DNA of 35,794 nucleotides, taken from contig JAFVOR010000001.1 in assembly GCA_017505725.1 (NCBI GenBank), positions 1-35,794 of the forward strand. The letters are read 5' to 3'. Position numbers and translations under genes: made by a program. The stretch is from Alistipes sp. (lineage in GTDB: Bacteria > Bacteroidota > Bacteroidia > Bacteroidales > Rikenellaceae). Every line of letters begins with the position of its first letter. Positions within the stretch are counted from its first letter, which is position 1. Positions 1-35,794 of this stretch are shown here, piece after piece. Under the pieces are notes generated by a model that worked only from the letters and a program-made list of their open reading frames with translations, was not told the DNA's origin and did no database searches.

Positions 1-450
1 GAATGCCTCGATGCCGAATACATCGACAATCATACCGCCCTTAGTGCGGCACTTAACATAACCCTTGATGATCTCGTCCTTCTCCATCGCCTCGTTAACA
101 CGATCCCACGACTTGAGCTGACGAGCCTTCTTGTGCGAGAGGATGAGCTGACCGCCCTTATCCTCAACCGACTCAACATAAACCTCAACCTTGTCACCAA
201 CCTTGAGGTCTGCATCATAACGGAACTCGGTTGCTGCGATAACACCCTCGCTCTTGTAGCCGATATTTACGATTACCTCGCGCTTGTTAATCTCAGTTAC
301 GGTACCCTCTACGGTCTCACCTACTGCGATGTTCGACATCGACTCGCTGTAAAGCGCCTCGATCTCCTCCTTCGACTGGTTGTAAAGGCCCGACTCGTTC
401 TCAAACGCAGCCCAATCAAAATTCTCGACTGCTACTTTTGTATTCTCCAT
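1..450 (-). CDS. rpsA: 30S ribosomal protein S1, N-terminal 150 residues (gene runs off the window)
   Basis: Ribosomal protein S1 binds mRNA on the small subunit and helps initiation, which matters in Bacteroidetes where Shine-Dalgarno sites are rare. The reading frame is open from ATG at 448-450 to the window edge. It encodes an acidic N-terminus followed by an S1 (OB-fold) repeat at about residues 43-110 (VGETVEGTV, then INKREVIVNIGYKSEGVI), a linker containing LSHKKARQLKSW, and the start of a second S1 repeat (IKGYVKCRTKGGMIVDV). This repeat order fits rpsA and not a single-domain S1 protein. A consensus promoter lies about 100 bases upstream. The C-terminal repeats are outside the window. 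Confidence 0.95.
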   Translation of the reverse strand, partial: MENTKVAVENFDWAAFENESGLYNQSKEEIEALYSESMSNIAVGETVEGTVTEINKREVIVNIGYKSEGVIAATEFRYDADLKVGDKVEVYVESVEDKGGQLILSHKKARQLKSWDRVNEAMEKDEIIKGYVKCRTKGGMIVDVFGIEAF

Positions 451-547
451 ACAATTAAATGTTTTTGCGATACAATCGCTCGTTAAAAAGTTAATAAAAA
501 AGTGAATTGTGTGCCCGTGCCCACATACGCGTGCACGATACGGCTTG

Positions 548-577
548 CAAAGGTAGGTAATTTTTTGCAAGTTACAA
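548..577 (-). promoter_or_regulatory. Bacteroidetes-type promoter for rpsA
   Basis: On the minus strand the -7 element TACCTTTG (555-548) fits TAnnTTTG exactly, and a TTG (577-575) sits 19 bases upstream as a partial -33 element. Transcription would start near 543, giving a leader of about 90 bases. That leader contains GC-rich complementary stretches (about 510-537) and a small GCGAT/ATCGC hairpin at 467-479, which may be relevant to autoregulation of S1; this last point is inference. Confidence 0.55.
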
Positions 578-621
578 CATTTCCCTGCACTTTTTTGCAA
601 GAAAATGGCTATTTAGCCTAA

Positions 622-2280
622 TTAATTGGTCTTGAATGGTTTATTGCCCCTGAAAATCTCCTCGGTGACATTGCCGAACGGATCGGTAGCCACCACCTTG
701 ATGGTCGATGTTGGCGAGGTGCGCTGAGCGCGGAACATATGCTGGCAACTGTTGCGGCCGAAGCGAGGTTTCTGGCGACTGTGTTTCTGCGTTACGGTAG
801 GACCTGTGACCACATAGAGAGGGTCGGCCTGGTGTATCTGTCGCACGCGCAGAGGGCGGTTATCCTCGAATATCTGTAATGTAGCTCCCTGCTCAAAGCC
901 CCACCAGTTGACATAGATGTAGCTCTTGAACTCGTTGCCTCCGTAGTTGATAAAGCTCTTTGGATGTTCGCGCAGAAGGCTCTGCACATCGAGGTTGTCA
1001 CGATAGTAGGCTCCCACGCTCGCCATATCGTAGACGCGGAACGACTTTGTCGAGCCATTGAGGGCGCGGTGATGCCACTTGATGTTGCCGCCCTCGACAT
1101 CGAAAATCTCGAAACCGGCATCGGTACCTGCTGTATTTATCTGACGGTAGCCATTGTTGCCTGTGCGCCATCGTTCTCCGCTAATCGATGCTATGGCGTG
1201 CTCGGTAATGTTTGGCACCTCCTTCGGGTTGGAGATGCGTCGGTCGCCCGCACCCGAGGTTATGAAATGGACATTCTTGAACTGCGTGAAGCAGTTGGTC
1301 AGCGAGTCGACATACTCAGGTTTTGTGAGTCGCTTCGAGATACGACGCTTCGAGTTGGCTGTCATCGTGGTGCTGTGCATACACACCACCACCGGCTTCG
1401 ACTTATCCTTCAGGAGGGCTAAATCCTTGCGCAGCCAATCGAGCTGATCCGATGTCACAAAGCGGTCGTAGTTGCGTCGTCCGACAATCTCGGTAGGGTA
1501 TTTACCCTTGCCCGGTTGGTTGCGGAATACCGTGTTGTCGAGCACTACATAGTGCACATCTCCGATATTTATCGAGTAGTATTTCGGGCCACAGGTGTTC
1601 ACATAGTGACGCTCCGACTCGTAGTCGGTGAGACCTGTGCCTGGCACTGCGCCGTCGTGGTCTTGGTCGCCCATCGATGTGTAGATCATTGTCGGATAGC
1701 GCAACGATGCCACCATCGATACTGCATCACCCACATCGAACTCACGCGAATACCACGCTGCGTTGTTACTCAGATCACCCAGGAGCATCGAGTAGGTCGG
1801 CAGATTGGTCTCGGCGGCAATTTTTGTCACTCCGGGTATCACATTTTGCTTGAACTGCAGCAGGTCATTATTCGAGTTCTGAAGGTAGATATTTCCCACG
1901 AGGAACATTCGGTGGTTGGTTTGGTCGCGCTTCACCAAGTGGAAGTCGTGCTGCTCGCCCACCTCGCGTTTCTTGCGTAGGATGTGCCAGAATTGAGGTC
2001 TGATGCGCTTCTCGCACACAGGCTCATAACCCGAAGGTGTGGTGATGTAGACCACTCCTTGGAACTTGTGCGATGCCATTGCGTAGCGTCCCAACGAGTC
2101 GGTCTTGACGATGTGGAAACCATCCGTCACAGCCACATCTGCCACAGGCTTACCCTCGCACAATACTCGTCCGTAGATTGTTATCGAATCTCGCTTAACA
2201 ACCTTCTTGGTCTTTGGCTTGGCATCGGCACCAAGTGCCAAGGCCAACATAGCCAACACGATAAATACTCTACGCAACAT
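622..2280 (-). CDS. Secreted calcineurin-like phosphoesterase-family protein, metal site apparently degraded
   Basis: The 552-residue product starts at the ATG at 2278-2280, with AGAAGG five bases upstream; a GTG six bases earlier is less likely. It has a signal peptide (MLRRVFIVLAMLALALGADA), a small beta domain at about 35-85 (IYGRVLCEGKPVADVAV, carboxypeptidase-regulatory-like), a calcineurin-type domain at about 120-375, and a C-terminal beta domain at about 390-550. This is the three-part MetallophosN/Metallophos/MetallophosC architecture of Bacteroidetes. Family members usually have D-x-Q/H, GD, GNHDHD, MH and SGHTH. Here LLGD and CMH remain, but the first motif reads VGNIYLQ, the third GDQDHD and the last SGAGDRR. 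It may therefore be a non-catalytic or altered member. It is the last gene of the operon, 33 bases after rsmG. Confidence 0.8.
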   Translation of the reverse strand: MLRRVFIVLAMLALALGADAKPKTKKVVKRDSITIYGRVLCEGKPVADVAVTDGFHIVKTDSLGRYAMASHKFQGVVYITTPSGYEPVCEKRIRPQFWHILRKKREVGEQHDFHLVKRDQTNHRMFLVGNIYLQNSNNDLLQFKQNVIPGVTKIAAETNLPTYSMLLGDLSNNAAWYSREFDVGDAVSMVASLRYPTMIYTSMGDQDHDGAVPGTGLTDYESERHYVNTCGPKYYSINIGDVHYVVLDNTVFRNQPGKGKYPTEIVGRRNYDRFVTSDQLDWLRKDLALLKDKSKPVVVCMHSTTMTANSKRRISKRLTKPEYVDSLTNCFTQFKNVHFITSGAGDRRISNPKEVPNITEHAIASISGERWRTGNNGYRQINTAGTDAGFEIFDVEGGNIKWHHRALNGSTKSFRVYDMASVGAYYRDNLDVQSLLREHPKSFINYGGNEFKSYIYVNWWGFEQGATLQIFEDNRPLRVRQIHQADPLYVVTGPTVTQKHSRQKPRFGRNSCQHMFRAQRTSPTSTIKVVATDPFGNVTEEIFRGNKPFKTN

Positions 2281-2313
2281 ATCCACCTTCTCTTTTTTGA
2301 TTTCTGCTACATC

Positions 2314-2943
2314 TTATTCTTGTGAATAGACCACCTGCTTGGTCTCGAAGAACTCCTCCTCGAAGAGCTCCGATATGTAGTGGCGCTCCCATTTGCGACG
2401 ACTTGCACGCAACTCCTCGCTCAGATCACCACCCTTGAGGTAGAGGATGCCATTTGGTCGGCTGCCCTTTGCACCCTTGCGTACCATACCACGCACCCAA
2501 CCCACAAAGGTTGGCATATCTGTCACTGCACGCGAGACTATGTAGTCGAACTGCTCCTTCAACTGCTCGACACGCCCATTCACGGTGCGGATATTCTTGA
2601 TGCTAACTGCCTGACACACACCCTCGACCACGCGAATCTTCTTGCCTATCGAGTCGCACGCCACAAACTCAACCTCGGGAAAGAGAATTGCCAGAGGCAC
2701 CGACGGAAAACCTCCGCCGCAACCCACATCGAGCACCTTTGCTCCACTCTCGAACTGACACACCTTGGCTATAGCCAGCGAGTGGAGAATGTGGTGGAGG
2801 TAGATATGCTCCATATCCTTGCGCGAGATGACATTTATCTTGGCATTCCACTCGGCATACACCTCGCCCAAGCGGGCAAACTGCTCGCGCTGGTGGTCGG
2901 TCAGGTTGTCGAAATATCTCTCAATAAGTGCTACACTATCCAT
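2314..2943 (-). CDS. rsmG: 16S rRNA (guanine527-N7)-methyltransferase RsmG
   Basis: RsmG (GidB) methylates N7 of G527 in 16S rRNA using S-adenosylmethionine in the cytoplasm. The 209-residue product matches the family in length. Visible motifs are the N-terminal WNAKINVISRKD and HHILHSL stretches (32-56), the SAM-binding motif I VLDVGCGGGFPSVPLAI (70-86), the acidic post-II residue in VEFVACDS (91-98) and SRAV (137-140). The gene lies 15 bases downstream of the sigma factor and 33 bases upstream of the phosphoesterase-family gene, so it is probably co-transcribed. Nothing looks broken. Confidence 0.95.
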   Translation of the reverse strand: MDSVALIERYFDNLTDHQREQFARLGEVYAEWNAKINVISRKDMEHIYLHHILHSLAIAKVCQFESGAKVLDVGCGGGFPSVPLAILFPEVEFVACDSIGKKIRVVEGVCQAVSIKNIRTVNGRVEQLKEQFDYIVSRAVTDMPTFVGWVRGMVRKGAKGSRPNGILYLKGGDLSEELRASRRKWERHYISELFEEEFFETKQVVYSQE

Positions 2944-2958
2944 CTTGTTTTGTCTGTT

Positions 2959-3543
2959 TTATTCGTTAGACTCCTCGCCTTGAGTGATGAGTCGGCACAT
3001 CATATTACGCACTCTGAAGATGCGTGTCTTGACCGTTCCGAGCTTCATATCGAGCTTCTCGGCTATCTCCTCGTAGCTGTATTCGTCGATGAATCGCAGC
3101 TCGAAAAGTCGTCGATAATCCTCGGGCAACATTGCAATATATCGCTCGATCTGCGCCCTCTGCTGAGCGTTGATGATATACTCCTCGGGCGTAGGGGCCG
3201 AAGTCTGTTGCGCGGTGCTGTTTTCGAGCGGAATGTTCTCGGGGTTAAGAGCAACGCTCTTACGGGTGCGCTCGAAGTCAACAAATGTGTTGCGGGCAAT
3301 GGTGTAGATCCAAGCGCCAAAATCGTACTTCGGATCGTAGAGTCCGATCTTGAGATAGGCCTTCATAAAGGCCTCCTGCATCAGATCGTCAACATCGTCG
3401 CAGTTGCCCGCATACTTGAGCAACATAGCATATATCATATCGCGGTGGCGTGTGAAGAGTGTGTCGAAGGCGACGCTATCACCCTCGACAACCATCCCCA
3501 CCAGGGTGCGGTCATCAAATTCGCTATAACTCTTTACTCCCAC
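2959..3543 (-). CDS. RNA polymerase sigma factor, sigma-70 family, ECF-like
   Basis: The 194-residue protein has sigma region 2 at about 28-97 (DTLFTRHRDMIYAML, DDLMQEAFMKAYLKI, FGAWIYTIARNTFVDFERT) and sigma region 4 at about 133-187, with the helix-turn-helix YSYEEIAEKLDMKLGTVKTRI. Regions 1.1 and 3 are absent, as in extracytoplasmic-function sigma factors. Its start overlaps the end of the upstream glycosyltransferase by 10 bases, which suggests translational coupling. No anti-sigma factor is visible beside it; the next gene is rsmG. Sigma factors of this layout without an adjacent anti-sigma gene are found in Bacteroidetes cores, so it may be a general-stress or growth-linked factor. Its target promoters cannot be read from the window. 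Confidence 0.9.
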   Translation of the reverse strand: MGVKSYSEFDDRTLVGMVVEGDSVAFDTLFTRHRDMIYAMLLKYAGNCDDVDDLMQEAFMKAYLKIGLYDPKYDFGAWIYTIARNTFVDFERTRKSVALNPENIPLENSTAQQTSAPTPEEYIINAQQRAQIERYIAMLPEDYRRLFELRFIDEYSYEEIAEKLDMKLGTVKTRIFRVRNMMCRLITQGEESNE

Positions 3544-4700
3544 AACGATTTGGGTTTTCGGCGTGAAGCCACAGCAATTACAAAACGCAACAGAGGCTCA
3601 ATCAAGTCGTAGATAAAGTGGAATGGGACCAGGCCCATCTCGCCTAAGCGACGAGTATTGCGTACCATCACAAACAGCACAAAGAAGTAGCGCAGTAGCA
3701 GCAATACGAATGCTGTCACCTTGAACTCCCAAGGCATAATGATGAATGCGGTCAGCACCGCTGCAAAGAAGAGTGTACGCACAAATAGCTCTGCTACGGT
3801 TGAGGCCTTGGTGAATTTAGGGTAGTAGCGATGCGTGCGCTGCATCTCCTTGACCCGATGCCACCACCACTGCCAGCCGCCCCAACTGCGCTCTTGGCAG
3901 GTGGCACGAGGCGAGAGTACTACACTGACATTGTCGGGTGTAGCAATCTGCTGCACAAAGAGATCGTCGATGCCCACCTTCATATCCAGATGGTTGAAGC
4001 CACGAACATCGAAGTAGAGGCTCTTTATAAAGCCGAGTACGTTGCGTGATCCGGCGTAGGTCTTGCGACGAATTGCCGAGGTAAGCCACTCGATCGAGGT
4101 GGTGTATTGGTACTCACGGGCGATGAAGTTCTTGACACCACCGCTGTGTGCCACTCCGCTATAACCCAGCACCACATCGCCATAGAGGAAGCCCTTGGCG
4201 AGGAGCGAGAGCCATCGCTCGGAGGATGGTGTGGTGTCGGAGTTGGATATCACGACAAAGTCGTGTTTGGCACTCTTGATACCCACATTGAGTGCAATTT
4301 TTGTCGATACGGGGTATTGAGGTGTGTAGTCGATATAGACAGGCGAGAGGTGAGGATAGACCCTCTGCAGCGACTTGATGTCGGCAAAGAAGTCGTCGTT
4401 GTTGCCCACATAGACCAGCACTACCTCGAACTTTTTGTAGTCTTGCGAGAGCATCGACACGAGCGTGGTGTCGAGATAGTCCGAGTCCTCGGCAAAGAGC
4501 GGAATCACCAGCGAGATGGCGGGCTCCTCGTCACGAGTCTGCTTGCGGTTGGTGAGGCGGAACGACGCTATGCGTCCGTATAGACCGAGCTGGAGCGAAA
4601 TCTCCACTATGAACAGAACGAAAATGGCCACGCCGAGCGCAATGCCAATTTCGCCGTAATTACTTAAGGCACTGTGTATTATGTATGGTATCTTCTCCAT
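3534..4700 (-). CDS. Membrane-anchored family 2 glycosyltransferase
   Basis: The 388-residue product begins at ATG 4698-4700 (MEKIPYI); a TTG at 4719-4721 would add seven residues but is less likely. A membrane segment lies near residues 15-45 (IGIALGVAIFVLFIVEISL). The GT-A domain follows with AISLVIPLFAEDSDYLDTTL, the nucleotide/metal region VVISNSDTTPSSERW, and a C-terminal acceptor-region motif ERSWGGWQWWWHRVKEMQR. At least two more membrane helices follow (ELFVRTLFFAAVLTAFIIM and TAFVLLLLRYFFVLFVMV). The protein probably transfers a sugar from a nucleotide or lipid donor at the inner membrane during envelope glycan synthesis; donor and acceptor cannot be told. It is the first gene of the minus-strand operon and shares a divergent promoter region with tgt. 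Confidence 0.88.
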   Translation of the reverse strand: MEKIPYIIHSALSNYGEIGIALGVAIFVLFIVEISLQLGLYGRIASFRLTNRKQTRDEEPAISLVIPLFAEDSDYLDTTLVSMLSQDYKKFEVVLVYVGNNDDFFADIKSLQRVYPHLSPVYIDYTPQYPVSTKIALNVGIKSAKHDFVVISNSDTTPSSERWLSLLAKGFLYGDVVLGYSGVAHSGGVKNFIAREYQYTTSIEWLTSAIRRKTYAGSRNVLGFIKSLYFDVRGFNHLDMKVGIDDLFVQQIATPDNVSVVLSPRATCQERSWGGWQWWWHRVKEMQRTHRYYPKFTKASTVAELFVRTLFFAAVLTAFIIMPWEFKVTAFVLLLLRYFFVLFVMVRNTRRLGEMGLVPFHFIYDLIEPLLRFVIAVASRRKPKSLWE

Positions 4701-4729
4701 TTTGTTCAGAGTAGTCGTCAATTATTTTG

Positions 4730-4737
4730 CAAACTTA
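4730..4737 (-). promoter_or_regulatory. -7 element for the glycosyltransferase/sigma/rsmG operon
   Basis: On the minus strand positions 4737-4730 read TAAGTTTG, an exact TAnnTTTG match, about 30 bases before the glycosyltransferase ATG. No TTTG is found at the expected distance upstream, so the -33 element is weak or absent. Confidence 0.45.
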
Positions 4738-4759
4738 CGCAAAATTTCGCGAAAATTAG

Positions 4760-4767
4760 TAATTTTG
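4760..4767 (+). promoter_or_regulatory. -7 element for tgt, very close to the start codon
   Basis: Positions 4760-4767 read TAATTTTG, matching TAnnTTTG. The tgt ATG is at 4777, only nine bases after the element, so the transcript would have a leader of a few bases at most. The -33 element is not well conserved (no TTTG at the right distance). It is back to back with the minus-strand element at 4730-4737. Confidence 0.5.
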
Positions 4768-4776
4768 CACAAGATT

Positions 4777-5907
4777 ATGAAGTTTACTTTACAATATAAG
4801 GATTCGGCAACCTGCGCGCGTGCGGGTGAAATGGTCACCGATCACGGCACAATTCAGACCCCTATTTTTATGCCCGTAGGTACTGCTGCGGCAATGAAGG
4901 GTATCTTCCATCGCGATGTTCGCGACGAGGCGAAGGCGCAGATTATTCTCGCCAACACCTACCATCTCTATCTTCGTCCCGGAATGAAGATTCTGGAGGA
5001 GGCGGGTGGTGTACACCGTTTCTCGACCTGGGACAAACCTATGCTCACCGATAGCGGAGGCTTTCAGGTATTTTCGCTTGCAGCTTGTCGCAAGTTGAAG
5101 GAGGAGGGATGCCACTTTCAGTCGCATATCGATGGCTCGCGCCACCTCTTCACACCCGAGAGTGTGATCGATACCGAGCGTACTATCGGTGCCGACATTA
5201 TGATGGCATTCGACGAGTGTCCCCCGGGCGATGCTCCGAAGGAGTATGCTGCCAAGTCGCTCGCCTTGACCGAGCGTTGGCTCGATCGCTGCTTCAACCA
5301 GTACCACAAGACACAACCAAAGTATGGACACTACCAGTCGTTGTTCCCTATTGTGCAGGGTTGTGGCTATCCCGATCTGCGTGCCAAGGCGGCTGAGAAT
5401 GTGTTGCAGTACAATGCCGATGGCTATGCCATAGGTGGCTTGGCAGTGGGAGAGCCTACCGATGTGATGTACGCTATGATCGAGGTTGTCAATGCGGTGT
5501 TGCCCGAGGATAAACCTCGCTACTTGATGGGAGTGGGTACTCCAATCAACATCCTTGAGGCCATTTCGCGAGGTGTCGATATGTTCGACTGTGTAATGCC
5601 TACCCGTAACGGTCGCAACGGTCAGCTCTTCACCAGCGAGGGTGTCATCAACATCCGCAACAAGAAGTGGGAGAACGACTTCTCGCCAATCGACCCGAAT
5701 GGTGCAACCTTCGTCGACCACACCTACTCGAAGGCATATCTCCACCACCTTGTGGTGTGTGGCGAGATGTTGGCAGCGCAGATTGCATCGTTGCACAACA
5801 TCGGCTTCTACCTCTGGCTGGTGGGCGAGGCTCGCAAACATATCATTGCAGGCGACTTCGCGCAGTGGAAGACAGTGATGGTTGAGAAACTCGGACGAAG
5901 ACTTTAA
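4777..5907 (+). CDS. tgt: Queuine/preQ1 tRNA-guanine transglycosylase
   Basis: Tgt swaps guanine-34 of GUN-anticodon tRNAs for preQ1, a step toward queuosine. The 376-residue product starts at ATG 4777; an upstream in-frame extension to 4681 crosses the promoter and has no family similarity. The barrel shows TPIFMPVGTAAAMKG (28-42), the base-binding DSGGFQVFS with Asp92, the GGLAVGEP loop (220-227), and MFDCVMPTRNGRNG with the nucleophile Asp271. The usual zinc motif CxCxxC, expected near 309-314, is absent: those positions read G309, T311 and D314, while the partner histidine H340 is kept. Length and all catalytic residues otherwise fit. It heads a plus-strand gene run and is probably transcribed with almost no leader. 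Confidence 0.95.
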   Translation: MKFTLQYKDSATCARAGEMVTDHGTIQTPIFMPVGTAAAMKGIFHRDVRDEAKAQIILANTYHLYLRPGMKILEEAGGVHRFSTWDKPMLTDSGGFQVFSLAACRKLKEEGCHFQSHIDGSRHLFTPESVIDTERTIGADIMMAFDECPPGDAPKEYAAKSLALTERWLDRCFNQYHKTQPKYGHYQSLFPIVQGCGYPDLRAKAAENVLQYNADGYAIGGLAVGEPTDVMYAMIEVVNAVLPEDKPRYLMGVGTPINILEAISRGVDMFDCVMPTRNGRNGQLFTSEGVINIRNKKWENDFSPIDPNGATFVDHTYSKAYLHHLVVCGEMLAAQIASLHNIGFYLWLVGEARKHIIAGDFAQWKTVMVEKLGRRL

Positions 5908-5927
5908 AAAGAGTTGAGAGTTGAAAG

Positions 5928-5980
5928 TGGAGAGTTAAGAGATAATTCTCAATTCTTAATTTTTAATTTTTAATTTGTTC
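5928..5980. repeat. AT-rich spacer of the TTAATTTTTAATTTTTAA type
   Basis: The gap between tgt and the permease gene holds short reiterated AT words (GAGAGTT/GAGAATT-like, then TTTTTAA repeats). Related spacers occur at 10287-10318, 11656-11690 and, in the other orientation, at 31525-31560. They look like a simple-sequence intergenic family and not like promoters. Confidence 0.5.
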
Positions 5981-5988
5981 GTAGAACA

Positions 5989-7113
5989 ATGGAGCCAGAA
6001 TACAAGAAACGACGAAGCTTTTGGCCGGGACTCAAGATCCTCGACCGCTACATCATCCGTAAGTTCCTCGGAACCTACATATTCTCCATTGCTATGATTA
6101 TTGTGGTGGTGGTCATCTTCGACTACGTCGAGAAGATTGATGGCTTCACCGCAACCAAAGCGCCATTCAAGAGCATTATCAAGGACTATTACCTCAATTT
6201 TGTCCCCTTCTTCATCAATCAGTTTAGTGCTCTGTTCACCTTCATAGCCTGCATATTCTTCACATCGAAACTTGCCTACCAGACCGAGATTGTGGCGATG
6301 CTCTCGGGTGGTATGAGCTTCCGCAGACTTATGTGGCCATACTTTGTCAGTGCTACGGTCATCTCCATCGTCTCGTTGGCATTGAGCCTGTGGGTTATAC
6401 CAATCTCGCAGCGCACTTGTGTCGCCTTCGAGCAGCAATACATTCCACGCCGACAGCACTACCAGTACGACCGCCACATCTATCGTCAGGTCGAGCCGGG
6501 TACATTCCTCTATCTGCGAGGCTTCAGTGACAACTCCCTGCGAGCGTCGTTCCTCGCCCTGGAGAAGTACGAGGGCAGTTCGATGGTCTCGACTCTCGAG
6601 GCGTCGGATGCAAAGTTCGACAAGGAGACCAAGCGTTGGACTGCTCAGCGATACATTACGCGCCGCTTCGATGCCGATGAGCACGAGACCTTCGAGCAAC
6701 ATCGCAATCTCGATACCCTGCTCAACCTCGATATTGTCGAGCTGGGTAACCTCAAGCAGCTTGTCAAGACTATGAATATCGTGGAGCTGAACGAGTTTGT
6801 CGAACAGCAACGAGCCAAAGGCTCCGACTCTATACGCCACCTCGAGGTGGAGCGTCACACCCGCTATGCATATCCGCTCGGAACATTCATCCTCTCGCTG
6901 ATTGGTGTCTCGCTCTCGTCGCGTAAGGTGCGTGGTGGTACGGGACTCCACATCGGTATCGGTATCGCACTCTGCATCTCCTACATTATGCTCAACCGCG
7001 TCTTCGAGGAGTTTGCCAAGGGTGGATCGTTGCCTCCGATGTTGGCGGTGTGGCTGCCTAATATCATCTACGCAGTAATTGCAATATACCTCTATCGCAA
7101 AGCACCGAAATAG
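5989..7113 (+). CDS. LptF/LptG (YjgP/YjgQ) family permease
   Basis: The 374-residue product fits the permease half of the LptB2FG exporter, which extracts lipopolysaccharide from the inner membrane. Three N-terminal membrane helices are visible (about 25-48 FLGTYIFSIAMIIVVVVIF; 75-98 FFINQFSALFTFIACIFF; 110-142 including VSATVISIVSLALSLWVIP). A periplasmic jellyroll region follows at about 145-285 and three C-terminal helices (YPLGTFILSLIGVSL, IGIGIALCISYIML, WLPNIIYAVIAIYLY). LptF and LptG cannot be separated from sequence alone, so no symbol is given. It ends one base before the mqnE start, which implies tight coupling with that gene although their functions differ. Confidence 0.9.
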   Translation: MEPEYKKRRSFWPGLKILDRYIIRKFLGTYIFSIAMIIVVVVIFDYVEKIDGFTATKAPFKSIIKDYYLNFVPFFINQFSALFTFIACIFFTSKLAYQTEIVAMLSGGMSFRRLMWPYFVSATVISIVSLALSLWVIPISQRTCVAFEQQYIPRRQHYQYDRHIYRQVEPGTFLYLRGFSDNSLRASFLALEKYEGSSMVSTLEASDAKFDKETKRWTAQRYITRRFDADEHETFEQHRNLDTLLNLDIVELGNLKQLVKTMNIVELNEFVEQQRAKGSDSIRHLEVERHTRYAYPLGTFILSLIGVSLSSRKVRGGTGLHIGIGIALCISYIMLNRVFEEFAKGGSLPPMLAVWLPNIIYAVIAIYLYRKAPK

Positions 7114-7114
7114 T

Positions 7115-8185
7115 ATGACTATCACCGACATAACACACAAGCTGGAGAGTGGTGGCCGCATCGACGCAGCCGAGGCAAAGCTCCTGTGGGAGAAGGCTCC
7201 GTTGTGGCTCTTGGCACGCCTTGCCACCGAGGCAAAACAGCGTCAAAGTGGCGACAAGGTATTCTACAACAAGAACTTTCACCTCGAGCCCACCAACATC
7301 TGCCTGTTCGAGTGTCGCTTCTGCTCCTATCGTCGTCGCAAGGGCGAGGCGGAAGCTTGGGACTACTCGATGGAGGAGGTTTTGGAGCAGGTGGCCTCTC
7401 GTCGCGAGAGTGGTGCCACCGAGGTCCACATCGTGGGCGGAGTACACCCCGAGCGTGATATCCACTACTATGTCGAGATGATTCGCCGCATCAAACAGAT
7501 GTGGCCTACTATATGCGTCAAGGCGTTCACAGCGGTGGAACTGCACTATATGATTCGCAAGGCAGGACTCTCCGTTGAGGAGGGTTTACGCCTGTTGAAG
7601 GAGGCGGGTATGGAGTCCATCCCCGGCGGAGGTGCCGAGATTTTCGACGAGAAGATACGCGCCGAGATCTGCCCCGGCAAGTGTTCGTCTGCGGAGTGGC
7701 TCGAGATGCACGAGGTGGCTCACAAGATGGGCTTCGACTCGAATGCCACAATGCTCTATGGCCACATCGAGAGCATCGACCACCGCATTGACCACTTGAT
7801 GCGCCTGCGCGACCTGCAGGATAGAACGGGAGGTTTCAACGCCTTCATTCCGCTCAAGTTCCGCAGTGCCAACAACGGCCTCGAGCAGCTTGGCGAGACA
7901 TCGGTAGTGGACGATATGCGTACCTTGGCTATGAGCCGACTCATCCTCGACAATGTGCCGCACATCAAGGCCTATTGGGTGATGTATGGCAAGGAGAGTG
8001 CCGAGATGGCCCTCTCGTTTGGTGCCGATGACATCGATGGCACAATCGAGGATTCGACCAAGATATACTCGATGGCGGGAGCAGCCGATGAGCGACCTCG
8101 CCTCACTATTGCCGAGATTGAGAAGATGTGTCAGGCAGCTGGCTACCGAGCCATCGAGCGTGACACACACTACAACGAACTATAA
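7115..8185 (+). CDS. mqnE: Aminofutalosine synthase, radical SAM (MqnE)
   Basis: MqnE joins an S-adenosylmethionine-derived adenosyl group to the chorismate-derived enolpyruvyl benzoate to give aminofutalosine, early in the futalosine route to menaquinone. The 356-residue product starts at ATG 7115, immediately after the permease stop; a longer frame from 7079 lies inside the permease gene. The radical SAM cluster motif is Cys63-x3-Cys67-x2-Cys70 (CLFECRFC), preceded by FHLEPTNI, which is typical of MqnE and not of MqnC. Further signatures are EVHIVGGVHPE, SIPGGGAEIFDE and TMLYGHIE. The other mqn genes are not in the window. The presence of mqnE implies that this organism uses the futalosine route, unlike the classical men route of Bacteroides. 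Confidence 0.9.
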   Translation: MTITDITHKLESGGRIDAAEAKLLWEKAPLWLLARLATEAKQRQSGDKVFYNKNFHLEPTNICLFECRFCSYRRRKGEAEAWDYSMEEVLEQVASRRESGATEVHIVGGVHPERDIHYYVEMIRRIKQMWPTICVKAFTAVELHYMIRKAGLSVEEGLRLLKEAGMESIPGGGAEIFDEKIRAEICPGKCSSAEWLEMHEVAHKMGFDSNATMLYGHIESIDHRIDHLMRLRDLQDRTGGFNAFIPLKFRSANNGLEQLGETSVVDDMRTLAMSRLILDNVPHIKAYWVMYGKESAEMALSFGADDIDGTIEDSTKIYSMAGAADERPRLTIAEIEKMCQAAGYRAIERDTHYNEL

Positions 8186-8201
8186 ACGAAACAGAGCATA
8201 G

Positions 8202-9143
8202 ATGAAGAAGCAGAGTTCTTTTCAAAGAGTTAAGTCGCATCCGATATTCCGCCACCTTCTCCTCATAGTGGGTGTTATGGTCACTTTGGTTGTGTTGGCC
8301 TACATCGCAATGTCGGTGGGTACACGCCACAGCGCACGACGCACAGTGCCTAACTTCGAGGGTGTGTTGATTGACGATGCCATTCGCACAGCCGAGAGTC
8401 GCGATCTCGAGATTATAATCAACGACTCGCTCCACGTGCCGACCTACCCGGGTGGTACGGTGCTCGACCAGCTCCCAAACGGAAATGTGGTGGTGAAGCC
8501 GGGCCGCAAGGTCTATGTCACCATCAACTCCTATCGACAGCGTATGGTCAATGTGCCATTTGTGGCAGGTCGCTCGTTGCGTCAGGCCATCAATATGCTC
8601 GAGGCTGTGGGTCTCGAGGTTGAGCGCATCGACTATGTCGAGGATATCGCCACCAACTATGTTCTGGAGGAGTATTTGGGCGAGGAGATGGTCACCGAGG
8701 AGAGCGACCTCAAGGCGGAGCTTGGTAGCGGAGTGCGCCTGCAGGTGGGTGTTGCTCCCGATGCCAAACCTTTGGCTACGCCGCTTTTGCTTGGTCGCAA
8801 TATGGCCGAGGCGAAGAGTCGCCTATGGGAGTCGGGATTGAATGTCGGAGCGTTGATCTTCGACGAGGGCATCTTGGCTGTCGAGCGTAGTCGTGCCAAG
8901 GTCTATTCGCAGAGTGTTATGGCTGGCGAAGGTATAGAGTATGGTAGCAGCGTAACTCTCTATTTCACGCTCGACGACGAGAGAGTCACCGAGGCTGTGA
9001 ATGCTCACGAGAAGGCGGTACAGCGTGCCCGCGAGGTTGCTGACTCGCTTGCCAATGCCGAGAAGGAGTTGTTGCGTCAGGCCGAGGAGGCAAAGGCGCA
9101 GCAGGGTAGAAACAGCACAAACGAGGATGAGTTCCTCTACTAA
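8202..9143 (+). CDS. Membrane-anchored PASTA-domain protein
   Basis: The 313-residue product has a short cytoplasmic N-terminus, one membrane helix at about 18-42 (HLLLIVGVMVTLVVLAYIAM) and three PASTA repeats at about 47-108, 114-184 and 190-257 (each starting like VPNFEGV, VPFVAGR, PLLLGRN). A charged helical tail rich in Ala and Glu fills 260-313. PASTA domains bind peptidoglycan fragments in Ser/Thr kinases and penicillin-binding proteins. Here no kinase or transpeptidase domain is attached, as is common for the single PASTA protein found next to rluD in Bacteroidetes. A periplasmic cell-wall sensing or scaffold role is inferred. It lies 16 bases after mqnE and seven bases before the pseudouridine synthase gene. 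Confidence 0.87.
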   Translation: MKKQSSFQRVKSHPIFRHLLLIVGVMVTLVVLAYIAMSVGTRHSARRTVPNFEGVLIDDAIRTAESRDLEIIINDSLHVPTYPGGTVLDQLPNGNVVVKPGRKVYVTINSYRQRMVNVPFVAGRSLRQAINMLEAVGLEVERIDYVEDIATNYVLEEYLGEEMVTEESDLKAELGSGVRLQVGVAPDAKPLATPLLLGRNMAEAKSRLWESGLNVGALIFDEGILAVERSRAKVYSQSVMAGEGIEYGSSVTLYFTLDDERVTEAVNAHEKAVQRAREVADSLANAEKELLRQAEEAKAQQGRNSTNEDEFLY

Positions 9144-9150
9144 ACGAGAT

Positions 9151-10287
9151 ATGACAGACGAGAGATACATAGACGAAGAGATGTTCGACGATGCCGAGGT
9201 CGACTTCGACGATGCCGAAGGCGATGAGGAGGATGTGGGCGTGATGCCACGCCGCTTCCTTTCGGACCAGCAACCCGACGAGAACGGACTCTACGAACAC
9301 TTCTCGATAACGGTGGATAAGGGGCAGTCGATGATGCGTCTCGACAAGTACCTCACCACACATATCGAGAACTGCTCGCGCAACCGCATTCAGAATGCCA
9401 TCGACGAGGGCGGAGTCTTCGTGAACGAGAAGCCGCAGAAGGCGTCGTACAAGATTAAGCCCTACGATAAAATCTCGATGCGATTGGCTTTCCCTCGCTA
9501 CGAGGTTACCCTCACGCCCGAGGATATCCCCATCGACATTATGTACGAGGATGACGATGTCATCGTGGTGAACAAGGAGGCGGGTATGTGCGTTCACCCT
9601 GGTCACGGCAACTATTGCGGCACCTTGGTCAATGCCCTCACCTTCCACCTCAAGGATAACCCTATGTTCCAGCAGGGCAACGAGCGTGCCGGCTTGGTGC
9701 ATCGTATCGACAAGAACACCTCGGGCATTTTGGTTGTCGGCAAGAACGAGCAGGCGTGTCAGCACCTCTCGCACCAATTCTTCCTCCACTCCACGCAACG
9801 CCGCTATATTGCGCTCGTGTGGGGTAACTTGGCAGAAGATGAGGGAACTATCACGGGCCATATCGGTCGCAATCCGCGCAATCGCCACCAGATGTATGTC
9901 TTTGCCGATGGCTCGGAGGGTAAGCACGCCGTTACGCACTACAAGGTGCTGCGTCGCTATGGGTATGTCACTTTGGTGGAGTGCCGACTCGAGACGGGTA
10001 GAACCCACCAGATTCGTGTTCATATGCAGTATATCGGCCACCCGCTCTTCAATGACGAGCGTTATGGCGGTGACAAGATATTGAAGGGTACAACCTTCTC
10101 CAAGTATAAGCAGTTTATCGAGAACTGCTTCGAGACTATGCCTCGCCACGCACTTCACGCACGATTGCTCGGCTTCGAACACCCCAAGACAGGCGAGTAC
10201 AAGGAGTTTACGCTCGACCTACCAGCTGACTTTAAGGCGGTGCTGGAGAAGTGGGAGACATATTCCAAAGCTTCGGCTTCTGAATAA
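9151..10287 (+). CDS. RluD-type large-subunit rRNA pseudouridine synthase
   Basis: The 378-residue product converts uridines of rRNA to pseudouridine. It has an acidic, probably disordered N-terminus (about 1-45, EEMFDDAEVDFDDAEGDEED), an S4 RNA-binding domain at about 62-108 (MRLDKYLTTHIENCSRNRIQ), and a catalytic domain with HRIDKNTSGILVV containing the catalytic Asp187. Further signatures are ALVWGN and ECRLETGRTHQIRVHM. The ATG at 9151 follows the PASTA gene by seven bases; upstream in-frame starts lie within that gene. It is RluC/RluD family; the RluD label (23S U1911/1915/1917) is by best resemblance, so no symbol is assigned. Confidence 0.9.
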   Translation: MTDERYIDEEMFDDAEVDFDDAEGDEEDVGVMPRRFLSDQQPDENGLYEHFSITVDKGQSMMRLDKYLTTHIENCSRNRIQNAIDEGGVFVNEKPQKASYKIKPYDKISMRLAFPRYEVTLTPEDIPIDIMYEDDDVIVVNKEAGMCVHPGHGNYCGTLVNALTFHLKDNPMFQQGNERAGLVHRIDKNTSGILVVGKNEQACQHLSHQFFLHSTQRRYIALVWGNLAEDEGTITGHIGRNPRNRHQMYVFADGSEGKHAVTHYKVLRRYGYVTLVECRLETGRTHQIRVHMQYIGHPLFNDERYGGDKILKGTTFSKYKQFIENCFETMPRHALHARLLGFEHPKTGEYKEFTLDLPADFKAVLEKWETYSKASASE

Positions 10288-10320
10288 ATTAAGAATTGAG
10301 AATTAAGAATGAAGAATTAT

Positions 10321-10351
10321 TATCGCCTCGCAGAGAAACTGCGAGGCGATA
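10321..10351. terminator. Hairpin between converging genes (13-bp perfect stem)
   Basis: Arms 10321-10333 (TATCGCCTCGCAG) and 10339-10351 are exactly complementary around a five-base loop. The hairpin lies 33 bases after the RluD-type gene and 18 bases after the end of the minus-strand zinc-finger gene, so it probably serves both. U-tracts are poor on either side. Confidence 0.65.
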
Positions 10352-10369
10352 GTTGCCATATAGCTTATT

Positions 10370-11092
10370 TTATTTTCTTCTGTACACTTTTCCTGTTCCA
10401 CCACAAATACCACATTTTCCTGTTTTACCGTGTTGGCAATTTGGGCAACGAAGGGTTGATCCCGCTGAATGAAACAATCCATCTCCGTTGCAAGTTTGAC
10501 AAGTTCCTGAGCCATAGCATATATGACAATCTTTGTAGCCGTAGTTATCTTGCCAATAGGATTTGTTCTTCTCTAACATTTGTCGTGCAGGGTTGTCAGA
10601 TGGAATATATCTGGAAGAATCTTCAACCGATACTCCACCACCAAGGTTACACTGATTTACCAAAGCGTTAAAATCAGCAATATCCATATGATGAATTCCT
10701 GTCATGCTTCTCATACTGTAATTTGGAAGTTCCATAATATGTACAATCGTGCAATTCGTTACACTATTGATATTTTGAATCAATAACATAGGCCGCGCTA
10801 GACCTAATGAAGGGTCTTTTATATCAGGTGCTTGATAACAACTCATATTACCATCCCTAGCAACTAGTTTGTATGTTGTTTTTTCTGCATGATCAACAAT
10901 TTTATCTTCATATACAGTTAACCACGATACCAACAACTGATTATTATCCGCCATTTGTAACAATTTGTCATTCTTATAAATTTGGACTTTACTACTAGCA
11001 ACTCCTACTATGGTATATGGGAACGACCTATTCTGTGCCGTAACGCCCAATGCACAAATACACATTATAATTAGCGTAAATATCTTTTTCAT
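10370..11092 (-). CDS. Secreted protein with C-terminal DnaJ-like cysteine-rich zinc finger
   Basis: The 240-residue product has a clear signal peptide (MKKIFTLIIMCICALGVTAQ). A mixed beta region of unknown type covers about 21-185. A cysteine-rich tail at about 187-236 has four CxxC pairs (CHIC, CQTC, CPNC, CGIC) and GSG, GDG, GGTG turns like the central zinc-finger domain of DnaJ. No J-domain is present. Secreted proteins with a DnaJ-type finger recur in Bacteroidetes but have no established function, so none is assigned. The gene is clearly more AT-rich than its neighbours, in codons as well as flanks, which suggests recent acquisition. It converges with the RluD-type gene. Upstream on the same strand lie a structured RNA region and a consensus promoter (11431-11462). 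Confidence 0.8.
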   Translation of the reverse strand: MKKIFTLIIMCICALGVTAQNRSFPYTIVGVASSKVQIYKNDKLLQMADNNQLLVSWLTVYEDKIVDHAEKTTYKLVARDGNMSCYQAPDIKDPSLGLARPMLLIQNINSVTNCTIVHIMELPNYSMRSMTGIHHMDIADFNALVNQCNLGGGVSVEDSSRYIPSDNPARQMLEKNKSYWQDNYGYKDCHICYGSGTCQTCNGDGLFHSAGSTLRCPNCQHGKTGKCGICGGTGKVYRRK

Positions 11093-11159
11093 TTCTATTC
11101 AATTTCTAATAACAATCTCCTACTCATTTAACGGCTTTTCGGCTACTCCGTTGTACCTT

Positions 11160-11426
11160 TTTAGAATAGGTTTGCTGGTACGCACAAAAAAAGCGCGGTA
11201 CTTTTAGAATATTCCCTACCTAAGGTGTTTGGCGTAACCTAACAGCAGAATATCTAAAAGCCCGCACCGTATAGTGCGAGCATTCTTGCAATATCCCTGC
11301 TGTTTCTATTTAGTCGCCAAACTTCTAGGTAGCAGAATAAAGCTAAAACGCTTTTCCAAATATGTCTAAAATGTGCGTACTGAAATACGCTAATGTTTCA
11401 TAGGCAAATCTTTTTTGTTTTACTGC
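11160..11426 (-). ncRNA. Candidate structured RNA: one long bulged hairpin
   Basis: The region folds into a single elongated hairpin. Arms, from outside in, are 11178-11186 with 11372-11380 (9 bp, GTACGCACA), 11189-11195 with 11349-11355 (7 bp), 11202-11207 with 11343-11348 (6 bp), 11211-11214 with 11335-11338 (4 bp), 11216-11222 with 11326-11332 (7 bp, CTACCTA), 11227-11234 with 11315-11322 (8 bp, GTTTGGCG), 11241-11248 with 11297-11304 (8 bp, AACAGCAG) and a cap 11263-11267 with 11274-11278 (5 bp). A consensus promoter on the minus strand would start transcription near 11426. On that strand a T7 run at 11193-11187 follows the paired arm and could end it, giving about 240 bases. The outline resembles 6S RNA, but it could equally be the leader of the gene at 10370-11092. 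No known RNA family motif was recognised. Confidence 0.5.
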
Positions 11427-11430
11427 ACCA

Positions 11431-11462
11431 CAAATTTAGAAATTATTTTCGAGAGTTGCAAA
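11431..11462 (-). promoter_or_regulatory. Consensus Bacteroidetes promoter for the structured RNA and possibly the zinc-finger gene
   Basis: On the minus strand TTTG (11462-11459), a 20-base spacer and TAAATTTG (11438-11431) match the TTTG / TAnnTTTG consensus exactly. The predicted start is near 11426, just before the long hairpin and about 330 bases before the ATG at 11092. No such pair is found closer to that ATG. Confidence 0.65.
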
Positions 11463-11474
11463 ATAAAATAAACC

Positions 11475-11580
11475 AATCGTCATTGCGAGAGCCGTTAGGC
11501 TCGTGGCAATCTCCCTCTTTATAATTTAACGACAATAAGGGAGATTCCCACGCTCATTATATTCGCTCGGAATGACGATT
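11475..11580. repeat. Dispersed palindromic repeat, two inverted half-units
   Basis: Half-unit 11475-11514 (AATCGTCATTGCGAGAGCC, then GGCTCGTGGCAATCTCCC) is repeated inverted at 11539-11580 (GGGAGATTCCCACGCTC to CTCGGAATGACGATT). The first half-unit contains its own small hairpin (GAGCC gtta GGCTC). A further half-unit lies at 25888-25928. This resembles the CGTCATTGCGAG-type intergenic repeats seen in many bacteria, possibly REP- or MITE-like. Confidence 0.75.
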
Positions 11581-11604
11581 TGTTTATTAAAGTCGGCAGA
11601 TTAT

Positions 11605-11643
11605 ATGTCATTAAGGGCGCAGCCCGAATATCATTAAATGTCA
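11605..11643. repeat. Dispersed intergenic repeat, copy 1 (ATGTCATTAAGGGC type)
   Basis: The segment has CATTAA words flanking a GGGC-GCCC mini-hairpin and ends in ATTAAATGTCA. A closely similar segment lies at 31821-31862. No gene is present. Confidence 0.6.
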
Positions 11644-11683
11644 CAAACCCCATAAAAATTTTTAATTTTTAATTTTTAATTCT

Positions 11684-11691
11684 TAATTTTG
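11684..11691 (+). promoter_or_regulatory. -7 element for the ygiQ-like operon
   Basis: TAATTTTG matches TAnnTTTG and ends 20 bases before the ATG at 11712. The position expected for -33 is inside an AT-rich repeat and has only TTTT. Confidence 0.45.
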
Positions 11692-11711
11692 CAGTTATAA
11701 CATTAACTGCA

Positions 11712-13424
11712 ATGGGATTCTTGCCAACAACCGTCAAGGAGATGCGCCAACTTGGGTGGGACTATGTCGATATAGTCCTCTTCTCGGGTGATGCCTACAT
11801 TGATCATCCGTCGTTTGGTACGGCGGTGGTGTCGCGTCTCTTCGAAGACGAGGGTTTGCGTGTGGCTGTTGTGCCACAACCCAATTGGCGAGACGATCTG
11901 CGCGACTTCAAGAAGTTTGGCGCACCACGCCTCTGCTTCTGCGTTACAGCGGGCGTTATGGACTCGATGGTCAACCACTACACCGCCAACAAGCGACTGC
12001 GCTCGAACGATGCCTACACCGCAGGTGGTGCAGCAGGCTTCCGCCCCGACTATGCGGTTACGACCTACACCAAAATCCTCAAAAAGCTCTTCCCTACAAC
12101 CCCTGTGTTGATTGGCGGTATCGAGGCTTCGCTTCGCCGACTTACCCACTATGACTATTGGCAGGACGGGTTGAAACCTTCGATTTTGGTCGAGAGTGGA
12201 GCTGACTTTCTGCTCTATGGTATGGGCGAGAGGGTTATCCGCGAGGTGGCTCGAGCAATGCGCAACGGCTACAACGCCAAACTCTTGCGAGGCTTGAAGC
12301 AGGTGGCATACTTGGCAGATAAGAGGTGTGTCGATGCTCTGCCGAGCGACAAAACGATAATGCTCCACTCCTTTGAGCAGTGCCGCAAGGATAAGCGTGC
12401 CTTTGGCGAGAACTTCACCAAGGAGGAGACAGAGAGCAACCGCCTTGAGAGCGAAAATATCCTTGTCGAAAGGACAGGCAACGACTATGTCGTGGTCAAT
12501 CCTATGCACGCTGCTCTCTCGAGCGAGGAGCTCGACTCGGCATTCGACCTTCCATATATGCGAGCACCGCATCCTCGCTACAAGGGGCGTGGTGACATCC
12601 CTGCGTGGGAGATGATCAAGCACTCGGTAAATATCCACCGTGGCTGCTTCGGAGGTTGCTCCTTCTGTACCATTTCGGCGCATCAGGGTAAGTTTATATC
12701 CTCGCGTAGCGAGGCCTCTATTATGCGCGAGGTGAAGGCTGTAACCGAGATGCCGGACTTTCGAGGTACAATCACCGACATCGGAGGCCCTTCGGCAAAT
12801 ATGTATGGCTTGGGCGGTAAGAATAGGGCTGCGTGTGCCAAGTGTGTGCGCCCGTCGTGCCTTCATCCGAAGGTCTGCCCAAATCTCAACAACGACCACC
12901 GTCCACTGCTCGACCTCTATCGCAAGATTCGCACCTTCAAGGGGGTAAAGCACGCCTACATCGGCAGTGGCATCCGCTACGACTTGTTCGACAACTCGGA
13001 CTATCTGCGTGAGGTGGTGGTGCACCACACATCGGGCCGCTTGAAGGTGGCACCCGAGCACACCGAGGATGGGGTTTTGAAACTGATGCGTAAGCCGTCG
13101 TTCTCGTTGTTCGAGGAGCTGAATCGCAATTTCCAGAGAATCTGTCGCGAGAATGGTCTGCGCTATCAGCTCATCCCTTACTTTATATCGTCGCACCCGG
13201 GCTGTCGCGAGGCCGATATGCGAGCTTTGTCGCAGAGGGTACTTGGCAAGTTGCACTTCACTCTGGAGCAGGTGCAGGATCTGACACCTACGCCTATGAC
13301 GCTCTCGTCGGTGATGTTCTATACGGGCGAAAACCCTTACACGGGTGAGAAGGTCTATGTGGCTCGCTCGCAGGATGATAAGCGCAAGCAGAAGCAATAT
13401 TTCTTCAGGAAAAATCAGCACTAA
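11712..13424 (+). CDS. YgiQ family radical SAM protein
   Basis: The 570-residue product is a full-length YgiQ/UPF0313-type radical SAM protein. It has an N-terminal domain with DIVLFSGDAYIDHPSFG and a B12-like-fold stretch (VLIGGIEASLRRLTHYDYW). The radical SAM core contains Cys312-x3-Cys316-x2-Cys319 (GCFGGCSFC), then TDIGGPSANMYG, a second cysteine cluster (CAKCVRPSCLHPKVCPN), LKVAPEHTEDGVL and a C-terminal region with DLTPTPMTLSSVMFYTGENP. The biochemical role of the family is not settled. It is the first gene of a three-gene run, four bases before the next start. Confidence 0.93.
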   Translation: MGFLPTTVKEMRQLGWDYVDIVLFSGDAYIDHPSFGTAVVSRLFEDEGLRVAVVPQPNWRDDLRDFKKFGAPRLCFCVTAGVMDSMVNHYTANKRLRSNDAYTAGGAAGFRPDYAVTTYTKILKKLFPTTPVLIGGIEASLRRLTHYDYWQDGLKPSILVESGADFLLYGMGERVIREVARAMRNGYNAKLLRGLKQVAYLADKRCVDALPSDKTIMLHSFEQCRKDKRAFGENFTKEETESNRLESENILVERTGNDYVVVNPMHAALSSEELDSAFDLPYMRAPHPRYKGRGDIPAWEMIKHSVNIHRGCFGGCSFCTISAHQGKFISSRSEASIMREVKAVTEMPDFRGTITDIGGPSANMYGLGGKNRAACAKCVRPSCLHPKVCPNLNNDHRPLLDLYRKIRTFKGVKHAYIGSGIRYDLFDNSDYLREVVVHHTSGRLKVAPEHTEDGVLKLMRKPSFSLFEELNRNFQRICRENGLRYQLIPYFISSHPGCREADMRALSQRVLGKLHFTLEQVQDLTPTPMTLSSVMFYTGENPYTGEKVYVARSQDDKRKQKQYFFRKNQH

Positions 13425-13428
13425 AGAT

Positions 13429-14334
13429 ATGAAAAAGATATTTTCGATACTCATCGCACTGATGATGGTGGGATGCTCCCAACCATCCGACGATGGCAAT
13501 GGACCGCAGAAACCATCCGAGCCTGTCGAGTTCAAGAAGTTTGCCGATGAGGACGAAATCAAGGTGATGAGCTTCAATGTTCGCACCGATTCGAGCTCAG
13601 ATGGCACGAATGGTTGGAGCTATCGCAAGTCGGCTTGTGTTGCACTCATCAAGGACCAGCGGCCTACGATTATCGGCTTTCAGGAGGCTCAATTTACCTT
13701 GCAGTGGAGCTATCTGAAGGAGCAGTTGAAGGACGACTACGAAGGTTTTGGCGTGAGTCGCACCACCGGCAAGGAGTCGGGTACGGGCGAATGTATGGGC
13801 ATAATGTACGACAAAAATGTGGTGGAAAAACTCGATGGTGGCACCTTTTGGCTCTCTGAAACACCCAATGAGCCATCGAAAGGCTGGGATTCGGCCTACA
13901 CCCGAAGCTCTACTTGGGGACTCTTCAAGCATAAGCCAACGGGTAAAACCTTCTTCTACATAAACACTCACCTCGACCACGAAGGCAATACTGCGCGTAT
14001 CGAGGGTATGAAACTTATTGCAAAGCGCTTCGAGCCTTACAAGGATAAGCACCCAATCTTCCTGACAGGCGATATGAATGCCGATATGACACACAAGGCG
14101 ATGCAAGCAATCAAGGACTTTATGTGGAATACACGCATCTATGCACCAACCGATTTAACCGATTTCAAAGGCACTTACAACGGTTGGTCGGCCAAGGCGA
14201 GCAACAAGATGATTGACCACATCTACTGCCGCAAGGGTGCAAAGGTGGTCGAGTATCACACCATCACCGAGAAGTATGGCTCGGCAAAGTTTGTCTCCGA
14301 CCACTATCCGATATACGCCATTGTAAAATTGTAA
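13429..14334 (+). CDS. Lipoprotein of the endonuclease/exonuclease/phosphatase superfamily
   Basis: The 301-residue product starts at ATG 13429 (MKKIFSILIALMMVGC); upstream in-frame codons lie in the ygiQ-like gene. Cys16 forms a lipobox and SQPSDDGNG follows as a tether. The EEP fold is shown by VMSFNVRTDSSSDG, GFQEAQ (metal-binding Glu), INTHLDHEGNTAR, FLTGDMNAD (Asp/Asn pair), DHIYCRKG and the terminal SDHYPI (catalytic His). All key residues are intact, so it should hydrolyse a phosphodiester or phosphomonoester outside the inner membrane; the substrate is unknown. It lies in a run with the ygiQ-like gene (four bases) and the GH78-like gene (ten bases). Confidence 0.88.
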   Translation: MKKIFSILIALMMVGCSQPSDDGNGPQKPSEPVEFKKFADEDEIKVMSFNVRTDSSSDGTNGWSYRKSACVALIKDQRPTIIGFQEAQFTLQWSYLKEQLKDDYEGFGVSRTTGKESGTGECMGIMYDKNVVEKLDGGTFWLSETPNEPSKGWDSAYTRSSTWGLFKHKPTGKTFFYINTHLDHEGNTARIEGMKLIAKRFEPYKDKHPIFLTGDMNADMTHKAMQAIKDFMWNTRIYAPTDLTDFKGTYNGWSAKASNKMIDHIYCRKGAKVVEYHTITEKYGSAKFVSDHYPIYAIVKL

Positions 14335-14344
14335 TTGAGCTGTT

Positions 14345-16501
14345 ATGAGACGCATTTTACTCACTTTTGTCGCTGTGCTGATGGCTGTATGCTCTTTTGC
14401 GAAGGAGCAGCGTGAGCCATCGTCATTCGATCTCGCCAAACCCGTGTGGAGCGAGGCGCGTGAAAAGGAGCGCAATCTCACGCTCACATTCTGTGAAACG
14501 GTGAAGGTGGGCCGTTTTGACAAGGCCTCGATTCGTCTTACGGCATCGTGCGACTACCGTCTGCGTGTCAATGGCGAGTTCGTAGCACACGGTCCTTGTG
14601 TTGCAGCACACGACTTCTATCGTATTGATGCTTACGACCTCAAACCATATCTGCATAGGGGTAAGAATAGTGTTACCATCGAGGTTGCGGGCTACAACTG
14701 TCCGAGCTACTATCTGCTCGATCAACCATCGTTCCTTCAGGCAGAGGTTGAGGTTGATGGCAAGGTTGTGGCGGCTACGGGTCGGGATTTTATCGCTTAC
14801 GACTATGGCGAGCGTGTGGCCGATGTGCCAAAGTTCTCGTTCCAACGACCATACACCGAGTACTACCGCATAAAGAGCAGCTACGACGGTATTCAGCCAG
14901 AAAAGTTGGTCGAGCAGGGTGCGAAGGCTCTCCTTGCGCGAGGCGTGGCATATCCCGACTATCGCATACATCAGGCTAAACTTATAGATGGCAAGAATCT
15001 CTATAAGTTTGCAACCAATAGCAGCGGCTTCCTCCGAGCCAAGGTCAAGGTCGAGAAACCTACGATGCTCACTCTCCGTTTCGACGAGATTTTGGGCGAG
15101 GATGGCAGAGTTATGGAGCGTCGATTGAGGTGGAAGCCATACATAATCTACGACCTGCAGGCGGGCGAGTATGAGCTTGAGTCGTTCGAGCCATATACGA
15201 TGCAGTATGTCGAGGTTATCAGCGACAATCCTGTAGTCATCAGCGAGATATCTATGCGTGACTACTGCAACTCCGACTGCCACCGTGCAAAGTTCGAGTC
15301 GAGCAACAAGGATCTGAACTTCATCTTCGAGGCGGCACGCCAGACCTACCGCCAAAATGCTCTCGACATCTATATGGACTGCCCATCGCGTGAGCGTGCG
15401 GGTTGGTTGTGCGACAGCTACTTTACGGGACGAGTGGAGTTTGCCCTCTCGGGAAAGAGTCGCATCGAGCGCAACTTCATCGAGAACTTCCTCCTCCCCA
15501 AGGAGTTCAAGGATATCGACAAGGGTATGCTTCCGATGTGTTACCCTGCCGACCACCGCAACCACAACTATATTCCGAACTGGGCAATGTGGTTTGTGCT
15601 CGAGCTGGAGGAGTATCTCCACCGCACAGGCGATGCCGAGACTATCGCACGCGCTCGTGTGCGTGTAAATGAATTGGTGGATTTCTTCCGACCTTACCTC
15701 AATAGCGATGGTCTGCTCGAGAAGTTGCCTAAGTGGGTATTTGTCGAGTACTCCAAGGCGAATAAACTGGTGCAGGATGTCAGCTATCCGTCGAATATGC
15801 TCTATGCCGAGATGCTCGATGTCATCTCACGCCTCTATGGCGACAAGCTCCTCGCCGAGCAGGCTGCTCACATCCGCAAGGAGGTGTTGCGCCAATCCTT
15901 CGACGGTGAATACTTTGTGGATAATGCCGTACGCAACAAGGAGGGCAAGTTGGAACTTAGTGGCGAGCATACCGAGGTGTGCCAATACTACGCCTTCCTC
16001 TTTGGTGTGGCCTCGCCCGAGAGTCACCCCGCCTTGTGGGCTCGTCTGCGTGACGAGGTTGTGCCGGGCAGAGTCGAGAAGGGGTTGTTCCCCGATTTGT
16101 ACCCAATCAACGCCTTTATCGGTAGTTATCTCCGTCTGGAGTTGCTCTCCAAATATGGACTCTCGAAGCAGATTCTCAACGAGTCTATTGCCACCTACAA
16201 GGCTATGGCCGACCGCACAGGTACGCTGTGGGAGAGCCTCAAGCCGAAGGCGAGCTGCAACCACGGCTTCGCCTCGCACCTGACCAATGTGTTGTATCGC
16301 GATGTCTTGGGTGTCTACGAGATTTTGCCTTGCGAGCGCAAGATTCGTCTGCGTTTTATCGATAGCGGCTTGGAGTGGTGCAAGGGCTCAATTCCTGTGG
16401 GCGACGAGCAGTTGGATGTGGAGTGGCGCAGGCTCCCCAATGGCGAGTTCGATGTGAAACTCCAACTCCCAAAGGGTTACACCCACGAGATTATAAAGTA
16501 G
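14345..16501 (+). CDS. Secreted GH78-like alpha-L-rhamnosidase family protein
   Basis: The 718-residue product has a signal peptide (RRILLTFVAVLMAVCSFA). Beta-sandwich domains cover about 25-320, including the jellyroll-like SCDYRLRVNGEFVAHGP and SGFLRAKVKVEKPTMLTLRFDE. An (alpha/alpha)6 barrel covers about 325-640 and a small C-terminal beta domain ends the protein. The barrel starts with the GH78 motif DCPSRERAGWLCD (Asp345 onward) and has TGTLWES with Glu630 at the place of the family's catalytic base. This supports hydrolysis of alpha-L-rhamnosides from glycans in the periplasm or at the surface, though related activities are known in the clan. It is the third gene of the ygiQ run and converges on the Omp85-type gene across a shared terminator. 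Confidence 0.87.
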   Translation: MRRILLTFVAVLMAVCSFAKEQREPSSFDLAKPVWSEAREKERNLTLTFCETVKVGRFDKASIRLTASCDYRLRVNGEFVAHGPCVAAHDFYRIDAYDLKPYLHRGKNSVTIEVAGYNCPSYYLLDQPSFLQAEVEVDGKVVAATGRDFIAYDYGERVADVPKFSFQRPYTEYYRIKSSYDGIQPEKLVEQGAKALLARGVAYPDYRIHQAKLIDGKNLYKFATNSSGFLRAKVKVEKPTMLTLRFDEILGEDGRVMERRLRWKPYIIYDLQAGEYELESFEPYTMQYVEVISDNPVVISEISMRDYCNSDCHRAKFESSNKDLNFIFEAARQTYRQNALDIYMDCPSRERAGWLCDSYFTGRVEFALSGKSRIERNFIENFLLPKEFKDIDKGMLPMCYPADHRNHNYIPNWAMWFVLELEEYLHRTGDAETIARARVRVNELVDFFRPYLNSDGLLEKLPKWVFVEYSKANKLVQDVSYPSNMLYAEMLDVISRLYGDKLLAEQAAHIRKEVLRQSFDGEYFVDNAVRNKEGKLELSGEHTEVCQYYAFLFGVASPESHPALWARLRDEVVPGRVEKGLFPDLYPINAFIGSYLRLELLSKYGLSKQILNESIATYKAMADRTGTLWESLKPKASCNHGFASHLTNVLYRDVLGVYEILPCERKIRLRFIDSGLEWCKGSIPVGDEQLDVEWRRLPNGEFDVKLQLPKGYTHEIIK

Positions 16502-16513
16502 AGTATGAGAATA

Positions 16514-16550
16514 CAAAGATAAAGCTCCGAAATTCGGAGCTTTATCTTTG
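16514..16550. terminator. Bidirectional terminator, 18-bp perfect stem
   Basis: Arms 16514-16531 (CAAAGATAAAGCTCCGAA) and 16533-16550 are exact complements around a single base, with T-rich 3' arms on both strands. The hairpin lies between the ends of the converging GH78-like and Omp85-type genes and can serve both. Confidence 0.85.
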
Positions 16551-16563
16551 TAAATACCTATTT

Positions 16564-18039
16564 CTAGAATATATAATTCAAACCGATATTTACACCTGGC
16601 TTGTACGAGCTCTTCAGCTTAAGCTCCGAAACAGGAACATTCAAATCGGTGTTGGTGTAGACCTTGGTGTTGAGCGGTACTGCAACCTCTGCCGAGAGGA
16701 TAAAGTTGCGATTCATCGCCAACTTGAGACCGAGACCGGCACTCATATGCAACTTCTCCTTTTGACCTGTGTAGATGAGGTTCTTCTCGGCCTGTGTCAA
16801 TTCGGTGTTTGTAAGCACCGAGCGCATCTCGTCGAGGCGATATGGCTGCACGCAAGCACCCATATCGAAGAATGGATTGGTTGCAAGATAGAAATTCTGC
16901 TTGATGAAGCGGAACGAAACGAGTTTGAAACGCATCTCGAAGTTAGCCCAAGCATAGCCGTCGCCAATCACGCTGTTGTATGGCACACCACGCACGGTGT
17001 TGATGCTGCCCAAACCATCCGAGATAATCTGACGGAGGTAGAGGGTGTTGATGTTCTGCAAGGTGTAGTATGGTGCATTTCCCGCCAACTTGCCCTGATA
17101 AGCGAGGTGGTAGGCGAAGACAATCTTATCCTTCCAGAGTGGCACATATTGGCGGAAGTGGGCTGCCAACTTGAGGTAGTGGTAGCCATCCTTGCCGCGA
17201 CCATTGAGGATATCTGGCGAGCCATAGGCGTAGACCTCTGCCCAGATGCCGCGTGTAGGGTCTGCCTCGTGCTCGCGGCTATCGTAGACCAAACCCGCCT
17301 TGAGCTCGAGGTGGTGACCTCCGTGTGCCTCGTTCGGACGGATCAGACCTGTGCGCTGATACAACTGCCACAACGATGCCGAGTTTATGCCCTGCGTGGT
17401 GAGATGGTCGTTTGGAGTGATGGCATCGTATGCCGGTACACCCTTTTTCTTCAGCGAGATATTATCAATGTCGTACCACCAGTACGAAATACCTGCCGCC
17501 CAACGGAACTTTGGCGAGGTGATGTCGCCCTGGAAGTCCGCCATTATACGCATCGAATTGCGCTTGATGTTATACATCGAGACTCGATTGAGCTGCTTCT
17601 TGCCACTTGCGAGGTCCTGATAGTAGGGCGACGCACTGCCATTGAAGCCCATAAACGGATACATTTGTGCGAGGATATAGGTGGCAGCAAATGTGAGTCG
17701 CACCTTCGGGATTAGGTACTTCGAATCGTAGAAGAAGTGGAGCTTCACCTGATCCTTTGTGGTCCACGACAAGTCGACATTGAACTTGTGGCGGTAACCA
17801 GGGTAGGTCGAGCCATCGCCATAGTCGAAGATCTCGCACAAAGCACCAATCTGGAAGCCGGTGTCGCTATTGTAGCCGATAGATGGGAAAGGAGCAAAGT
17901 TCCAACCCTTCTTGACGGTCTGTTTATTTTCGGTGGCTTGGGCTGAGGTGTTGTCGGATTTATCTTTCTTGGGCTCTGCCGAAGCGGTGAACGATACAAA
18001 CAATATGGCACTAACTGCCAAAGCGAAAAATTTACGCAT
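16564..18039 (-). CDS. Omp85/BamA-TamA family outer-membrane barrel without POTRA domains
   Basis: The 491-residue product has a signal peptide (MRKFFALAVSAILFVSFTASA), a short polar linker to about residue 45, and then a beta-barrel filling the rest. The Omp85 signature is INTVRGVPY with Arg350 (the loop-6 VRGF-like motif), followed by strands such as YAWANFEMRFKLVSF. The final strand ends in aromatic Phe (NIGLNYIF), as recognised by the BAM machinery. No POTRA repeats are present, so it is not BamA or TamA; it resembles the POTRA-less surface-antigen barrels of Bacteroidetes with no settled role. It follows the DUF819 gene by 17 bases on the same strand and probably shares its transcript. 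Confidence 0.82.
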   Translation of the reverse strand: MRKFFALAVSAILFVSFTASAEPKKDKSDNTSAQATENKQTVKKGWNFAPFPSIGYNSDTGFQIGALCEIFDYGDGSTYPGYRHKFNVDLSWTTKDQVKLHFFYDSKYLIPKVRLTFAATYILAQMYPFMGFNGSASPYYQDLASGKKQLNRVSMYNIKRNSMRIMADFQGDITSPKFRWAAGISYWWYDIDNISLKKKGVPAYDAITPNDHLTTQGINSASLWQLYQRTGLIRPNEAHGGHHLELKAGLVYDSREHEADPTRGIWAEVYAYGSPDILNGRGKDGYHYLKLAAHFRQYVPLWKDKIVFAYHLAYQGKLAGNAPYYTLQNINTLYLRQIISDGLGSINTVRGVPYNSVIGDGYAWANFEMRFKLVSFRFIKQNFYLATNPFFDMGACVQPYRLDEMRSVLTNTELTQAEKNLIYTGQKEKLHMSAGLGLKLAMNRNFILSAEVAVPLNTKVYTNTDLNVPVSELKLKSSYKPGVNIGLNYIF

Positions 18040-18056
18040 AATAGTGTCGTGTTAAA

Positions 18057-19274
18057 TTAGAGTAAATGTAACAATTTGGCCATCAAGATGCCGAGGTAGT
18101 TACCTACAGCATAGCCCATAAGTCCTGCTGTGATACCCGTAACGAGGGCGGCACGATTCTTCATTGCGTTGGCAATCATAGGCACAAATGGTGGCGAGTT
18201 GATAAATGCCACCGACGAGATTACCATCGAGTCGGCATTGACCTTGAAGAAGCGGCAGATGATGGCGTGGATAAACAGCGAAACGAAGATTGCGAATGTG
18301 AGGAATGCAATCATATTCAGATTCTCCATAATCTGCAAGTTCGAGAGGTCTGCCATCGAGGCGATAGCCAACGAGAATATGTATATGAGGTACATTCCGA
18401 GGTCGTAGCTCTTGTCGAACTTCTTCACAGGCTTCCAGAACGAAAGACCGATACCGATGGTCGTAAGCATCAGAATGAATGGAGCCATAAACCAACCACC
18501 CTTCTTCTCGTTCATAAAGTTTGCCAAGTCGGCGCCGAAAATCCAACCAATGAGGTACGACATACCCGCCGCCACAATCACCACTACGATGGTTGTTGCG
18601 AGCACTAGTCCAATCTGCTTAAGGCCCGCCTTCGACCACAAACCCTTGTAAGGGTTAGCCTTCACCGCCTTCATCTCCTCCTTGATAGCCTCGGCATCCT
18701 CATCCGAGATATCGAGGCGAGTCTTCTCGCCATAGAGCCAACGGAAGAGACGAATACCGCCTGCCAAGAGGAATACGAAGTAGAAAAAACAGATTACGAT
18801 GTCGTAGGTGGTCAGCAAGATGTAGGTACTGTCGCTAATGTGCAAGCCCTCCTTGATAGCCGCAGCGTTGAGTGTGCCGCCTGTACACTTTCCAGCCAAC
18901 ATACCGCCAATCTCTGCGCCCTGGTGTATGCCCTCGCCAAAGAGCAGATATCCACCCACAATCGCCAGGCATACCGAGATGACACCGCTTGTCACCAAGC
19001 GCACCTGGAGCGAGAGCTCGCTTGTCTTGAAGGTGCAACCGAAGAGCATCATCGGAATGGCCAGCGGAATCATAATTGTCGGGATGATACCCTGCAAGGT
19101 CTTGATCTCTGCCGGCATCGGGATATTTGCAATCACGAGTCCGATAGCGTAGAGAATCATCACAGGACCGATTTTGTCGCAAATCGGATACTTACGGCAC
19201 AACCATAGCACTCCGGCAGGAACTACGCAGAACATAGCTATGAGCCATACATAGTTGAAGATAGTCAATAACAT
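18057..19274 (-). CDS. DUF819 family integral membrane protein
   Basis: The 405-residue product starts at ATG 19272-19274 (MLLTIFNYVW); a TTG six bases upstream is less likely. About ten hydrophobic segments are visible, including IFNYVWLIAMFCVVPAGVLW, PVMILYAIGLVIANI, IIPTIMIPLAIPMMLFG, IVICFFYFVFLLAGG and IGLVLATTIVVVIVAAGM. Family-like glycine-rich loops are GGMLAGKCTGGTLNAAAI and the C-terminal VAFINSPPFVPMIANAM with TAGLMGYAVGNYLG. DUF819 proteins resemble bile-acid/sodium symporter-type carriers, but the transported molecule is not known. A cytoplasmic linker at about 195-220 is charged. The Omp85-type gene follows 17 bases downstream, suggesting an inner/outer membrane pair. Confidence 0.87.
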   Translation of the reverse strand: MLLTIFNYVWLIAMFCVVPAGVLWLCRKYPICDKIGPVMILYAIGLVIANIPMPAEIKTLQGIIPTIMIPLAIPMMLFGCTFKTSELSLQVRLVTSGVISVCLAIVGGYLLFGEGIHQGAEIGGMLAGKCTGGTLNAAAIKEGLHISDSTYILLTTYDIVICFFYFVFLLAGGIRLFRWLYGEKTRLDISDEDAEAIKEEMKAVKANPYKGLWSKAGLKQIGLVLATTIVVVIVAAGMSYLIGWIFGADLANFMNEKKGGWFMAPFILMLTTIGIGLSFWKPVKKFDKSYDLGMYLIYIFSLAIASMADLSNLQIMENLNMIAFLTFAIFVSLFIHAIICRFFKVNADSMVISSVAFINSPPFVPMIANAMKNRAALVTGITAGLMGYAVGNYLGILMAKLLHLL

Positions 19275-19313
19275 AGACAACTTTTTAGATATGTTTTGTC
19301 AAAATTGCAAAGA

Positions 19314-19321
19314 CAAAGATA
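19314..19321 (-). promoter_or_regulatory. -7 element for the DUF819/Omp85 operon
   Basis: The minus strand reads TATCTTTG (19321-19314), an exact TAnnTTTG match 39 bases before the ATG. The best TTTG upstream is 23 bases away, slightly beyond the usual spacing. Confidence 0.4.
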
Positions 19322-19445
19322 TGCAAAATTCGCCAAACTTGTTCCAAAAACCTCCCTTCGGGGGTCTAATTCGGTATTTATACCTAATATCTGCAATGGG
19401 TGCAAAAAGTGCGTTGCGGTGGTTGTTAAAATTGCCCCTTTTTAA

Positions 19446-19477
19446 TTTGCTTTTCTCCATTTAGTTTGCTAATTTTG
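19446..19477 (+). promoter_or_regulatory. Consensus promoter of the ribulokinase operon
   Basis: TTTG (19446-19449), a 20-base spacer and TAATTTTG (19470-19477) match the Bacteroidetes consensus. Transcription would start near 19482, about 24 bases before the ATG at 19506. No operator repeat was recognised. Confidence 0.65.
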
Positions 19478-19505
19478 CGAGGAATATGGCCCTAATTGAT
19501 TAGCT

Positions 19506-21122
19506 ATGAGCAATTATGTATTAGGCATAGATTTCGGTAGCGACTCGGTGCGCTGCTTGGTGGTCGATGCGGCGGATGGTCGCGAGGTCTCGACTGCGGT
19601 GCACTACTACCCTCGCTGGCAGCGTGGGGAGTACAGCTCGGCTGCGGAGAATCGCTATCGTCACCATCCTCTCGACTATATCGAATCGCTCGAGGGTGCT
19701 ATTTGCGAGGCGTTGTGCCTTGCAGGTGAGGAGGTGGCTGCCTCTGTCAAGGGCATAGCGCTCGATGCTACAGCCTCGACTGTTGCTATTGTCGACAGGA
19801 AGGGTACACCTCTGGCGCTGCGTGAGGAGTACGCCGAGAATCCAGATGCGATGTTTGTTCTGTGGAAGGACCACACCGCCATCGACGAGGCCGACCGAAT
19901 CAAGGCTTTGGCCAAGGAGTGGCACACTAACTATACAAAATATTGTGGCGACACCTATTCGTGCGAGTGGGCGTGGGCGAAGATGCTGCACTGTGTAAAG
20001 AGCTCACCCGAACTCCTCTCCGATGCCCATTCGTGGGTGGAGTTGTGCGACTGGGTTGTGGCTATGTTGGCGGGTAACACCACGCCCGAGACCATCGCAC
20101 GCAGTCGCTGCGTGGCGGGTCACAAGGCGTTGTGGCATAAGGAGTGGGGTGGATTGCCCGAGAAGGCCTTCATCGACGAGGTTGACCCTCTGCTTGGAGA
20201 GTTTTTGCCACACCTCTACACTGCAACTCATACTGTCGACCACTGTGCAGGTCGCCTGTCGAAGGAGTGGGCTTCGCGACTCGGCTTGAGCGAGGGCATA
20301 GCCATTGGCGCAGGTGGCGTTGATTGCCACGTGGGTGCAGTGGGCGCAGGTGTGCGTGAAGGCGTGCTTGTCAAGGTTATTGGCACATCCACTTGCGATG
20401 TCACCGTAGCCCGAGCCGAGACCCTCGGCAACAAGATTGTGCGAGGCATCTGCGGTCAGGCCGACGACTCGGTGTTGCCTGGTTATGTAGGCATCGAGGC
20501 GGGACAATCGGCATTTGGCGACATCTACGCTTGGTTTCGTCGCATTATGGAGTGGCCTATGCGCTATATAGCCGAGGCCGACGAGAGCCTCTTCGGCAAG
20601 ATATTGCCTATGCTCACTGCCGAGGCCGAGAAGTTGCAGCTGAGCGAGAATGATATTGTGGCTGTGGATTGGTTCAATGGTCGACGCTCGCCCGACGAGA
20701 GTGCCCGAGCTACGGGTGCGATTGTGGGTTTGACACTCGGCACTTCGGCACCGCAACTCTTCAAGGCGTTGGTCGAGGCTTCGGCATTCGGTTCACGCGC
20801 CATCACCGAGCGACTCATCGAGGAGGGTGTTGCCATTGAGGAGATCTACGCTGTGGGTGGCATATCGAAGAAGTCGCCCTATGTGATGCAGACCTTGTGC
20901 GATGTCTTGGGTATGCCGATAAAGGTTGTTCGCTCGGAGCAGGTGTGCGCCCTCGGTGCTGCGATGTTTGCATCGGTGGCGGCGGGCATTCACGCCACGG
21001 TCGAGGAGGCACAAAGGGCTATGGCATCGGGATTTTCGGATGAGTACCATCCAAACCTCGAGCGCAAGAGCGTCTACGACAAGCTCTATGCGCGATACTT
21101 AAAGATAGGAAAAGCGTATTAA
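19506..21122 (+). CDS. araB: L-ribulokinase (AraB type, FGGY family)
   Basis: Ribulokinase phosphorylates L-ribulose with ATP in L-arabinose breakdown. The 538-residue product has the FGGY N-terminal ATPase motif YVLGIDFGSDSVRCLVVD (4-21), GIALDATASTVAIVD, and the AraB-like substrate region FVLWKDHTA and EWAWAKML. Further signatures are GGVDCHVGAVGAG, IGTSTCDV and the C-terminal NGRRSPDESARATGAIVGL and YAVGGISKKSPYVMQ. Length is close to E. coli AraB. No isomerase or epimerase gene lies next to it; it is followed after 17 bases by an S1/P1 nuclease gene, so the classic ara cluster is not kept here. Confidence 0.88.
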   Translation: MSNYVLGIDFGSDSVRCLVVDAADGREVSTAVHYYPRWQRGEYSSAAENRYRHHPLDYIESLEGAICEALCLAGEEVAASVKGIALDATASTVAIVDRKGTPLALREEYAENPDAMFVLWKDHTAIDEADRIKALAKEWHTNYTKYCGDTYSCEWAWAKMLHCVKSSPELLSDAHSWVELCDWVVAMLAGNTTPETIARSRCVAGHKALWHKEWGGLPEKAFIDEVDPLLGEFLPHLYTATHTVDHCAGRLSKEWASRLGLSEGIAIGAGGVDCHVGAVGAGVREGVLVKVIGTSTCDVTVARAETLGNKIVRGICGQADDSVLPGYVGIEAGQSAFGDIYAWFRRIMEWPMRYIAEADESLFGKILPMLTAEAEKLQLSENDIVAVDWFNGRRSPDESARATGAIVGLTLGTSAPQLFKALVEASAFGSRAITERLIEEGVAIEEIYAVGGISKKSPYVMQTLCDVLGMPIKVVRSEQVCALGAAMFASVAAGIHATVEEAQRAMASGFSDEYHPNLERKSVYDKLYARYLKIGKAY

Positions 21123-21139
21123 CTATAAAACTTCAAACT

Positions 21140-21958
21140 ATGAAAAAGAGCCTACTTTTGATTCTCTGCGCCCTGTTCCTGGGTGCAATGCCGGCCTATG
21201 GCTGGGGTCGCCTTGGTCACTCGACCATCGCAAAGATTGCCGAGGACTACCTCACACCGAAGGCGAAGAAGACCATCGACAAGTACCTCAATGGTCAGTC
21301 GATTATCCACTACGCATCCTATCCGGATGACTACCGCTCGGTGCACCTCATCGATATCGGCTTCGATGCTACAAACTGCCCTCGTAAGACTGTCTGGGGC
21401 CACTCGTTCCAGGCTTTGAAAGATGGCTCGCTCTACCGTAGCGAGCGTCGCGGCAATGAGTATGTCAAGAACTGTCTGCTCCGTATCGACCCTATTATCA
21501 AAGATTTGAAGGCCAACCATAAGAATATGACCGATTCGGCACGCTTGGTGTCGATTGCCTTCATCGTGCACGTGGTGGGCGACCTCCACTGCCCAAAGCA
21601 CATCCGCTACGAGGATGAGCCTACATCGGGAGGCTACGATGTTGTTTTCCGTGGCAAGAGGGTGAAGTACCACGCATATTGGGACGGTTTGCTCTTGCAG
21701 GCTTATCACCCTTGGGGCTACCAAGATCTCGCAAACCTTTTAGATCGTGCATCGAAGAGCGAGCGCAAGGAGTTGATGAAGGGCGATGTCTTCACTTGGG
21801 GCGAGGAGAATGCTCGCGACTCGCGCTTCACCGTAGCTCGTGGCGAGGGTTATGTTATCGACCGCCTCACCACAAACGAGGATGTAAAGCACGCCGAGCG
21901 TCAGATTGCTCGCGCAGGCTATCGTTTGGCTGCAGTTTTGAACGATGTATTCAAATAA
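21140..21958 (+). CDS. Secreted S1/P1-type zinc nuclease
   Basis: The 272-residue product has a signal peptide ending near AYG, so the mature protein begins with Trp22, whose backbone ligates zinc in the family. Conserved zinc ligands are visible in the expected order: WGRLGH (Trp22, His27), YPDD, VWGHSF, HVVGDLHCPKH (His-x3-Asp-x5-His) and HAYWD (His-x3-Asp). This is the full set of P1 nuclease, so it should cleave single-stranded nucleic acid or nucleotides in the periplasm or outside. It lies 17 bases after araB and 20 bases before the large lipoprotein gene. A nutrient-scavenging role is inferred. Confidence 0.9.
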   Translation: MKKSLLLILCALFLGAMPAYGWGRLGHSTIAKIAEDYLTPKAKKTIDKYLNGQSIIHYASYPDDYRSVHLIDIGFDATNCPRKTVWGHSFQALKDGSLYRSERRGNEYVKNCLLRIDPIIKDLKANHKNMTDSARLVSIAFIVHVVGDLHCPKHIRYEDEPTSGGYDVVFRGKRVKYHAYWDGLLLQAYHPWGYQDLANLLDRASKSERKELMKGDVFTWGEENARDSRFTVARGEGYVIDRLTTNEDVKHAERQIARAGYRLAAVLNDVFK

Positions 21959-21978
21959 ACAAATAAAAACATTTCATT

Positions 21979-24900
21979 ATGAAACACCTATCAAAAATTC
22001 TTTTGGCAGTTGTGTCTCTCTTCGCCTACTCGTGCGTAACCGACACAACTGAAGACCTTGGGGTCAATCTCGGTAGCGAGGGTTATACATCGCTTACCAT
22101 CTCGTTGGAGGGTACCAAGACCCACATCGGCGAGAAGTCGGGCGAGAACTATCCGCTCTATTGGAGCGAGGGCGACAAGATCGCTATCAATGGCGTGGCT
22201 TCGGAGGCTCTCACAGCCGAGGCCGATGGCAATGTTACAGCAGTATTCGAGTTCAAGAGCGACTTGACCTATCCCTACAACATTGTCTACCCTACACCCG
22301 TTACCAAGCTCGATGTAGATTTGGGCGGTGTGCGTACCGGTAACTCGCAGAAGGTAACCTTCCTCGCTGAGCAGCCATACAAGGTGGGCTCGTTTGCCGA
22401 GGGTGCAGCACCATTGTATGCACAGGTTGTTGAGGCTGGCGAGGCTATCAATATGCACCACTTGGCTGGCGTGTTGCGCCTTGCACCTAAGGGCGAGGGC
22501 GTAACCCTCACCTCGATGACCGTAACTGCCGAGAAGGGCAAGATTGCGGGCGACTTTGCAGTGGATTGCAGCAACGGAACATTGGTGGCAGAGGATGACG
22601 CTACAAATGTCGTGACCGTAACCTTTGGTGAAGGCTTGGCACTCGGCGCTGAGGCAACACCAATCTATGTAGGTCTCCCTGCAGGCGAGTATGGCGAGAT
22701 TGAGGTTGTGCTCAACACCGCAACCGACAAGATGGTTGTCAAGTTCAACAGCGATGGCGAGAAGGCTATCAAGGCTGGTGTTGTTCGTGAGTTTGCAGAG
22801 TTTGCCTACAAGGCTACAACCGATGCAGCTGACGAGTTCATCATCACCACCAAGGAGGATCTCATCCGCTTTGCAAGCGCAGCAGCCACTACACAGAGTG
22901 CAAAGTTGGCTGGCGTAATCGATATGACAGGCGAGGCTTGGACCCCTATTCAGGGCTTTGTCGGCACATTCGACGGAGATAAGGAGGGCGGCTTCTACAT
23001 CAAGGGCCTCTCGGCACCTCTCTTCGGCACCGTTTCGGGCGAGATCAAGAACTTGAAGCTCACCGATGTCGATATCACCGTAACCGAGAACTACTTCTAT
23101 GGCGAGAAGCCTGTGGTTTATTCGGGTGCTATCGCTTATCACCTCGCAAGCGGCAAGCTCACAGGTTGCTATGCTTCGGGTAAGGTAGAGGTGAACAACG
23201 CAGTATTCGATGCGGCCGACGACAATATCGTGGGCAACTACCTCGATGTCTGCCTCGGTGGTATGATTGGTCTTGTCGAGAGTGGCGTAGTCTCTTCTTG
23301 CGAGAACCACGTGGACCTCACCCTCACCTCGGCGTGGAAGAACGACCACACAACGGGCTTCTCGGTTAAGACCGGTGCAATGATCGGAATGGTGGCTGAT
23401 TCATCGGAGATTTCGTCGTGCCAGAACTATGGCGACATCGTTTGCGAGTTGGCTCACACCAAGAGTAAGGCTGTCCATATGGGCGCACTCCTCGGAGGTA
23501 CAAACGTAGATAATGCACTTGTTGTATTCAAGGATTGCACCAACCACGGTGACTTCAAGGTTGGCGCAAAGGCTTCACGCCAAAATGTCTACTATGTCGG
23601 TGGTGTTGCAGGTTTCTTGAACAAGGGTATCACCGAGTTTAAGAACATCACCAACCTCGGTTGTGGTGAGTTGCTTGGTGCCGGCAATGGTCAGGAGTAT
23701 CGTGTCGGCGGTATTGCAGGTGCTATCAACTCCGAGTCCGACAACCTTGTGAATGGCTCGAAGGATGATGCTTCGAAGGGCTGCATCCGCATCAGTAGCG
23801 ACGAGGCTGGCAAGAATGGCAATGTCTACCTCGCAGGTATGGCGTATGGTGCTACGGCAGGTTTCTCGAATGCAAAGAACTATGGTAAGCTCACCATCGA
23901 GGGTTACGCCGCAAACACCTACCTTGCGGGTATCTTGGGCACCAACGCCTCGGCAAGTTTCACCAACTGCGAGAACCACGGTACACTGGTTCACAATCTT
24001 ACCGTGTCTGCCATTACAAACATTGGTGGTATATTGGCTCAGGGCTATATCGCAGGTGACAACACCCGTGATATTCCGTTCAGCATAACAGGTTGCAAGA
24101 ATACGGGTAATATTGTCTACAATGTTGCCTCGGGTGCAGCACATACAGGCCTTCGTGTAATTGGCGGTATCTATGGTTATGGTAACATCAAGAACAAGCT
24201 CATTCCGGTAAATATTGTAGATTGTACCTCGAGCGGTATTATGACAGTCAAGGATGCCAGCAACAAGGATCTTGAGTTGGCTTTCGGAGCTATTCACGGA
24301 TATACTCAGTATGGTACAACGGTGACCATCACCAATACCCGCACTACCGCGAAGATGTATGTTGGTTACGATGTAAACCTCGAGACAGGCGAGGCAACTC
24401 CTATCGAGGGCCATACTTTGGCAGGCAAGATGAAGGCTGCAGGCTTCCACGCAATGTTTAGCGCGCCAACCGTCTGCACCGACTGCGACTTTGCGGGCGA
24501 GATTAACATTCACGGTAAATTCACTAAGAATGACCAGATTCAGATTGGCGGTTATGGCGGTTATGGTACAGGAATGTGGACCCTTACAAACTGCAAATTC
24601 AGCGGTAAGATTCTCTTGACTGACCAGACTTCGTTCGAGTCGAGTGCTTCGAAGTATGCTGTTATCAGCGGCTTCTTGGGCTATCCGGCTAACGATAACG
24701 AAGCGAATGTTCAGGTCTTCAAGAACTGCTCGTTGACCAAGGGAGCATCGATTATTTCGGGCGCAAAGCACACCAATGGCGACCTCTATATCGGAGGATA
24801 TGTGGCTTACACAGGAAAGAAAACACCTATGCAGTTCTTGGGTTGTCACAACCACGGCGTTATGAAGACCACCCCAAGCGCATCGGCAACGGAGGATCTC

Positions 24901-25701
24901 TGCCTCGGTAGCTACATTGGTTGGAAGGGCGGCGGCGTTGCCACCTTCAAGGGTTGCTACAACGATGGCGACATCACTGCTGAGGGTAAGAGCTTCAAGA
25001 ATATCTATGTCAGTGGTGTGATTGCAGGCTCGTCTGTATCTACCATTGTGAAGGATAGCGAATATCCATACTGCTACAACGCAGGTAACATCACCGTAGG
25101 TAACAAGAGTGGCGAAAAGACCATTGCAACCACCAAGACCGCCGTAGGTGGATATGTTGCATACTACACCGGTGGTGCTATCACATCGAATATCGCCAAC
25201 ACAGGTACTATCACAGTGTCGAATGTGAAGTCACCTTCGCTCTATGTTGGTGGTATCTTCGCACACTTGAACAAGGCTGGCGTTGTTGACTCGGCTGCTC
25301 AGTTCACCAACATAGGCGACATCTTGGTTTCCAATATCGATGTTGCAGCCGACAAGGTGTTTATTGGAGGTGTGATAGGCGATACACTCTCAGCGATCAA
25401 TGGCGCACAGAGTTACTGCGGTGTCTTGGCACCGGAAGGTACCAACGCAAGTTGGGTGCTTGGTAGCACGCGTAACTCGGAATCAAAAATCTTGGCAACC
25501 AACTGCTCGCTGGGTGGTAATTCCTATACTTGGGACGACGAGGAGGAGTATTGGAGGCCTAAGGCTTTGATTTCGAACAATGTCCACAACTACCTCTACG
25601 GTAGCGGCAGTACCACAGTTTGGTCAGGAACCGAGAATTACGACGGTGTGACATTTATCACAACCAAGCCAACTGTCACCCTTGCTCCGGCAGTAGAGTA
25701 G
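21979..25701 (+). CDS. Large surface lipoprotein: fimbrillin-like N-domain plus GLUG-like beta repeats
   Basis: The 1240-residue product has a lipoprotein signal with Cys19 (LFAYSC). The region about 30-280 resembles the Mfa-like fimbrillin fold of Bacteroidetes (YWSEGDKIAING; MHHLAGVLRLAPKG). From about 290 to 1200 it consists of repeated units of roughly 40-60 residues with glycine-rich turns (GGMIGLV, GAMIGMV, GALLGG, GGVAGFL, GGIAGAI, AGILGT, GGIYGYG) and Cys-x-Asn-x-Gly words (CQNYGDI, CTNHGDF, CENHGTL). This is typical of GLUG-type beta-solenoid adhesin stalks. Cysteines recur once per unit. A surface-exposed binding or structural role is inferred. It is followed after 26 bases by a 38-residue peptide gene and a strong terminator. 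Confidence 0.82.
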   Translation: MKHLSKILLAVVSLFAYSCVTDTTEDLGVNLGSEGYTSLTISLEGTKTHIGEKSGENYPLYWSEGDKIAINGVASEALTAEADGNVTAVFEFKSDLTYPYNIVYPTPVTKLDVDLGGVRTGNSQKVTFLAEQPYKVGSFAEGAAPLYAQVVEAGEAINMHHLAGVLRLAPKGEGVTLTSMTVTAEKGKIAGDFAVDCSNGTLVAEDDATNVVTVTFGEGLALGAEATPIYVGLPAGEYGEIEVVLNTATDKMVVKFNSDGEKAIKAGVVREFAEFAYKATTDAADEFIITTKEDLIRFASAAATTQSAKLAGVIDMTGEAWTPIQGFVGTFDGDKEGGFYIKGLSAPLFGTVSGEIKNLKLTDVDITVTENYFYGEKPVVYSGAIAYHLASGKLTGCYASGKVEVNNAVFDAADDNIVGNYLDVCLGGMIGLVESGVVSSCENHVDLTLTSAWKNDHTTGFSVKTGAMIGMVADSSEISSCQNYGDIVCELAHTKSKAVHMGALLGGTNVDNALVVFKDCTNHGDFKVGAKASRQNVYYVGGVAGFLNKGITEFKNITNLGCGELLGAGNGQEYRVGGIAGAINSESDNLVNGSKDDASKGCIRISSDEAGKNGNVYLAGMAYGATAGFSNAKNYGKLTIEGYAANTYLAGILGTNASASFTNCENHGTLVHNLTVSAITNIGGILAQGYIAGDNTRDIPFSITGCKNTGNIVYNVASGAAHTGLRVIGGIYGYGNIKNKLIPVNIVDCTSSGIMTVKDASNKDLELAFGAIHGYTQYGTTVTITNTRTTAKMYVGYDVNLETGEATPIEGHTLAGKMKAAGFHAMFSAPTVCTDCDFAGEINIHGKFTKNDQIQIGGYGGYGTGMWTLTNCKFSGKILLTDQTSFESSASKYAVISGFLGYPANDNEANVQVFKNCSLTKGASIISGAKHTNGDLYIGGYVAYTGKKTPMQFLGCHNHGVMKTTPSASATEDLCLGSYIGWKGGGVATFKGCYNDGDITAEGKSFKNIYVSGVIAGSSVSTIVKDSEYPYCYNAGNITVGNKSGEKTIATTKTAVGGYVAYYTGGAITSNIANTGTITVSNVKSPSLYVGGIFAHLNKAGVVDSAAQFTNIGDILVSNIDVAADKVFIGGVIGDTLSAINGAQSYCGVLAPEGTNASWVLGSTRNSESKILATNCSLGGNSYTWDDEEEYWRPKALISNNVHNYLYGSGSTTVWSGTENYDGVTFITTKPTVTLAPAVE

Positions 25702-25727
25702 TTAAACCCCTAAATTGAGTTACGATT

Positions 25728-25844
25728 ATGAATAAGTATCAGAAACCAGAATTTTATGTTTTCGACATCGTAGCCGAAAGGGGCTACGGCGATAGCATCG
25801 GTCTGCCGGGTTTCGGCACAGAAAATGATGAACTTGTTTACTAA
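25728..25844 (+). CDS. 38-residue peptide following the large lipoprotein gene
   Basis: An ATG at 25728 opens a 38-codon frame ending in TAA at 25842-25844. The peptide begins MNKYQKPEFYVFDIVAE and continues RGYGDSIGLPGFGTENDELVY. It has no signal peptide or membrane helix. The start K-Y-x-x-P-E followed by alternating hydrophobic residues, then a glycine-rich tail, resembles small reading frames that I recall lying after surface lipoprotein genes in Bacteroidales; that resemblance is from memory and unchecked. The stop codon is inside the upstream arm of the operon terminator. Codon use is similar to the neighbours. Function unknown. Confidence 0.6.
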   Translation: MNKYQKPEFYVFDIVAERGYGDSIGLPGFGTENDELVY

Positions 25845-25874
25845 GAAAAGGGGGCAGTTGAGCCCCCTTTTCTT
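25843..25874 (+). terminator. Intrinsic terminator of the araB-lipoprotein-peptide operon
   Basis: Arms 25843-25855 (AAGAAAAGGGGGC) and 25862-25874 are exact complements (13 bp) around a six-base loop, and the 3' arm ends CCCCCTTTTCTT. It overlaps the stop codon of the small peptide gene. Confidence 0.85.
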
Positions 25875-25887
25875 ACCTATAAAATAA

Positions 25888-25928
25888 AATCGTCATTCCG
25901 AGAGCCTTTAGGCTCGTGGGAATCTCCC
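25888..25928. repeat. Dispersed palindromic repeat, single half-unit
   Basis: AATCGTCATTCCGAGAGCC, a short loop, then GGCTCGTGGGAATCTCCC. It matches the half-units at 11475-11514 and 11539-11580 with a few base changes. It sits between the terminator and the recG promoter. Confidence 0.75.
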
Positions 25929-25961
25929 GCATACCATTTTGGCTTTTAGCCATTTGTAAAA

Positions 25962-25993
25962 TTTGCCAATCACAACGATTTTTTATATATTTG
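25962..25993 (+). promoter_or_regulatory. Consensus promoter of recG, abutting the start codon
   Basis: TTTG (25962-25965), a 20-base spacer and TATATTTG (25986-25993) match the consensus. Transcription should start at about 25998, which is the annotated ATG itself, so the mRNA would be leaderless or nearly so. Confidence 0.65.
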
Positions 25994-25997
25994 CACT

Positions 25998-28112
25998 ATG
26001 GGAAGTATGCTCGATAATTCGATAAAGTTTGTGCAGGGCGTAGGCGAAGCGCGAGCCAAGTTGCTGGAGAAGGAGCTTGGTATAGTCACTATGCGCGATA
26101 TGCTCTACCACTTCCCATTCCGCTATATCGACCGCACGCGCACCTACAAGGTCTCGGAGGTGACCGAGGATAATGCCTCGGCATATATCCAGTTGCGTCT
26201 GCGTGTGGTGGGCAAGGCCTTTGCAGGTGAGGGGCGAAAACAGCGTTTTACGGTCTACGCCGCCGACGAGACGGGCAGAGTAGAGCTCATCTGGTTCCGA
26301 GGCATCAAGTGGATCGAGAAGATGATAGAGCCAAACCGCGACTATATCGTCTTCGGTCGTCCGTCGTTCTTCCGTGGTGAGATGTCGCTCATCCATCCCG
26401 AGATCGAGGTTGTCGAGAAGGCCCTCTCCCGCACGAAGGAGAGTGGTCTGCAGGGTATCTACTCCACCACCGAGAAACTCACCTCGTCGCTCGGCGCAAA
26501 GGGGTTGTACAACATCATCTGCTCGTTGTGGGGCGTGGTGCGAGGTCACATCGAGGAGTATATGCCCGAATATATCTCGCGCAAATATGCCCTTATGCCT
26601 TTGTCGGAGGCGCTCTACAATATCCACTTCCCGCAGTCGGCCGAGAAGCTGAAGCAGGCGCAGTATCGACTCAAGTTCGACGAGTTGTTCGGCATTCAGC
26701 TCAATATTCAGGCTCGTCGCTCGGAGCGTACAGGCCGCAGAGATGGCTTTATGTTCCCGAAGGTGGGCGAGAAGTTCAACACCTTCTACCACACCAAGCT
26801 CCCATTCTCGCTGACCGATGGTCAGAAGCAGGCGGTGCGCGACATCCGACAAGATACCGTCTCGGGCATTCAGATGAATCGACTCCTGCAGGGCGATGTG
26901 GGTAGTGGCAAGACCGTTGTGGCACTGCTCTCGATGTTGCTTGCCGGCGACAATGGCTTCCAGTCGTGTATGATGGTGCCGACCGAGATTCTGGCACGAC
27001 AGCACTATGCCTCGATATCGAAGATGTGCGAGGGGGTACCTGTGCGAGTGGCTATTCTGACGGGTACGACCAAGGCGAAGGAGCGTCGCGAGGTGCTGGC
27101 AGCACTCGAGGCTGGCGAGGTCGACATATTGGTGGGTACTCACGCTCTGATTGAGGATAGGGTGCGCTTCTCGAACCTCGGATTGGTGATTATCGACGAG
27201 CAGCACCGTTTTGGCGTTGAGCAGCGAGCTCGACTCTGGACCAAGAACGCCCAGCCACCTCATATACTCGTGATGACCGCTACACCTATTCCGCGTACTT
27301 TGGCTATGACCTTGTATGGCGACTTGGATGTCTCGGTGATCAAGGGTCTTCCACCCGGCCGCAAGCCTATCAAAACCTACCACTACTTCGAGTCGGGACG
27401 ACTCTCGTTGCAGAACTTTATGCGCGACCAGATTCGTCGTGGTCGACAGATATATGTTGTCTATCCGCTCATCCTCGAGTCGGAGAAGATGGACTACCTC
27501 TCCTTGCAGGAGGGCTTCGATGCCATCGTGCGTGATTTTCCGCTACCACACTATCGTGTGGCGGTATGTCACGGCAAGATGAAGGCGGAGGATAAGCAGC
27601 GGGCTATGGAGGAGTTCAAGAGTGGTCAGGCACATATCCTCGTTGCCACATCGGTTATCGAGGTGGGTGTCGATGTGCCGAATGCTACGGTGATTGTCAT
27701 CGAGTCGGCAGAGCGATTCGGCTTGGCGCAGTTGCATCAGTTGCGAGGTCGCGTGGGTCGTGGCTCGGAGCAGTCCTACTGCGTGTTGATGTCCGACGAG
27801 AAACTATCCAAGGAGTCGAGCAAGCGTCTCGAGGCTATGTGCCAGACGAGTGATGGCTTCGAGCTGGCCGAACTCGACCTCAAGCTGCGAGGTGCGGGCG
27901 ACATCAATGGCACGCAGCAGAGTGGCGATGCCTTCGACCTGAAGATTGCCAACCCTACCTATGACCATCAGATTTTGCAGGTGGCACAGGCGGTGGCAAT
28001 AGCGTTGTTGGATGCCGATAGCACACTTTCGCACCCAAGTCACCTCGCCTTGCGTCAGTTGCGTGACCGCTATGCGCCCGAGCATAAGACCGATTTCTCG
28101 GAGATATCATAA
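25998..28112 (+). CDS. recG: ATP-dependent DNA helicase RecG
   Basis: RecG remodels stalled forks and branches Holliday junctions. The 704-residue product is full length. The wedge (OB-fold) domain lies at about 65-190 (YIQLRLRVVGKAFAGEGRKQRF; GRVELIWFRG). The helicase core has Walker A GDVGSGKT at about 299-306, the DEQH box near 400-403 (IIDEQHRFG), the TAT motif MTATPIPRTLAMTLYGDLD, and VATSVIEVGVDVPNAT with QLRGRVGRG. The RecG C-terminal signature FDLAELDLKLRGAGDINGTQQSG is present in slightly altered form. ATG 25998 or the in-frame ATG 26007 could be the start; the promoter is so close that translation starts with no or a nine-base leader. It is followed after 30 bases by a DUF3108 gene. 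Confidence 0.96.
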   Translation: MGSMLDNSIKFVQGVGEARAKLLEKELGIVTMRDMLYHFPFRYIDRTRTYKVSEVTEDNASAYIQLRLRVVGKAFAGEGRKQRFTVYAADETGRVELIWFRGIKWIEKMIEPNRDYIVFGRPSFFRGEMSLIHPEIEVVEKALSRTKESGLQGIYSTTEKLTSSLGAKGLYNIICSLWGVVRGHIEEYMPEYISRKYALMPLSEALYNIHFPQSAEKLKQAQYRLKFDELFGIQLNIQARRSERTGRRDGFMFPKVGEKFNTFYHTKLPFSLTDGQKQAVRDIRQDTVSGIQMNRLLQGDVGSGKTVVALLSMLLAGDNGFQSCMMVPTEILARQHYASISKMCEGVPVRVAILTGTTKAKERREVLAALEAGEVDILVGTHALIEDRVRFSNLGLVIIDEQHRFGVEQRARLWTKNAQPPHILVMTATPIPRTLAMTLYGDLDVSVIKGLPPGRKPIKTYHYFESGRLSLQNFMRDQIRRGRQIYVVYPLILESEKMDYLSLQEGFDAIVRDFPLPHYRVAVCHGKMKAEDKQRAMEEFKSGQAHILVATSVIEVGVDVPNATVIVIESAERFGLAQLHQLRGRVGRGSEQSYCVLMSDEKLSKESSKRLEAMCQTSDGFELAELDLKLRGAGDINGTQQSGDAFDLKIANPTYDHQILQVAQAVAIALLDADSTLSHPSHLALRQLRDRYAPEHKTDFSEIS

Positions 28113-28142
28113 TAAAGAGTGAGGCGAAATCGTTTGAACGGT

Positions 28143-28955
28143 ATGAAGAGATTTTTTAGGGGTGCGATATTGGTATGGCTGCTTGTTGTGGTAGCCACCT
28201 TTTCGGCATCGGCACAACGCTACTTCGAGGGCGAGAAACTCTACTATCGTGCCGCCTATCGTGCAAAACTGATACCCAACACCGAGGTTGGTGAGGTTAC
28301 GGTTGAAACCACCTCCGACACCCTTGCCGGCAAGGGTGTGTTTCGTGTGCGTGGCAATGGCCGCACACTGCCATTCTTCCGTTGGTTCTTCGATATGAAC
28401 GACACCTACCATATCTGGGTAGACAAGATATCAATGCTCACCCAACGCTTCGAGTGCGATATCAAGGAGGATAAGTACACCTTCCGCAGCCATTACGACT
28501 ACGATTGGGAGGCGCGAAGGGTGCACACTTGGTCGCAACGCCGACAGGATACTCCGCGCGAGAAGACAATGGAGCTGACCGAGAGGAGTATGGATGCGGT
28601 GTCGCTCTACTTCAATCTGCGCTCGGTCGATCTTCGCTCGTTCCGCGAGGGCGAGGAGCATCTGCTCGATATGGTGTTGGAAGATACCATCCGCCAACTC
28701 CGTTACCACTACATTGGCCCCGAGAGTGTGAAGGTGCCGAGGTTGGGCAAGTTCGACACTATGAAGTTCGCCTGCACGCTGGGTTCGTCGGAGGAGTTTT
28801 CGTTCACCGATGGCACGCAGTTCTTCATCTGGATAACCAACGACGAGAATAAAATTCCCGTTATGTTGGCCTCGCCTGTGCGAGTTGGCGAGGTGCGATG
28901 CTATCTGCGTAAGTACGAAGGTTTGCATTACCCTTTGGTAAGCCGAATAAAATAG
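28143..28955 (+). CDS. Secreted DUF3108 family protein
   Basis: The 270-residue product starts at ATG 28143 (MKRFFRGAILVWLLVVVATFSASAQ), which gives a clean signal peptide; a longer frame from 28119 adds only a charged lead. The mature part starts RYFEGEKLYYRAAYRAKLIPN and is rich in beta-strands, with YHIWVDKISMLTQRFECDIKEDKYTFR and a C-terminal IWITNDENKIPVMLASPVRVGEVRCYL. This fits the DUF3108 fold, a periplasmic beta-barrel-like half-shell of unknown function. It follows recG by 30 bases and is likely on the same transcript. Confidence 0.85.
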   Translation: MKRFFRGAILVWLLVVVATFSASAQRYFEGEKLYYRAAYRAKLIPNTEVGEVTVETTSDTLAGKGVFRVRGNGRTLPFFRWFFDMNDTYHIWVDKISMLTQRFECDIKEDKYTFRSHYDYDWEARRVHTWSQRRQDTPREKTMELTERSMDAVSLYFNLRSVDLRSFREGEEHLLDMVLEDTIRQLRYHYIGPESVKVPRLGKFDTMKFACTLGSSEEFSFTDGTQFFIWITNDENKIPVMLASPVRVGEVRCYLRKYEGLHYPLVSRIK

Positions 28956-28965
28956 ATTATATTTG
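28934..28965 (+). promoter_or_regulatory. Consensus promoter for the coiled-coil membrane protein gene
   Basis: TTTG (28934-28937), a 20-base spacer and TATATTTG (28958-28965) match the consensus. The -33 element lies inside the last codons of the DUF3108 gene. The predicted start near 28970 leaves about 15 bases before the ATG at 28985. Confidence 0.65.
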
Positions 28966-28984
28966 CACAAAATTTTAACCGATT

Positions 28985-29947
28985 ATGGAGAATAACAATT
29001 TCGAATACAAGCCCGAGGAGAATACCACTCCGAATGGTGGTTACAACTTCGAGAACGAGGAGTACGACTTCGAGAACGAGGCTGCGTTGGCTGCCCAAAA
29101 GTCTATTCGTGGCTATCGCATAGTCATCATCATCCTTGCGCTGATTTTGGCAGGTGTGTCGGGACTATACTTTGCGCTCAACCGTGAGCAGCAGGCCGAT
29201 ATGCGTCTGCTCGAGATCGACCGTGACTCTATCCAGAGCAACCTCACCTCTCTGATCGATGAGTACGATGCTCTGCAGTACAAGAACGACACCATCTCGC
29301 AGCAACTTGCCAAGGCTACCGAGATGATTGCCCAGCTCAAGAACGAGCGTCGTCTCAACTACAACAAGATCAAGGCCTATCAGAAGGAGGTGGGTACTCT
29401 GCGTGCTGTGATGAAGAACTATCTGCGTCAGATCGACTCGCTCAACACCATCAACAAGAAGCTCACAACGCAGAATGTCTCGTTGCGTAAGGAGATTTCG
29501 ACCGCCAACCTTCGTGCCGATGTTGCCGAGGAACGTGCTTCGGAGTTGCAGAACAAGGTGCAGCAGGGCTCGGTGCTTCGTGCTCGCGATATCGCACTTA
29601 CCGCACTCAACAGTCACGATAAGGAGATTACTCGCATCAAGAATGCGGCAACCCTGCGTGTCGACTTCACCATCAGTGCCAACGAGTTGGCTCAGGCCGG
29701 TAACCGTCCTGTCTACCTTTGCATCACTTCGCCTGATGGCTATCTCCTCTCGACCGATGCTATGCCTACATTCTCGTTCCAGGGTTCGAAGAAGGGCTAT
29801 TCGGCTTCGCGTGAGGTCGACTATCAAAACGAGGACCTCGATGTCAGCATCTACTACAAGGGCAGCGGTTTCATCCCTGGCACTTACAAGATAGAGATAT
29901 ATATGAGTGGCAACCTCATCGGCAAGAGCGAGGTCGCAATGCGATAG
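28985..29947 (+). CDS. Inner-membrane protein with long coiled coil and C-terminal beta domain
   Basis: The 320-residue product is not recognised as a named family. It has an acidic cytoplasmic N-terminus with repeated FENE words (1-40), one membrane helix at about 45-64 (IVIIILALILAGVSGLYFAL), and a predicted periplasmic coiled coil at about 72-205 (LTSLIDEYDALQYKNDTISQ; LRKEISTANLRADVAEERA). A beta-sandwich-like domain follows at about 210-320 (TLRVDFTISANELAQAGNRP; PGTYKIEIYMSGNLIGKSEV). The layout suggests a periplasmic spacer or scaffold protein. It has its own promoter, separate from recG and DUF3108, and precedes ispG by 86 bases. Confidence 0.75.
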   Translation: MENNNFEYKPEENTTPNGGYNFENEEYDFENEAALAAQKSIRGYRIVIIILALILAGVSGLYFALNREQQADMRLLEIDRDSIQSNLTSLIDEYDALQYKNDTISQQLAKATEMIAQLKNERRLNYNKIKAYQKEVGTLRAVMKNYLRQIDSLNTINKKLTTQNVSLRKEISTANLRADVAEERASELQNKVQQGSVLRARDIALTALNSHDKEITRIKNAATLRVDFTISANELAQAGNRPVYLCITSPDGYLLSTDAMPTFSFQGSKKGYSASREVDYQNEDLDVSIYYKGSGFIPGTYKIEIYMSGNLIGKSEVAMR

Positions 29948-30033
29948 ACGAGAGATACTACAATAGGGGGCGGTGCGATAAGGGCTGCCCCTTATGCTAT
30001 CAGATAGAAGCGTTTCAAGTATAGTGTTGCATT

Positions 30034-31512
30034 ATGGAGTTGACAAAATATATTCGCCGAAAGAGTGGCGAGGTACGAATTGGAGAGACCTTAATAGGTG
30101 GTTCGCACCCTATTGCAGTGCAGTCGATGACAAACACCGCTACTGCCGATGTGGAGCAGAGTGTGGCTCAGGTGGAGCGTATAGCCGATGCGGGAGCACC
30201 CATTGTGCGCCTCACAGCGCAGGGTAAGCGTGAGGGCGAGGCGTTGGCAGATATCGTTGCCAAGGTGCGCGAGGATGGCTACTCCACAGCCATCGTTGCC
30301 GACATTCATTTCGTACCCGAGATAGCCTCTATCGCAGCCGATTCGGTCGATAAGGTGCGTATCAACCCGGGCAACTATCGTACAAGCGGAGGCGAGTTGG
30401 AGGCACTTATCGAGAAGTGTCGTAAGCGTGGCGTAGCACTACGCATCGGCGTTAATCACGGATCGTTGGCTCGCCATATTGTCGACAAACTTGGCGACAC
30501 CCCTGCCGGTATGGTCGAGTCGGCAATGGAGTTTCTGCGAATCTGTGTGCGCGAAGAGTTCTTTCAGGTCGTTGTCTCGATGAAGTCGAGCAACACGCGC
30601 GTTATGGTCCACGCCTACCGACTCTTGGTTGAGGCTATGGAACGAGAGGGTATGGCATTCCCTATCCACTTGGGCGTTACCGAGGCGGGCAATGGCATCG
30701 AGGGACGCATCAAGAGCGCAGTGGGTATTGGCGCACTCTTGGCCGATGGCGTAGGCGACACTATTCGTGTTTCGCTCACCGAGGCTCCCGAGAATGAGGT
30801 GCCTGTGGCGCAGATGCTTGTCGACCATTTCCAGCATCGTGAGGGCGAGTTCGAGGTGTTGCACCCCGAGCGCTACTCTCCTTACGAATATCGTCGTCGC
30901 ACCTCAGCACCTATCGTGGCGCATAGCGAGCTCACCGACGACTATGTTGTGGTCGATGCCACAAGTGAGAACCCTACTGCTGAGTGGCGTGCCGCCATCC
31001 TCAATGCTGACCACGCGCAACCTGTGGTTATCCGTCGAAAGTACGAAGGCTCGGCCGAGGAGGTAGCCATCAAGGCTGCTGCCGATATGGGACAACTTCT
31101 CCTCGATGGCTTGGCCGATGGCGTGTGGGTTGATGCTCCGCAGATTTCGGAGAAGGATTTGCACAATATCGAGCTTGTAATCTTGCAGGCTTCAAGAGCA
31201 CGATTCTCGCAGACCGAGTATATCGCCTGCCCATCGTGCGGTCGTACCTTATATAATATAGAGCAGGCCTTGGCCGATATTAAGGCTCGCACCTCCCACC
31301 TCAAGGGGCTGAAGATTGGTGTTATGGGTTGCATCGTCAATGGCCCTGGCGAGATGGCAGATGCCGACTATGGCTATGTGGGCGCAGGTGCAGGCCGCAT
31401 CTCGCTCTACAAGGGCAAGGAGTGTGTCGAACGCAATATCCCACAGGAGGAGGCTCTCGAACACCTTATCGCCCTCATCAAATCGAATGGCGACTGGCAG
31501 GAACCGGCATAA
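30034..31512 (+). CDS. ispG: 4-hydroxy-3-methylbut-2-enyl diphosphate synthase (IspG/GcpE), shortened insert
   Basis: IspG reduces methylerythritol cyclodiphosphate to HMBPP with a [4Fe-4S] cluster in the MEP isoprenoid pathway. The 492-residue product has a TIM barrel at about 1-265 (GGSHPIAVQSMTNT; VADIHFVPEIA; KVRINPGNY; GVNHGSLAR; HLGVTEAGNGIEGRIKS). The cluster domain at about 396-492 has Cys399, Cys402 and Cys433 in CPSCGRT and MGCIVNGPGE, with Glu440 next to the cluster. Between them is an insert of about 130 residues (266-395). Simple IspG (E. coli, 372 residues) lacks an insert, while the large form of Bacteroidetes and plants, as I recall it, has about twice this. The catalytic residues are intact. 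Confidence 0.93.
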   Translation: MELTKYIRRKSGEVRIGETLIGGSHPIAVQSMTNTATADVEQSVAQVERIADAGAPIVRLTAQGKREGEALADIVAKVREDGYSTAIVADIHFVPEIASIAADSVDKVRINPGNYRTSGGELEALIEKCRKRGVALRIGVNHGSLARHIVDKLGDTPAGMVESAMEFLRICVREEFFQVVVSMKSSNTRVMVHAYRLLVEAMEREGMAFPIHLGVTEAGNGIEGRIKSAVGIGALLADGVGDTIRVSLTEAPENEVPVAQMLVDHFQHREGEFEVLHPERYSPYEYRRRTSAPIVAHSELTDDYVVVDATSENPTAEWRAAILNADHAQPVVIRRKYEGSAEEVAIKAAADMGQLLLDGLADGVWVDAPQISEKDLHNIELVILQASRARFSQTEYIACPSCGRTLYNIEQALADIKARTSHLKGLKIGVMGCIVNGPGEMADADYGYVGAGAGRISLYKGKECVERNIPQEEALEHLIALIKSNGDWQEPA

Positions 31513-31953
31513 TAGACATTAGCCCCAAAATTAAAAATTAAAAATTAAGAATTAAAAATTGTTTTAGGGGTTATTAAAGGCTATTAATGGCTATTAAGGG
31601 TTGTTAGCGGATGTTAGCGGATGTTAGCGCAGCAAAATGGCATTCGCTCCCGCTGGTCGCTGAATGGCAACTAATGGCAATCGCTCGTTGCACTCGCTGA
31701 ACCGACGCCAAACCGAGAGCAGAGGGTGCTTGCACACTTTGCCGAGGTGCGAAGGAGGAAGACCGAAGGTCAATGGCAATGCGCCAATATTAAGCACTCC
31801 TTGGAGTGCGCTGCCATTAAATGCCATTAAGGGCTGAAAGCCCGAATGCCATTAAATGCCATCTTTTTAGGCGCACCCCCCTAACAGCCCTTAATTACCT
31901 TTAATTGCCCTTACTCGCCTTTACTAGCCCTTACCTACCCTTAACGCCCCTAA
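31513..31953. repeat. Low-complexity intergenic region with inverted 10-bp repeat arrays
   Basis: No gene is supported in these 440 bases. After an AT spacer (31525-31560) come six units of 10 bp at 31569-31628 (GGCTATTAAT to GGATGTTAGC). Then follow AATGGCA/TCGCTCG words (31636-31700), a GACC-GGTC mini-hairpin, a GCACTCC/GGAGTGC palindrome (31794-31809) and a dispersed repeat (31821-31862). Seven 10-bp units in inverted orientation lie at 31881-31950 (TTAATTGCCC, TTACTCGCCT, TTAACGCCCC). A 67-codon frame across it consists only of repeat sequence. Confidence 0.7.
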
Positions 31954-32028
31954 CAAAAAAACTGCGCCCCTCGCAGTGAGGAGCGCAGTCGAATTTTGAA
32001 AAGTAGAGGCCCGGTCAAAGACCTCTAC
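31954..32028 (-). terminator. Tandem terminator hairpins of the 954-residue lipoprotein gene
   Basis: On the minus strand a first hairpin (32028-32022 with 32009-32003, GTAGAGG-type arms) is followed by TTTT. A stronger hairpin follows (31989-31961; arms ACTGCGC and GCGCAGT plus CCTC/GAGG) ending in seven T (31960-31954). The second is a classical intrinsic terminator, about 55-90 bases past the stop codon. Confidence 0.8.
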
Positions 32029-32042
32029 CCTAAATTTGTTGA

Positions 32043-34907
32043 TTAGTTCAAAGTGTTATTCTCGATTGTGACATTATTACCATTGGTAACCTTGATATAA
32101 TCAGTATCTGAACCTTGGTAGTTGGTAATAGTGTTGTTTTTAATCACTACAACTGCATCGCCTGTACCATCAGCGCGTACAAAGCGCTCCTTTGCGTTGA
32201 TAGAGGTGTTTCCAGTGATTGTAATCGCACCAGAATAAGTGCAACCAGCGTTTACTGGCAAGAGGATATTTCTATTTGCAACTTTGAATACGTTATTTGT
32301 GATTGTTACATTCTCAGCCTCACGAAGCTCCAGACCCATATAGCCACCGTTGAAGGTACAATCGGTAACAGTAATATCCTTCAAGGAAGGAGTAAAGGTA
32401 TAGGTCTCGCCATCGTAGGTGTAGGTATGAACATGAGTAGTGCCTTCGGTTTTGTAAAGCAAACGAGCGTTATTAGCATCATTATTGAGAATACAGTTCT
32501 TGAGAGTCAAACCATTAACCTTGATATTTTGGCCGCTCAAATTGACTGCATTGCCATAACCTTGAGGATCAGTACCGCCGTTGCCGGTGAAGGTAACACC
32601 TTCAATCACAAAGTTCTTCAATTCGATAAGGCTAAGCATAATAGGATAGGTTGCAGACTGGGAATGATTAGTGTTGTAATATGTACCACCCTCAATCTCA
32701 ATGGCATCAATAACAGTTCCCGTAGTACCGAGGATTGTTATGTCTTCATAAAGAGAGTAGGATTCATATCTGTAGTTGTTTCCAATCCAATCAACATTCT
32801 TGGTCACGTTGGTGTTTGCAGTAGGACGCAGATACAGTTTGCCGTAGTTGCCAGAAGCAAGTCTGATAACGTCGCCCTTCTTTGCATTGTCAAGAGCAGC
32901 CTGGAGCTCTTCAGCATTCTTAACAAGTGCAACAGGCCTGCCCTCAGCGTTGGTAACAGTATAAACACCTGCCTCATCAGCAGTGTTGTACTTCTGAACG
33001 AACTCTGTACCGTCGATAACAACCTTGCTACCCTGGCAACCGTTCAAAGTGTAACCACGACCAACATAACCCAAGTAGTCGAGTGGCTCTGCAACCGAAC
33101 CGTCAGAGTTCTTACCCGAAACCTTACCGGTGTAAGAGCAGTTTACGAGGGTACAAACATTCTTTGGACCATCTGCCCAACCACCTGCGATACCACCAAC
33201 ACGGTACTGATCGTGTGCACGACCCTCACGGCCTGCAACTACTGCGATGTCACCTGTTGTGTGGCAGTTCTCGAAGAGCTGATCGCCTGCTGCCAAACCG
33301 ATAAGACCACCTGCGAAGAACTTGTTTACAGTTACATCGATGTTCGAAGAGCAGTTCTTGCATACCGACTTACCTTGCAACTGACCAGCCAATGCACCAG
33401 CGTTGTTGTTTGCGATGAGGTAGCTACCCTCGTTAGCGATAACGTGAACATTCTCCATTGTTACATTACCATACGAGTTACCACCTGCGATAACTGCAAC
33501 ACGGCTTGCACCGTTGGCATTCTGAGTAGCATAAACCTTGATATCACCCTTAACAGTTACATTCTCGATAGTCGAAGTACCCTCCAACGAACCTGCAACA
33601 GCACCAATGTGACCCTGGCTGTGGTCGATATCCAAGCAAGGGATGTTGATATATACATTCTCGAATACAACATTCTTGATAGTAGCATTCTTAGCATAAC
33701 CGAAGAAACCGATAAATGCCTTACCCTCCTTTGCCTCAGTCTCAACGATAGTAAGGTTCTTGATGGTGTTGCCATTACCGTCCAATGAACCAGTGAAAGG
33801 TATAGCATCTGTTCCGATTGGAGTCCAGTTGCTCTCTACGCTGCGTGTGGTTGCTGCGAGGTCGAGATCGGTGTCCAAAACGATGTTTGCATCGGTCCAC
33901 TGGCTGTCACCTGTAGCAACGCCCTCTGCAATAGCTTCAATACCTTCTATCGAAGTTACGTGAAGAGTGGTAACACCACCATCCTCTGTAATATAGTATC
34001 CGTTTGCAGGCTCCTCGTAGCCCGGCTTGATCTCAACATTGATGTCGGTAGTGCTGGTGAGCAACTTACCGTAGATGTTGGTGCGGTAATTTGCCTGCAT
34101 TGGCACTGCGCCAATAGTATTGGTGATAACTGTGTTGTCCTCTGCTGTGATAGTGTAGGTTACGTCATTAGTGCTCTGCGACTTACCTATCAATACATAG
34201 CTCATAGCCAAGTAGTCGTAGTTTGCATTATCATAAGGAAACGCCTCACCTGTTGGAATCGCCTTAGCTTCGAATGTTGCATCTACACCACCAGTAGCCT
34301 CACCGGTAACAAGGTTGAGGACATTGCAAACATTCTTAACAACGAGAGCCGAGGTCTCAGGAACAAAGTTAGACTTTGCAGCCTCTGCAAGGTCGCTTGT
34401 ACCAACGTTTACCTGAGCGAAAGGACGACGAAGCTCTACACCGAGTGTTGCTGCGCCCTTAACCTCGAACTCCTTGTAAGCGTAGAAAGCATCGCGCGAC
34501 TCGTCGTTACACTCAGCGTTGTTGTAATCAACGGTAACGGTCTTCTCTGCTGGATTGAAAGTGTAAGGAGCATTAACAGCTGCCGAAGCCCAGAAGATTA
34601 CAGCATACTTCTTGTTGTTGGCCAACTCAATCTTCACGTTAGCTGCGCCATTAACAAGAGTCTTTGCCTCATCACCGGCAACGGTGAGATTCTGGAGGTA
34701 ATTGAGCGACTTATCCGCCTTAACCTCGTAAACAGCATACTGGAGCTTGGTAGCAGTCAAACCGTCGCTGTAGGAACGCATCTGTGGCGCACCCACCTCG
34801 AACTCCACTGTAGCAACTCCGTCTGCTACGACACCAACCTCGTTGATGTCGGTCTGGCAAGCAACCATTGCAAAGGCTGCAGCCATCAAAACGAAAAGTT
34901 TTTTCAT
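32043..34907 (-). CDS. Surface lipoprotein: DUF6562-like N-domain, GLUG-like repeats and C-terminal beta-helix
   Basis: The 954-residue product has a lipoprotein signal with Cys17 (FAMVAC). About 30-300 resembles the DUF6562/fimbrillin-like domain common in Alistipes (TATKLQYAVYEVK; KYAVIFWASAAVNAPYTF; RRPFAQVNVGTSDL; YDYLAMSYVLIG). About 360-620 has GLUG-like solenoid units (GAVAGSL, GALAGQL, GGLIGLA, GGIAGGW with Cys residues). About 665-954 is a right-handed beta-helix of the pectin-lyase type (LRLASGNYGKLYL-like start, then ITVTDCTFNGGYMGLEL, VTITNNVFKV, ITITGNTSINA, VTIENNTLN). No catalytic residues of polysaccharide lyases are evident. An adhesin or glycan-binding role is inferred. Its mRNA probably has a leader of about 300 bases with repeats and hairpins. 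Confidence 0.82.
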   Translation of the reverse strand: MKKLFVLMAAAFAMVACQTDINEVGVVADGVATVEFEVGAPQMRSYSDGLTATKLQYAVYEVKADKSLNYLQNLTVAGDEAKTLVNGAANVKIELANNKKYAVIFWASAAVNAPYTFNPAEKTVTVDYNNAECNDESRDAFYAYKEFEVKGAATLGVELRRPFAQVNVGTSDLAEAAKSNFVPETSALVVKNVCNVLNLVTGEATGGVDATFEAKAIPTGEAFPYDNANYDYLAMSYVLIGKSQSTNDVTYTITAEDNTVITNTIGAVPMQANYRTNIYGKLLTSTTDINVEIKPGYEEPANGYYITEDGGVTTLHVTSIEGIEAIAEGVATGDSQWTDANIVLDTDLDLAATTRSVESNWTPIGTDAIPFTGSLDGNGNTIKNLTIVETEAKEGKAFIGFFGYAKNATIKNVVFENVYINIPCLDIDHSQGHIGAVAGSLEGTSTIENVTVKGDIKVYATQNANGASRVAVIAGGNSYGNVTMENVHVIANEGSYLIANNNAGALAGQLQGKSVCKNCSSNIDVTVNKFFAGGLIGLAAGDQLFENCHTTGDIAVVAGREGRAHDQYRVGGIAGGWADGPKNVCTLVNCSYTGKVSGKNSDGSVAEPLDYLGYVGRGYTLNGCQGSKVVIDGTEFVQKYNTADEAGVYTVTNAEGRPVALVKNAEELQAALDNAKKGDVIRLASGNYGKLYLRPTANTNVTKNVDWIGNNYRYESYSLYEDITILGTTGTVIDAIEIEGGTYYNTNHSQSATYPIMLSLIELKNFVIEGVTFTGNGGTDPQGYGNAVNLSGQNIKVNGLTLKNCILNNDANNARLLYKTEGTTHVHTYTYDGETYTFTPSLKDITVTDCTFNGGYMGLELREAENVTITNNVFKVANRNILLPVNAGCTYSGAITITGNTSINAKERFVRADGTGDAVVVIKNNTITNYQGSDTDYIKVTNGNNVTIENNTLN

Positions 34908-35215
34908 AGTGTTGTGTTAATTAAAGTTTATAAAATGTGTTAAGTAAAAAGTGTTCTATTTTTTTAATGGCATTGAATGACATTCGCTCGCTGTCGCTCG
35001 CTTAATGGCAATGAATGACAAATTATTTCTCTAACGCCTCTAACGCCTCTAACGCCTCTAACGCCCTTAACGACCCTATCGCCCCTAACGCCCCTACTTC
35101 TCCAACTCGCTGATAATCAAGCAAATACCCCCCCCCTACATAGGTAGGGAGGGGTATTGTTAACCCATATTATAGTGTTTTTGCTAACACGATTATCTAT
35201 TTTCGCACATATTGC
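34908..35215 (-). promoter_or_regulatory. Long structured 5' leader of the 954-residue lipoprotein gene, with 9-bp tandem repeat
   Basis: No gene is seen in these 308 bases. Reading on the minus strand from the promoter, GATAATC (35197-35191) can pair with GATTATC (35118-35112). This encloses a C/G-rich hairpin (35158-35144 with 35139-35124). Upstream GGGT (35166-35163 area) can compete for the same ACCC. Next comes a tandem array whose plus strand shows four exact CTCTAACGC units (35029-35064) and degenerate units to about 35096. AATGGCA/TCGCTCG words follow at 34966-35018. A switch function is inference. Confidence 0.45.
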
Positions 35216-35219
35216 AATG

Positions 35220-35251
35220 CAAATCTATGCAATATTTATTTAACTATCAAA
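35220..35251 (-). promoter_or_regulatory. Consensus promoter upstream of the 954-residue lipoprotein gene
   Basis: On the minus strand TTTG (35251-35248), a 20-base spacer and TAGATTTG (35227-35220) match the Bacteroidetes consensus exactly. Transcription should start near 35215, about 308 bases before the ATG at 34907. No matching pair is found nearer the gene. Confidence 0.6.
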
Positions 35252-35356
35252 TATTTGGCCATATTTTTGCAATTCCAACCGCAATATTTCCGCTGTAGCG
35301 AATAATTACCCTATAAAGATGCCATATCCGAAGGTGGTGGCAGACCTGTGAGGACT

Positions 35357-35399
35357 AAAAATAGTAAAGGCGAGGAAAAACCTCGCCTTTACTATTTTT
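35357..35399. terminator. Terminator of the rplU-rpmA operon (19-bp perfect stem)
   Basis: Arms 35357-35375 (AAAAATAGTAAAGGCGAGG) and 35381-35399 are exact complements with a five-base loop. T-tracts end the 3' arm on both strands. It lies 20 bases after the rpmA stop on the minus strand. Confidence 0.88.
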
Positions 35400-35418
35400 G
35401 AGCGGATGCTCTCGAAGG

Positions 35419-35676
35419 TTATGCCAAAGGCTTAACGCTTACATAAGAGCGATTGTCGCGCTTCTTGGTGAAAACAACTGTGCCATCAACCAATGCGAAG
35501 AGGGTGTGATCCTTACCCATACCCACATTCTCACCTGCGTTGTGAACAGTACCACGCTGACGAACGATGATGTTGCCTGCCTTAGCAAACTGACCACCGA
35601 AAAGCTTCAAACCGAGTCGTTTGCTCTCTGACTCACGGCCGTTCTTCGAACTACCTACACCTTTTTTGTGTGCCAT
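35419..35676 (-). CDS. rpmA: 50S ribosomal protein L27
   Basis: L27 sits at the peptidyl-transferase centre of the large ribosomal subunit. The 85-residue product is full length and begins [19 protein letters not shown], with the family signature [20 protein letters not shown] and [17 protein letters not shown]. No cleavable N-terminal extension of the Firmicutes type is present. It lies 22 bases after rplU on the same strand, the usual L21-L27 pair, and is followed by a perfect hairpin terminator. Confidence 0.97.
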
Positions 35677-35698
35677 ACTTCTCTAACAGTTTTTAGGG

Positions 35699-35794
35699 TT
35701 ATGCAACAATGTCCTCAATCAAAATCTGCGAAAGATACTGGCGATGACCGTTGCACTTCTGATAACCAGTTCTACGCTTCTTCTTAAACACCAA
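35699..35794 (-). CDS. rplU: 50S ribosomal protein L21, C-terminal 31 residues (gene runs off the window)
   Basis: The minus-strand frame entering from the window end reads LVFKKKRRTGYQKCNGHRQ and ends YLSQILIEDIVA before TAA at 35701-35699. KKKRRTGYQKxxGHRQ is the conserved C-terminal rRNA-binding motif of L21. Its position directly upstream of rpmA is the standard order. The N-terminal part is outside the window. Confidence 0.93.
   Translation of the reverse strand: MVFKKKRRTGYQKCNGHRQYLSQILIEDIVA

Follow-up and report, generated by a model that had tools for sequence, protein, structure and literature searches.

A structured leader RNA with its own promoter as the probable fixed front of an exchangeable gene slot in Alistipes and other Bacteroidales

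A stretch of 35,794 nucleotides of Alistipes sp. DNA (hereafter, the window) contains on its minus strand an element that is probably a 5′ leader RNA, structured and about 290 nt long, with its own promoter of the sigma-ABfr type, forming the fixed front of an exchangeable gene slot. As comparison of sequences indicates, the element belongs to a family marked by covariation that includes a pseudoknot, by the promoter, by a position ahead of genes, by its spread in multiple copies and by an enrichment of exported products. An earlier note, made from this one sequence, had considered several readings, of which a leader with its own promoter ahead of a secreted-protein gene was right in kind; one sequence could reveal neither the pseudoknot nor how large the family is, nor that the downstream gene is exchanged.

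When the minus strand from 11462 to 11160 is folded, its predicted energy is −90.4 kcal/mol; dinucleotide shuffles give −65.2 kcal/mol (sd 4.8), none of 100 being equally stable (z −5.25). The nested arms said to form one hairpin beyond chance are present. The plus strand likewise folds above chance (z −3.84), because the element is a near-palindrome. The minus-strand promoter had been called exact, and it is: a −33 box TTTG (11459–11462) and a −7 box TAAATTTG (11431–11438), both exact matches, are separated by 20 bases. Across the family, TTG-18..22-TAnnTTTG is found in 94 of 113 members versus 1.1 expected from letter shuffles of the searched stretch, and TAnnTTTG lies near 110 of 113 (9.5 expected from letter shuffles). 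By this pattern, the family copies carry a promoter of the Bacteroidetes (sigma-ABfr) type.

Two covariance models were built, R1 from 31 type I sequences with the window excluded, and R2 from 31 type II sequences (alignment A6) with the window included. R2 places the entire structured leader, which is of type II, at 11117–11408 of the minus strand (292.5 bits, E 2e-58, the window copy being one of the 31 sequences used to build R2). R1, from whose construction the window was absent, finds it on the same strand at 11387–11145 with 36.5 bits and E 6e-12, obtained without filters; the runner-up scored 7.5 bits. E-values of such home-made models are rough. The hairpin had been placed correctly in the earlier note, with a 3′ limit that was too short; the element extends to 11145 by R1 and to 11117 by R2, and takes in the pseudoknot partner at 11157–11153.

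All parts of the window copy lie on the minus strand. The arms of the outer stem H0 are at 11372–11380 and, directly beyond the T run, at 11178–11186 (95.3% of cells paired in alignment A6). P1 joins AAAAGCG (11349–11355) to CGCTTTT (11189–11195), with 99.1% of cells paired, and a further nested arm pair is present at 11343–11348/11202–11207. The core stem, GTTTGGCG (11315–11322) with CGCCAAAC (11227–11234), is paired in 100% of cells, and 7 of its 8 pairs are invariant across type II. The stem 11297–11304/11241–11248 is variable and covarying, with both-side changes at six pairs in type II. The apical hairpin GCTCGCAC/GTGCGGGC (11260–11281; arms 11274–11281 and 11260–11267) is paired in 97.2% of cells and has both-side changes at 3 of 8 pairs in type II. 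A nine-codon frame in the apical region had been offered as a possible leader peptide. The frame is present, and its ATGCTC start recurs in 27 of 31 relatives; because the stop after nine codons is found in merely 8 of those 27, the leader peptide is unsupported and the frame is best read as chance, riding on the conserved hairpin.

Type II leaders carry additional features. A P0 hairpin, GCGTA/TACGC in the window (11375–11390), is an alternative fold whose 3′ arm is common to the outer stem, so that the two helices are mutually exclusive. P0 reaches 5 bp or more in all 31 sequences and the outer stem 7 bp or more in 25 of them, counts made without a shuffle control. Upstream of P0 lies a putative micro-ORF, seen in type II only, which in the window is ATGAAACATTAG (11390–11401; MKH, stop); in all 31 sequences it begins ATG AAR and is closed in frame at codon 4 or 6, giving MKH, MKN, MKY or MKHxV.

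A test for covariation had been proposed, and compensatory base changes, by which a cis-regulatory leader is recognised, were found in type I and in type II. The 12 strongest covarying column pairs among 114 copies all fall in stacked helices or in the pseudoknot; this set merges identical copies (119 to 114) and leaves out 22 opposite-strand rows and the incomplete or short matches L136, L123, L089, L129, L126, L139 and L098. In type I, 563 cells carry both-side changes versus 137 in shuffles (0 of 500; 98 distinct copies, in an alignment fitted to the model). In type II there are 124 such cells versus 64 in shuffles (0 of 500; the 31 sequences of A6), but two of five measures fail to beat the shuffles, namely the count of pairs with both-side changes (reached by 52 of 500) and the number of pair types (reached by 441 of 500). 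The pseudoknot joins a basal bulge of the long hairpin to the 3′ hairpin. In type I (helix 9; arms CAACTCC and GGAGTTG), it is 96% paired, with both-side changes at 5 of 7 pairs. Its arms in the window are GTACC (11197–11201) and GGTAC (11153–11157), with about 74% of cells paired in type II, where the variants GTACC/GGTAC, GTTCC/GGAAC and GTGCC/GGCAC occur. The 3′ hairpin of the window is paired in 66% of type II cells.

A run of seven T after a paired arm had been proposed as the terminator. The run is present, one base from where it had been placed (11186–11192, by direct reading of the sequence), and the P1 3′ arm merges into it. As a terminator, however, it is contradicted by the type I tract, which is often interrupted (e.g., CTTTCTGTTTT, CTTTCTTATTT), and by the pseudoknot partner downstream of it. 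The same two observations, the covarying partner beyond the run and the broken type I tracts, make it very unlikely that the element is a stand-alone small RNA, 6S-like or trans-acting, that ends at the T run with the downstream gene as a bystander, even though a T-rich tract does follow the P1 3′ arm and multi-copy sRNA families such as FopS exist in Bacteroides (available parts of PMC11697453). Gene starts that cluster 9–21 nt past the model, and the lack of a 6S match in Rfam, also count against it. As far as the available parts of PMC11697453 describe them, the FopS sRNAs have about a dozen paralogs per genome, sigma-ABfr promoters and an effect on SusC and surface functions, and are trans-acting, with a single-stranded 5′ stretch and a terminator. 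Relative to that description, the leaders are alike in their many paralogs per genome and sigma-ABfr promoters, and differ in being long hairpins with a pseudoknot ahead of genes.

We compared the leader with known RNAs through the Rfam scan for 6S RNA and riboswitches that had been suggested. The whole window gave zero matches at gathering thresholds, and at E up to 10 the interval 11000–11720 gave no 6S family, the sole relevant match being a sub-threshold DUF805b tail. A known riboswitch, another of the earlier readings, was not borne out, as Rfam matched no known class in any stretch scanned. 6S and 6S-Flavo RNAs resemble the leader in their long bulged hairpin, but the leader has no Rfam match, exists in many copies and is placed ahead of genes. 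6S RNA, expected in one or two copies per genome, was rejected as a candidate on copy number (15 R1 matches plus the window copy). The earlier 6S-like reading fails on the missing Rfam match, on a copy number of 16 or more in the own genome and on the gene that follows every inspected copy. DUF805b RNA (RF02914, classed as cis-regulatory) matches the window tail at 11151–11117, which holds the 3′ hairpin, below its gathering score (29.9 versus 35.6 bits). Of 16 further type II loci scanned at E up to 0.05, 8 share the tail match, in one case above the gathering score, and DUF805b, too, sits directly upstream of start codons. The motif reportedly comes from the Weinberg 2017 motif paper. Because it is just 35 nt long and also occurs alone, DUF805b is at most a separable tail of the leader RNA. 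One stand-alone DUF805b RNA (L224, 2632–2666; 49 bits) lies between two ORFs, with no leader-like sequence before it.

To establish the extent of the family, DNA and covariance searches were combined. A DNA search of the window's own genome brought up one copy with 78% identity (L002), along with several short stretches matching the promoter; matches to the promoter pattern also lead into long bulged hairpins and then a gene (z −4.5 to −7.8 for the six folded). L002 scores 36.8 bits with R1, and the promoter-sharing L003 merely 11.1 bits, so that the membership of L003 is doubtful. With 15 R1 matches and the window copy, the own genome holds at least 16 copies. Within the genus, the window sequence as query matches 57 of 180 genomes, and L006, one of these promoter-led hairpins, 52 of 61. 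The type I sequences behind R1 are of the latter kind, and the type II sequences behind R2 come from the former matches. The homologues in Bacteroidales genomes that the earlier note had proposed to search for were found with the covariance models: R1 finds copies in 112 of 150 genomes of the family Rikenellaceae (16 of 22 genera) and, at the level of the order, in 42 of 295 genomes (32 of 184 genera, with six candidates scored per genome). One genome, G057, has 23 distinct copies. Among 296 genomes of the phylum, 8 have an R2 match, all but one of them outside the order, and R1 independently matches 6 of these 8 loci. The leader again lies upstream of exported-type genes there, some of which, judged by eye, we take to be SusC-like. 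A search of named genomes with an 18-base core gave at least 117 stretches; 73 of the 80 scanned contain the RNA, mostly in Alistipes, Rikenellaceae and Tidjanibacter MAGs. The other seven, among them Agrobacterium, Xanthobacteraceae, Maricaulaceae, Cloacimonadota and Zixibacteria, lack the RNA and form a natural negative set. The majority of the genomes compared are MAGs; a cultured carrier with a complete genome is Alistipes sp. dk3624 (NZ_CP045651.1, L132). Tandem leader-like copies about 110–125 nt apart were seen in G068 (C1:256894–257104 and 257228–257449) and also in G477 (C8:72464–72719 and 72831–73089).

The leader family is large, multi-copy, at home in gut Bacteroidales and apparently unnamed. 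No published description was found, including in the available parts of PMC2864571, PMC8040213, PMC11697453, PMC7366714 and PMC9723704. As far as their available parts go, PMC8040213 gives thousands of candidates in supplements and PMC9723704 catalogues 64 structured leaders, so an earlier, unnamed sighting of the family is possible.

Multiple near-palindromic copies, with the opposite strand of the same place scoring up to 38 bits, are also what a MITE or other mobile hairpin would give, and a MITE-like inverted repeat had been the main alternative in the earlier note. This reading is hardly credible. Pairwise identity between own-genome copies is 0.85 at most, with a median of 0.58; the stems carry compensatory changes; the same place is kept between species, including in a sister genome; and one type I query gave no phage or plasmid match.

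An ORF on the same strand follows 107 of the 114 copies within the 250 nt searched, and in 61 of these 107 its start codon lies 9–21 nt past the model end. A crude rule scores 39 of 52 downstream products as exported, compared with 75 of 231 control ORFs from these loci; the corresponding counts for lipoprotein-like products are 29 of 52 and 29 of 231. In both comparisons the length limit was 120 aa for the control set and 60 aa for the downstream set. The downstream families are diverse (LRR_5 7, DUF4988 6, Mfa_like_1 5 and BACON 4 among 100 scanned).

At conserved sites, the gene behind the leader tends to change. The window and its sister genome G047 are 85% identical in the upstream flank, 92% in the leader and 87% in the far flank; homology ends at 11144 and returns at window 10350. 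The conserved neighbours are a radical SAM family gene upstream (11712–13424, plus strand; PF08497) and an RNA pseudouridine synthase gene on the far side (9001–10287, plus strand; PF00849). Between them lies the present slot gene (10370–11092, minus strand), whose 240-aa product has a signal-peptide-like start, CxxCxGxG repeats and no Pfam match. It has no counterpart at the same place in G047, where the gene is unrelated.

To generalise this comparison, we collected 25 same-site pairs with at least 400 bp of common upstream flank among 142 loci; these pairs are few, not independent (several stem from one locus) and mostly from MAGs. The upstream flank is homologous in 22 pairs at 0–700 bp and in 19 at 700–1400 bp, and the leader in 21, whereas the downstream gene is homologous in 0 pairs at the nucleotide level and in 1 at the protein level. 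Six pairs show homology in the far flank too, which makes misassembly less likely. Most of the 304 homologous downstream-protein pairs come from a single 36-protein cluster; the two members of a pair occupy different sites in 299 cases and the same site in 2, with 3 undecided. There are counterexamples: the same-site gene is conserved in L300/L307, and in L135/L150 and one more of the 304 pairs, and it is partly conserved in L107/L146. Among complete or near-complete genomes, the gene is exchanged in L285/L295 and conserved in L300/L307; the leaders fail to align in L284/L313 and L292/L305. Mean identity in same-site pairs is 83.9% for the leader and 81.9% for the flank, and the two are weakly correlated (0.31, n=21). 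Two of the 25 pairs have type I in one member and type II in the other. A common upstream flank before a type I leader and a type II leader was observed in L045/L263 and L038/L261.

Junctions were analysed in 21 of the 25 pairs, leaving out four with no leader match or one of just 64–66 bp. Homology ends 1–45 nt past the P1 3′ arm in 17 of the 21; three of the remaining four end at 65–104 nt, and one row (−116) is a motif misplacement. In the window, too, same-site homology ends at this arm or beyond. What the aligned sequences show is that, at sites which are themselves conserved, one gene takes the place of another while the leader stays, and that the junctions lie at the leader 3′ end.

Junctions at so narrow a place raise the alternative that the element is primarily a DNA recombination site, either an attC-like folded hairpin or a tyrosine-recombinase attachment site, with RNA structure secondary. 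One locus speaks for it. In the complete genome G144, a type I leader is interrupted at its P1 3′ arm by a foreign insert of about 16.6 kb. Ahead of the insert, 683 bp match L149 at 99.4% identity, and beyond it the remainder of L149 resumes. The insert, an integrative mobilizable element (L325, G144:C1:2532500–2552000) inside the leader, has a copy of the direct repeat TCCACGCTT on either side and encodes two tyrosine integrases, HTH_17, DUF3987, Mob_Pre, an AbiEi-like/AbiEii pair and a NERD/UvrD-like protein. A filled site with direct repeats and an empty site (L149), the signature of a tyrosine-recombinase attachment site, were thus found in one type I case, and the leader can therefore serve as an attachment site. 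Such use may, we infer, drive the ordinary gene exchange. As an account of the element as a whole, we nevertheless consider a recombination site unlikely. The conserved pseudoknot arm to the 3′ hairpin, the promoter and the spacing to the start codon fit an RNA only and therefore count against it. The G144 integrases have no tblastn match in the other leader loci compared, the integrated element was seen in one genome, and each of the 73 matching loci has one plus-strand copy, with no second site 3′ of the exchanged gene in the stretches compared.

Two known systems of recombination offer partial parallels. In attachment sites within tRNA genes or other RNA genes (NBU1-like), a structured RNA gene has an integrase core near its 3′ end. 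The leader resembles them by an integrase core near its 3′ end in one case, G144, but leaders are many and dispersed, each ahead of an exchanged gene. In integrons (attI/attC), a fixed promoter and a recombination end lie ahead of exchangeable promoterless genes, and the leader slot likewise has a fixed promoter and a recombination end before an exchangeable gene. It differs in that no arrays and no integron integrase were seen in leader loci, and in that the slot's 3′ boundaries fall at neighbours' ends or terminators; none of six such boundaries inspected by eye was leader-like. An integron cassette was rejected, with one plus-strand match per matching locus (73 of 80 loci) and no second site behind the gene in the loci compared.

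Our preferred reading is still that of a leader RNA at the front of a gene slot. Transcription would begin at the leader's own promoter, and the RNA would form a long bulged hairpin, its base tied by the pseudoknot to a short 3′ hairpin that would end, as a rule, 9–21 nt ahead of the start codon. The leader would most likely control translation, or early termination, of whichever gene follows. In type II, the exclusive P0 and outer-stem helices together with the micro-ORF would form a switch. Genes would be exchanged by recombination, site-specific or homologous, in the 3′ part of the leader.

Type I copies suggest a further element. A block of DNA resembling CAATRYCCC-n-GAGTGTTGTTCGTTT overlaps and precedes the −33 box in 76 of the 114 type I copies. 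It corresponds to the reverse complement of two RNA arms encoded behind it; the window copy has no such upstream block. The block matches its own RNA better than the RNA of other copies (0.791 versus 0.741 for the right part, 0.811 versus 0.788 for the left), an excess reached in 0 of 5000 permutations, in which relatedness was not controlled. Block and arm appear to co-vary in the single copies L052, L055, L125 and L141. When the folding of read-through transcripts is predicted, 40 of the 76 show pairing between the block and the left arm. A neutral account of the block would be template-switch correction of inverted repeats.

A broader reading, which we put forward tentatively and hold possible rather than probable, is a genome-wide plug-in system in which dispersed docking sites swap exported-protein genes under one RNA-level control. 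A genome would have from ten to more than twenty docking sites, each with a promoter and a structured leader RNA whose 3′ arm would double as the recombination core, and a swapped-in gene would at once come under the common control. In type I, misfolding caused by the upstream block would disable read-through transcripts, leaving those started at the own promoter as the only working ones. If this holds, surface and secreted proteins could be swapped while their control stays constant, and RNA regulation would be tied to horizontal gene exchange in dominant gut bacteria. The leaders would then constitute a phylum-level RNA family, unnamed in current libraries, with up to 23 distinct copies per genome, and the leader model would provide a handle for listing the fast-changing exported genes of Alistipes and its relatives.

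Upstream of the window copy, at 11478–11582, lies a palindromic repeat, about 105 bp long, for which the own genome gives 17 matches. It was observed less than 200 bp upstream of a leader copy in four cases, namely the window, C75:5064, C43:17636 and C75:60206.
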